Both the position numbers and the translations under genes were made by a program. Source: Periplaneta americana (Eukaryota > Arthropoda > Insecta > Blattodea > Blattidae). From it: DNA of 64,000 nucleotides. How positions within the stretch are numbered: the stretch's first letter is position 1; each line of letters starts with the position of its first letter. The notes beneath the pieces were generated by a model. That model saw only the letters and a list, made by a program, of their open reading frames with translations. It searched no databases and was not told where the DNA came from. Location: assembly GCF_040183065.1 (NCBI RefSeq), contig NC_091119.1:67148892-67212891 (forward strand), given 5' to 3'. Shown here one piece after another: positions 1 to 64,000 of the stretch.

Positions 1-159
1 ACTTGTTCAATTATTTCCATAAACAAGAATCAAGTAAGGTACCACTAAAGTAAATAATTACAATACATAGGGCTATGACTCGACTAGAAGCAAAATAGAT
101 AGTTTTTTCTTTTTTTTTTCTTTATTATTTTATAGGCGTGTTGTATGGTTTCTAATGAG
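1..159. other. AT-rich sequence, no gene seen
   Basis: No reading frame or repeat that I recognise; T-rich near 105-130. Confidence 0.5.
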
Positions 160-843
160 CTAAATATAGTAATTAAATAAATAAATAATGAATATATTTG
201 CCGTCTTAGCTTATCAAGATGCTAAGTGATTATTTATTCACATAATTAGCATAACATGTAGAACAAATTGGTAAACGTTTTCGGCAATAATTTGCCATCT
301 TCAGATTGTTAAGAAATGATATTAACTAAGTATGAACACTTTACAAAGTTGATATACAAATAGATAATTAAATTTATAAATAATAGCGCTAATTGATAAG
401 AAATTTAAAATATGACTAAAAATTAAAATAAATGTGTAGAAACACCATAAGTATTGTATATTATTTATTTTCAATAAATGTTTATCGTTTCGATAGCCAC
501 CACATCTTGTCGCAGAATATTTTTTTTTAAATTCATTATGTATTTTTTTAACATTAATTTACATTTTCTTTTTTGTTCATTTGAATTGATTAGGATGCCG
601 ATATTTTAAATCCAAGATTTGGACGGCTATCATTTCGATATTACACTGTAATATTATTTTTTGTTTCTTGTGATAAAGATATATTCTTCCTGAAGGAAGG
701 ACGTTGCATGTTGTGCGGTTCAACCTGGCCTTGTAATTGCAAGTATTCAAACGAGAATCAAATAAGGGATTGCTCTTGTATTTAATTTTAATTAGTGATT
801 ATTTATATGTATGAAGTTTTATTTAATTCTGATATATTCGAAA
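160..843. repeat. Left inverted arm of a Penelope-like element (pseudo-LTR)
   Basis: This block is repeated in inverted orientation at 2386-2492, 4737-5028 and 6074-6240, pieces that are contiguous once two later insertions in the right arm are removed. Matching stretches include the 'cttcctgaaggaaggacgtt' segment near 690-710 (inverted at 4770-4792) and the region near 290-360 (inverted at 4981-5028 and 6074-6100). Penelope-like elements are known to carry terminal repeats in direct or inverted arrangement, and a Penelope-type coding remnant lies between the arms, so I infer a pseudo-LTR. The outer edge near 160 is approximate because similarity fades into AT-rich sequence. Confidence 0.65.
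492..631. mobile_element. Small MITE-like insertion in the left arm
   Basis: A block of about 185 bases (roughly 462-645) is present in the left arm but missing from the matching place in the right arm (near 4836). Within it GATAGCCaccacATCTTG is matched in inverted orientation by CAAGATttggacGGCTATC at the other end. No open frame. Target repeats are unclear, so the superfamily is not assigned. Confidence 0.5.
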
Positions 844-1038
844 TGTTTCAAAAAGTTGCGTTAATTGAAACAAAATAATTGAAGAAAGGGGGGAAGAAAG
901 GAAGAAACTATTGTATGTAATTAATAATTGATATTTTATCAAGGCAATTTTTTTTGTATGCGAAACTTACGTATTACGTTGAGAGCTGCGTAGTTGTATT
1001 GTTGAGTGTTGCAGCTGGACTCAAAGACACAGGTGTGC

Positions 1039-1590
1039 TTACAATCTGCATATGAAAATGTTACATGTGATGGGAGGGGTTGGGTGGGGTGATTGATGGG
1101 AGGGGTTTGAAGGGTACAGATTATGGAGACTTATGATTGTTAATGAATTTAAATAAATTAAATAAAGGATTATGTGTGTTGAGGAGTTGTTAATTAAGAA
1201 GTGTGGTACCTTGATTAAATTCTTTTGCAATGAAATATTCTTCTGTAGTTTCTATTTTACAACAGTTATTTAGTGTTTGTATTATGGATAGAGCATCATT
1301 AATGTTTGTAAGTTCGTGACCTGTTTCGATGAGGTGGAGGGCAAATTTTGATTTGTTGCGATTACATTTAAATCAGATTTATGTTCATTTTATCGGGTAC
1401 GGAAGTTCCTTTGGGTTTGTCCTACGTATTTCATGGGGCAATTTTTGCAAATTTAACTTATATATTTCACTTTTGGAAAATTTATCAGAATTATTAAGCG
1501 AGTTGGTAATCAAATTACTTAGTTTATTATTTGTCTTTGGTGCTATTTGAATGTTTTGGTTATTAAAAAAGTTGGGACGTGCTGCCATAC
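1039..1590 (-). pseudogene. Penelope-like element remnant, GIY-YIG endonuclease end
   Basis: Minus-strand translation resembles the C-terminal GIY-YIG endonuclease region of Penelope-like retroelements, with phrases such as FSKSEIYKLN near the start and FALHLIETGHELTNINDAL and EEYFIAKEFNQGT further on, the part that normally follows the reverse transcriptase. The reverse transcriptase itself is not seen; sequence beyond 1590 is low-complexity and then a LINE fragment. The copy is broken and old. Its position between inverted arms supports the assignment. Confidence 0.6.
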
Positions 1591-1611
1591 AGGGGCAGTG
1601 ACATTGCTCTC

Positions 1612-1696
1612 AGGGAGGGGGGGAGGGGGGGAGGGGGGGGAGAGAGAGAGAGAGAGAGTGTGTGTGTGTGTGTGTGCGTGCGTGTGTGTGTGTGTA
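1612..1696. repeat. Compound microsatellite (G-rich, GA, GT)
   Basis: G-rich run followed by (GA)n and then (GT)n/(GC)n. The frame read through it is a repeat artefact. Confidence 0.9.
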
Positions 1697-1779
1697 TATA
1701 TTAATCGAAAATTAGGGGCTAGAAAATATTGAGAATAGGACGCATGTTTATATGACAGCTCTCTTCTAACAAAGGAAAA

Positions 1780-2384
1780 ATTTTACAGTCTGTACAAAAG
1801 AAACCAAATTACCTAGAAATGTACAAAAACTTGCCCAGACATGTTCAAACATTTTTAACAAGAGCCAGAACAGGTCACAGTGTCACACAATTGTACCTCC
1901 ACCGATTTCACCTTTCTGATAATCCTACTTGTCTGTGGTGTAATAATCATGATGAAGATCTGGAACACATTCTTCTATACTGTCCATCCATAAACCGCAA
2001 AAGAAGTAAATTAAAATCCTCAGTACCAGTTGCAGAAGACACAGCCTTGCAGTATATACTGACTACACCCCAACTCTGGCTACTAGCAATAGGCATCTAT
2101 AATGAACACTGATCAAAATACCCCTCTTTTCTCGTGAAAAACAACAACTGAATAGACTACAGTGGACTATAGTGGTCTTTATGTTGTCAGCAAACAGCTG
2201 GATACATTAAGAAGATTGAAGATTGGGCTCTAACGTTACAGAAATACCGCTGCCTCTGTATGGAAGCGCGCCCAAAAGTTGTTGATTTTATTTGAAATTT
2301 TACCAAAATATGTCATGCTATGCCATTTTTTATTGTTCTTTGGGTTTGTATCTGGCGTTAGTGTAGTTAATTTCTTAGTTAGTT
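1780..2384 (+). pseudogene. 3' end of a Jockey/I-type LINE
   Basis: The frame at 1819-2112 reads YLHRFHLSDNPTCLWC followed by EDLEHILLYCPSI. This is the Cys/His-rich C-terminus found downstream of the RNase H region in Jockey, R1 and related non-LTR retrotransposons. The stop is followed by about 270 bases that look like a 3' untranslated region before the right arm of the Penelope-like element starts. The 5' part is missing, consistent with the usual 5' truncation of LINE copies. The exact clade cannot be set from this short tail. Confidence 0.6.
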
Positions 2385-2385
2385 T

Positions 2386-2492
2386 CGAATATATCAAAAT
2401 TAAATAAAACTTCATACATATAAATAATCAGTAATTGAAGTTAAATACAATAGCAATCCCTTATTTGATTCTGGTTTGAATACTTGCAGTTA
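2386..2492. repeat. Right inverted arm of the Penelope-like element, inner piece
   Basis: Inverted match to about 735-843. The arm stops at the TA where the DD82E transposon begins and resumes at 4737. Confidence 0.65.
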
Positions 2493-4736
2493 TAGTAGGA
2501 TTTTTCAAAGGATCCCCAGTCGGTCTCATTTGTTGCTAGAAGAACTTAGCCGCACGGTCCACCCCGGTCATTAAGGGACGCGTGCGGAAATTTCTAGGCG
2601 CGCAGTTGTCACGTTTTACATTGACTTCGCCACGTGGTGGGTATGAAACAATCGTATATTTATTTCTATACAAAAAAAGTAAATTCATTCAATCAATCGC
2701 GAATTAATGAATGGATAATTTTGAGTTACTATGTGTACAAAGGTCCGTTATAGAACCATTGTATGGTCAACTTCTACAAACTAATATATTTTCATATTTA
2801 TATCAATAATAATAAAAAAATAACACCGAAAGAAGATAATCTGAATTTGTGTTTCGTGTCCAGATCCGCAGCGAAACTTAAGCGGTAGCTATACAGTATA
2901 ATAAAATATGATAGCATTTTGCTTCCCTTACCTCTATTCGTCGTCACTCTCTCCTAAGTGAATCACAAATCTTTCTTGATTACTGTCCCTGTCGTGCTTC
3001 ATGTAATTCTCTTCCGTTTTAATTACATGTTGAACACAGGCGAACCAATTGTGGGGACCGATTGTTGCAGCACCATCACGCAGAAGTTGACACACACTAG
3101 CACTCAGAGTCGGGGTAATATTGTTTTTCCTAACATACGACTTTAGCTGGGCCCAGATCATTTCCAAAGGATTTAGAATACAGTGGTATGGAGGAAGTCG
3201 TAACACTTTGTGTCCATATGAGGCTGCGAGCTCCTCCACTGTATATTTTTTACTAACATTGGCTGATTTGATTTCCTGCAACATAACTGCTTTGATGGGT
3301 ATGGGGTTAGGAACGGTAATATTATTATGCCTCATGAAGTTAATTATGTCTTTAACATTGCTGTTCATAGTAGGAAATCGAATTAGTTGCCGTGAATGAT
3401 AACTTGCATTGTCCATCACAATTATACATTTTCGATTTCGTGGCAGGTTTTCTAAAAGATGGTTTTTGAACCAGTTCTCGAAAACTTGAGCTGTCATTTC
3501 ATCATGGCTATCAGCTTTGCAGTCCCCAATGTTTTTAGCCGACAAATAGACAAAATTATCCACCCACCCCTCACTGCCTCCCGCATGCAATACCATGATG
3601 CGCTTGCCTCGCGATGTTGGTGTCTTCAGGATGCAATTGCAGGTTCCATCATCCCACCCTTTCTTCACAACATCATGGGTATCGAACCACGTCTCGTCTA
3701 AATACACGATCCTGCAGCCCTCGGAACGCAACTTACGGAGACGTTCTATGAATCTGTAACGCCAGGCGACTATCCGTGCAGATTCCATTACAGTTTGCTT
3801 CTTCTTCAAAGTGCGAAAACAAAACCCGAGTTTTATTAGAAGCTGTCGCAGTGTACATTTTTCATAAGGAAAATCACACACGTTCTGTAAGTGCTTCAGT
3901 AGTTCTGCAACAGTTGGTGGCTGGCCTTTATGAAAAAACTTATACATCTCACGCCTTATCAAGTCACAGCAGAAATCATCAATTTTACTAAATTTAACCT
4001 TCTTGTTGCCAGGTTTTTTCGGCGTCACAGGACCCCTTTGCACGATTTTCCTAACAGTTTTTCTATCCAGTTTCATTATTTTAGCTGTCTCTGAAATATG
4101 ACCGTTTCCTATATTATTACTGGTAACATACTCATACGCGTTACACACCAGTTTCTGGCTTTGTTTGTTCAAAGTTTTAGTCACCTTCCTTTTATTCGCG
4201 TAACCACTGGTGCATGATTGCATATCACTTGCGGACACTGGACTGCTAGTACTCGGTCGACAATCACTTGAGGACACTGAACCACTGGTGCTCGGTCGAC
4301 AATCACTTGTGGACACTGAATCACTGGTGCTCGGTCGAGGATCACTTTCGGGTACTGAAGCATTTAACTTGGGACTTCCTGGTACGTGAACTTCCACGTT
4401 TAATTCCCAAGGCCTCCATATGATTAAAATGAAGTTTTAAAAATACTAGGTAATTTACACTCTACTCCGCAAAATAATTGTAATAATAATTACAGAAGAC
4501 TTTCAAACAGCGAACCAAAACACGTGTGAATTGTTTGAACATGTAAGAAAGACTGCATGTTGGTGTCTCAGGGGAGAATTGGCAACATTTATGTTTGTCT
4601 CAGAAAGCGGAAACAGAGCTTACCCCATCCCTCTAGTGGACAGAAAAGGTTGGGGGACTGTCTTACTTCAAAAGGCAACCGCTCAGCATGCGGTAGCTTC
4701 TGTCTTTAGCTGGGGATGCAAAGAGTGGCTCTACTA
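2493..4736 (-). mobile_element. Apparently whole Tc1/mariner-group transposon, DD82E (Sailor-like)
   Basis: The ends are inverted repeats: TAGTAGG...GATCCCCAG at 2493-2519 against the inverted right end TAGTAGA...GCATCCCCAG. The outer six and inner eight bases are identical and 17 of 27 match overall. TA flanks both sides (2491-2492 and 4737-4738). The uninterrupted left arm of the host repeat shows the empty site (ccttgTAattgc), which confirms the boundaries and a TA target repeat. The element is 2244 bp and encloses one long open transposase frame. I see no internal break, so it may be complete; the moderate end similarity could mean mutation or could be normal for the family. Confidence 0.85.
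2934..4397 (-). CDS. DD82E transposase (IS630-Tc1-mariner group), open frame
   Basis: A 487-residue open frame starting at MEVHVPGSPK. Residues 20-60 are Ser/Thr/Asp-rich and contain about three 13-residue repeats (CRPSTSxSVSxSD type). Residues 80-122 and 165-200 look like paired helix-turn-helix DNA-binding domains (ETAKIMKLDRKTVRKIV; ELLKHLQ...TLRQLLIKLGF). The DDE_3 catalytic core follows: D234 in VYLDETWFD, D329 in IIVMDNASYHS and E412 in PPYHCILNPLEMIWAQLK. Exactly 82 residues lie between the second D and the E, far more than the 34-41 of usual Tc1/mariner enzymes. This matches a long-spacing lineage I recall as DD82E 'Sailor'. No intron is evident. It would cut and paste its own element at TA sites. 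The name is from memory; the catalytic triad is read directly. Confidence 0.85.
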   Translation of the reverse strand: MEVHVPGSPKLNASVPESDPRPSTSDSVSTSDCRPSTSGSVSSSDCRPSTSSPVSASDMQSCTSGYANKRKVTKTLNKQSQKLVCNAYEYVTSNNIGNGHISETAKIMKLDRKTVRKIVQRGPVTPKKPGNKKVKFSKIDDFCCDLIRREMYKFFHKGQPPTVAELLKHLQNVCDFPYEKCTLRQLLIKLGFCFRTLKKKQTVMESARIVAWRYRFIERLRKLRSEGCRIVYLDETWFDTHDVVKKGWDDGTCNCILKTPTSRGKRIMVLHAGGSEGWVDNFVYLSAKNIGDCKADSHDEMTAQVFENWFKNHLLENLPRNRKCIIVMDNASYHSRQLIRFPTMNSNVKDIINFMRHNNITVPNPIPIKAVMLQEIKSANVSKKYTVEELAASYGHKVLRLPPYHCILNPLEMIWAQLKSYVRKNNITPTLSASVCQLLRDGAATIGPHNWFACVQHVIKTEENYMKHDRDSNQERFVIHLGESDDE

Positions 4737-5028
4737 TACAAGGCCTGGTTGAACCACATAACATGCAACGTCCTTCCTTCAGGAAGAATTTGTCTTTACC
4801 AACAGTCACAAGAAACAAAAAACAATATTACGATAATAGTTAAAATACAATACTTATGGTGTTTCCACACATTAATTTCAATTTTTAGTCACATTATAAA
4901 TTTCACAGCAATTAGCACTATTATTATAAATTTAAGTATCTAGGGTATGTGACAATTGTTTTTACCCATGAAACTATTTGTATATAAACTTTGTAAAGTG
5001 TTCATACTTTGTTAATATCATATCTTAA

Positions 5029-5180
5029 CAGTGACGGCTCGTGATAAAATATTATGTGTGTTCACAATTTTGTGTTCCAAAATCGAAGAGAATTTGAAAT
5101 CGTACGTTTTTAGCCTAATATGAAATGTCATGATTCCAATGTTTCACTGTCGAAAAAACCGTATATAAATTCAAAACAAC

Positions 5181-5240
<60 letters not shown>

Positions 5241-6073
5241 AACCTAGTCTTTTTATTTCAAATTTTTCCTGGAAAGCCAGTTTACCCAGTTCTTTACTCT
5301 TCAAAATTACTTAAACAGAGTTCATTGTTTATGTTTGTTAAAAATTAATACATAAAACGATTTACAAAAGCGTGTGTTCAGTAATATATTTTGATTCACA
5401 ACACACAGATACACTATAGCCTATACCAGTACTGTAATCCCATTCGCATAGATTGATTACGGTACTATAAATACATGTCAGTAAATATTATTCTTAAATA
5501 ATATACACCATCATACAGATATTTAAATTCATACCACCATCACATTCAGCCAGCACGTCTTTGAAAGCCAAATTATGCTATATGCTGACACTGAAGTATA
5601 ATAATTCACAAACTACACTCTCGTAGCAGCACTGTACACATCCACATAAAGCAAACATTCCGACAGTGAGATGCTGACACCTGTAAGCTAAAATACACAC
5701 TTATTAAATTTTCTCCTCGACATATAGCATGTAAACGATAGGCATCGATGCACCTGACATCTGTAGGATAGATTCACTGTTCACTTAATGCTTTGTGCTC
5801 TTGACGAGTCATAAGCAGCCAGCGAAAGAAATTTTCTCCCGCGCATGCGTGAAATTTCTGTAACCTACTTGAAAAGAGCACGGCTTGTACGTGAACGGAT
5901 GTTGCCAAGTTTACATAAGAAGTTTATGCGAGATGCGGGAAGTTTAAAATACTCGATCCTGATATTATACATCCCCACTACGTCAATACAGTATTAAATA
6001 ATAAAACTAGTCGTGCATTAATGGAAACAAGGTGTTCACGTGCTCTTGTGCTCTTATTGACGCACCGCCACTG
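5029..6073. mobile_element. Non-autonomous hAT element, 1045 bp
   Basis: It starts CAGTGACGGCTCGTGA and ends in an inverted match (CAGTGGCGGTGCGTCAA read from the right). It is flanked by 8-bp repeats tatcttaa (5021-5028) and tttcttaa (6074-6081), 7 of 8 identical. Eight-base target repeats and CAGTGGCGG-type ends are hAT features. The matching place in the left arm of the surrounding repeat lacks it. No transposase frame is visible; the interior holds an (AAT)n tract. Confidence 0.8.
5182..5238. repeat. (AAT)n microsatellite
   Basis: About 19 tandem AAT units inside the hAT element; the poly-isoleucine frame here is an artefact. Confidence 0.95.
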
Positions 6074-6240
6074 TTTCTTAACGATTCTGAAGATGGCAAA
6101 TTATTATTGCTGGGAACGTTCATCAATTTAAATTGTACTACGTGTTATGCTAATTAATGTGACTAAATAATCACTTAGCATCTTGATAAGCTATCTAAGA
6201 TGGCAAATACATTAATTATTTATTTAATTTCAAATAGGTA

Positions 6241-7659
6241 GGCTAAATTAATTTGTACCTTAATGTGACAACGCAATTGAAAGGAAATATCCTCCCTTGT
6301 GATACAAAGTGTAGCTTAATTTTTACGACGTGGTTCTAGTTCTATTTCATGGACTAAGATAAACCTTTTTTTAATGTATGATCATTCAATGCTGTAGTGC
6401 TATGTAGATTTATGAGAAAAGAAATAATGTAACAATAGTAAATAACTAGATCAGCCAATTTATAGGTCCCTCTGTGACATAAAAAAGAATGTTTGAAAAC
6501 AATTGATAAATTTAGAAAATAAATTATTTGTTGTTCATCAGATGAAGTGGAAGAATCAATGTGTGCTGTAGAAGACAGATCTTCATTCTAGTGAAATGAG
6601 TGGATCTTTCCTCGAGAGAAAAGAAAGCTGTTCCTGAAACCTTGTTAAGGTGCGAGAAGATAGTTTTTGCCTGCCTACAGATGAATTTTTGTATAGTGTA
6701 TAAACCCAGTTCTTTAAGTACCGATAGTTGTGAATTACAAACAAACCATGGTGCATTAACAGCAGTTCGTAGTAGCCTAAGTTAGCTACTTCGTTTTGAA
6801 AAGATTGTATTCTTCGAAATAAGATAACCCTAGTAGGATCGGATTACAAAAAGAAAAAAAAAACATTAAGCTTAAATGACGGAGGGCTGTTACTAGTAAT
6901 AAGCCAGATAAAAATGGATACTGTAATGCAGTCACAAAGGTAACCGATTCCACCAGTAAAAATTTTGGTGAAGTTTACTTATGCAATTGGCACTAGAAGA
7001 GATTGCTGAAATACCTTGAAAATGTCTAGGATTTATAGTATGAAGTATTGGACGTTGGATGTGATTAATGGGAGAGCTGTATGCCCACCCAGCCAAACCT
7101 AAATTATGTAAGTTACCTTACTTAGGCCTATATACTAAAATCGCCATGCATGAATGAAGAACACTACCATATTTCCTGAATGTGACGTATTTTGAGGGAG
7201 GGAATAATGGGGTTTTCAGTGTCGCCAACACTTTTCACATAATACTATACATATAATCTAACCTAACTTAACCTGTCACATAATACAAACCTAATCTAAC
7301 CTAACCTGTCACAATACTACACACCTGTAGCAACATTCCTCACATTTAGTATCATTTCGTTTGCAAATGTTGTCCTCCCTGCTTTATGCCGTGTCGGGAG
7401 CCACCTAGTGGAAGAAGTGGAAGTGATGACGGGTGACTCTCTCCACTGCTCATAATTACATTTAATTTGATAAAAGTGTGTTTTGTGCAATAATCAATGT
7501 GTTAATGTAGTGATAATTCGACATATATAGTGCAATAAAAATTGCAATGTGTTGTGGATGTGATAAAAGTGTTGAAAATTGCTTTACAGCGCCACAATGG
7601 CAGTGATAAAAGTGTGCATTATTTGCTTACAGTGGCGGGTGAATGCTCTACCTTGAATA
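6241..7659. other. Intergenic sequence, no gene seen
   Basis: No coding frame I can support; the 61-codon frame at 6600-6785 has no recognisable content. Several scattered taacctaacct-type motifs lie between 7250 and 7320; they are too few and irregular to call a telomeric array. Confidence 0.5.
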
Positions 7660-7668
7660 ACATTTTAG

Positions 7669-7863
7669 GTGAAACGAGCGTTGAGTGGATTCTGCCGATT
7701 TTGGAATAGACACCGACGTACTTGAACTGCCAACATAGAAAACAAAAAATCACACTCAATCGCTTTCATCTTCATCTTGACGGAATAATAAAAGCCTAAC
7801 CTAACCTAAGTGCGTCGGTGTCTATTCCAAAATCGGCGGAATCCGCTCAACGCTCGTTTAGCC
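7669..7863. mobile_element. 195-bp hairpin MITE with 9-bp target repeats (MULE-like)
   Basis: Nearly the whole element is a hairpin. The arms 7672-7719 and 7812-7859 match over about 48 bases with only a few mismatches (AAACGAGCGTTGAG... and GATTTTGGAATAGACACC). The element is bordered by acattttag at 7660-7668 and again at 7864-7872. A 9-bp target repeat with long inverted ends is typical of Mutator-like elements. If the edge base is shared the repeat would be 8 bp and hAT would be possible. No coding capacity. Confidence 0.75.
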
Positions 7864-8359
7864 ACATTTTAGTTTAAGATATCATTTATTAAGAGCTAAT
7901 AATGATAATCAGATATTAAGGCCATGTCTCAAAGCTACATTTTCAGCTGAAATGAACTAGATAGTTGTCTAAAAAGCTGGATGTGACGACAGGAGTCATG
8001 AACCAAGGCTACATAGTGCATAGCAATCAAGTCCATAGTAGCTAGTAAACGAAAATGCTTGCTTGATTGTTAACTGTATACTAGACAAACAAGGATACCT
8101 CATTAGCAATTGAGGTTATGAAATCTGAAGATACTTTGGAAATAAAATGTAGAACAATACGTTAACCTTCAACATTGGCATTGGTATTCTGGTACTTTCT
8201 TTATATTTTTTAAATATTGTAATATTTTAGGCTCTTATCTTTTCCACATAACTCGTAACGAAACTGCATTAGGATACTGCCTTCCTGCACCATGATTTCA
8301 TAGTTTTAAGTCAAATAGTCTATTAAAGCCGTGATTCAAGCATACAAAGTTTATCTGTA

Positions 8360-9080
8360 TATGTGTCCATAAATGTGGGGGCGTATTCCTGATACCGAAC
8401 CATAACAAAAAGTTCATATGAACATGGGTCCGTAAACTCTCTGTTAGGGAGTTATGGGTTTATTGGTAATGGTACACATGATACATTTAACAACACACAT
8501 TTACAAAAATTCCTCGAAGTGACCTCCTCCTGCCTCGATGCTTTGCTGTACTCTGTGCAAATGTCCTGGGGTGTTGCGAATTTGATCAAATCCATTTTGG
8601 ATACGCTCCCTCAGAACATCGATATTAGGTACAGGTGTTGAATACACCAAGGATTTTAAATGTCCCCAGAGGTAAATATCCATTGGATTTAAATCTGGCT
8701 GTCGGGCAGGCCATGCAATGGATCCCCTTCGACCAATCCATCTGTTCGGAAACTGGTTATCGAGATACTGGCGAACTATCACAGTAAATTGAGTGCATAT
8801 CCGTCATTTCTCTCACTGAATACATCTTGTGATGTGATTAATGTCACTGTGAATAATACAAAAGAGAACAAAAGACAATCAGACAAAACAAAACAAATGT
8901 CATGACCAACTATAATGAAGAAAGTGGAAAAAATGCAAGTTTGAGGTGAATTACATAATCAGGGTCACTACAGAAAATTCCTTTCATAATTCCCTAATGA
9001 AGGGTTTGCGGGCCCATGTTCATACGAACTTTTTGTTATGTTTTGGTGTCAGGAATACGCCCCACATTTATGGACACATA
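8360..9080. mobile_element. Mariner-group element with ~100-bp inverted ends, nested
   Basis: TATGTGTCCATAAATGTGG starts the left end and is matched in inverted orientation at the right end. The match continues for about 100 bases with few mismatches, including AAAAAGTTC(A/G)TATGAACATG. TA flanks both sides (8358-8359 and 9081-9082). At 721 bp it is an internal deletion derivative that keeps only the 3' part of its transposase. Confidence 0.75.
8501..8782 (-). pseudogene. C-terminal piece of a mariner-group transposase
   Basis: 93 codons reading WPARQPDLNPMDIYLWGHLK, the region around the third catalytic acid of IS630-Tc1-mariner transposases (here an Asp, PDLNPMD). The tail VLRERIQNGFDQIRNTPGHL is the usual C-terminal helix region. 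The first two catalytic Asp residues and the DNA-binding domains are absent, so the piece is inactive. Confidence 0.8.
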
Positions 9081-9171
9081 TATAGGTACATCCTGTATAG
9101 TGCGTAGTTTAGTCAACTAGTTGCTAGTTACTAGTGCGTAGTATAGACTTGAGCTTTGAGACACGGCCTAA

Positions 9172-10558
9172 TATGAATGACAGTTATGGTGTGGCCCGTG
9201 TTAAGTGAAGACACACCATAACTCGCATGTGTATTGATGGCATTAAAATATTCACATTCATTTTTCAATGTATTTTTATTAATCACTGCGCAAAGTAAAA
9301 TGTGATCAGTTTTGTTTAGTTTGCATTAAGCTCTGCCGATTTGGCAGCACTCATAATTAGTAACCAGTTTGGCTAACATTTGTTAGGTTAGGTGAAGTGA
9401 GGTTAGTTTTAATTATTAACTTACTATACTTCTCTTTCAACATACCTCAAACTTCCAGCGCATTTACTTTGACACAGTTCACTAGACGACAAAGACGATA
9501 AGAACAAAAAAAAAATACAAAGGATAAAATTCGAAAAATGCTGCTAATATCTTCAATAATACCGCCACATTTGACTTCTTAACTAGGCCCTGAGAGGATA
9601 AAAAGAAACTAGGCCCGACCGCAATGTTGCCAACTCGTACTTGATAAAATCCCTCTAATTTGATGAAAATTTCCCTTCCTTCTACAAAAAAAAATCCTTT
9701 TATTAATAAATAAGCAACCTTTCTATACTGGGTCATATTTCATTAAAGCTTGACAAATAACAAATGGAAATTCTAAAAATTGTCAAATTTCTGTTTCATA
9801 AAACATTCCGCCTGTCAGGAAAAATCGTGACAGTTTGTACAATTTGTCAGACTCCTGTTTCATAAAAGTTTCACCATGACAGACAAATACAGTACAACTT
9901 GTCAAAACTTTTTTGACATGTTACATTTTCTGAAACAGAAAAGTCAATTCATTTATTGACATTTCGGTAGTTTCCTAGTATCCCGTACTCGTTACATAAG
10001 TTGTTTTTATGTTTACACAGTGACTCCTTTCTGAAAAGAATTTTAATACATCTCCATTCACAAGGACTTGCTACATGATCTGATTGAGAAGCAGCCATTT
10101 CATGACGACATTATTGACATAGCCTACTTGTAGAATTGTCATGAAATTCTGACACTTCATGTTTCGTATTTCATAGGAAGTTAAATTTATTGTTGCAATA
10201 GTTGGGCCATATTGTAGGCTCTAAGAACTGATTCCGAACCGATAGCCTACTGAACTGCCAGTTACCTGTTCCAACGTGCTTTAGAAATCGTTCGGAACGA
10301 GTGATTAAGAGCAGGAATTGAGAATTCTGAACTGCTGATGCATGCACAGATGGTTTAATCTGATTATCTGAAGTTATGGTTATAATTTATAAAGCTTCGA
10401 GACTTGGTAGGTTAAAATAAAAAAGAAATAGGCCATCATAACTGATTTGGAAGGTGATAGCAATATATTTTTTACGAAGAATTAAGTTCGGAAGAGGAAT
10501 ATACACTACTGTTTGTGAAAAGTGCAACACCCAGAAAGAATGGCCCGAACGACTCCAA
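9172..10558. other. Intergenic sequence, no gene seen
   Basis: AT-rich, with no supported gene. At 9780-9960 the phrase 'cctgtttcataaaa' recurs together with several inverted 'tgacag/ctgtca' words about 40-70 bases apart, suggesting a small decayed repeat. The frame at 9482-9736 on the minus strand is low-complexity and not supported. Confidence 0.4.
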
Positions 10559-10573
10559 ACTCGGGAGATGTGT

Positions 10574-10799
10574 TAAATGTTATGTTTTATTTAACGACGC
10601 TCGCAACTGCAGAGGTTATATCAGCGTCGCCGGATGTGCCGGAATTTTGTCCCGCAGGAGTTCTTTTACATGCCAATAAATCTACTGACATGAGCCTGTC
10701 GCATTTAAGCACACTTAAATGCCATCGACCTGGCCCGGGATCGAACCCGCAACCTTGGGCATAGAAGGCCAGCGCTATACCAACTCGCCAACCAGGTCG
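10574..10799 (-). mobile_element. tRNA-derived SINE, minus copy
   Basis: Flanked by perfect 15-bp target repeats actcgggagatgtgt (10559-10573 and 10800-10814). Read on the minus strand it begins with a tRNA-like head: GACCTGG acceptor strand, A-box GGCGAGTTGG, and B-box GGTTCGATCCC followed by the pairing CCAGGTC. A unique body follows, ending ...CGTTAAATAAAACATAACAT. The same sequence is at 43985-44219. Long target repeats indicate LINE-type target-primed insertion. The 80-codon frame here is a SINE artefact. Confidence 0.9.
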
Positions 10800-11009
10800 A
10801 CTCGGGAGATGTGTAGAACAGTGTATCACCAATAATTGATTACGTTTCCAGAGAGACGGCGCGTACACATAGGCCCAGCAGTGACGTCTTTTGTGTTACC
10901 AGCAAGCAATGGCGGCTCGCAACCTCAACAATTGGTGAAGCTCTTTTATTAAGGAACATGATGTACGACTTGCTTATTTTTTGTAGATTAAGTTGATTCG
11001 TCTGTCTCT

Positions 11010-12444
11010 ACAGATGGAAAATTTGTCAGAGTGTGTTCAGAAATCGTTGCTGAGTCAATTGAACTGATAATCTTTGATTGAGAGCAAACACTCTTTACAA
11101 AATTCGTTGCAATTAACACCAACATCTCAGAACCAACTGGGGCAAATAACCAACCCAGCAGTAAAGAAACAACTTCCCATAAGTCTCCAAAATGGAAAAT
11201 ATTGAACGGAAGTTGTCCCCAATATTCCGATTCTCCTGACAAAGTTTCTCTTTCAATGAAAGAATCCATAAAGAATAGTCTGCAAGAGAAATCTATCCCT
11301 GACATATTTATTTCTATATCTAACAACATTTTTGACAAATAGGCTATTAGAACATTCACAAGTATGTAGTCAACAGAAAAATGACCATTCATTTTCACTC
11401 GCAAAAGAAGAGCTTATGAAGTTCGTCGGTATTCTTCTTTTTAGTGGGTACCACACACTACCAAGGGAGCTCATGTACTGGGATCATTCTCCAGATTTCA
11501 GCGTGGAAATTGCTGCTGACTGCATGTCATGTAATAGATTCCAAGACATAAGAAAGAACCATTTCAATGACAACAGCAGCATTGACAAAGAAGACAGATA
11601 TTACAAAGTGAGGCGACTATATGATTTAGCTAATGAATCTCTGAAGAAATATGGGGTTATTTTGTTATAAATTATCAATTGACGAAAGGATGGTGAAATA
11701 TTATGGCAGGCACACACTGAAGTTATATATATGAGGGAAAATCCAGTAACATTTGGGTATAAACTCTGGATGCTATATAGTTATGATGGTTATCCTTTAC
11801 AGATTTTGCCATACCAGGGAGAAAAGGACAACGATCATGAACATTGTCATTTAGAGTTGCAAAATCGCTTGCATCCATAATTGAAAACTCTAAACAGCTT
11901 GTTATTTATATGGATAACTTCTTCACATCCTACAAACTTGCCGTCATGATGAAGGAAAAAGGTTTCTTTATGACAGGAACTGTTCAGGAAAATCGCATTG
12001 AAAAGTGTCCACTCAAACCATCTTCCGAAATGAAGAAAAGGGAAGAGGAGCTATCGACAAATGTTTGGATACAAATAATAATATTGGATTAATTCGCTGG
12101 AATGATAACAAAGTTGTAGCAGTTGTCACCAGTTTTGAATCCTCGATCCTAAAGGAGAAGTGCAACGAAGGACAAAAGGTTCAAGAACTAACATCGCAAT
12201 CCCACATTGCATTAGTTCCTACAATAAATACAAGAATGGAGTTGACCTCTTCGATAACCTAATGGCTGTATACCAAATCCGGATTCGAGGCAAGAAGTGG
12301 TACTTCCCTCTATTCACAAATATCTTGGACACCATGGAAGCTCTATACTACTGCTGAGCTGGGTACACATGACCCACTTATGTTTCGAAGAGAGTAAGTA
12401 ATCAACATATTTGATGATATTAGTAACCATATGACATCCAATGC

Positions 12445-12490
<46 letters not shown>

Positions 12491-12955
12491 TTACAGACTG
12501 GCAACGTTTTTCTTGAAGAGCAGTGGTACACCGAAACCCAGACCAGGACCACATCGAAAAGAAAATGTCTTATGGACGTCAGGCTCGACAGCATTAGTGA
12601 TTTCATAGTAATAAATCGATCATGAAAACAACTTCGGAGTTCCTAGGGAAAGCCGACAACAATGTGTGTGAAGTTTAAAAGGAGGCTCTGTGTCAAATGT
12701 CTTGAGAAATGTCACAAATTGTAAAATTAATGGATGAAGGTGTGAAAGAAAATGTTTCTTAGTAATGTAAATTAATATACTAGTAGATTTCTCATATAGC
12801 CCCAATGTCCTATGTATAGGACACACTGTATATTTCAAATGGGACAATTTTTTTTCGAAAATCCAGTTTGTACATACTCAAACAATGTATCTGAGTTCGT
12901 TTAGTAATCAAATATCAAAATAAATTATGATATGCTATTGTGGGTCTTAATGGGT
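11010..12955 (+). pseudogene. piggyBac transposase pseudogene and 3' end
   Basis: Plus-strand blocks match the piggyBac (DDE_Tnp_1_7) transposase. They are EELMKFVGILLFSGYHTLPRE and MYWDHSPDF (11400-11500); VIYMDNFFTSYKLAVMMKEK (around 11900), which holds a catalytic Asp; GTVQENRIEKCPLK; NKYKNGVDLFDNLM and IRIRGKKWYFPLF (12220-12320); and a C-terminal RLDSIS..FIV segment near 12580-12610 leading to a Cys-rich tail. The blocks lie in several frames with in-frame stops, and an (ATT)n run sits in the 3' part, so it is dead. The right end reads ...GTCTTAATGGG followed by TTAA (12956-12959), the expected target site. No matching left end was found. Confidence 0.8.
12446..12491. repeat. (ATT)n microsatellite
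   Basis: About 15 units within the 3' part of the piggyBac remnant. Confidence 0.95.
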
Positions 12956-12959
12956 TAAA

Positions 12960-13690
12960 ATAAACAGTAGTCAATGTCAAGTCAGCAGTCGAAGTTTGGT
13001 TGGAACCTCGTAAGTAACATCAATAAGGCATGACCTCAAATGGTACGTAGTAAAATATGATTTCACGGTTTACACATCAAATAGACACGTATAGTATAAC
13101 ACTAGCTCACTCCCTGTCATAGAGGAATCACAATATTAACGGTCAATAGATACAGTACGTAAGTATGCGTCTGTCTTTTGGTTATGTCCTTCATTGACAG
13201 CAAGGGAGTCGGTCATTTGTTTTTTAGATCACACTTTTGTTCGTAAGTCAGTCTTGATAATAGAACTGTCCTAAAAAATTCAAGTAAATTGGTGTCAGGA
13301 ACTGTTATTTCACTCATTTATTATATCAGCCACAATGCACACTAACACTTCAACTGATCACAACTGACGAAAAGGGATAACTCGGAAACTACTTATTTTC
13401 AATGTCAAAGCTAGCTTTCTGCGAGCCTTGCGACCAGGGTAGTTTAGTTAGAAAGGGATGGAAAATCTACGGGGTGGCTTACACAGAAGAATGAGTGTAA
13501 GAAACCAGTCTGCTTGGAAGCTGGTGTGTGCTTCTGAAAGATCCAGGAAGGTGAGTTTATAAAATATAATATATGTTTTATGAAAATAATATATAAACCT
13601 TATGTAGTTCATATTTCAATAGTGGAAGGAAAGTGTTAATTTTTTCAAAAGAATATGATGCCGAAAGTACAATACATTTTATCGTTTGCT
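12960..13690. other. Intergenic sequence with a diverged dispersed repeat
   Basis: 12965-13035 resembles a repeat better preserved at 40970-41090 and 63945-64000 (shared words aacctc.taagtgac.ccaataaggca). Nothing else recognised. Confidence 0.4.
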
Positions 13691-13701
13691 GGGGAAAGGG
13701 T

Positions 13702-13817
13702 CTGTGCAGAGGCGATTAGCGATCCTGGTGGTTAGCAACTATCTATGGATGCATATTTCAACTGTCTATGTTTGCATATTTAGTAAGTATTGAGCTTCGT
13801 GACTGTATATACTAGAT
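13702..13817 (-). mobile_element. Partial MITE copy, inverted against the next one
   Basis: Inverted partial match to the MITE at 13818-13999, with a short internal duplication. The two lie head to head, making a palindrome centred near 13817. Confidence 0.7.
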
Positions 13818-13999
13818 CACAGTCTAGTATATACAGTCGCGAAGCTCAATACGTAGTAAATATGCAAACATTAGATAGTTGATCACCACTAGGATCGCTA
13901 ATATCGCCTCATTACAGGCAATGCAAAATAGTACCGTCACAGTCTATTGTTCTATCACCCTCAAAACTCAAGCTTCTTGACTGTATATAGTAGACTGTG
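13818..13999 (+). mobile_element. 182-bp MITE, CACAGTCTAGTATATACAG family
   Basis: The ends are inverted repeats (CACAGTCTA.TATA.ACAGTC.CGAAGCT against the inverse of AGCTTCTTGACTGTATATAGTAGACTGTG). A second full copy lies at 28230-28410. No coding frame. Superfamily not assigned; the other copy has 7-bp target repeats. Confidence 0.75.
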
Positions 14000-14089
14000 A
14001 TTCTAGTATAGAGCTCGATGGTTGAAATACCTCGTTGTTGAAATACGACAATTTTCATAAGTTGGTATGACTTGCGTTTCATTTATATG

Positions 14090-14272
14090 GCAACCCTGCC
14101 TTTCTCTTGAGCAGCGACTAATTGCAGGAACGCGTTCCACTAAGTACGCATGCGCGGAATTGACGTCACAAGCAGACGATACGTTGGGGACGTTACCAGA
14201 ACTGCGCGCGCCACGTCGATAGGCCATTGTATTATCGTTATTCACGCGACACGTGTTCCACGTGGACGACAA
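14090..14272 (+). promoter_or_regulatory. CpG-rich promoter-like segment upstream of the split MULE gene
   Basis: This segment is unusually rich in CpG for the window. It holds an NRF1-like palindrome core GCATGCGC (14148-14155), a perfect CRE TGACGTCA (14161-14168) and two CACGTG E-boxes (14250-14255 and 14259-14264). It ends directly before an ATG (14273) that opens the zinc-finger exon described next. The motifs are seen directly; that they act as a promoter for this gene is inference. A minus-strand open frame of 89 codons over the same bases looks like a by-product of composition. Confidence 0.45.
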
Positions 14273-14298
14273 ATGGGTGTTGCCTGCTTGTTATGTAA
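14273..14298 (+). CDS. 5' piece of exon 1 of the MULE-like gene (zinc-finger Cys half)
   Basis: Reads MGVACLLC plus two bases, then is cut by a transposon inserted at TAA. Dropping the insertion and one TAA copy, the frame continues at 16290 as NKIFSNQTNVNRHKREVH. This gives a proper C2H2 finger, C-x2-C from this piece and H-x4-H from the other side. Both edges of the insertion are defined independently by inverted ends and the TAA repeat, so the match is unlikely to be chance. Confidence 0.65.
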
Positions 14299-14795
14299 AG
14301 GTTGACGCTCACTGGCACGAACCGGAAATATTCTGCGAGAGACGTATGCATGTATTTTAAACGGCAAACGCTCACTTGTTCGAACAGAAGCAACCGGCTG
14401 CCGGTCCTGACGGACAGGGTTCTCGCGACACGACCCTAGCGGAATTTCCGATGACGATCGTCAGCATTCGTATGTCTTCGCTGGTCTTCGGAGAAAAGTG
14501 TGTTGGCTGTTCTCACTACTTTCCCACTCAACATGTGCTGGTGCGTTGTCAGGACAGATTATTCTTAAAATGGGTGATGAGAAGTTAATTTTAACAGTGC
14601 TAATCGCGCTTCTGTGCTGATTGGCCTTCGAAATGTGATGTTTCCCTTCATTATTTCAAGTGCTAATAACAGATGAAGTTTTAAACATTTTTCTTCGCTC
14701 AAACGAAAGTACTAAAAAAACCATTACTCGATCTTTACACAAATCTGGGAAAAGATGTTTAAATTAATCAAAACACTTTTTTATAATGTTATGAT

Positions 14796-16073
14796 TAGAG
14801 CCCGGATTGTATGTAATTATATATTCCGTTCCTACATATGTAGCTATAAGGAAAGCTAAAAGTCCGCGAATCATATTAAAGGAATCATTATTCCGAAGTT
14901 TTAAATTTTTTTACATATTTTGGTGCATAATAAATATTTTGGCATATATTGTATTTTTTTACATATTTTGAAGGATATTGCATAATTTGAAAGAATATAT
15001 ACTTTTTTTCACCAATTTTCTCTCTACGTAATTCTTAAGTTATTTTTCAAAATTGTTTATAAAGCTTATCCCTTCGTCTCTAGTGCATAAATATAATTTA
15101 ATAATTGAAAATAATAACGTATTCCGTCAAAAAATGAACATCTCTTTGCAATGCTAATAGTTTGTAGGCTATATCCTTGAGAAGTAACGGTAAAGTAGGT
15201 ACAAATACCAACGCAAATGGTGGGTCATTGTACTGCTAACGTAGTGAAGGAAAGAATGAAAATTACCCTGTGGGTATGGCCGTTTCGCACAAACACCCCC
15301 AATCAGTTGCTCTAAAAGAAAATAATAGTTTTTTCTGTTTTTTTTTAAGAAACTTATTTTGACATCAGGTAATCCAAGTTAAAAGACTGGATTTCAATTG
15401 ATGATTCCTTTACTAAAATGGTAAAATCGTGCAGTCCAAAGTGTGTGACAAACGCATTGGGTGCTCCATGAAGTTACAATTAGAACAGCATTTAAAAATT
15501 GGACTTCATGTGAGAAATAAAAAACGTGCTCCGTCGAAAAGAAACAAGTTCTTCTTACACAAGTGGTGCTGAAACATTAGTCTTCTACAAGTGAATTTAA
15601 TAAAAATTTGTGCATGGCAATGGTTGCTGCAAACGTACAGTGTATAAACTTGGAGTTCCAAAGTTCCAAGCATTCCTACGCAAATACTGCAACTTCAATA
15701 TTTCGCATGAATCAACACTCCGGAAAAAATATTTGAACTCCTGCTACACTGACACAATGGAAACGATTAGAGATGGACTTGATGATTCCTACGTATGGGT
15801 TGCCGTTGACGAGACGATCAATGACGGCAGAAAATATGGAAAAATATTTAATTATTAATTGCGCCTCCAAACGATAATTAAATGAGGTTCAATCACATGT
15901 GCACCTGTAATTTTTTATTAGTGTGCAAAAATACATCTAATAAAGCTTAGATTTTAAATTACCAACGTTTTTTTTATTTATTACATATTTATCTACATAC
16001 TTCGTCATTTTAGCTTCATATTTATGTAGTCTACATAGTTCTCATTTTCACATTACATAAAATCCGGGCTCTA
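14796..16073 (+). mobile_element. hAT element nested in the Harbinger-type element
   Basis: Ends TAGAGCCCGGATT and the inverted match AATCCGGGCTCTA. Flanked by gttatgat (14788-14795) and gttatgga (16074-16081), an 8-bp target repeat with two changes. Length 1278 bp. It contains a transposase remnant listed separately and T-rich flanks with repeated ttacatattt words. Confidence 0.8.
15420..15858 (+). pseudogene. N-terminal remnant of a hAT transposase (CGCBP/ZBED-like)
   Basis: The frame at 15610-15858 contains KFQAFLRKYCNFNISHESTL, RKKYLNSCYTDTMETIRDGL and YVWVAVDETIN. This is the stretch leading to the first catalytic Asp (VDET) in the hAT group that includes CGG-binding-protein-like proteins. 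The preceding 190 bases, in a broken frame, suggest the BED finger (KCVTNAL...LKIGLHVRNKK). Everything after the first catalytic region is missing. Confidence 0.65.
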
Positions 16074-16286
16074 GTTATGGACCCATATTTTCTTTTTTTC
16101 TTCCTCATCAGCTAAAGACTCAGTAAAATAAAATAAACTTCGGAACTGCTATCCCACTCCATGTTTAAACCAGACTGCCTGTCGACTGTACCGGAATATT
16201 CCGAGCAGTGAGCGTCAGAGCTTCCGCGGAAGACGGACTGCTGTAGATTTCCGTTCCGGTCGGTTCGTACCAGTGAGCGTCAACCT

Positions 16287-16509
16287 TAACAAGATTTTTT
16301 CGAACCAGACTAATGTGAATAGACACAAAAGAGAAGTTCACGATTGTAGAGAAAAAGAAGTCATTGAATATGACAAAGTTGTTTGTGTCTTCAAGTGCTT
16401 GGAAGGGTGTGTGGTATCGTTCAAATACAATTCGGCTTTACGAATTCATTTACAAAAATACATCATATTAATCAAGAATGTGAGGAGCAAGAATTTTCTA
16501 GTTTTGAAG
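16287..16509 (+). CDS. MULE-like gene exon 1, main part (two C2H2-type fingers)
   Basis: Continues the split finger as NKIFSNQTNVNRHKREVH, then a second Cys/His motif FKCLEGCVVSFKYNSALRIHLQK. The exon ends at a splice donor (AAG|GTAAGC, GT at 16510-16511). After about 16455 the reading that matches the next exon is a shifted frame (HHINQECEEQEFSSFE), so one small frameshift lies here. Two N-terminal fingers ahead of the transposase core fit intron-bearing MULE-type genes of arthropods as I know them. Confidence 0.65.
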
Positions 16510-16611
16510 GTAAGCATATTTTTAGACAATATAAATAATAATAATAAAAAGAGAAATCTTGTAGTGAAATTCATTTAATTGTATAATAATTATTGAATTT
16601 CTTCTATACAG

Positions 16612-16734
16612 AGTTCATGGCATGGATGGCGAGGATAGAGAAAGAAAACTTGGTCCAGTACGAGAAAGTGACTGGCAGTAAGAGGAAAAGAGATCAAAAT
16701 ATTGAAAGGATATACTTTGAATGGGTGAGATCAG
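16612..16734 (+). CDS. MULE-like gene exon 2
   Basis: Acceptor CTTCTATACAG before 16612 and donor TCAG|GTATGG at 16735. Phase is compatible with exon 1 and exon 3. The peptide EFMAWMARIEKENLVQYEKV...YFEWVRSG resembles the linker between the zinc fingers and the FLYWCH-like domain in this family. The 3' half of this exon with its donor recurs several times in the following intron. Confidence 0.65.
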
Positions 16735-17009
16735 GTATGGGTTCACTATATGAATTAATGATGCAAATACTGTTATAATTCAAGCAAATAAAAAAAAAAC
16801 TTCAGTATACGGTTACCTCACCGACAACAATTATTTAAAATACCGGTACTTAAAAGAACAGATTGTCTGTGTTTGTTGAATGCGCATCATCATGCTAGCG
16901 AAAAGGCATTTTTCAGTGCCAATAATTTATTTTGTCTGTACAAGGCTGGAATTTTGTGGGAAGAGAGGAAAGAAGGTAACCGTGTTCTGAAGTTTATCGA
17001 ACTTTCAAT

Positions 17010-17345
17010 TGGAGGCAGTGATGTGACAATATTGAGAGGACATACTTCGAATGTGCGAGATCAGGTATGAGTTCATTATATGGAATGGATATATTAATTA
17101 GGGTATGCAAATTACTATAAGTAAACTTTCAGTTAGGAGTAGGGAGGTCAAAATATTCACTTCGAGTTCAGGTATGAGTTCATTATATTAATTAATAATG
17201 CAAATATTGTTGTAATCCTAGAAAGTAAACTTTTAGTAAGAGACAGGAGGTGAAAGTATTGAAAGGACATACCTACTTTGAATGTGTGAGATCGAATCTG
17301 AGTTCATTATATTAATTAATCATACAAATATTGTTATAATTTATA
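17010..17345 (+). repeat. Tandem copies of the exon 2 end with splice donor
   Basis: Three further copies of the segment that ends exon 2 follow the original at 16678-16790: about 17010-17130, 17135-17235 and 17245-17345. Each contains a version of 'atattgaaaggacatacttt..atgtg.gagatcaggtatgag', followed by the intron phrase 'ttcattatattaattaat.atgcaaatattg'. Units are about 105-120 bases. The donor is kept in two of the copies and altered in the last (gaatctgag). Confidence 0.7.
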
Positions 17346-17365
17346 GAAAGAATACTTTTTTTCAG

Positions 17366-17606
17366 GAAAAACACGTCAATCATTAACAGTACGTAAAAGA
17401 AGTTTGAAGTCTCAAGGATCTTGCAAATTAGGTAGATTTTGCACAAACCAAATAATAGTAGTACATGAACTTACGAATAATAAGTGCAATGCAAAGTTTT
17501 ATAAGACTCATTATGGCCATAAAAATGAGTTGCAACATTTAACTGTTCCAAAGACTGATCGCATGGAAATTGCTACAGAACTGATTAAAGGAATTTCACC
17601 AACAAA
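17366..17606 (+). CDS. MULE-like gene exon 3 (FLYWCH/WRKY-GCM1-like zinc domain)
   Basis: Acceptor TTTTTTTCAG before 17366 and donor AAA|GTAAGT at 17607. The peptide has GSCKLGRFC with VVHELTNNKCNAKFY followed by THYGHKNELQHLTVP. The Cys pair and His pair are arranged as in the zinc-binding DNA-binding domain ahead of MULE transposases (FLYWCH/WRKY-GCM1 group). It ends ATELIKGISPTK, and phase is compatible with exon 4 (KILDNVRDNIV). Confidence 0.75.
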
Positions 17607-18132
17607 GTAAGTACCGATATTTTCCTCGTTTTTTTATATTTGTGACAGTGGATCATGAGTGTGGTCATGGTTATGGATGATAATAGAGATAAATAACTCT
17701 GAATGAGCAAACATTGCATGGTATTCTAAAGAAATAGAAGTTCGTTAATTCAAGAATAGTTACAAATTGCATTATTTCATATACACACTAGACCTCTGCA
17801 TTCTCTTGAAAACAGCCGTCCGAGCTCGCTGATTAGTCCTCAGTTGTGAAGAAAGTAGCTGGGAAATGATATGCTCGAGCGCATACAGTCGAGAATTTAT
17901 AACCGGCCAGTTGAAACATTTACTTGATCTGTTGCATGCGCTCGAGGTTATTGCACTACAATTACATCACCTTTTATTGCTTGATATCCAAAAAAAAGCC
18001 TACTTAAGAAGGTTACCACTTTGTTTTTATTTCAGATAGCACGAAAATTAGGAAGTACCATATGAACATTTAAACAAGGAAACATAATTTTTAAATAACA
18101 CAATTCTTTAAATGAAATAATGCTTTATATAT

Positions 18133-18313
18133 CAGTGGTCGTCAGCACTTGCTGAAATGTGTAATGGGTACGTGGTGTTGTCCCGTGCGCACCGTCATGC
18201 AACAGGGAGAGAGAGGGAGAGCATATCTGCTAGCAGCTACGAGAGCATATAGTGCACTGCATTTTCCGCGGGTAAGAGCCTAGCCCCAGCATGCTCTGTG
18301 CTGACGACCCCTG
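18133..18313. mobile_element. 181-bp hAT-type MITE
   Basis: Ends CAGTGGTCGTCAGCAC and the inverted CAGGGGTCGTCAGCAC. ctttatat precedes it (18123-18130, with two extra bases before the left end) and directly follows it (18314-18321). No coding frame. It lies in the third intron of the MULE-like gene. Confidence 0.7.
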
Positions 18314-18572
18314 CTTTATATTATCAATCAGTAATGTTATTCAGCATCCATCTTGTCTAATTCATTATATCAGTAATGAATGTTTAATGTGGCTTATTAA
18401 ATATATGATTGCTTAAAAAGAACAGAGATTTTGTGATGCGTCTCAAATTTCTTCAAAAGCAGATATAATCTATTTTAGTTACAGTATTTAATAAAAATAA
18501 AGCAAATCTACATGCTCACTTTGCTTAACATTTGTACAATAATGTATATTAAGAGATGGTTAATCGCAGACA

Positions 18573-18719
18573 ATGATTGATGTTGCAGCTACTTATGGTA
18601 AGGTGGATGCAGATTCTGTTATTCCACATTCAATGATCTTATCACGAAATATCAAGGATGCACCAAACATAATTCGTTCTGAAGTTATTTCCGAAATTAA
18701 AATAATGGAAAAATCGCCA
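18573..18719 (+). pseudogene. Short hAT transposase fragment
   Basis: MIDVAATYGKVDADSVIPHS followed by MILSRNIKDAPNIIRSEVIS resembles the segment of BED-type hAT transposases that precedes the first catalytic Asp (LLPxxxTVSRNI type). Flanked on both sides by non-coding AT-rich DNA; no other part of this transposase is nearby. Confidence 0.5.
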
Positions 18720-19495
18720 TTTGTTTTAAAATTAATATATATATTTTTTTCAGTCTTATGTAGAATTTCCTCTTTGGTTTCTTTAATGTATTTACTTTTG
18801 TATTGTGCCATTACGAATGTTACAAAATATTATAAGTTAACTGTTCTGTTGAACTAGAGGAGAATACTAAAATTTTTTTTATAATTTTTTAGTGCTGCTT
18901 ATACTTTATATTTATATTCTGATAGGAAACTTAGTTTGTTAAAATTTTATTTTATTTTATTGCTTTATTAATTTATTATTATTATTATTTAAATATTTTA
19001 CTGTAATTTTTATTCAGTCTGATAGCCTGTATGCCTACAAGGATCACTAATCATGTGACAGAGCATCAAGCAGTTTAACATTTTTATAGCGCATACTATA
19101 AACACACCGATCAAAGACAGTTTTCAGTCTATGATACTCTTTGAGCAACTGGGACAACCAGTCGGCTGTGATGCTTCATCGAGTGTTTTGCTTTCTGCAG
19201 AGTCAGTACACATGGCAGGTGGTTACTGTGTATAGTACGAAGCTTCGATTTTGTATATATCATGACTCTTGGATGGTCGTTTTCAACGAAATGCAGAGTC
19301 TAATACACAAATTTCAATAACATCTACTTACACAAGAATTAATCTATAGGACAGAAAGTATGTTTCGATATAAAGGATTTTACTTGCTTTATGAAGCTGT
19401 GTTTGCTTTTTGTTTCCTTGATGCTAGTTTGTAATTAGTTATTAATGTTACTTCCCTATTAAATAAATTTTGTTTATATATATGTTATACGGAAT

Positions 19496-22400
19496 CCGGG
19501 GCATAACGAATGTGATACGGGCCCGCCTACAAAAATAAAATTTCGGGCCCCCTAAAATAAAATTTATCAGTGCACCCAAATGTATAACCTATCAATAACT
19601 AATAATGACATAAATATATTTACAGGTAATAGAAGTTCAACTTTAATGTGATATATTTCCAAATTATAAGAACAAGGAGATTAATCATTCATTATTGTAA
19701 GATTATTAAAATAATAACAATTATTAATAAATTTTATTAAAAAGCATATAATATATACTATAGTGATTGAAATTAAGTAGGTGGGTAGGCCTATCATTAA
19801 GTATATACTTTTATCTGGTATCTGCTGTTTGTTGTACTTACAAAACTTTACTGTACTCATATTGAACTCTAGTGAAACTGGACCATGCGGCGTGCTTTCT
19901 GTGATGCGAAGGCATTGATGATGTCACTGACATCAATGGATCTAGCCCTTTCACATTCGATACTGAGGAGGCTGAGTTCACTAAGTCTGTCTTGGGTCAT
20001 AGAATTCCACAGATAGTTCTTTGTAAGTTTTAGCTTTACTGTTCGGCCGAAGAAACAGTATCCGGAATAGTTAGAAATAGGTAAAATGCCGTGCATAAGT
20101 CTGGAACTCTAGCAGCTATGATTGAATTTTCTATTATAGATTTGTTAATTCAGATACAGAAGTTAATGAGGCTATTTTTTTCAGAGCTTTTCTGAAACCT
20201 ATTACCTGGTCTGGGAATTCACTGGATAAATCTTCCTCATATTCATTTTGAACAACCACTGCTGCATTATGAATCTCTTAGTCAGAAGCAGAATTTAGAA
20301 ATATTGGGGAAATAATTTTGAAGAAATGGTTAACATTATGCATACCCTCAAATCGGTTTTTTAATTGAGCTACAATAAAGTCCAAATAACCTTTAAAAAC
20401 AGTGGTTCTGAAATACATCTTTGGATCTACTAGCCGCTCGTCCTGGTACAATTCATCAAAATGTTTTTTTACTTTTCGAATTCTTTAATTTTCAAATTGT
20501 GGTGGAATGTCCCAGCTCTTTGCCAAAGATGTAACTGATGACATTGCTTCTTCAAAATTATTTCGGTAACGAGATAAATTATCGGCTGCATTCTGAATAA
20601 GAGAATACGCTTTATCAAGCTCTAATTTTCCGATTGCATAATTTGTGATGCTAGATTAGTACATTCTAGAATCTTTGATTGCAACACTATTTGAAAAATG
20701 AATTGAATATTCTATAATTGGTTTTTCAAAGCAATAGCTTGTTCTCCTTCTTCCTTTTTTTAGATATCAATATTAATTTTGACAGAGCCTTAAGTACATC
20801 GACATAAGCATAACGCAGGGCTTTAACAGACTGGTATCTCTAAGACCAACATACTGGGCAAAGTTTTTTTAAGGTATGAAAAGATACCAAATGTTCCCAT
20901 CTTTTAATACTATGACTGAAGAAAAGATACAACATTTCCACTGTGTCATAAAAGGATCTAACTTCTTGAATTCCATATGCAGCATCTTTAAGTACTAGAT
21001 TTAAATTATGCACTGCACAATGTACATATTTTGCGGTTCTTTGTCTTTGTTCAATTCTCGTTCTGACACCTTTGTTTACGCCTCACATATTGGCACAACT
21101 GTCATGCTCCTGACCACATGTCCCTTTTCTTAAAAGTGTCCCTTTTCATCTATTGCACTGAGTATTTCCTTCTCTATTCTTAATGCACTTTGATCTTTCA
21201 TTTCGCGAAAACCTAAGAAGCTTTCATTTATCTTCACGTCACAAGGCTTTCCAGTTACATCATGTGAAACTGTAACGTATCTAAATGTCTGACTTAATTG
21301 TTCTTTTTTTGTTATGTCCTGTGTTGTATCGAAAAGAATGGGGCAGCTTTAATGTCATTAATAATTTCTTTTTCAACTGCATGGGATAAAACATTTATTA
21401 ACTCATTTTGAATAGAAGGTACTTTTGTGTATATTTTGGATCGTAGGCCAATTTTGCGAGAAGTTCGATGATTGCTAAAAAGTTTCCACTTTTTGATTTT
21501 TCAATTTGTTCCCTATGTCCCCGAAAAACTAGATTATTGGATGCCAGAGTTAATGTCACATTCACGATATGCTCAAGGACCTGTTTCCATATGTTTTCAC
21601 TTTTCTTTAATTCTGAATCCATACCCACGTCAACTGTGTTTTTCTTACGCCACGAATTGAAAACGACGCATGCGTTCAAATGTGCGTAACTAGTTTTGTG
21701 TCGCACTATACTTTTGGTTAACCACCTCCAATCTCGGACCCCTTCCCTCCAAGCTGAAGACTACTTCTGCTGTCCAAAGAGCCAGCATGGTTTACAATAA
21801 ACAGAGTCATTTTTAATTGAATGACACAACCATTCTCTCCTAATTCTTTGCCCTGTCATTGTGAATTTATCGTAATATTTCGCGGAAAAGCTTCTGTTAT
21901 CCTGCTTAGGATCTTTAGGGAAAGGACCTGCTGGCTCTGGCTGATAAGGATTTTGTCTAACAAAGAACTTTTTTGTTTCATTATCTACTTCTAACTCATA
22001 TTCTGCACGATCATTTGAATACTCTACAACTGCAATATTGGTAGGCCTAATTACATTTAAGGCAATTTTGTTACAATCTTCTTTTTCGCTAATGCTTTCA
22101 CAATTGCTGTCTCTACTAACATCTATTTCTATATCACTTTTCACTTCAGACGCGCACTCACTTGTGGCACTGCAAACATTTGTAACTGTTGAGCTAGCAC
22201 TACTGCTAGGAGCAGAAAGAGAAAAAACATTACTTATTTTCACTAATTTGTTTATTTCTTTTTCTAACTCTCACTTCTTCTTTCTTTTCTGTGCACCACT
22301 TAGATGTTCGTACTTAACTTTAAAGGGTTTCATTTTTCAGTACTATACTGTCTATATTCTCTAATAATAATTTACTGGATTAAAACACAGAAAAATATAC

Positions 22401-23015
22401 AAATAAAATTAAATTTATAACTGTTCAAATAAAGTTGGAAAAATATCACACCGACCACACAACAGACATTTACTTCCCGCAAAGAGAGCTCTTTCCAAAC
22501 TGAGTAAAGTTGATTGACCGTTACTACACAAACATCTTATTGGATAATTTATTGGCATTATAATTTTGAACAAAAACCTATTCTGTTGTTGTCGAATAAA
22601 TGTATAACAAAAGTTAAACGTTCAGAGAAAAATGTGCATAAAACCAACTCAGGTAATACACTACTTATCAAGAAAATACAATTCTACAACTAAAATATGA
22701 TATTTTGGTATCAATTTTCATTGTTGTCATTATGATAAAATAACTTTGCGCTGCTCTTTTGTGAGGACTGAGAGTGATGCCGCACACCACGTGTATTATG
22801 TGATATGCGACCAGACTGTTGGCAAGGACGCAGGGCAAGCATTGTTTAAAGCTGTGTTGGATTCAACAACATAGTCCGATTCTATGAAACCGTCGTGAAT
22901 AATGATCTGACCAGTTCCATGCAGGCTGTAATTAATTGGCTTTTTTTTTATATACTTTTTCTTTCTTTTTTGCATGGTGTTTGCAGGCCCTGCAGACCCT
23001 AACGTTATGCCGCTG
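19496..23015 (-). mobile_element. Full-length but decayed ZMYM-type hAT element
   Basis: Ends CCGGGGCATAACG (left) and, inverted, CAGCGGCATAACG (right), 11 of 13 identical. Flanked by tacggaat (19488-19495) and tatggaat (23016-23023), 7 of 8 identical. The 3520-bp length and 8-bp target repeat fit hAT. It holds a minus-strand transposase remnant (separate entry) and lies in the third intron of the MULE-like gene. Confidence 0.8.
19869..22333 (-). pseudogene. ZMYM1-like hAT transposase pseudogene
   Basis: The natural start is near 22333 (MKPFKVKYEHLSGAQKRKKK then a stop). The frame at 21761-22243 carries a TTF-type zinc finger (GPFPKDPKQDNRSFSAKYY, WLCHSIKNDSVYCKPCWLF). 21398-21706 continues with YAHLNACVVFNSWRKKNTV, FRGHREQIEKSKSGNF and ELLAKLAYDP. 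Further pieces run down to the hAT C-terminal dimerisation segment at 19869-20096 (NSMTQDRLSELSLLSIECER). Multiple stops and frame changes separate them, so it cannot make the roughly 800-residue enzyme. Confidence 0.8.
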
Positions 23016-23639
23016 TATGGAATTTAATATTTAAATTGACCTTTTCCAATGAACTATGATTGTGAATTTCTATTTTTTTTATATAAATTTCCCAATTGGT
23101 CTCTAAGATAACAATTTCAAAAATACAAAAATATTAATACAATGAAGTGGAAGGATATTGCAAAATATAAATAGTTCTCGACATGAGTTCCTGTTTCCTG
23201 TTCCATTTATTACACTATGTAGGCTTATCCTCCTTTGTAATTTGAAAACACTTTCACTTCCTTGGTCATTTCTCCCAAAAAGTTACACCAGACCTTAATT
23301 AGGAATTAAAATGAGGAAAATAGATATTTGTAACGTGTATAAACTCACTTTTTCTCTTAGTGATTGAATTAAAAAAGAAATGGAACTAAGTTTTCATATT
23401 AACGATCTAATGTTGCCATTTCATTTCATGCATTCATTTATGTGGATACCTTTAAACTTTCAATGTATCTTCAAGGCTGTCTGGGGGGGGGGGGACAGAG
23501 AACTTAGGTGGAAGGCCCTGGTTCCCTATTTTTTTATTATCTTTTTAGGGAGAGAAAGACAGAAAATATTCAGACAAGATTTATTTATATGAAAGAATAA
23601 TTCTATTAAGTCACATATTATTGAAAATTATGTTTGCAA

Positions 23640-23850
23640 CAAGTTTGGGACTTTACATTTTGTCACTCTCCCTGTCAGTGTAACATCTGGAGAATGTGGG
23701 TTCAGTAAACTGAAGTTGATCAAGAGTCACTTGCGAACACGTTTAGGTTAAGAAAAACTCAACAATCTAACAATGCTAGCCACTGAGTGTAAACTGATTT
23801 CAGAGATATTCATTAGTGAGTCACAGAATAGTTTTATTTGCTAAAGTGAG
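23640..23850 (+). pseudogene. hAT C-terminal fragment
   Basis: Plus-strand reading TLPVSVTSGECGFSKLKLIK followed by SHLRTRLG, a stop, then EKLNNLTMLATECKLIS. This matches the C-terminal dimerisation motif of ZMYM-type hAT transposases (usually ...SxERSFSKLKLIKxYLRSTM). Only this tail is present. Confidence 0.65.
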
Positions 23851-24454
23851 CTGATTCAAGATGCTTCAAAATCTCAAACATTAGAATTAGATTCTGACTA
23901 AAGTAGCCTACTTCTCAATATCTTCTAGAGATGTGATGTTTCAGTTAGGATGCTACTGTACAACAATTAATTAGGCTACATTACAGTGACTAAGTTATAT
24001 CCATGTAGAGTATTAATTTTTCTTAAATATATTTGTATATTTTCAATAAAGTATGCCTATATTTATTATTAAAATTACATTTTTTACTTATTGTAAGACC
24101 AATTATTATGCATGTTTATGTTTATAAACTGAGGGTATTTTATTTCTCTTGCCCAAGTAATATTTCAGTTTCAGTAACAAACATGGTTACCAAATATTGT
24201 AATACAATTTCTTTAGTTTGTCTTAGTTTGTAATTAACTCAACAAGCAGCCTTCTATTTTCTAAATGTGATTTTAACCAAAATTTCCTTTAATTACATAG
24301 GTACAAAGTTCAGAGAGAAAAATATGAATGTTTAATGCATCACAGGCTTTTGTTAGGTCAGTCATTAAGATCATAACACCCATTTAATGTGATAATCTGA
24401 AAGATAAGTTTTATTAAAACTTTATTTCATACATATGTCATTTCATGTTTGCAG

Positions 24455-26176
24455 GATACTTGATAATGTTCGAGACAATATCGTTTCCAACCTGAAGAGA
24501 GTGGATCTTGTCACGAGGAAAGACATACATAATATCAGAAGTTCTTTCAACATTGAATTAGGGATGGATGTCGCCACCACAATGATGCAACAAGTGTTGA
24601 ACTTTGGGTGAATGAGTGTAAGACGAATGAAAAAAAACCAGTGTTATTTTACAAAAAGCAAGGTGTAGATATGGAGGGAAGTGATTTAAATGCAGAATAT
24701 TTTTGCACTATTTTAATGAATTCTGCACAGTCTGAAATGCTAAAAAAGTTTGGGGGGAACATTGTATGTGTTGACAGTACACATGGTCTCAACTCATACG
24801 ATTTTGAAATGACCACAGTATTAGTTATAGATGAATTTTATGGAGGATTTCCTTTTGCAACAATGTTTAGTAACAGGAAAGATACACATATCCATGAGAT
24901 CTTTTTTGGAAAAATTAAGGAACGTACTGGGCAAATAGAAGCTAATGTGTTTATGACAGATATCACAAACATATTCTACAGTGCATGGGTTAGTACAATG
25001 GGAGCTGTGCCACATCAACTTTATTGCTCATGGCATGTTGATCGAGCATGGCAGCAAAATTTAAATGAGGTAAATGATTCTGAAAAAAGGAAGTGGATTT
25101 ACAAAACCTTGAAGTATTTACAAGTTACTTTAGAAAAAAATGAATTCAAGCTTGGTTTTGACAATTTCTTACAATCACTATATGAAGACGAGAACACTAA
25201 AAGCATGGCAGAATACCTCAGAATGCATTATTATATCAATACTGAAAAATGGGCATATTGTTTTCGAAAACTCTACAAAATCAACACCAACATGCATCTT
25301 GAGAATATGCATAAGATAATTATGTAAATATGTATACTTTGAGGGGAAAAAAATAAGATTAGATAAAGCTCTTCATGTTTTACAAAAATTCATGAGAGAC
25401 AAAGTGGTTGATCAAATTATTAAACTCACCAAAGGGAAAATAAGTGTACATCACAGTGCAATACAAATAAGACACAAGAGTGCATTGTCACTTGATTATG
25501 AAATTGAAAAAACTGATAATGATGACTACATCCTAAGTGTCCTGACGAAGATTTTGTTGTATCAAAAAGAATGACCACTTCATGCTGCAAATTAAAATGT
25601 GAATGCTGTCATATCTGTGTGCATACATATGAGTGCTCATGTATAGATTTCAATTTAAAAGCTACAATATGCAAGCACATACACTATGTATCCATGAAAA
25701 TGAAAGAAGAAAATCCATCACAATCACCACAGGATGAAATACATGCTGATGAAGTGAATAATCTCATAAAACAGGTATCAACGTCAAGAACACATGAAGT
25801 TATAATAAAAGAAATTGAACAATCCTTGAACGTTATTAGAAGTAATTTACAGAGAAGAGTTCATAGTAAGGATGAACTGAATTTAATTCTAAATAATGTG
25901 AAAACTGCTGCATCAATAACTGGATTGTCTAAATCACATGTTCCATTGAAGGAATGTGCAGAAAATTCAGAAGAACCAGCCAATAAGAAGGTTGAAAAGC
26001 AGTTCTTCTTTTCAACTAAAGTAAAGAAAGGGAAGAAGAAGGAGAAAATGAAGAAGCCAAGCAAGGAAGACATCACTGTTATTAAAGAATCTTTAACTGA
26101 CACTGTACATGTTTCCACAAATGCCTCTAATGATCACAATTATACTAATCATCAGATAACTTTCCCACATCACTAG
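24455..26176 (+). pseudogene. MULE-like gene exon 4: transposase core and SWIM finger
   Basis: Acceptor TTTGCAG before 24455. It opens ILDNVRDNIVSNLKRVDLVT, then reads through about three single-base frame changes (near 24566, 25320 and 25535). 24608-25327 encodes the MULE core: NIVCVDSTHGLNSYDFEMTT with the first catalytic Asp, FMTDITNIFYSAW with the second, and HQLYCSWHVDRAWQQNL. 25392-25570 continues, then 25571-26176 holds the SWIM zinc finger YECSCIDFNLKATICKHIHY and a Lys-rich tail. Without the shifts this would be a normal-length MULE C-terminus. The frame changes are why I call it decayed; sequence error is the alternative. Confidence 0.8.
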
Positions 26177-26179
26177 ATC

Positions 26180-26500
26180 ATACAAGATCGTTACCAGTGC
26201 CCTATAGTGTGAAAATATATCATATAGCCTAAATAAAGAAATAGAGAATATAATACATAATCCAATTAAGCAAGACAAGAATACTTCATTTTGTTTCCAA
26301 ATGTACTATTGAGTAATAACATCCACTAATTGAGTATTCTTTTAACTTGTATTTAAATGTATATTGGGAATTTATGCATTTTATATTTTATGGCAGTTTC
26401 CTGAAATACTGCCATCAAGCTATTTGTTATAAGTGGTTGCACAGTTTCCCCAAACCGTAATTTCATAGGACATGTGGGGTTATTTTACTCGATAGTAGTT
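26180..26500. other. Spacer, no gene seen
   Basis: AT-rich; no MULE terminal inverted repeat was recognised here. Confidence 0.4.
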
Positions 26501-26504
26501 GGTT

Positions 26505-28000
26505 CTAAGTAATTTTGTGTCTTTTAGATCTTGAATTCTTTTCATAAGATAGACCTGATGAGATCTTTTTGCATACTTTGTCTATATGCTTCTCCCATGC
26601 AATGTGACTATCAGTTTTTAATTCCAGAAAGTTTGTGCTACTCACCTGACATGTGACATCTTTTATTGTGTCTGTATCTATGATTATACTAATAGGAATA
26701 TTATTTTTGGATTGAGCTGTCTGCAATACCATACTATGTAGTTTGTTTTCTTTTATTGAAAAGACTATTATTTTGTTACTTTGCAGTGTGTAGTTTCTAA
26801 GTTTTGCATATTAGTTCCAACATTCAATCCTATTTTACCAGAATATTAGAGGAATAGTGCTCCTTTTGTGTGCATCCTCAGCATGTAGGCTACAATCTTT
26901 ACCCATTGTGTCGTATCTGGTACTGGTAGTCCTTTATTAGTCTGTGTAGTATTCCACATATTTCATATTGGCACATTATATCTAGTGGGTAACTATGATA
27001 CAATTCACACAATTGAAAGTTTTTGTGAGATCAAGAAGTATACAATTATTTTTTTATACGGTTATCTCAGCAGTTACACTCGTATAATCTGTAGTTTCAG
27101 TTATTGTTGATGTGTTTTTTAAACCCAAATTTATAATTTATCATAGTTTATAATGTTATGCTGTTTTAGAAATAATATAGTAATTGATTTATGTTTGTTT
27201 TTTTTTTTTAACAAACTTGGATAACACAGATGCTAGGGTTATTGGGCAGTAGTTTGATGTATTACTTTTTTTTTTCTCCCTTTTTATGGACTGCCTTTAT
27301 ATGGAATTTTTTTTTAGGCAATATGGAAATATTTCTACTGAAATAGATCCATTTATATCTATTAGAGGTTCTATTATGATCAGTATACACTGTTTGAGGA
27401 GTATGGAAGATATTTCGCCAGGTCCTGTTGCATTTTTATTTTTTTCTATAGTCTTCAATAGTGTATTTCTTTTACTTTCATAAACATTGCTTCCATAATA
27501 TTTTTGCAGTTTATAGAGGATCATATTATATGTATATCGTTCATTAGATAATTTATAGTGCCTAGAAATTTGTTATTGAAAATATCACCAGTCAATTTAG
27601 GGTCTTTTGTTATTACATTGTTTTCTATTCTATATTACCTACTCTTTTTTCTGATTTGTCTCGTTCTTTATTAATGAATATCTGTAACAATTTGGATGTA
27701 TTTTTAGATTTTTTATACTTTTGTAAGTACTGGTATTTTGCTTTTGTTTCTATTATTCAGTTTCTTATACAGTATTATTTTTTTAATTAAATAATTCCCT
27801 TTATCCCTTATCTTTTACATTCTTTGGCTTCATATAGTTGTCATAGTAGAATTTTACCCTTTATTTTACTGATTTAATGTCATAGTTTGTCCATTATTTT
27901 ATGTATATATATTGATTTATTTATTTCTGGACATGCAGCATTAAAATAGAAATTAAAGGTAGAATAGAATTTAGTCTATTTGTTCTTCACATCTATCCAG
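26505..28000 (-). pseudogene. Degraded CR1/Jockey-like LINE reverse transcriptase
   Basis: Minus-strand blocks in order are: 27600-28000, traces of the linker before the RT (INKERDKSEKRV); 27297-27524, RT start with KNKNATGPGEISSILLKQCI and EPLIDINGSISVEIFPYCLKK (the usual K-x-GPDGI...LLK...FPxxLK pattern); and 26505-26732, the RT C-terminal region with SSTNFLELKTDSHIAWEKHI and DKVCKKISSGL. The catalytic YxDD region is not recognisable. Many stops; old copy, truncated at both ends. Confidence 0.65.
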
Positions 28001-28229
28001 ATTAAATATGGTTCCAATAAGGTACCAGTACGGTATAGATTTATTAAATAGAATAATGAATGTATAATGATCACTTATTGCTTATGTAGACCTATTGATT
28101 TGTAGTTAATGTTATAATAAATATTATTGATCTGTTATAATGTTATAGGCCTACAATAACATCAAGTCACACATGTATATAGATTTTCTTCGAAGTTTTT
28201 GGATCGACTGTTTTGTCATGAAGTAATAT

Positions 28230-28410
28230 CACAGTCTACTATACAGTCACGAAGCTTGAGTTTTGAGGGTGCTAGAAACAATAGACTGTGACGGTACTAT
28301 TTTGCATTGCCTGTAATGAGGCGATATTAGCGATCCTAGTGGTGAGCAACTATCTAATGTTTGCAAATTTACTACGTATTGAGCTTCGCAACTGTATATA
28401 CTAGACTGTG
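28230..28410 (-). mobile_element. 181-bp MITE, second full copy of the 13818-13999 family
   Basis: Inverted ends CACAGTCTACTATACAGTC and the inverse of GACTGTATATAC... ending ACTGTG, flanked by perfect 7-bp repeats gtaatat (28223-28229 and 28411-28417). About 85-90% similar by eye to the copy at 13818-13999, in the opposite orientation. Confidence 0.8.
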
Positions 28411-28417
28411 GTAATAT

Positions 28418-30090
28418 CCCAGTATAAATATTCATACAGTAAGGAAACTGTGTGTTAATAGGGGTATGGCAACATGTTAGCTGAGCATCACAAGCGTGAC
28501 TGGTGCAAATGACTATAGGCCTAACTACATGCTCACCGTATCTATAACTTGGAAAAATACACACATCACAGAATATGTAATATTAAATAAAACGGTGGAC
28601 ATCTTGCATGTCTGACATCTTAAATTTAAACAAAGGAACAATATGAAAAGCATAGAGTTTTATTTAATTGGCACTAATTTCAAATGTTAACTTAATCTGT
28701 AATTTAATATCCTGCAGGCCCTATTATAAGTTCAGTGACTCCAAAATGATTCATTGAAAGGTTAATATCACTGATTTTATTAAAGAGAAATATGACAAAT
28801 CAATAGAATAGAAACATCATTAGCATACAATAAATTCAATTCAGCAATTATAAATAAAAAATATGTACATACACATACTGTGATATTACCAGTAATTGAC
28901 GAAAGCTGTAATTCACACTTTTTAAGAACACCTGAGAGTGTAGTAACTTTAGGCAAGCAAAAGTTTAGGATTTTTAAGAACTCATAAAGGCCTCGTATTC
29001 GACACTCCAATTGGGAAACGTGAATATACGAGATGTCCAAGAATACCGTCAAGTACACCTGTCTAGTTCTTTTTAAGCATTGTTTTATACAAACTTTAAC
29101 ATCAGTGTCATATTGCGTGTCGGATATTTGGGTATATCAGTATCCCGTTGAGTATTGTTGAAATTCTGTTTTTAATGTCATGTGTTACAAATCATTTGTG
29201 TTCATGTCCATAACTAATTTGGATTTTGTTTTAATATGTATGACATTGGTGATTAAGGCAGTGATAAATCATGGTGTGTAAATTTCCAATCCAATATTTG
29301 GCTTAGTGACTGAGGAAAATCATAAAAAAAACTTAGTCAGGGGTCCCGAATGCGAGTCTCAAACATTACCGTCTGAGCGATTTTGTTTTAGTTTTAATTA
29401 ACGAGTTCTTATTGGAATTCATAAACTGGCTGTTTTGTAAGTGTTGTGTGCAAGGACTGCAATTTGCACTTGAATATTTTATATTAGCAAGTTCTCAAGC
29501 CATGTTCATTTTTTTCACCTGAAATCATTACAGCAGAATTTAACTTAGTGATTGAACGAAAGAAAAAGATAACCATGTTAAGAAAACACGCCAAGCAGAA
29601 GGCAGTAGGACTACTCTAAAATATGATTTTTTGGAGAAAGCGAAAAAATGCAACTCTGGGTTTCGTCCTTTGATGTTGCTGCTGCAATCCTGAACAATAT
29701 GGTCCCTTCGAAACCCTCATTCTTCAAATAAATTTTTCGCTTCTGTATCCCATAACATATAAACAACAGAGTTTTCACCTAGTGTTAGTTATTTGCTGCT
29801 TGGATTGCTGGTTGTATGCACGTGCATGTCTGTCTGACAGAAAAAGTGACGAAGTTTCCTTTCTGTATGAATACTTATACTGTGGTAATATTGCAAAGAT
29901 TCATTAATAGATGTATCGTTAAAACTATTATTTCTTCATGTATTCATTCAGTGTCACTTGTCATAATTCCTATTCCTCAGATAAATGTGGCTGCAATATT
30001 GTACAGTATATATTTATTAAATACAGTAATGTATATGTTGTCACTATTATTTCTTTATGTAGGCCTTGTATTTGTCCATTAATAATTACA
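28418..30090. other. Intergenic sequence, no gene seen
   Basis: AT-rich; short frames only, none with recognisable domains. Confidence 0.45.
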
Positions 30091-30094
30091 AACA

Positions 30095-30152
30095 ACACCC
30101 TCAAAGTGAGAGTCCAAGTTTCACAACCATACAGAACAACTGGTAATATGTT
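30095..30152 (-). pseudogene. Tiny fragment of the cockroach-type LINE
   Basis: Matches 44270-44325 almost base for base (tcaaagtgagagtccaagtt, then cacaaccatacagaacaac); minus-strand peptide LPVVLYGCETWTLTL of the LINE C-terminus. Confidence 0.7.
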
Positions 30153-30884
30153 TCAGACATGAAACTTACATTAAAGAAAACTGCTATGGGCAATAATAAT
30201 ATAACTTCCTATTACTCAAAAAAGGCATGAATAAATGTGGGGGAAAATTATTGTATTGATAGAAAATAATTATTACTGAAGAATGTGAATAAGTTGATTG
30301 GAAATCCTTAAGAGAATCTTTGATGATAGGCCTGCCAGTTATAATACTTTTCAACATTGGACAGTGGGACGGATTTCGATTCTAGCCAGAACAAAATCAA
30401 TTTTCATATGTTCTCATTTTTATGCGTGTCCCATCTCAAATTGTTGCTCATGAATCACAAAATGCTTATTTGTGAGAGAGAAGCTTTGACACTAAACATA
30501 CGGACGTCACATAATGATGTTGATGATTCCCCTTCGTAACCAGTTTTATCACTCAGTCACGTTGAGATAGTGTAAGAAGCAACTTGTTTTCTGTGATCTT
30601 AGAGTGAAATATTTTGTGCTTCTGAAATGGAAAATGAAGAACAAGGTTTGTAGATAATTAGTATATAAATTTTATGTTCATAATAACTTTGAATTTATAG
30701 ATACGACATGTTAAATTAAGGGCGGCAAATGCGATTTTTTTAAAACTATTATCGAAGTAAACATTGACTTATAATAGGAGGGTCACATTTATTTTTGTCA
30801 GAATGAAGGTTTAAGTATGCACTTTAAGACTAACCTAGTTTCATTTGCTCCTACTGACCACCCTGCATGTGGTTAATTTTTTTC

Positions 30885-32900
30885 AGATTTGGAACCGCTA
30901 CAGGTGATTTTGCGCAGTGATCTATTTCCAATACTTGCCAATAAAAGCAGCGACTTAGATGAACTATATAGATATGTTTTGAACAAATTATGTATTGAAA
31001 CATGTGATTCGAATAGTGAGAAGTGCATTCGTAATATTTTGAAAAATATAAATTATAAATAATTTTAACAGGCGTTGGATGCAGTGCCACCGTAAAAAAG
31101 GAGTACAGTATTTAAAAAAAAAAAACATTGTTCTTGGCTATATGTTAATTTAAATTTACCACATACAGTGATAAGAGTCCAGCAAATCTGAACTTCATCA
31201 GCCATCAACAAGTTCTGGGAGGGGAAGGCCAAAGAAACTTTTTGAGGAATGTACAGATCGAGGGAAACGAAAAAAAAATCCAATCATCAGGTGACAGGCC
31301 CCCAAATCAGGAATTAGTTTTTGCAGCAAAATATTGTCTACAAGCATCTTAAGAGGGATGCTGCAGGAATGTTGAAGGAGGGACAGAAATCACTCCAAAG
31401 AGAGCAACTAAAATAAAACAGGCTTTTCACTCACCCCCTACAATTAGACTGTATTTAGGCCAGAAGGCTTTGGTATTAGTTATTGAAAACAAACTAACAA
31501 AGCAACAATATCTGAACATTTGGAAAGGTGTCAAACTTAGAAGCTCAGATATATATCTGTCTTATCAGATCATTAAAAAGAAGAAGGCAGGAATGTTATC
31601 CACCTGAAAATTAAACAATTATTACGAAATGTTATGCAGAAATTGAAGTTCACGCTATTTTGAAAACTACAATTGAGCGTCTAGCAGTATTTCAAAAGGA
31701 AGTTCTAGAAGCAAATTTGTCAGGGCAAGAAGAAATTTACACCTATTATTAAATGGGGTTGCGATGGAAGTAGCAGTCACGGCACATACAAACAACGCTT
31801 TGTAGAATTTTATGAAGAAAAGCATCTTTTAGATGCAGACATGTTTTTAATATCGTTAGTCCCATTGCAGCTTTATGCATCCTCTATTGGCAATAAAGAA
31901 TGAAGTTTTGTGGCAAAATCCGAGGCCTTCTTCTACAAGGTTTTTGCAGGCCTATAAAATTATTAATGGCTAAAGAAACTTCCGAGGTGACAATCACAGA
32001 AGTTACTGCAATTGAACAGCAGACAAATTCCCTTGTTCCTATTCAAATACCAGTAAATGAATATGAATTAAATGTTATCCCTACACTTATAATGACAATG
32101 ATTGACGGAAAAATATGCAGTACATTAACTGAAGAATCAACGCAGAAGTGCTGTTTGTGGAGCAATACCGAAAGATATGAACAACCTATATCTTTCATGT
32201 GATTATCCCGGTGATCAGTCAAATTAGAGATTCGATTTATCACCTCTTCATGTCTGTATAAAATTTATGGGATGTCTCTTGTATATTTCTTATAGGCTAC
32301 AAATTAAGAAATGGCAGGTCAGAAGCAACAACAAAGATATTTTTGCAGCTAGAAAAGAAGAAAATTTCGCTCTCAGTTAGGGCTTCTTATTGACAAGCCG
32401 AAACCTGGTGGCCCTGGACATCAAATGATGGTAATACTGCACTTAGGTTTTTTGAAAATCCACAAATTACAGCCAATATTACGGGCATTAATGAAGACCT
32501 CATTCAGAGATTTTCTGTAATTTTATGCACCATTTCATGTGGATATTCAATATCTACTGAGGCGTTGAAGAAGTAGGGTACACAAATGATACAGCCCACT
32601 TATATGTACAATTATATTCATGGTACTACATGCCTTCCCGCATGCATAAAATACTGATACATGAAGGAAAGATTGCAAAGACTGCGATAGGCTACTTGCT
32701 ATTGGGATGTTATCTGGAGATGCTCAAGAGGCAAGACACAAAGATTTACGAAAGTACAGGTTAGCTCACACTAGAAAGTGTCCTAGCTCATGAGAGAAAC
32801 TTAGATGATGTCCTACACATGTTGTTAGTATCTTCTGATCCCATCATAATTCAGATCAATCGGCATCCAAGTCCAAGAAAATGAAAACTATCAGTTGAGG
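30885..32900 (+). pseudogene. Transib/RAG1-like transposase remnant
   Basis: A possible N-terminal exon lies at 30885-31060 (ILRSDLFPILANKSSDLDEL). GRPKK-like (here GRPRKLFEECTDRGKRKK) is near 31215, and TPTRATK-like sequence with IRLYLGQKALVLVIENKLTK near 31390-31500. The core follows at 31750-32200: WGCDGSS (first Asp region), MFLISLVPLQLYASSI, LWQNPRPSSTRF, CRPIKLLMAKETSE (second acidic region, compare RAG1 CKPLCLMLADESDHET) and LIMTMIDGKICSTLTEES. From 32290 come RLQIKKWQVRS-like sequence, LGLLIDKPKPGGPGHQ and NDGNTALRFFENPQITANI, then YVQLYSWYYMPSRMHKILIH. Near 32720-32860, LSGDAQEARHKDLRKYR corresponds to the RAG1 catalytic Glu region, ending LLVSSDPIII. Frames change repeatedly, so it is dead. 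Transib is the plain DNA transposon superfamily from which RAG1 is thought to derive. Confidence 0.7.
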
Positions 32901-32909
32901 CAATTAAAG

Positions 32910-33560
32910 TGCTATAACTACCAGCTGCGAGTGCTCAACTGCAAGCCCAAGATGAGGGCAACACTAGCGCTGGAGAAAAAATTACATGGACCTGTCGAGA
33001 ACATCCGAGTATGAAGCGTTACAGTATCATATTATATGCAAGTGTATTATTTCACTATTAACCCTTTGTATTCGAACTGTGTAATTAGGACAAGTAGAGG
33101 AGCTTTCTTTTTAAATATTGTTGATAATGGTGGTGGTAGTAGTATTTTATCCAAATATTTATTTTTATCTTTCCAACTATATTACTACTTAATGCTACAG
33201 ATTATTTTGAGGAAAAACATGTTTCTTTTTTCTCAGATGTTTTAGGATGATATATCAAAGCCAGTCAAATAGATTACAGATAAATGGTACTATGTACTAA
33301 GCATGTAACTGTTTAAATAACTTAATTTTAACTTATTTTCAATCATCAAAATATTATAATGCAGCAATTCTTTTAAATATATAAAAATTCCTTTATCAAG
33401 ACATCCGACTGCGTTTGCATTGTCTATAGAGGTCCAGAATAAAATAACAATTTTACAATCATCAGGTCAGAGAGAAGTAATAAAAAAAATCACAATGTAA
33501 ATTAACAATGAAATTTAGAGATTAGGTATTATGTAAATGGTTATGCAATATTCCTTCATT
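32910..33560. other. Intergenic sequence, no gene seen
   Basis: Possibly includes the 3' end of the Transib-like remnant; no clear CAC-type terminal repeat found. Confidence 0.35.
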
Positions 33561-34642
33561 ACTCCAGGACAGTGGTTCCCAAATGTTTTGAAGGCGCGAC
33601 CTACTTTTGGGCAAGACGTCTTTTTGCGACCACCTCTATTGAACTGGTAGGGTACTTAACCCCTTTCGAAAAATACAAATAACTTAACTGTAAAATCGAA
33701 AACCACGATAATTTTACTCGGAATTAGTGGAAACCACCCAAAGAACCAAAATAGAAAAATATAGTCCAATAATGACATGAAATATTACCTGAAGATCATT
33801 TCTAGTAGCCTACTTCGCTGTTATTTTCGAACACATACTTTGAATGGAATGAGTTTTCAAGGCCAAGATGTTAACATAATAATAGCCAGGGATAAAAATC
33901 AAGGAATTTATAAAGAAACTTGATTTCTGGTCAATATCATATGACAAAAAGGAATGTGATGGATTTCAGTGCATTAAAGAACTCTTGGAAAATTTAGCAA
34001 ATACTGAGTTTTTTTTAATTAAGTTTGCACAATTCTAAACAATTTTTTAGTATTTTCTGGAAGACACTCAGAACAATACAACAGTTACAGATGGGTGCTA
34101 AATCCATTTTTAGACAGTTGCTTTCAACTAGCTGAAATTAAAAAAAAAGAAATAAATTTAAATATGTACGTATCTACTGATGGACTGTTAAAACTAGGCT
34201 TTTTTTTTCGCAGAGTGTAGACCAATTGAGGACCGTTTTTGCAAAACTTGGTAACTGAAAAAACTAAATTTTACAGAAGAGACAAAACACTAGTAAGCAA
34301 ATTTTTCTGCTAACTCTCACATAGGAGAAAGCAAGTTTTGAAAAAACGATCACACTTTGACACACTACAATGAAAAGAAATAATCCAATTTTACTAAGAC
34401 GCCTTTAACATCATGTAGAGGCCTGCCTTATATTAACGAATCCATCAAAATCTCAATTTTGCAAATTTTGCAGTTAGCAAGTTTTGCAAAAACAGTCCTC
34501 AATTATGAATCAAAAGAGTGCATGAATATCTCGAGATTGCAAAAGAATTCTTAAATTTTTTTAACATTTGCAACATCATATTTATGCAAAATAAGCTTCA
34601 TCAAAACAAAGACGAGAAATTTCACTGGACTTGAAAGTGATA

Positions 34643-35695
34643 CAGTGGATCTCCACAAATAGACACAGCAATGGTCCGTGTGTGAGACAAGGTACGAACT
34701 CTGTCTTTCTACGGAGTACTGCGGACATTGGTAAACATAAGGGCTGTACAATGTTTTTTGTGGCGTGCAGACCAAATCATAAATAATTAATGTACATAAT
34801 TTTAAATATACTGTAGTATATGCAAAATATATAACAAAACAACTTCGTGATTAAGTATAATATACCACTTCTGGAGGAAAAACTTTAAATGAATCTACAT
34901 ACAGGGCTTTCATTTCAAAACTTCCCACTCTAACTAGTTATTTAAATTGAATTCAATAAAAAAAAAAAAAAACACGTACATTTAGATATTGAGGGGGAAG
35001 CCTTAAACCAGGCTTAATTGCATTTTAGAGTTCACCTCCCACCCCCTGCCTCCCCCCACTTTGAAATTTCAGATGGCACCCCAATATTTTTATGCTTAAG
35101 TGTGAAAGAGCATTCAATTATTTATACACCTCATTCATTTGTTTTCGCATCTTTTCTATCGTCACCTGGCAACCTGGATTGTTGATTAGAGCTGAAGAGA
35201 ATAAAGCTACAAAAACTTATTGAGCATTTCATGTAATAGTTGTGTTTGTGTATTAAATTATTTTAAAATTGTGTATACCATTCAAGAGAGAACATAAATC
35301 ATCCTTATTGATTAAATTGTGAAAATTACACGAAATAAGCTGTATTTTCATACTGCAATTAACAGGTAATAACAAAGCTTCTTATAATCACTACAGAATG
35401 CCTCGTATTTAGATGAATTTTGTTTTATCCCATGCACTGTTCTGATCGAAATGTCAAATTCTTGAGCAATGGCTCTGATTGATTCACCTTTTTTAAACCG
35501 TTCTAATATTTGTAACTTCTACTTCAACATAAGCACACATTTTTTGTTCCCTGCCATGCTACCAACATGTACGAGTATCTGCACACTACTGCACTGGTTC
35601 AACTGGTTAGCCCTGTGCAGCACGGGATGGGGTGCATTGACTTACCTTGTATCGTGAAGTATACGAGAGAGAGTCTATTTTGTGGAGTTGCACTG
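34643..35695 (-). mobile_element. pogo/Tigger-type element nested in the hAT
   Basis: CAGTGGATCTCCACAAATAG at the left end is matched in inverted orientation by CAGTGCAACTCCACAAAATAG at the right end (written here as CAGTGCAACTCC-ACAAAATAG). TA flanks both sides (34641-34642 and 35696-35697). Length 1053 bp, too short for a full pogo, so it is an internal deletion derivative. Confidence 0.75.
35385..35570 (-). pseudogene. pogo/CENP-B-type helix-turn-helix fragment
   Basis: Minus-strand reading MAGNKKCVLMLK, a stop, then LQILERFKKGESIRAIAQEF and DISIRTVHGIKQN. This is the first CENP-B/psq helix-turn-helix of Tigger/pogo transposases. It begins about 125 bases inside the right end of the nested element, where the start of the transposase would be expected. 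Confidence 0.75.
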
Positions 35696-35954
35696 TATCA
35701 TATTTATCAAATACAGAGTCCAGATTTGAGAGATACTTTCTGAAAAACAGGCATATTTGTAACATAAATAAAATTATTTTTTACTTTACTGTATAACTAC
35801 TGAAACTTTTTTTTATGTTCAATGTTGTACATGTTTCTGAACACACATTAAGTGTATGTTAATAAGGCGTTTTTTATTTTATTTTGTAAATCGTCTCACG
35901 GCCCCCAGTTTGGGAACCATTGCTCTAGGATATTTCTTATTTCCTGTAAGTTAA

Positions 35955-36576
35955 AATGTTGTTGTTGTTTTCTAATGCCAGGCACTTGACAATGAAGTCA
36001 TTTGACCTCTTGCACTCCAATATTTGTGAAAATGGCAAGTTGTAGCCGATTTAAGTGAACACCATATTTTAACGTTTCGGTGGCTACTTCATTCACACAC
36101 AACCCCCAGATTGTCTGGAGGACCACACCTGCTGTTGGTTGACGGGTCCATTGGACCTAGCTGGGAGATCTTGTTGATCACCAGCTTTCCCTCCTTAAGC
36201 CACTGGAGGACGATTTTAGTGCCATAGCAGGTCAGCACTAGGAACAGAAAAGTAGAAAGAGGAGGAAGGAAAGGGAAATGAACCCCTAGGCCTCAAATGC
36301 TCTAATGCCATCGGGATCGTAGAAAGTAAGAGTTCAGTCAGAGGACTGGATAGGAAAGGGTAAAGAGGGAATTAGGTATTGGATAGAGGAAAATTATACC
36401 AAATTCAGTCATTAACTCATCAAACTGACCAGTGCTAATTGATGAGTAGCCCCTCCCTTTAGTTCAGCTCGTAAAATTATGCTTACTAATAGCTGCACCA
36501 CAGGAAGGTAGGGATGGGACATTGGGTATTTGTCCAGGTTGGTTCCTTAAAGCCTTCAATGGGAAGGAATGGAATG
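35955..36576 (+). repeat. Dispersed ~0.65-kb repeat, copy 1
   Basis: Very similar to 57622-58278 in the same orientation (tgttgttttctaatgccagg at the start, gccttcaatgggaagga at the end). This copy lacks about 55 bases present in the other (57690-57743). No open frame; family unknown. Confidence 0.85.
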
Positions 36577-36599
36577 TAACAAAGTGCTCAAGACCTGAG

Positions 36600-37680
36600 T
36601 GAAGGTTCTGTACAAAAGTGAGGTGCAAAACACGTCAGCTAGAGCTGGACTTGAGCTCTGGGCACTTACAGCAGAGAGGTCGGACTTTGGCGGCAAAGTG
36701 TTAACAAAGAGTCTCTCAAAAATGTAAAAATTCTGATTTGCGATAAAATTACTTTAAAGTTTATAATATGCATTCTGAATTTGTAGTAGCCACTTATAAA
36801 CTAAATTTCTGACTTAGAATAAAGATATCATGATGAAATCTTCACTATAGTATTCCTAAAGAAACCGTAAATTTTTTGACATCATATTAAAAGAGAAACT
36901 GACCAAAACTCGATAGCAGATCCCCTTAAATGGAATATGACTTTTTTTTCCCCCTAAATGTTGATACCAATTTCATCTGTACTCATATAATTATCCTGTC
37001 CATTATATTTGAAATGTTTAATTATTCACATATTAATTTGTTTTGTGTCCCAAAGGTCTAAAACCATGTCACTGTTATTTCCTACATGGCTTCTCTTTTT
37101 TTAGGTCTTAAGCTGACTGCGTTGTACATTCTACATACCTGTGGCCAATGACATGATGCGCATGTTTAAATGTAGTCGAGCTGCAATGTGGTTGGCTGCC
37201 AGAAATAATAATGACGTGGCTATAGTAATTTCATCTCTGCTTGAGTTCTTTGCCTCTGCATAGTTGTCAGAGCCAAACTTTCTGATTCGTACAAAAAAGT
37301 AGGATCGCTAGTTATTAATAATGACATAGTAAAAAATATGTATTTCATTCTTTTTTGTTTGTTTGCAAGTAATGTAAGCAAAGTGGTAGGTAGGGACCAA
37401 GGTTCGGAATAAGAAAAACTGTGTTACAACTCAACAGTGATTGAATATAAAGTATCAGTGACATTCAGTGTTTCATTTGTTTTATTTAGTATAGATGCAG
37501 TCACACTATACCTCTTTATTTGTGTTACAAAACCATACTCGCAAGCAGGGTAGTGAGACAATTCAAATCAAATTATTCAACAAATAGAATCACTTTTGTA
37601 CATTAATTCACTCAAATTATTATGTCAACACTGATTCTCCTAAATTCTGCATTACAGAATGGAGATTAATTAAATCATGC
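36600..37680. other. Intergenic sequence, no gene seen
   Basis: No coding frame or recognised repeat. Confidence 0.4.
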
Positions 37681-37689
37681 CATGACAGC

Positions 37690-37951
37690 TCATGGAGGCC
37701 CAAGACTATCACACCAACTGTTCACATGTCTCAACAGATGTAAACGATCATCCAACAGTACAGGGGTAAAATGTGGTCAACACACCTGTTAAAGTTGGCT
37801 TACAAAACCTTACAATGCTGAGTGAGCATGAATCCCACACCACTGGCCAGAATTTCATGAGAAAATTTATTTCCCGCCGAAGATTCGAACCAGCACTCAT
37901 TTCATATCACCAGTCCAAGACATGACACCTTAGACCACACAGCTATGGCAT
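37690..37951 (-). mobile_element. tRNA-derived SINE, second family
   Basis: On the minus strand the head reads TAGCTGTGTGGTCTAAGG (A-box like), then GCTGGTTCGAATCTTCG (B-box at 37880-37892). The body ends in a segment (gtaaacgatcatccaacagt) also seen, inverted relative to the head, at 63455-63480. Direct target repeats not resolved. Confidence 0.65.
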
Positions 37952-38536
37952 AGGACACAGAATGAAGATGCTTCACTGTTAAAAGACTTGTAAGTCTTAA
38001 ATTGTGCCAATAATTTAACATAGAACAATTTAATTAATTGTTACCATAACAGATATATTCTGTAGGACCAAAAATTAATCTTTACATAGATAGAATAATT
38101 TGACGTGAATGAAAAATTATGAAAGCCCAGATAATGAAAAGATGTGGCTGCATTGTAACTTCATTAACCCTGATATACAATGTTAAGAATCTGTACACAA
38201 ACAGTGAATTCACATTTAACGAAAATGAAGTTATTCTTGTAACTATTCTTCAGTTCTGAAATGTTTTCTTAGTATCACATGACAGTACAAATAAACATTA
38301 ACCACCCACAGTTTATTTTCACTGTGAAATCTCTCATTTGCAAGACCCGGATTTGAACGACATATCTCTTGTTTGGTATTTTGCAGATAGCACTCAATTA
38401 TTTTCAAATTGTTATCATGCCACTTTTGTTGCAAAAAAGTGTATAACGTTTCTCTCATTTTTTCAGTTTTGCATAACTATTTTATTATTAACTTTTAAAC
38501 TTGCAATTCACTTTCAATGTTCGTTGCATAGCAATT

Positions 38537-38792
38537 GAAGGGTACACGGGAAAAACGAACAATATCACAATTACTTTAAGGCTGATGTCGTTATCTAATT
38601 CACTGTATTACTACTAACTTTAATGTTATTTTTACCAAAAGTGGTAAAGGAGAATTAAAACCACGGATACATTCATCATTTCCTTCATTTCAAGTAGAAA
38701 CACCAATAAATTTTGCAGTTATATACTGAAATAGATCATTGTCTCACCTTTAATGGAAATGTGACATTATTCGTTTTTCCCGTGTACCCTTC
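38537..38792. mobile_element. 256-bp MITE with AATT flanks
   Basis: Ends GAAGGGTACACGGGAAAAAC on both sides in inverted orientation, with similarity continuing about 50 bases inward. AATT lies on both sides (38533-38536 and 38793-38796), either a 4-bp target repeat or part of the ends. No coding frame. Confidence 0.7.
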
Positions 38793-39449
38793 AATTATGA
38801 AAAGGATGAACTTATCACCAGAAGGAATAGCAAAAGGTATACTATTAAAAACACTCCCTAATATCTCACCACAGCAGTATGAAAACAAACACATACAAAG
38901 CACTAAAAGTTTGTACTGTACCTATTTCAAAATACAGTTACACGTTTCTACAAATATAACTGAATTATTTTATAGAGTCTAAACTTATTCTGCTAAAATT
39001 AAATTACAAAGATGCACGCCATATTGATTTTTCTGCAATCTACAGAACAGTATTGGAAAAATCCAACTGCTAAATTAGTGAATACTCATACTGCGAAATG
39101 TTATCAAAGACATAAAAAGTGAGGTTAATTCACTTGAAAATATTTTACTGTTGTGTAATTTAATAAATAATGCTGTTCACTTTATAGAGCAGGTGTGCTC
39201 AAAATTGTAAAAGCTCCGATTACACGGATGATGCACTGCATAACACAGACAGTGTACGGACTGGGCTCCGCAACTACATTGCAACACCGCCTGTGGCATT
39301 GCTCTCATAGCTCTCATACAAATACGGATAATAAACTGAATTTGAAAAAGGAAAGAATATACACTGTACTATTCAGTTATTACATTGTGTATTATATTTA
39401 ATATAGTTATGATATTATTATATCATAGATAATGTTATTTTCATATTCC

Positions 39450-39945
39450 ACCATACATTGCGATCTGTTCAACATGTGGATTCTTTTCTGCAAGTAATCA
39501 GAAATCTATTTCCAACAAATTTACTGCAATGCGCAGCTGACTCGAAATATGCTCATCTGTTAATCGGGATCTATGTTTGGATTTAGCAACTTTCATTCTC
39601 TAAAATAATTCTTCGTACACGTATGTCGAGGCAAAGGTAGCTAACATAGTGATAGAGAATATGCTAATCTTGGGATATTTAGTTTTGTTAGTTTTTTAAT
39701 ACTTCTATGCTTGTCAAGTCATATTCTCTGCATTTAGTTCTGAATTCTACGTTACTTTGTAAATCAATTAACTCGTCCTGGAACTGCACTCTCACGGATT
39801 GTACTAAATTTACTATGAAAGGATTAACAAAAAGATTATTATCACTTTCCATACGTCTAAAATCACTAAATCTATGTTCTGTGAATTCAAATTTGAGTTG
39901 TTCCAGTACAGAGATATAATTAACTATATTTTGTTCAGGCACCAT
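39450..39945 (-). pseudogene. C-terminal hAT transposase remnant (GTF2IRD2/ZBED5-like)
   Basis: 39688-39945 reads LEQLKFEFTEHRFSDFRRME and FQDELIDLQSNVEFRTKCRE. This is the region before the dimerisation domain in the hAT group that gave rise to GTF2IRD2 and ZBED5-like genes. Below 39688 a shifted frame reads MKVAKSKHRSRLTDEHISSQ followed by LRIAVNLLEIDF, the dimerisation motif. The upstream catalytic half is missing. Confidence 0.75.
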
Positions 39946-40144
39946 ACATCTCTTTACAAGGGTTTTAGTGCCTTAGTTAATTCCCAACACACTACATAAC
40001 TTCCTTCTAAACATAGACTCTAAATTGTTCGACTCTCTTCAATGTTTGGCCTTTCATGAAGTGCTTTCAATTCTTGAAACTGTAATGCCTCTGAAAAATT
40101 ATTTTATCATAACATGTATTTTTGTTGGAATAAAATCACCACAT

Positions 40145-40145
40145 C

Positions 40146-40189
<44 letters not shown>
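40145..40189. repeat. (AAT)n microsatellite
   Basis: About 15 units inside the hAT element. Confidence 0.95.
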
Positions 40190-40190
<1 letters not shown>

Positions 40191-40734
40191 TGTAATAGAC
40201 CTAACAACAGTAGGTAATAACAATGCTGCTGCTATTAATAATAGTGTTGGTATATGAATACATATTACAGAAAACAGCTTCCCTGTCACTTCGGCATGTT
40301 CTGGATGGCAGAGCGCATAATGTCATTTTATGTTGCTCATTAGTATTCCTGACAGTACCTTACAACATAGTAAACACTTTACCGAACGCAAAACAATTAA
40401 TAGTCTTCCTCCCACACTGTACGGAATGGCCATTTGCTTACAGAACGTTTTGACTCTGTCATTGTCCCGCACTGTTCGTATGTTACTAAGTACTTGAACT
40501 GCCTTCCGCAGTCATCCGTCGAGCTTCGAATGAGGAACAGCACGCTCTACATTCGAAGGTTGTGATTACAGAACATAATCGGGAGTCAGAGAATGAGCAT
40601 ACCTGTTATAGAGTAAAGATATCCCATGATACCAGTATTGGACATTGTATGGAGGCATGGAGGTAAAGTTCACGTTTTCTCCTTGCATGAGAAAGAATTG
40701 ATGTGGTCAGTATCATGCTCTGGCCACATTTTGA

Positions 40735-40900
40735 CCACAGAAAGAATTGGTACTCAAGTGGCTGAGTGGTTAGCTTCTCTGCCTTTCATAGCAATGACCT
40801 GGGTTCGATTTCCATCTCGGGGATATAGACCTACTGTTTCCCTTCACCATTGTCATGATTTCACTAACACTCAACAATCACCCTTTATTCTATGAGGTAC
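40735..40900 (+). mobile_element. tRNA-derived SINE-like sequence, third family
   Basis: AAGTGGCTGAGTGGTTAGC (A-box at about 40758-40772) and GGGTTCGATTTCC (B-box at 40800-40812) are spaced as in a tRNA gene with a long variable arm, followed by a C-rich body. No CCA-ready acceptor pairing is evident, so it is a SINE or tRNA pseudogene rather than a working tRNA. Confidence 0.55.
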
Positions 40901-40969
40901 TGAGCCAGGCCTACAGAACAAATACAAAATTGCTATAAAAATACGTTATACGTTTGTATTTGTTGTTGT

Positions 40970-41090
40970 TTAGTCCACTGTCCGAAGACAGGTCTGAACC
41001 TCACAAGTGATACCAACAAGGCACTACTTATGAGGAAACTAGGTCAGGAGATAATGGGATAGGGTGACCAGTTCCTTTCCCCATAAATTA
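40970..41090 (+). repeat. Dispersed repeat (ctgtccgaagacagg family)
   Basis: Shares 'gtccgaagacagg', 'cctca.aagtga.accaa.aaggca' and so on with 63945-64000 and, more distantly, with 12965-13035. No coding potential. Confidence 0.7.
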
Positions 41091-41108
41091 TATTTAATAA
41101 ATACAATT

Positions 41109-41335
41109 GCCACCAGCATAGCTCAGTCAGCTGAGGTGCTTGCTTGCTAATCCAAAGTTGGGTTCAGGCTTGGGTTAATTACCTGGTTGGGTTTTTCCGA
41201 GGTTTTCCCCAACCGTAAGGTGAATGTCAGGTAATTTATGGCGAATCCTCGACTTCATCTCGTCAGATACCATCTCACTATCATCAATCCCAACAACACT
41301 AAATAACTAGTACAGCATAGTCAATTAACCAATAA
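41109..41335 (+). mobile_element. tRNA-derived SINE, fourth family
   Basis: The head contains CATAGCTCAGTCAGCTGAGG (A-box) and GGGTTCAGGCTTGGG (a decayed B-box). The body includes CCCCAACCGTAAGGTGAATG, and the tail is AT-rich. Approximate target repeats are aataaatacaatt (41096-41108) and aataaatgcaatt (about 41336-41348). Confidence 0.7.
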
Positions 41336-41349
41336 AATAAATGCAATTA

Positions 41350-41931
41350 CAGACGTGGACAAATTATTAACAAAATTGACGATTTTTATGATATTTCTGT
41401 TTACAAAATTTGACTTTTCAATTTAGACTACAATTGACAATTTTGCATATTTCCATCATTACAGTAGACAGAAATATGCAAAAATGTCAACTGTAGTTTA
41501 AATTGAAGAGTCAAGTTTTGTAAAAATATATAATAAAAATCTTCAATTTAGCTAATAATTTATAAATTAGCAAAAATGCCAACTGGATTGACGAGCCAAA
41601 TTTTGTAAAAATATAAAACAAAAATCTTCAGTTTTGCTAATAATTTGGAAATATCCAAAATGTCAACTGTAGTCCAAATTGAAGAATCGAACTTTGTAAA
41701 AGTATACAATAAAAACCTTCAGTTTTCCTAATAATTTGTAAATATGCAAAAATATCAAATGTAGTCCAAATTAGAGAGTTAAATTTTGAAAAATATACAA
41801 TACAAATCTTCAATTTGGCTAATTATTTGAAAATACACAAAAATGTCAACTGTAGTCTAAATTGAAGAATCATATTTTGTAAAAATATATAATAAAAATC
41901 TTCAATTTTGCTAATAATTTGTCCACGTCTG
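41350..41931. mobile_element. Tc1-like hairpin element filled with ~100-bp tandem repeats
   Basis: Ends CAGACGTGGACAAATTATTA in inverted orientation on both sides, flanked by TA (41348-41349 and 41932-41933). The interior is five or so tandem units of about 95-105 bases, each with phrases like 'aaaatgtcaactgtagtc.aaattgaag' and 'ttgtaaaaatata.aataaaaatcttcaatttt.gctaat'. No coding frame. Confidence 0.8.
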
Positions 41932-41974
41932 TAATTTGACAGGAGGTGAGTGTGTCCTGGAAGTTATAATAAGA

Positions 41975-42062
41975 AAAATTCCGCCATCCAATGGACTCGA
42001 ATCCATGAGCTTCCAGTCTAAAGTCCATTGTTTTATCATATGAACTACTACAGCCCCAAATT
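41975..42062 (-). repeat. tRNA-like sequence (SINE head or tRNA pseudogene)
   Basis: On the minus strand GGGGCTGTAGTAGTTCATAT resembles an A-box region and CATGGATTCGAGTCCATTGG a T-arm with B-box GGATTCGAGTCC. The 5' and 3' ends do not pair well, so I do not call a functional tRNA. Confidence 0.45.
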
Positions 42063-42186
42063 TATGGGCTAATTTTTGCAACTTACAAGTTCCTTTAAAC
42101 TGTTTCAAGGTAATGTCAATTTTGATCATTTTTAAGTTATCAAAATCCGGGCCTTGCTTATTAGAGAGAAAAGCGGCATTTTTTTT

Positions 42187-43123
42187 TTAAACAAAAGCAA
42201 GACTCTTTGTTTCTACTTTACAGCGCACTGGTTTTTCATCTGAGTGACAACGCATATGTTTTGTTAAGTCATAACTCTGAACACATCTCCAACCACATTC
42301 AGTACACAGATAATGTTTTCCTCCCATGTGGGCCCTCAAATGGTTAATGAGGGTACTACGACGTCCAAAATTGTTGCTGCACACAGTACAATGGTAGGGT
42401 TTTTCGCCTGTGTGACCCCGCATGTGTTTAGTGAGCGTATCACCACGACTGAAGCTCCTCCCACACACAGTACATAGATACGGTTTTTCTAGTGTGTGTA
42501 TCCTCATGTGCTTTCTCAAACAGCTACCAAAACCGAACGACTCCCCACACACAGAACAACAATATGGTTTTTCACCAGTATGAGTCCGTAAGTGGCCTTG
42601 AAGCTGATGCTTTAATGTGAAAATTTTCCCACAATCATGACAAAGGAATCGCTTCCTGTCCACTTCTGGTTTAGGCTGTGTCTGTAACTCCTCTACTCTG
42701 ACTTTACTCGAAAAGTCTTTCGAAATGTCTTTCGAAACGTCCTTTATGCAGTTGTCTTCCTGTAAACAAGTTTCATTAGAAGCCTTAGCTTTTTTTAAAT
42801 CTTTATTTTCAGGTAGCCATCTCTTAGTAGAATTCTTTGCAGAGTTAACTTTGTGGGCTGTACAGAATTTCCCTTCTGTCGTTTTTGAGATTCTTTTACA
42901 TCTGAATTCGAATCATGTTTCTGCATCCTTGTAACATTTCTACTATATTTTCTTCCAGAAAATTGCATGTCAGTTTTCATTTTAAATTTTCCCACCACAG
43001 GAACATGGATCCTCTTCTTTGTGCCAGTGTTTCCATTTGAGTTCGTTCCAGCTGGAAGACTGGACCAAAGACCTTCGGTGCTTTTCAAAAAGTCATCTTC
43101 TTCAGGTAATCTGTCACAGAGAA
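42187..43123 (-). CDS. Five-finger C2H2 zinc-finger protein, terminal exon
   Basis: The exon starts after a plausible acceptor (TTCTCTGTGACAG, near 43124 on the minus strand). 42795-43120 encodes [20 protein letters not shown] and a basic, low-complexity linker. A second frame then continues through [20 protein letters not shown] to the fingers at 42187-42663: [10 protein letters not shown]...[15 protein letters not shown]...[15 protein letters not shown]...[15 protein letters not shown]...HLRAH and [10 protein letters not shown]...HMRCH, joined by TGEKPY-type linkers. All five have complete Cys2His2 ligands. The two frames overlap near 42870-42900, so one frameshift, a sequencing error or a hidden splice lies there. 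It likely encodes a nuclear DNA-binding regulator; upstream exons are outside or unrecognised. It is the only clear host-type gene in the window. Confidence 0.75.
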
Positions 43124-43147
43124 AATCAAGTTAAGTAGGCCTAGAAT

Positions 43148-43310
43148 ATAAAGGGTGGTTCACATAAAAGGTTACAAGCCAATATCTCTTAAATGGATCA
43201 ATAAAACTAAATGCTGATTTTTTTCAATCTTTATAACAGCAAGAGACCTTTCAAAAAATTACATTGGAAACTTTTCAGTGTTTACTCTTCATGAGGAATT
43301 CGGGAGAGGG
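43148..43310 (-). repeat. Dispersed repeat also present around the LTR element insertion
   Basis: Inverted relative to 51551-51665 (shared tagttttattgatccat.taagagata and ttttatgtga.c.ac). Its continuation beyond 43263 resembles the DNA left of the LTR element (45290-45340). Thus the LTR element landed inside another copy of this repeat. Confidence 0.65.
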
Positions 43311-43544
43311 AGGAGGGTAAGTTTAGAATTTCAAATGAAATTACTATAATTTTTGGAAATTCTGATTTTTCTTTTTTTATTATGTAACTTTCATCCAAAA
43401 TATTTTCCTCCACAGTACAGTAGAATATTGAGAAGTACAGTATTAGGCATTTGAAATTTCGAAGGCATACTAGGTAAAAGTACGAAAGAAGTAAAAATTT
43501 CAGAGATTTCATTTTACGTCACTTCATTAAGTGCTCAAAATAAT

Positions 43545-43588
43545 AGTGGTGGTGGTGGTGGTGGTGGTAGTGGTGGTGGTGGTGGCAG
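43545..43588. repeat. (GGT)n microsatellite
   Basis: About 14 imperfect units. Confidence 0.9.
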
Positions 43589-43604
43589 CATCAATAGTAA
43601 TAAT

Positions 43605-44746
43605 ACTTACTTACTTACTGGCTTTTAAGGAACCCGGAGGTTCATTGCCGCCCTCACATAAGCCCGCCATTGGTCCCTATCCTGAGCAAGATTAATCCAG
43701 TCTCTACCATCATATCCCACCTCCCTCAAATCCATTTTAATATTATCTTCCCACCTATGTCTCGGCCTCCCCAAAGGTCTTTTTCCCTCCGGCCTCCCAA
43801 CTAACACTCTATATGCATTTCTAGATTCACTCATACGTGCTACATGTCCTGCCCATCTCAAACATCTGGATTTTATGTTCCTAATTATGTCAGGTGAAGA
43901 ATACAATGCGTGCAGCTCTGCGTTGTGTAACTTTCTCCATTCTCCTGTAACTTCATCCCTCTTAGCCCCAAATATTTTCCTAAGGTCGACCTGGTTGGCG
44001 AGTTGGTATAGCGCTGGCCTTCTATGCCCAAGGTTGCGGGTTCGATCCCGGGCCAGGTCGATGGCATTTAAGTGTGCTTAAATGCGACAGGCTCATGTCA
44101 GTAGATTTACTGGCATGTAAAAGAACTCCTGCGGGACAAAATTCCGGCACATCCGGCAACGCTGATATAACCTCTGCAGTTGCGAGCGTCGTTAAATAAA
44201 ACATAACATTTAACATAACATATTTTCCTAAGAACCTTATTCTCAAACACCCTTAATCTCTGTTCCTCTCTCAAAGTGAGAGTCCAAGTTTCACAACCAT
44301 ACAGAACAACCGGTAATATAACTGTTTTATAAATTCTAACTTTCAGATTTTTTGACAGAAGACTAGATGACAAAAGCTTCTCAACAGAATAATAACACGC
44401 ATTTCCCATATTTATTCCGCGTTTAATTTCCTCCCGAGTGCCATTTATATTTGTTACTGTTGCTCCAAGATATTTGAATTTTTCCACCTCTTCGAAAGAT
44501 AAATCTCCAATTTTTATAGTTCCATTTCGTACAATATTCTGGTCACGAGACATAATCATATACTTAGTCTTTTCGGGATTTACTTCCAAACCTATCGCTT
44601 TACTTGCCTCAACTAGAATTTCCGCGTTTTCCCTAATCATTTGTGGATTTTCTCCTAGGATATTCACGTCATCCGTGTAGACAAGAAGCTGATGTAACCC
44701 ATTCAACTCCAAACCCTGTCTATTATCCTGAACTTTCCTAATGGTC

Positions 44747-44748
<2 letters not shown>
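43605..44748 (-). pseudogene. LINE reverse transcriptase 3' half, interrupted by a SINE
   Basis: The minus-strand frame at 44233-44748 begins in the RT palm: HQLLVYTDDVNILGEN, with YTDD in place of the common YADD. It continues KYMIMSRDQNIVRNGTIKIG, FKYLGATVTNINGTREEI and PVVLYGCETWTLTLREEQRL. After the SINE at 43985-44219 it resumes at 43625-43984 with GRPEGKRPLGRPRHRWEDNI, RDWINLAQDRDQW and RAYVRAAMNLRVP. The 3' tail is (TAAG)n (43606-43620). The copy starts abruptly at an (AAT)n run, consistent with 5' truncation. Other pieces of the same family are at 30095, 60470 and 62100. Clade uncertain (RTE-, CR1- or Vingi-like). Confidence 0.85.
43985..44219 (+). mobile_element. tRNA-derived SINE inserted in the LINE
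   Basis: Flanked by perfect 13-bp target repeats atattttcctaag (43972-43984 and 44220-44232). The head at 43988-44059 folds as a tRNA: acceptor GACCTGG with CCAGGTC, D-arm around GGCGAGTTGG, anticodon arm GGCCTTCTATGCC (loop CTTCTAT, anticodon UCU as for Arg), and T-arm CGGGTTCGATCCCG. A 160-base body follows. Same family as 10574-10799, about 97% similar by eye. Confidence 0.92.

Positions 44749-44749
<1 letters not shown>

Positions 44750-44783
<34 letters not shown>
44750..44783. repeat. (AAT)n microsatellite
   Basis: About 11 units abutting the truncated 5' end of the LINE. Confidence 0.9.
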
Positions 44784-44784
<1 letters not shown>

Positions 44785-45336
44785 TGACTTACATTAACAT
44801 CTAAATACTTATTAATAAAATTTTATTAAGGTTTTTTCTAACATTTGACAACATACTTGTTCCTTTGTATCTTCTTTGGTTGTAGGTGCTGTAGGCATGA
44901 CTTTTTGTTTTATGTACCTCATAAAAAATAATCAAGTAAGCAGGCTGGCCATGTGACAGGTCCAGCACTTCCAATTTATATGTAATCTAACTTCTTATTT
45001 AACAGTTCATACATACATCTTGCAAAATGTGGTGAGGCATCATTCGCTTTTCACGTGACTTAGTTCATACGTCTCTTATTCTTTGTGGCTACAACATTTT
45101 GTTTAGGAGCATGTAATATTTAACTAACAACGATTGAGCCATATTACAACTAGGGGCTAGGCAATGTTGCTTAAGCACAAATGACTCCTGTTGTTCCAGG
45201 AGGTTAAAAAGCTGCGACCTCCATGAAAAGGGGTATAGTAACGCATTTCTGTTCTTACATTGAGAGATAAGAGTGGTTAACTTTATCATACCATTTAAAA
45301 TTCTAAAGTAAACCCCCTTGGGGGTGAAGGGGGGGC
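44784..45336. other. Repeat-like spacer left of the LTR element
   Basis: 45089-45340 has an open minus-strand frame without a domain I know. Part of it continues, across the LTR element, into 51551-51665 as one repeat. Confidence 0.4.
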
Positions 45337-45340
45337 ACAC

Positions 45341-46543
45341 TGTGCCGTTTTATTTCGGCACGTCTTTCTTTTCCTTTATATTTCTTTTACATTTTTCTAT
45401 CTTTATACTTTTCTCTGTTACTTTTAATTATTCTAACTCTTCATAGATGACTTGTAGTTTTTTCCTTTCTGATCTAGTTCTTCTTACTTCTCGTAGATGA
45501 CTTCTTTCCTCTCACCTTTCTGTTTTCCCGTAGTCTATGGTGTTCTTTCTTGTAATCTGTGATGAGTTGAAAATTAGGGCCTAGCCTATGGCTGGCGAGT
45601 GATTGGTTGATTCCCTGGGGAGAATTAGTATTTATTGCTGATTGGTTGATACCCTGGGGAGAATTTAGTATTTTTCATTACGTTATCCGATTGATTAAGA
45701 TAGAGACACCATTTGGTATTTCGCCTGTGAAGCGAGTTGTTCGGGCTAGTGGCATCAGTACGCTAGAGGGATGGCTTGGAGGTAGAATGTGTGTTGTGAA
45801 GGGCACGAGCTCCTATGTAGGCTGGGGATCGAACTGGGTTCGATAAGTCTACTAGTAGCTGCGTAGTCCAACGTGTTGCGGGATCCTGCGAGTGTATCGC
45901 AGGAGATATTCGTGTGGAGTTTAGCGGAGAGTTTTGTGATGTACTAATTATCTTGAACTGCATTCATTTTTCTGTCTGACTAGCGTGCAGTCAACTCTGG
46001 TTAAATACCGGTCGGTATTTTTATTTCAGGTTATTGTTCCTCTAGCTGTGATATAACTAAAAGTCTACCACAAACTACAAGGAGTTCAGTGAGATGGTTT
46101 TGGTTTACGTTTTACTTAGTTATTGCAGCAGAACGAATTTGACGAGTATGAAATTCACAATGAAGGCACCCATTGTGTGACGTTTGAGGGGTGGCCAATT
46201 TGAGTGTAACAGCTATGTGTGTGCTGAGTGTTGGTTACGTCAAGGTTGTATGACAAGATGGATGCCAGCGAGGGGGAGTACCTGCCTGTGTAAGGTAATT
46301 AGCTGGATTTGATTAACATTACTCTGTGAAGAAGATATTTTCTGTGCTACGAATTTATTTTGTTGTTTATTCTAAATAAATGGTTGTGTTTAACATAGGG
46401 AGTGTGTGTTATTACTTAACTACCTCGACACGTAGATTACCATCCTGATCATAACGTTTCATGGCAGGGTTATTTGGTATTATTAAGATATTTATCTTTT
46501 ATTTTATTAACAAAGAAGACCAACCAGACCCAGCGACGGTTCA
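45341..46543 (+). repeat. 5' LTR
   Basis: About 1.2 kb, TG...CA ends. Near-identical to the other LTR except for the tandem duplication noted there. Confidence 0.85.
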
Positions 46544-46559
46544 GTGTTAGCAGAGTTGC

Positions 46560-47900
46560 GTGTTTATGATCGGCGTTTGGAATCTCAAAGCCGAGGTACT
46601 TGGGATTGTGCTGTTTTGTTGTTTTTTGTGTTTCAAGATGGATGCTGGAATGGTGGAGTGGCGCGCCCTCCGTAAAGATGAGTTGCTATATGAGCTGAGA
46701 GCACGTGGTGCGGAGGTTGACTCGAACGCGGATGTCACCACTCTCCTAGCCAAAGCTAGGGAACCGGGGTTCGTTTCCCAGCAGACTCCGCGGAAATACC
46801 CCCAGTACTGTATCGCTAGTGAACTTTTCAAATGTGTAGAAATCGTGGAGTCCTTTTCGGAATTTCTGGAGGAGTTGAGGGTCGATTTTCAGAAGGATCG
46901 TTTTAGAAGAATATGGAACAGGGTGATTCACTGGGAATTACGACTGAAAGATATACTCGAGGTTAAGTTGGAAGTTGTAGATAGGGAAAAGTTCGAGAAG
47001 GAAATACAGAGATTGGGGATAGTGAAAATGGAACTAACGAATTTGAAAAAGAGTAGGAGCCAGGAGACCACGAGAGAGCAGAAACAGGGTTCAGGGGTGG
47101 CCAATGAAGCTCAAGTCCCTGTGAAAGTTTCCAATCTCGACAGGAAGAAGGACTACCTTAGCTTGATTTTTTCTAACATGCCTAATCCTTTTGAATCCGT
47201 TCTGAAGAAAGGGATGGTTTTCTCCGTTAGTAGTATACAGGCAGTCATGCATTTTCTAAGGGTGTTAGTGCAGTTTAAGGGTATATGTAGAGCTTTTCAT
47301 TTGGATGAGGCCTCTCTATTACATCTGATGTTCCCTTTTGCTAATGGAGTGTTAACTAACAGAGTATTGGCGGCCATTGAAGACGAAAAAACCTTGCTAG
47401 ATTTTCATAAGGGTATCCTGAACGAGTTCATTCCTGACAAGACTCGTCGTCTTCTGTTCGGCAAGTATTTCTACCGTAAACAAGGTGACAGTGAGACCCT
47501 ACTTGAATACGTGGAAGAGTTAAAAGTCATCGAAAAGGTTTTTGTAGCTGGCTTGACGGAAAGTCAGATAGTGGACGCTGCGTTGTCAGGGGCGTGCGAT
47601 CCCAAGGTCAGGGCTCAGTACATAAGTGCCAACCAGCTGCAGATCTTCCTTCAGCTCGACGAGTTATGTGTGCGGAATCAGGCGATACTAGATAGTGGTG
47701 CCCTGGCAGGAACCACCCCGACTAGATCCGTCGTTTTGGGACAGGGCAATAGGTGTTTTGTTTGTAACAAAGCAGGGCATTTTGCCCGTGAATGTAATCG
47801 ACGGGGTCACGTGGAGCAAAATCAGAGAAAGAGTGAAGAAGTTGTTCGGGTTGTGTCTCGTGAGATAAGTGCCCCCTCGCCGTCAGTGCCCCGTTGCTAG
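46560..47900 (+). pseudogene. gag-like region of the LTR element
   Basis: An open stretch of about 446 codons. It starts with a short SAP-like segment (RKDELLYELRARGAEV), has a mid-part like retroelement capsid, and ends with one CCHC zinc knuckle (CFVCNKAGHFARECNRRG). It would be the structural gene of a fossil retrotransposon. Confidence 0.75.
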
Positions 47901-47930
47901 GGCTCAGTTAGGTGGAGAGTTAGTGGAGGG

Positions 47931-48419
47931 TTGTTGGACACAGGCAGTGTCGTTTCTTTGGTTAGTTTAGAATTAGCGTGGAAGAAGGGATGGGAGATTA
48001 TCCCCGGGAACATGGTGTTGTTCTCTGCTACTTTCCAGTCTCTTTCGGTCAGTGGTCGTGTCAGTTTGAAAGTTAAGGTTGGACAGGTAGTTTGTGAATT
48101 TAGTTTCTGGGTTGTCGAAGGTTTGGTTAACCCCGCCATCTTTGGCGCTGATTTCATGGCGGAGACGGGGCTTATTATAGACATCCCACAGGAGGAATTT
48201 TATTTTAAACATGCTTTGGAGATCAAATTCCACTTTGCTAATCGATGTAAGGCACCTAAATTGCTTCCAGTTGGGGCATCGGTGGACCTTGTTGCTCATA
48301 GGGATGAAGGGGAAAGTCAGGAAGTAGATTCGAGTTCCTTGGGGAAAGATCAGGTCTGCGTTGGTCAGCCGGAACTGAGTGGTTCTCCGATTGTACATTG
48401 TACTTCCGGAGTTGAGTGA
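47931..48419 (+). pseudogene. Protease-like region of the LTR element
   Basis: Contains the aspartic protease motif LLDTGSVVSLVS and, further on, NPAIFGADFMAETGLIIDI, the flap-to-end pattern of retropepsins. No polymerase domain follows. Confidence 0.7.
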
Positions 48420-50184
48420 AGTTCCCTTGCCGTTTTCAGGAGTTATGAAGTCTCTACACTACGATCCAGATCTCGGAGTCAGTTTGGAACGTTTTCGGGA
48501 GGAACGGGATAGGATAACTTGCGAGTTGGGAAAAGATATAACTTGTTATACCGCTAAAAGTTACCGGGAACCGAAGCCAGGGGTTACCAGGGGATTTGTA
48601 GCCGCTGTGTCAGTTCCCCGTTTAAAGTTGGGTTTTGTGGCGCCCAAGAAGACTTTCTCCGCGCCCACGATTCTCTGCTTAAGGAAGTGCGGGGTGTGCA
48701 GCACCAACCACATGGTCAGGGGTTTTTCCCCATGAATGTAACACCTGTGTGGCGCTGGGTCAGAATACCGCCACTGCAGCCCATGCATGAAGTAAGAGTC
48801 TTCTAAAATGGGCACCTTTTCCCCCTAAGGGAATGTAAAAGGGGAAAAGGTTAGGTTAGGTTAAGTTATGTGAGTGTGGTCTGGTCAGTTTAGCCGTCCC
48901 AGGGTTTTGCATTGTGACGGACGGAGAAACGACACTGCAGACGGATTTTGGGAGTGACGTCAGAGAGGTTGCGTGAGTGAGGTCTGGTCAGTTTGGCCGT
49001 ACCAGGTTTTTCATTGTGACGGACAGCCAAACGACACTGCAGACGGAATTTTGTGTTCAGATCAGAACGGGTTCGGGTTTCTGATAACTCTGTTATTACA
49101 GAGCTGTATGCCTAAATGTCTCATTTGAGCATTTAGTGAGCTAAGGGTTGTTTTAATAGTAAGGTACAGTGCATCAAACGGTGGTATTTACTAAAACTAC
49201 CCAGTAAAAGTTTGTACTAGAGTGTATCATGAGTGGACGGTGTGATGAGTACTGTGTACTAACCTGGTTTTGTCACGAAGGAGTTTGTTACCTTTTATAT
49301 TCATGAACGGGCAGTGGGCACATATATGATTGTGCATATCATCAAGAGGAAGTGATAAAATGGCTGAAAAGACTATTATACCAGAAATGGTCATATGTGA
49401 AGCAAGTTATAGACATCACTTAAAAGTTTGTATTATTCACGTGTTTTCCTTCGTTTCAAGTTTATCTTATTCACTTTGACATTGTTGTCTTATTAAGTAT
49501 TTCTATGTTTTTGAGTTCTATATTGTTACGTGTGTTTTTAGTTCTAGGTTGGCTTTTATGTATCATCACAGCTCGAGCTAGTTATTTTGGGGGTCGTTTA
49601 TTCGCAAAATTTATCTTTTCCTTTTTCTCTTCTCTCTTTATATGTTTCATCTTCTTCTCTTTCGTGTCCTCTATCCTTTGTAGCTTACTTTCTTTCTAAT
49701 TTATTTTCTCTACTTGTTTCTCTTCTTCCTTTCTGTCACTTTAAGATGTTGCTGTTTATGTTTGGCTTTGTTGCATCGATCATGTTTGTGGTGGATATAT
49801 TTACTGATTGCGCCAAAGGTGGAAGTGTGCTGTGACTATAACCCAGAGGTCTGTGGATCGAAGGAATTTAGTTGGTTGGGGTGACTGCGATGGACTGCAG
49901 TCATTCCGAAGGGCCAAGTGGATCGCGGGGGAGAACGGTGGGGATACCGCCTCTACCCGTGGACACTCGGTGCCTAAATGATTTATGTTCGACCGTCTGG
50001 ATGGGTTGCAGCAGTGGCGTCAGTGCTGATTGTGCACTTGGAAGATACAGTACCTAGTGGCTTGTGATGGGACATAGCTGGGGATGAGTTCCCTTTTTGG
50101 TAGCCTACTTGTCCACACAGCGTCTTTGGACCTGGAGTTGGCGCTGTTCAGGAACTGCGCCAGTTTTGGGGGGGGGGGAGAGTC

Positions 50185-51546
50185 TGTGCTGTTTTATTTC
50201 GGCACGTCTTTCTTTTCCTTTCTATTTCTTTTACATTTTTCTATCTTTATACTTTTCTCTGTTAGTTTTAATTATTCTAACTCTTCATAGATGGCTTGTA
50301 GTTTTTTCCTTTCTGATCTAGTTCTTCTTACTTCTCGTAGATGGCTTCTTTCCTCTCACTTTTCTGTTTTCCCGTAGTCTATGGTGTTCTTTCTTGTAAT
50401 CTGTGATGAGTTGAAAACAAGGGCCTAGCCTATGGCTGGCGAGTGATTGGTTGATTCCCTGGGGAGAATTAGTATTTATTGCTGATTGGTTGATACCCTG
50501 GGGAGAATTTAGTATTTTTCATTACGTTATTCGATTGATTAAGATAGAGACGCCGTTTGGTATTTCGCCTGTGAAGCGAGTTGTTCGGGCTAGTGGCGTC
50601 AGTACGCTAGAGGGATGGCTTGGAGGTAGAACGTGTGTTGTGAAGGGCACGAGCTCCTATGTAGGCCGGGGATCGAACTGGGTTCGATAAGTCTACTAGT
50701 AGCTGCGTAGTCCAACGTGTTGTGGGAACCTGCAAGTGTATCGCAGAGGTTGCAGCAGTGACGTCAGTACGCTAGAGGGATGGCTTGGAGGTAGAACGTG
50801 TGTTGTGAAGGGCACGAGCTCCTATGTAGGCCGGGGATCGAACTGGGTTCGATAAGTCTACTAGTAGCTGCGTAGTCCAACATGTGGGATCCTGCGAGTG
50901 TATCGCAGAAGATATTCGTGTGGAGTTTAGCGGAGAGTTTTGTGATGTGCTAATTATCTTGAACTGCATTCATTTTTCTGTCTGACTAGCGTGCAGTCAA
51001 CTCTGGTTAAATACCGGTCGGTATTTTCATTTCAGGTTATTGTTCCTCTAGCTGTGATATAACTAAAAGTCTACCACAAACTACAAGGAGTTCAGTGAGA
51101 TGGTTTTGGTTTACGTTTTACTTAGTTATTGCAGCAGAACGAATTTGACGAGTATGAAATTCACAATGAAGGCACCCATTGTGTGACGTTTGAGGGGTGG
51201 CCAATTTGAGTGTAACAGCTATGTGTGTGCTGAGTGTTGGTTACGTCAAGGTTGTATGACAAGATGGATGCCAGCGAGGGGGAGTACCTGCCTATGTAAG
51301 GTAATTAGCTGGATTTGATTAACATTACTCTGTGAAGAAGATATTTTCTGTGCTACGAATTTATTTTGTTGTTTATTCTAAATAAATGGTTGTGTTTAAC
51401 ATAGGGAGTGTGTGTTATTACTTAACTACCTCGACACATAGATTACCATCCTAATCATAACGTTTCATGGTAGGATTATTTGGTATTATTAAGATATTTA
51501 TCTTTTATTTTAACAAAGAAGACCAACCAGACCCAGCGACGGTTCA
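50185..51546 (+). repeat. 3' LTR with an internal tandem duplication
   Basis: Same ends as the 5' LTR but about 160 bases longer, because a segment (about 50597-50757) is repeated in tandem at about 50758-50920. Confidence 0.85.
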
Positions 51547-51550
51547 ACAC

Positions 51551-51665
51551 TACTGAAAAGTTGTGGATGGAATTTCTCACAGATCCTCTTCCTGTTACGA
51601 AGCATTTAGTTTTATTGATCCATCTAAGAGATACTGACTCGTAACACTTTATGTGAGCTACTTTG
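51551..51665 (+). repeat. Right-hand remainder of the repeat hit by the LTR element
   Basis: Matches the inverse of 43148-43263. Its left remainder precedes the LTR element at about 45290-45340. Confidence 0.6.
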
Positions 51666-51669
51666 TATG

Positions 51670-52125
51670 CACATTATAATGCACCACATCATACCAACGA
51701 CACACTCCTATGTGCATTCCATAGGATATACGGAGATATAATTTCCATGCTTGACCTCAGCATTAAGAGGTAATATAGTCAGTATATTGCTTTGACCACC
51801 TTTTATATTTTGGAAAGATCTGGTATTCAATCAGGCATTGAACACCAGAACCATTATGGAAGTTATGACGAAATTAAATGCTTCCTTCACTTGGGCTTTA
51901 ACCAGGTTCTTCCAGTCTATATTGAATCTACCTTCGTCTTCAATTGAAGAGAGAGAGAAAAGGAATCATATTTGTTGAAACCATTAAATGACTACATTTA
52001 CTTGCCTCCAGTTCTGTTGTCAAGTCATTCAAGCAGATTTCAGCATTACTAATGACCTCAACATGTATTATTTCATTTCCTCCGCTTTTTTTCTCTTGAA
52101 GACAAAGTTAGATTCAAACTTTAAA
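51670..52125. other. Intergenic sequence, no gene seen
   Basis: No supported frame. Confidence 0.4.
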
Positions 52126-52129
52126 ACAT

Positions 52130-52407
52130 CGTGCTTTCCATATATCGTCACTGCACCTCCAAAATCCGCTATGTGTTTTTAAAACGATTTTGTAGGAGAA
52201 AGAAAAAAGCATCGTCACTCTTAATTTTCTTGATTTTCAAAGCTACTTTCAGTATAACTTCAATAAATGCAAGAAAAATGATTAAATTATACCGCAAATA
52301 GGTTTGAAAATCAAGGAAATTAAAAGTGACATTTGCTTTTCTATTTCTCTTGCAAATTATTTAAAAAAACACAGCGGATTTTGAAGGCACAGTGATGATA
52401 TAATTAG
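52130..52407. mobile_element. Hairpin element (MITE-like)
   Basis: 52130-52245 is matched in inverted orientation by about 52300-52407 (shared cactg...cctcaaaatccgct and taattttcttgattttcaaa words). Short loop, no frame. Ends and target repeats not sharply defined. Confidence 0.6.
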
Positions 52408-52619
52408 TAATGTGTGGTTGATGGTCAGCTGAATTTCAGTACCTAGTACAGAATGAGTAGTATTTGAATTCATATGGTGAAAAGTACATAAAAATTAATT
52501 TTAAAAGTCACAATAAAATGTGAAGTACCGGTACAATATTTACAGTCTATTCAGTTAAGTACCTTAACAATTCAGGAGAAATGTGAAATTAAGTGCCGTA
52601 GAAGTCTACACCTGTGCTA

Positions 52620-54212
52620 GATATAAAACTCTGTTTGACAAGCCGACAAAAAGAATATACGAGGAGGTTTAATTGTGATGTGTATAAGAAGTTTGTGTGG
52701 TTGAAAGGCTGTGATATTACAAATGCGCTATTCTGTTTTCCATGTCTTTTGTTTGGTAGCGATTCTAACTGGACTCAGAAATGAAAAGATTAATAAACAT
52801 GTAAATTCGGCGAAACAGATAAGTAACGCCTTGAACTTGGCTGGGTTGAGAAGAGTGAATATTTAGGAGAGTTTAAGTTCAACTCATAAACAAGCTGTTG
52901 AACATAACAACAACAGCGTGAGAAAAAACAAAGAAGTGTTGTCTAGAAATTATTGACTGTATCAAGTTTTGTGGAACCAACGAGTTAACATTATGAAGGC
53001 ATAATGAAAAGATAGGGTCTGACAATCAAGGAATATTCCTCAATTTGGTGAAATATACAAGTGAAATAGATTCGATGTTCAAGTCCATTTGGAGACCTCT
53101 TCGCCATTTATAGGCCTGTAAAATGAGCTATTGGAATGTATATTGGACGTATTCAGAGAGGAAATTTTAGCAGAGATTGAGGAAGCCGAATTTGTCTCTG
53201 TTCTTGCTGACGAGATCACAGATATATCTGGAAATTTATGATTGTGGTTGTAGTTCGGTATTGTAACAAAGAAGAAGAAGCTGTGGAGAGGTTCAGGGGT
53301 TTCTTTAACACAACCGAACAAGATGCAAATGCAATATCAGAGCTAGAAACAATTTTAAAACAAAGAAAGATAAGCTTATTGGACAGAGCTACGATGAAGC
53401 AGCTATGATGAGTGGTGTATTAAATGCAGCACAAGCAAAAGTTAGAGATTGTTACAAATATGCATATTTTGTGCATTGCTATGCCCATTGGTTGAATCTC
53501 ATAATGGAAAGAGCCGCTAAACAAAATACAAAGGCTCGCAGCGAAAACTGTGAAAATGAAAACCCTAGCAAGCGTCGTAAGGTCAAAGAGAATCAGACAA
53601 GGGTTGTGGCAGCCAAGGAGTGTGTGACTTCATTATCACACAAGCTAACACTCGATTGCAATTCATAGATCATCTTATAGTACCTTCTCTTCTGTGTCAA
53701 GAAAAATTTTAATGCTACAAAAGATCATTTCCTGAAATAACCTAAATGTATATATGAAGCTTTTTCCAATGTATGATAAAGACAAATTAAAAAACCGGAC
53801 TTCACTGTGTTGTATCAGAGACAAAAATTCAGAAATATCAGTGACGCAGTCAAGCTCTTGCAGTTTTTTCTATCTGACAATTTGCAGGCCTCATTTTCAG
53901 AAGTTGTGAAACTATTACGCATAGCTATCACCATACCAATGACAACTTCCAAACCAGAACGTTGCTTTTCTTATTTGAAAAGAGTAAAATCCTATCTTAG
54001 AAATACGATGAGAGACGAGAGACTGATTGCATTAGCCATGTTGTCCATTGAAAAGACTATGTTAAACGACATCTCAGACTTTAATAAGAAGGTGATTCAA
54101 AAGTTTGCAACCTACAAGACAAGGCACATGGAACTAATCTTTAAATAAGGCAAGTTGCATGATTTATAATGTATGCAGCCCCTCTGAATTCAATACCCAC
54201 GAGTCACCACTG
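52620..54212 (+). pseudogene. ZMYM-type hAT transposase pseudogene and right end
   Basis: Plus-strand pieces in order are: a TTF-type finger near 52650-52770 (FVWLKGCDITNALFCFPCLL); ELETILKQRK near 53340; 53405-53668 with MMSGVLNAAQAKVRDCYKYA and FVHCYAHWLNLIMERAA, the conserved region after the second catalytic Asp; and 53807-54148 with the dimerisation motif ITIPMTTSKPERCFSYLKRV, KSYLRNTMRDERLIALAMLS. The right end CACGAGTCACCACTG stops at 54212, followed by ttattaat (possible target repeat). The left end is not found. Many stops and frame changes. The right end resembles that of the hAT at 5029-6073. Confidence 0.8.
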
Positions 54213-54219
54213 TTATTAA

Positions 54220-54590
54220 TTATATTGTTTTAAATTTTCATTATTTCTTGTACTTCCATTTGCAGATGGTGTCCAGATGGTAACTCTCTGAAACAGTCAA
54301 CATATCACATGAAGGGCCTGATGCACTGGTTCTAGTGGATGAAAAAGATGGTACTTTATAACTTTTTAAAGTATATCTTTCATTTGTAGCATTTCTCTGT
54401 TATGTATAATAAAAATTATTTCTGAACCATAGAAATTCTAATTACAATACGTAACAAAAAATTGTTTATGTCCATTTCTTAGTGTTTATTGGATGAATTC
54501 GACTGCTGAACACGAATATTCCATTAGTTTCTTCCAAATGTCGATACTTTTTTAAATAAACAGCTATTATGGTTTTTAATAATTTGCTAA
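54220..54590. other. Spacer, no gene seen
   Basis: AT-rich; nothing recognised. Confidence 0.4.
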
Positions 54591-54592
54591 TA

Positions 54593-54824
54593 CAGAGTTG
54601 GGCAGATAAAGCCGGCCCGCCTCATTTCATTTGATTTCAAATTATGTTGTCTATCTTTTATTCCGCATGTTTAGTTACATTGTTGCTTGTTACATGCTAT
54701 AACTTACAAATGATTTATAAACTGTTCTGTTTGTTGTTGCAAAGTAAAGAGTTGTTTTGTGAATAAGAATAGTTCTTTCAAATCAAATGAGATGAGACCG
54801 GCCGGTTTTATCTGCCCAACCCTG
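54593..54824. mobile_element. 232-bp Tc1/mariner-type MITE
   Basis: Ends CAGAGTTGGGCAGATAAA and, inverted, CAGGGTTGGGCAGATAAA, continuing CCGGCC and ...CATTTGATTT. TA flanks at 54591-54592 and 54825-54826. No coding frame. Confidence 0.8.
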
Positions 54825-55060
54825 TAATTTTGAATTTTCCGCTCTTTTGTGATAATCTTAGTAGTTCAAAGCGATTATCAGTAGATGGCAATGGCGTTTT
54901 TCATTAGTAACATCAGTGTACATCGACATCTTTAATTGTCATATCTACTGTATATCGATATTTTGCACAAAACGTCTTCCTGTTGTTTGTGAAATTCTAA
55001 ATTGCAACTACTGCAGTTCAGTGATTATGGAAACGATTGATTCTTGTTTTTTAGTGAAAT

Positions 55061-56738
55061 ATGTCAGTATCCAGACGTTGTAAATTGCCTGCAGACTCAT
55101 TTTGTTATGTTTGTGGACATATCGCATCTAAAAAAGTGAAACATAAAATTGTGTCTGGGACAAAGTTCTGTATCGCTTACCAAGCTTATTTCAGTAGTAA
55201 CGGTTGGAGACCAAACTGTTGGATGGACTTCTCATGTGTCTTGCGATAGCTGTAGGTCTACCTTAGAGAGTTGGCTACATGGAAAAAGAAAATCTATGGC
55301 TTTTGCAGTTACTCGAATATGGAGAGAGCCAACCAACCATCACGACAACTGTTACTTTTGTATGGTTGACATTACACATTATAAAAGTACCAAGAACAGA
55401 GCACATTCCATATCCTAGCATACAGTCATCTATTGCTCCAGTACCGCACTCTGAGGAGTTGCCAATTCCATCGCCACCACAACAGAATGTATCTGAAGAT
55501 GAAGATGTACAAAATCCTAGTGATGACAGTGATATCTGCAATAATGACGAAAGCCAAACAAATAAACCACAGTTCTTCACTCAACAAAAATTGGACGACC
55601 TTATAAGGGAGTTGGAACTAACCAAATCAAAGGCCGAACTCCTTGCATCCTGTCTTAAGGAACATAACTTGATTGCTAAAGGATACAAAATAAACAAAAT
55701 ATAGAGTAAGACATAAGGATTTTGACTGCTTCTATGAAATATCTGAAAAATCTATGTCTTTGTAGCAATGTTAATGCTCTTTTTCAATATATCCAGATTC
55801 CTCATAAATCAGACCAGTGGCGTCTTTTTATAGACAGCTCAAGCAGTAGTCTTAAAGTTGTCCTACTACACAATGGGAACAAATTTCCTTCCATTCCAGT
55901 GGCTCATTCTGCACAGCTGAAAGAAACTTATGAAAATGTCAAGCTGCTCTTGGAAAAATTCAACTATGGAAGCCACAAGTGGGATATTAGTGATGATTTT
56001 AAAATGTTGGGGTTTCTTCTTGGGCTTCAAGGTGTCTACACCAAATATTCCTGCTTCCTATGCCTATAGGACAGCAGGGCAGACAGTCAGCATTACACCA
56101 GGAAACACTGGACAAAAGGAAAAGAATTGAAGCCAGGCACACACATTGTAATAAATGAACCTCTTGTGTTTACAGAGAAGATTCTGTTACCCTCACTGCA
56201 TATCAAACTTGGACTAATCAAACAATTTATCAAAGGTTTGAACAGTAACTCTGAGGCTCTAGCTCTCATCAGACAAATGTTCCCCAAGTTATCTGAAGCA
56301 AAAATATAACGTGGAATTTTTACCGGGCCACAGATTCGAGTGATGTTACAGTCTAAAGAACTTGTAGATGTTATGACTCTTGACGAATGCAATGTTTTTG
56401 AAGTGTTTAGAATGGTAGTGCAATGGTTTTTTGACAACAAAAGAAGTGACAATTACAAGAAACTGATTGAGAATTTGATGCAGAATTACCGTGTGCTAGG
56501 GTGCAGAATGTCAGTCAAAATGCATTATTTGTTTTCTCATATTAATTTCTTTAGACCAAATTTAGGAGATGTAATCGAGGAACATGGGGAACAGTTTCAC
56601 CAGGACATTCAGCTTATGGAAAGAAGGTATCAGGGTCGTTGAAATTGTGCAATAATGGGAGACTATATATGGAGCATCGTATGTGCAGAGGAGTCAACAG
56701 AACATAAAAGGAGAAGCCGTTCTCGTGTACATTTCTGA
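55061..56738 (+). pseudogene. Decayed member of a multi-copy arthropod protein family, probably a transposase
   Basis: A succession of plus-strand frames. The N-terminus has Cys motifs: FCYVCGHIASKKVKHKI, SCDSCRSTLESWLHGKRKSM, WREPTNHHDNCYFC. A Pro/Ser-rich linker with SEDEDVQNPSDDSD follows, then EHNLIAKGYKI. The core contains WRLFIDSSSSSLKVVLLHNG, DDFKMLGFLLGLQGVYTKYS, CFLCL, LLPSLHIKLGLIKQFIKGL, LGCRMSVKMHYLFSHINFF and EEHGEQFHQDIQLMERRYQG. I recall near-identical phrases from many unnamed arthropod proteins. The order zinc motif, D, D, C-x2-C, HxE suggests a DDE transposase, possibly of the CACTA/Chapaev side, but I cannot assign it. Several breaks make this copy inactive. Confidence 0.6.
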
Positions 56739-56739
56739 A

Positions 56740-57615
56740 TGATGGTATTGTTGTTTTCCTTTTTTCAGTGTTATTCAGTATTATTTGAACTTGTGTGAAC
56801 CACTATAGAATGTATTGTATATTAGATTTCACTTTATTTCTCTAGTTATATTAAGTAAACATGTAATTTTGGTTGTTTTTAAGAATATTGAAGAATGGAT
56901 TATTACATCCAAAATACCGACATTGGGGAAAAAAAACCACCCCTATATTCATAATCAACATCACCAAATTAAGCAATAAACACCAAAAAAATAAGATAAA
57001 CAAAAAGTTGCTCAAATTTTGTTATGCAGTGTTAATTGTGAAGATTGTTTCACTCAGTGTGACATCTGGAAAAAGGGACTAAAAAGTGAAGATTCCATGT
57101 ATGAACAATCTAAGCATTTTTTACTAAGTTCATTCTTTCTCCTTCACTTACACATTGCAGACAATGATCGTGAAGCAATTGAAAGGAATGGTGGAAGGCC
57201 ATGGAATTCTGTTCTGTCTTTACTCAGACCTTTGATCCACATCACAATAACACCTTTCCAAGGTTACTTTGATTTCTGGGAATAAAAATAAGTCGCATGG
57301 TGCTAAGATTATCGAATTACAATAGATGAGACAACACACATTTTTTTTGTGCTTATCAGAAACTTCCTAGTAATGAAATCCCTATGACTTAGTGTGTAGT
57401 CAGGCAATAGGAACAAACTGTTTTCTTCTTGACACTTACACTGTAAACAAGGGAATCTCTGAAACAAACACTTCAAAATTTCCAGATAATAGTAACTGTT
57501 TGGTCACTGGTCACAAGCATATTGTGCACAACTCCCTTGCTGTCATACAAAATAACTTACAGTCTTGTTTATGTTTTATACAGCGGAACCTCGATACAAC
57601 ATATTACTATGATCT
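56740..57615. other. Spacer with an unrecognised open frame
   Basis: 57019-57285 is open for 88 codons (CSVNCEDCFTQCDIW..., NDREAIERNGGRPWNSVLSL) and looks coding-like, but I know no match. No inverted ends seen. Confidence 0.35.
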
Positions 57616-57621
57616 ACCAAA

Positions 57622-58278
57622 GTTGTTGTTGTTTTCTAATGCCAGGCGTTTGACAATAAAGTCATTTGACCTCTTGCACTCCAATATTTTTCAAAGATAT
57701 TATCATGGCCAGCCACTGAAGCACAGATTTTGAGGTGTTAAATGGCAAGTTGTAGCCGATTTAAGTGAACACCATATTTTAACGTTTTGGTGGCTACTTC
57801 ATTCACACACAACCCCCAGAATGTCTGGAGGACCACACCTGCTGTTGGTCGATGGGTCCATTGGATCTAGCTGGGAGATCTTGTTGATCACTAGCTTTCC
57901 CTCCTTAAGCCACTGGAGGACGATTTTAGTGCCATAGCAGGTCAGCACTAGGAACAGAAAAGTAGAAAGAGGAGGAAGGAAAGGGAAATGAACCCCTAGG
58001 CCTCGAATGCTCTAATGCCGTCGGGGTCGAAGAAAGTAAGAGCTCAGTCAGAGGACTGGATAGGAAAGGGTAAAGAGGGAATTAGGTATTGAATAGAGGA
58101 AAATTATACCAAATTCAGTCATTAACTCATCAAGCTGACCAGTGCTAATTGATGAGTAGCCCCTTCCTTTAGTTCAGCTTGTAAAATTATGCTTACTAAC
58201 AGCTGCACCACGGGAAGGTAGGGATGGGACATTGGGTATTTGTCCAGGTTGGTTCCTTAAAGCCTTCAATGGGAAGGA
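57622..58278 (+). repeat. Dispersed ~0.65-kb repeat, copy 2
   Basis: Same orientation as 35955-36576 and about 95% similar by eye; includes an extra segment at 57690-57743. No frame. Confidence 0.85.
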
Positions 58279-58388
58279 TTATATAGAATATAGCCTATTA
58301 TTTCTGTTGAGAATTCAACCAGTAAATTTATTCTGATGAAAGAGCTAAGTACATATGGAGTTTCAGTGCAGTAATTCTGCATTTCCAT

Positions 58389-58533
58389 ATGGTGAAAAAT
58401 TGGTAGAACGGAAAAAAATTCTCTCTGGCACCGAGACTCGAATTCGGGTTTCCAGCTTTATGTGCTGGTGCTTTATCCACTAAGCCACAGAGAGAAGAGA
58501 GAATTTTTCTCTGTTCTACCGATTCTTCACCAT
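58389..58533. repeat. Hairpin enclosing a tRNA-like sequence
   Basis: The arms 58389-58428 and 58492-58533 are inverted matches (ATGGTGAAAAATTGGTAGAAC against ATGGTGAAGAATCGGTAGAAC, each read from its outer end and split here as ATGGTGAA-AATTGGTAGAAC). The loop, read on the minus strand, is tRNA-like: GTGGCTTAGTGGATAAAG (A-box), an anticodon-like arm CCAGCACATAAAGCTGG, and GAATTCGAGTC (B-box). Confidence 0.6.
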
Positions 58534-58910
58534 CTCAACACAACAGTTTTCTGGGGACTAGAAAAATTGTATTATGTTGTATTGAAGGATTATGAAATTT
58601 TTCCCAAATTTTCTGTTGTGAAAGAGAGAGTATAGTAGAAATAACTATGAAACATTACATATTGTGAAATAACATTTACTCACAATTTGATTACCAGCAC
58701 TCTGTTTGATTTTTCTTCTACACCTACCACTTTAATGAAAGTAATCCCATGTCTGTCTTTAAAATGTTGTAGCCAACTGTTGTTTGCTTTGAAGTTTGAA
58801 TCACATTGACAGAATTAACTGCTTTTGACATACAATAGGGCCTGTATGACACTTCTGCCTGGCTAAACAGTAAAATTTATGTTCTTTCTTTGTTTCATTC
58901 TTGGTTTATG

Positions 58911-58961
58911 ACACACACGCACGCACACACACACACGCACACACACACACACACACACACA
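58911..58961. repeat. (CA)n microsatellite
   Basis: Imperfect CA/CG dinucleotide run. Confidence 0.95.
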
Positions 58962-58969
58962 GACCTATA

Positions 58970-60110
58970 GTTCTTCTCACACATTTCCTTCTCAAATGGT
59001 GTCAGTTTATGATGATCTTCAGCGTAGCACTTTTAAGAACAATCTCTCTTTGGATTCATATTCACCTCTGGTAGATGACAGCACCAGTTGATGTCTTGTA
59101 ACACTAGTCCCGTGTTTCAGTTGCCGCATTGTGTGATCTAGTACATAAAACATTTGGACGAAATTTTTTTTTTACCAAAAAGGCAAATATATTTGTTTAA
59201 TATTCTGTCCTAAATTTAGCCTTGATCTGTCATTTTTAAAGGTCTGAGAGCCATTTTTAAAATGCTGTGCGCAGGTCTTTTAAACTGTCACACCCAGTAA
59301 AAATTGTGTTTTCTCAAAACTACGTTTGTGATCAGTAGAAGGTCCCTAGGGGCTTCTATTTGCTCTGATTTATATGAAACTTTTCAGCATACTCCAATGG
59401 GTACCGTACACAAAGTTGTGCATGAAATCAGCTCGTCAGTGTAAACTTTTCATGATATAGATTTTTAACTTTAAAAAGTCAAAGAATATTATTGAGTAAA
59501 AATTATGATTTCTATTAACATTTTTATCTCATTGACAAATACTCAAATCTAAAAATCCATGCACAGTTTTCCCAATCGTGAGATGTAATTTAAAAAAATG
59601 CAATTAACAAATCTGAAGCTGTGAGGAATGTTTTGAATTTATACATAATTTAATTAAAATAAGTGAAAATTATTACCTAAGGAACTAACGAATCTTTATG
59701 AAATTTGTTACTATCATTTAAATGTACAGACACAAGAAACACAACGAATTTGAAAGCAATTGATAAAACATTTTTAAAGTTTCTCAGCTGAGTCCCAGTG
59801 TCCCTTTATAGGAACAATGGAATGATTTGAAATCACAATAAAAAACACAAGACAATATAAACTATAAGTAGTAACAACTCACACTTGCCAGTTGATGTCA
59901 AACATGTAAAGGAAAATTATCCACATTTTACACGGTTTGTTCCCCACAGCTTGACAGAAGATCATGATGTGACTGTATTGAATATGCTCACAGAAAATGC
60001 TCCAAGAAAACAAAATTCTTGGAATCGATTTATTGCAACATATAGCTCTGAAACAAAGTACCGGTACTGAATTACGGAATGGGAATGCATAGAAACTGTG
60101 GCTTCAGGGG
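58970..60110. other. Intergenic sequence upstream of a long A run
   Basis: No supported gene. The frame at 59885-60070 (61 codons, ending 40 bases before the A run) has no recognised content but could be the 3' end of a retrocopy. Confidence 0.35.

Positions 60111-60178
<68 letters not shown>
60111..60178 (+). repeat. Pure A run of 68 bases
   Basis: Uninterrupted A tract with unrelated unique sequence on each side; either a young poly(A) tail of a retrosequence or an expanded mononucleotide repeat. The exact length is likely unreliable in sequencing. Confidence 0.9.
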
Positions 60179-60180
<2 letters not shown>

Positions 60181-60469
60181 TTACTGCTGATTTGCTTGAA
60201 ATGTAGTAAAGGTTTTAGTCATCGAGAATTTGTCTCTTAACTGTAACTTCTTTTTTCTTCATTGATAGCACAAACTTTAGTCAGTCGGGAGCACTAAGGC
60301 TCACTATGATTGTCATTGGAGAGGACGATAGAATATCCATTATCCATCTCAACTACTGTACTGTGAGTTATTTGCATCAAAAAGAAAGAACGCGATTTTT
60401 TAAGTGGTATAGAGTGATGGTTTTAGACTCCTCTTTTCTAGTTCCTGAATTGTTCATACTGCTCATAGT

Positions 60470-60990
60470 AAAGAGATAGGTTTGGAAGTAAATCCCAAAA
60501 AGATAAAGTATATATGTATATGTCTCGTGACTGGAATGTAGTACGAAATGGAAATATACAAATTGGAAATTTATTCTTTGAGAAGGTGGAAAAGAACATA
60601 TATAAAACATTAATAAGACCACTTGTTTTATATGGTGCAGAAACATGAACGTTAAATGTTGAAATGTGCAACAGGCTAGCAGTTTTTGAAAGAAAGACTT
60701 TGAGAAAGATATTGGAAGCGGTTCATGATGGTGTTAACTGGTGAAGAAGATATAATAATGAGTTGATGGATATGTATGGTTAGTTGGGAGGACGGAGGGA
60801 AAAAGACCTTTGGGGAGGCCGAGACATAGATGGGAGGATAATATAAAATGGATTTGAGGGAGGTGGGATATGATGGTATTGAATGGATTAATCTTGCTCA
60901 GGATAGGGACTGATGACGGGGTTATGTGAGAGTGGCAATGAACCTCCGGATTCCTTAAAAGCCATTTGTAAGTAAATTAAGTAACCCACT
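60470..60990 (+). pseudogene. LINE fragment, same family as 43605-44748
   Basis: Nucleotide match to the LINE in the plus orientation: GLEVNPKKIKY, MSRDWNVVRNGNIQIGNL, LIRPLVLYGAET, then after an internal loss GRREKDLWGGRDIDGR, and finally the 3' segment through 'ccttaaaagccatttgtaagtaa'. 5' truncated, internally deleted, with several stops. Confidence 0.75.
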
Positions 60991-60999
60991 TGCTCGTAT

Positions 61000-61205
61000 A
61001 TTTCTTAGTGATTAATAAAGTTAAAACGAACATACAACAAGAAAATTAGTTGTAGGAAAATGCAGAAGAAATAACGACTTTTCAAAATATTTTAATGGCA
61101 TCAGATAGATGTATGTCCATTAAAATTGATAATAAGTACCGGTATTATCTGTTTTTTTTTTTTTCGGTTAACTGTTCATTATGTGCTGTCCATTAAAATG
61201 GTTAA
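61000..61205. other. Spacer, no gene seen
   Basis: No features recognised. Confidence 0.4.
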
Positions 61206-61207
61206 CA

Positions 61208-61276
61208 CGCGGCATTTTAGATCCATAATCTCCGGCGTATTTCTATAGACTCTATTTTTTTTAGATGTTCACCACA

Positions 61277-61324
<48 letters not shown>

Positions 61325-61570
61325 CGCACGCGGTAAGAAAGAAAGACAACCTAATAACAGAAATTAGAAGGATAATGAAAGAAGAACTTTTGCGTGTGCA
61401 TTCAAATTTCATCAAAAGATATCAGGAATGTCTGAATGCTAATGGACACCACTTTTAGCAACTACTGCAACACAGGTTAATGAAATAAAATGATGACTGT
61501 GTGCATGTCATTAATTAATGAAAGTTATGTGAATGCAATACGCTGAAGATTACGGATCTAAAATGTCATG
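61208..61570. mobile_element. Hairpin-ended element with an (AAT)n core
   Basis: GCGGCATTTTAGATCCATAA at the left is matched in inverted orientation by TGACATTTTAGATCCGTAAT (about 61536-61570). The interior has (AAT)n at 61279-61323. No transposase seen; ends approximate. Confidence 0.55.
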
Positions 61571-61739
61571 TTTTACCTCGTGTTCTATAGGCTTGCTCCC
61601 ACCCACGTGGGAACATTCTTCGGATCAAGTGTGACGCGGCCACACTGTATTTTATGCACAAATTAAATAAACACAGCAGAAGTAGGAAATATACACTTTC
61701 AGAAATAGAAGATAGGGACACGTGATCCTTACTGAGAGA

Positions 61740-62085
61740 GAACAACTTATGGAATAATTTTTTCTCGGATTCTCAGCCAGGTGAGTTGGATTGTTGCTTT
61801 CAAGCTTTCGATGACTAGCTGTGTCATCTTCAGGGATTCAAGTGCTGTGAGACCATGTCTAGCCAGTATATAACCAGTCACCATCAATGACACATAAACG
61901 AGCTTTTCTGCACAGGGCGAGGGGGATTCGGACCAAGAAAATCTCTCTTCGGAGATTCGATACCTGCACAAGACATTCCAACAGAACCACTTCGGCAACA
62001 GAGATTTTAGTTTGGCCCTCAAAAGGCCTTCTCCTCCGAGAGCAGAACAGTGTCATTTCCCCAGGATGGATATTCTATGTAATGC
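61740..62085 (-). repeat. Dispersed repeat-like segment, type unknown
   Basis: An open minus-strand frame of 91 codons (WNVLCRYRISEERFSWSESP, SLMVTGYILARHGLTALESL). It contains the inverted words GATGACacagctaGTCATC near 61812-61832, followed by GAAAGC on the minus strand. A CTGAAGATG.../GAAA arrangement also occurs in the Penelope-like arms of this window. I infer a retroelement untranslated region; not secure. Confidence 0.35.
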
Positions 62086-62099
62086 GACAACTATATATT

Positions 62100-62925
62100 T
62101 TAATGACTATATAATATCATCTGCTTGTCTATGTGGATGACGTGAATATGTTAGAAGAAAATCCACAAACTATTAGGAAAAACACAGGAATTTTACTTGA
62201 AGCAAGTAAAGAGATAAGTTTGGAAGTAAATCCCGAAAGACAAAGTATATGATTATGTCTCGTGACCAGAACATAGTATGAAATGGAAATATAAAAATTG
62301 AAGAGGTGGAAGAATTCAAATATCTTGGAGCAGCAGTAACAAATATAAATGACGCTCGGGAGGAAACGAAATGCAGAATAAATATCGGAAATTATTATTA
62401 TTCAGTTGGGAAGCTTTTGTCATCCAGTCTGCTGTCAAAAAATCTGAAAGTTAGAATTTATAAAAGAGTTATATTACCGATTGTTCTGTATGGTTGTGAA
62501 ACTTGGACTCTCACTTTGAGAGAGGAACATAGGTTAAGGGTGTTTGAGAATAAGGTGCTTAGGAAAATATTTGGGGCTAAGAGGGATGAAGTTACAGGAG
62601 AATGGAGAAAGTTACACAACGCAGAACTGCACACATTTTATTCTTCACCATTAAATCCAGACGTTTGAGACTGGCATGACATGTAGCACATATAGGCGAA
62701 TCCAGAATGCATATAGTGTGTTAATTGGAAGGCTGGAGAGAAAAAGACCTTTGGGGAGGTCAAGACGTAGATGAGAGAATATTAAAATGGATTTGTGGGA
62801 GGTGGGGTATGGTGGTGGGGACTGGATTAATCTTGCTCAGGATAGAGACCGATGGTGAGCTTACGTGAGGGTGGCAATGAACCTCCAGGTTCTCTGAAAA
62901 CCATAAGTATGCTTAAGAATTCTTT
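62100..62925 (+). pseudogene. LINE 3' half, same family as 43605-44748
   Basis: Starts in the RT palm (LLVYVDDVNMLEENPQTIRK, with YVDD in place of YADD). The open frame 62306-62668 reads MEEFKYLGAAVTNINDAREE, VGKLLSSSLLSKNLKVRIYK, VILPIVLYGCETWTLTLREE and RKIFGAKRDEVTGEW. A frame change follows, then the conserved GRPxR...RWWAYVRVAMNLQVL-like end. 5' truncated; a few stops and shifts. Confidence 0.85.
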
Positions 62926-62929
62926 TGGT

Positions 62930-63420
62930 ATGTCTCCTTTTCTGTAGGTCTATTCCCTTGTGACTTCGTGAATAGAATTATTAAAAAGAATGGGTGAAAG
63001 GAGACATTCTTGTTATTGTTCTGTGGCTCCTATGTACTACTTCACTTTCACTTTGATGTTTGTGCTATAGTGCAGTCTTTGTATGGTGCTAGTGATATGT
63101 TGAAGTACACATTCTTCTTACTGACCATATTTTGGACAACTTGTAAAATATAATTAAATATGTGAATTCATTGTTTGGTTGGTCTGCTAATGGCTTCATT
63201 GCCAAATGCAAGGCACTAGACAACAACATTGTTTGGTTGGTTCTTTTAGGGCTATTCTTTCTCATTGTTCTTTCTGAGTTTTCATTGTGTAGTGCAATAG
63301 TACGTTTTAAACTGTGAATATTTTTTACATTTAAAATGGTTTCATCTGTATGTTGGTTTTTAGAATGTCATTTGTGCCCCTCGTATTGTTTATTTACAAC
63401 CTGAACTTCAAGTTTAAAAT
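62930..63420. other. Spacer, no gene seen
   Basis: T-rich; nothing recognised. Confidence 0.4.
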
Positions 63421-63424
63421 TTAA

Positions 63425-63530
63425 TAAACATTACTAAACAGCCTGTAGAGGATCAAAGCCGACTGCTAGCAGAGGTGAACGATCATCCGACTAGTATGGG
63501 GATAGCTTATAGTCCAAAGTGTTATGAACT
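63425..63530 (+). repeat. SINE body fragment
   Basis: Contains gaacgatcatccgactagtatggggatag, a diverged match (gtgaacgatcatcc...agta..gggg) to the body of the SINE at 37690-37951. The tRNA-like head is missing. Confidence 0.5.
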
Positions 63531-63944
63531 GAAATTGCATTTATATTTTTTATTTATTCTTGATATGTTAAAAAGAGTTTGTAAGCTACTTAAAAGAAAG
63601 TTTTGTAAAAGAAAGTAGTGAGTTTTGCTGTAAACATACAAATAATCAACTTTTGAATAAATTAGACCTATTGAGGTTAAATGCCATGGTTTTGAAATGT
63701 ACTGATGACAGGAAATGAATTTGGTAATTCTCTACACCGAAGAAGGCACATCTGCCTTTTCTCCCTTCTTGTTAAACAGACAGGAAGTTCAGGACGCAAT
63801 ACTAGGGAAACGGACCATTTTCCTAGTAATTCGTTCTGGATCTCTCACGTATTATGTTGGTATTTAGTAGTGAAGAGAAAGAAAGATGTACTTCCTTTGA
63901 TGTTTTTCTGGAGAATTAATTTGAATTTTATTACATTGTTATCA

Positions 63945-64000
63945 GTTTAGTCAACTGTCCGAAGACAGGTTGGAGCCTCATAAGTGACACCAATAAGGTA
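63945..64000 (+). repeat. Dispersed repeat (ctgtccgaagacagg family), cut by the window end
   Basis: Close match to 40970-41030. Confidence 0.7.

Follow-up and report, generated by a model that had tools for sequence, protein, structure and literature searches.

A very probable full-length Sailor (DD82E) transposon in Periplaneta americana, with an empty site that favours TA over TATA as the target duplication

Sailor is a known but little-studied kind of DNA transposon, placed closest to Tc1/mariner in its founding description (Shi et al. 2021, PMC8533490). In that description, the last two residues of the Sailor catalytic triad are separated by 78 to 111 residues (DD78E to DD111E), mostly by 82 (DD82E), compared with 34–41 in Tc1/mariner (DD34-41E/D). 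The motifs around the triad are I/VVYLDET, VIIMDNA and HCELNPIEL, and inserts of 12–15 amino acids between the first and second aspartate (D1–D2) and of 13 and 36 amino acids between the second aspartate and the glutamate (D2–E) are described. The terminal repeats start with GT or CC and carry conserved motifs at positions 5–10 and 15–25, and the arthropod elements in its Table 1 span 1,799–4,408 bp with transposases of 334–676 amino acids. The target duplication is given as the 4-bp TATA for most elements; duplications were found by manual screening, and the words 'empty site' do not occur in the main text (PMC8533490). Because the superfamily seems otherwise little described in the literature, there is value in complete copies whose transposase is open.

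The window analysed in the present study, the whole stretch of 64,000 nucleotides (64 kb) from P. americana, is eukaryotic-looking and rich in transposable-element remains. It contains one element, with no second copy, that we are confident is a full-length Sailor (DD82E) DNA transposon of the cut-and-paste IS630-Tc1-mariner group. Its outline, as read from the sequence, is as follows.

2493–4736, minus strand: very probable Sailor (DD82E) element, 2,244 bp, read as TA-[element]-TA, with the transposase on the minus strand
2491–2492, no strand: left copy of the target TA (2491–2494 is TATA)
4737–4738, no strand: right copy of the target TA (4735–4738 is TATA)
2493–2519, plus strand: left terminal inverted repeat, imperfect, TAGTAGG...ATCCCCAG
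4710–4736, minus strand: right terminal inverted repeat, imperfect, TAGTAGA...ATCCCCAG on the minus strand

The plus strand of 2493–4736 starts with TAGTAGG and ends with CTCTACTA, with TA flanking it on both sides. GT follows TATA at both ends, and the terminal 25 nucleotides inside TATA match at 15 of 25 positions, including the 8-base run ATCCCCAG, which occupies positions 18–25 counted from GT at either end; positions 5–10 are unlike between the two ends. Shuffling the bases of the element 20,000 times never gave the 15 matches together with the 8-base run. At least 15 matches were found in 85 of 200,000 random 25-mer pairs drawn within the element, a control in which overlapping draws were skipped and not tallied separately. 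Thus the ends, originally predicted to be matched, are related beyond what base shuffles produce, but they are imperfect. TATA on both flanks, GT after TATA and the block at 18–25 of both ends are all Sailor-like, whereas the imperfect repeats and the differing positions 5–10 depart from the published description (PMC8533490). Short pieces of the element ends occurred in the 64-kb window at chance level (two found compared with 2.11 expected, and five compared with 3.22), and a third end-piece search gave a single match, the element itself. The original boundaries, 2493–4736, and the completeness of the element are supported.

A minus-strand frame at 2934–4436 is open for 500 codons from stop to stop, compared with at most 182 codons when the bases of the element were shuffled 500 times. 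The transposase frame is therefore unbroken, as had been predicted, but the predicted length of 487 codons needs correction. The 487-residue count comes from an ORF tool that accepts bacterial start codons and placed the beginning at GTG, which does not normally serve as a start in eukaryotes. ATG first occurs in frame at codon 59 of the 487-residue reading; starting there leaves 429 residues, and the coding region divides into two parts.

2934–4223, minus strand: transposase from the first in-frame ATG, 429 amino acids plus stop (D176, D271 and E354 in ATG-based numbering)
4224–4436, minus strand: open frame upstream of the ATG, with most of the 39-bp (13-amino-acid) tandem units, translated only with splicing or a non-ATG start

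The 39-bp units, at 4202–4357, share the reading frame of the transposase, begin upstream of the first ATG and extend partly across it, and read as a serine-rich 13-amino-acid repeat; a tandem repeat at this place is not apparent from the Sailor description used here (PMC8533490). Six ATGs are present in 4397–4740, none of which opens the transposase frame. In the predicted structure, both the N-terminal helical regions and the catalytic domain fall within the 429-residue version.

In the 487-residue numbering the triad is D234, D329 and E412, with 94 residues from D to D and exactly the predicted 82 from D to E, within the motifs IVYLDET, IIVMDNA and HCILNPLEM. Compared with 20 IS630 proteins, the transposase is longer by 13 amino acids in the D1–D2 interval and by 48 in the D2–E interval; the alignment shows the 48 as one block, not split in two. 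The D–E spacing lies within DD78E–DD111E, the motifs round all three catalytic residues resemble those of Sailor (the second and third differ slightly), the 13-residue D1–D2 insert and the 48 extra D2–E residues have Sailor counterparts, and both the 2,244 bp and the 429 amino acids counted from the first ATG fall inside the arthropod range (Shi et al. 2021, PMC8533490). Spacing, motifs, the two inserts, size and, in part, the ends thus support the original identification as Sailor/DD82E. As the comparison was made with the published family description, membership is based on motifs and architecture and not on a tree with other Sailor members. As a complete member of a known superfamily this copy is unremarkable, apart from a single discrepancy in one of the defining features.

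The predicted structure superposes on the catalytic domains of Mos1, SETMAR and Sleeping Beauty, in a model that leans on the IS630 rows of its alignment and gives the D2–E insert at low confidence (helical, pLDDT ~60); prediction from the single sequence was poor, with a mean pLDDT of 36.6. We also considered whether the D2–E insert might be a known DNA-binding (SAP-like) domain; no Pfam family scored above its cut-off (the best was DUF7376, E 0.01). All Pfam helix-turn-helix matches in the transposase were likewise below their cut-offs, and the helices are present in the model. To judge from the family and the predicted structure, helix-turn-helix segments within the first third of the transposase would bind the terminal repeats with their shared block ATCCCCAG, and an RNase H-like domain, using the D-D-E triad and metal ions, would cut the ends and join them into a TA target, which repair would then leave duplicated. 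Against a viral structure library, the best three viral fold matches were giant-virus proteins, from Tetraselmis virus 1, Bodo saltans virus and Sylvanvirus; two are named transposases and one a helicase.

The catalytic fold shared with Mos1 and Sleeping Beauty would also be expected of an ordinary Tc1/mariner or IS630 element in which a chance insertion had separated D from E, and the catalytic domain does resemble IS630, with an NCBIfam IS630 profile match of 78.7 bits, below the curated cut-off of 100. We regard this origin as very improbable. Unlike Tc1/mariner (Mos1, SETMAR, Sleeping Beauty), for which 34–41 is quoted, the window protein has 82 residues between D and E and other motifs round the catalytic residues. 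We examined 33 related loci, some of them near-copies (L002–L004 had been dropped beforehand); seven gave no D–E parse, and of the 26 IS630 loci parsed 25 have 34 residues and one has 32, where L029 gave parses of both 34 and 63 and the latter was taken as false. The 20 proteins in the insert alignment, from which L005, L006, L029, L016, L017 and L035 were left out, are without both insertions, and the motifs and the two insertions fit Sailor simultaneously. In a tree of 18 IS630 proteins (L027 and L031 dropped), Sleeping Beauty, Mos1 and the window protein, the last was placed towards IS630 and apart from Sleeping Beauty and Mos1, at a fork supported by 91/89 that was not starred and involved long branches. 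As Sailor has been published as closest to Tc1/mariner (PMC8533490), this position, taken at face value, counts against the Sailor reading and for the chance-insertion alternative. Sleeping Beauty, Mos1 and the window protein are all long branches, and all that can therefore be read from the tree is that the window protein lies in no starred clade.

No Sailor sequence was found in the viral and genome contigs searched. In the viral contigs, a scan with the single protein confirmed no relatives, a scan based on the alignment confirmed 30 loci out of 232 candidates, and a DNA pattern for the E motif had no matches. A DNA signature for DD78-88E with methionine before D2 matched nothing in the genome contigs and the window once, although zero matches in such exact-pattern scans are not proof of absence. 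Searches by tblastn gave no match in phages and 27 plasmid records, and all 20 of the matches listed were IS630-type. The candidates from the remaining patterns were rejected: a looser E-motif pattern in the viral contigs picked out three stretches, one IS630 and two chance matches, and the E-motif pattern in the genome contigs matched once, inside a repetitive Asp-rich gene.

The discrepancy concerns the target. IS630 elements use TA. An empty site offers a cheap, direct test of TATA compared with TA, a defining Sailor feature, and one is available here since the element lies in a host inverted repeat, one arm of which is at ~175–843, with the other spread over 2383–6229 and broken by the Sailor element and by a hAT-like insert.

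734–843, minus strand: part of the other host-repeat arm with the empty site, which is at the low end, near 734–740

The filled arm reads ...TTGCAGT TA, then the element, TAGTAGGATT ... CTCTACTA, then TA CAAGGCC..., and the empty arm reads ...TTGCAAT TA CAAGGCC... across the junction (...CAATTACAAGG), with a single TA. The empty site noticed originally does align across the junction. Over 361 columns the arms are identical at 335 and mismatched at 26, with seven gap pieces (approximately four events by eye) besides the junction. If a single TATA is left in the filled arm, this arm exceeds the empty one by two bases, which lie precisely at the junction. An empty arm with one TA is most simply explained by a 2-bp TA duplication, with no further change needed and the second TA on each side being the element's own, as far as one paralogous site can tell; with a 4-bp TATA duplication, one more indel would be required at the junction. 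The TA target repeat of the original prediction is thus right by the empty site, even though both flanks read TATA; flanking sequence alone is unable to separate the two readings if TA is also how the element itself ends. In favouring TA, this site is unlike Sailor as described in PMC8533490.

It is quite possible, although not the explanation we would choose, that the duplication was TATA, as reported for most Sailor elements (PMC8533490), and that an unrelated 2-bp change removed TA from the empty arm or added it to the filled one. The gaps elsewhere between the arms show that indels here are not rare and that such a change could have happened, but it would have to be independent of the insertion and fall exactly at the junction. 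The same empty arm, moreover, gives the expected repeat for the neighbouring hAT-like insert (5029–6073, ~1,045 bp, with ends CAGTGACGG and CCGCCACTG), which is flanked by TATCTTAA and TTTCTTAA and has the empty site TTTCTTAA in the other arm, an 8-bp target repeat with one mismatch. A repeat of 8 bp is expected for hAT elements, and its recovery is one check on the empty-arm method. Returning to the TA reading, we lean slightly towards the view that Sailor elements in general duplicate TA, like the rest of IS630-Tc1-mariner, and that the reported TATA is the element's terminal TA counted as target. If so, the change in target specificity that has been proposed for the superfamily would not be real. 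The point may go beyond the published literature, and the discrepancy is useful and deserves a wider test.

The insertion is later than the duplication that made the arms, now separated by the 26 mismatches in 361 columns, and the open frame suggests that it was fairly recent, although undated. With one copy in the window, the original reading of it as young and perhaps recently mobile stays a suggestion. The single copy in the window, the imperfect terminal repeats, the lack of ATG in the first 58 of the 487 codons and the six ATGs at 4397–4740 that do not open the transposase frame would all suit an element that is now immobile, its frame open by chance, through youth alone or through host use of the gene. 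We consider this rather unlikely, as the ends, the target repeat and the triad have been kept together, which host use would not require.

The original statement that everything else coding in the window is decayed was too strong. An LTR-type element at 45329–51546 has direct repeats at 45329–45902 and 50171–50746 (96.4% identical) and a second pair of repeat segments at 45748–46543 and 50757–51546 (97.6%), together with an open 449-codon gag-like frame (46551–47897) containing a CCHC zinc knuckle that scored 20.9 bits compared with the Pfam cut-off of 20.8. After an in-frame TAG, the frame at 47901–48416 carries LLDTGS, with aspartyl protease models matching below cut-off only; nine more frames at 48379–50054 had no Pfam matches at E 0.1, and no reverse transcriptase was seen there. 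Pfam fragments at 11272–11667, 24557–25324, 44110–44793 and 1819–2109 correspond to a piggyBac-type DDE_Tnp_1_7, a MULE transposase, a reverse transcriptase and a zf-RVT respectively. Finally, a 241-codon open frame on the minus strand at 42190–42912 encodes several C2H2 zinc fingers.
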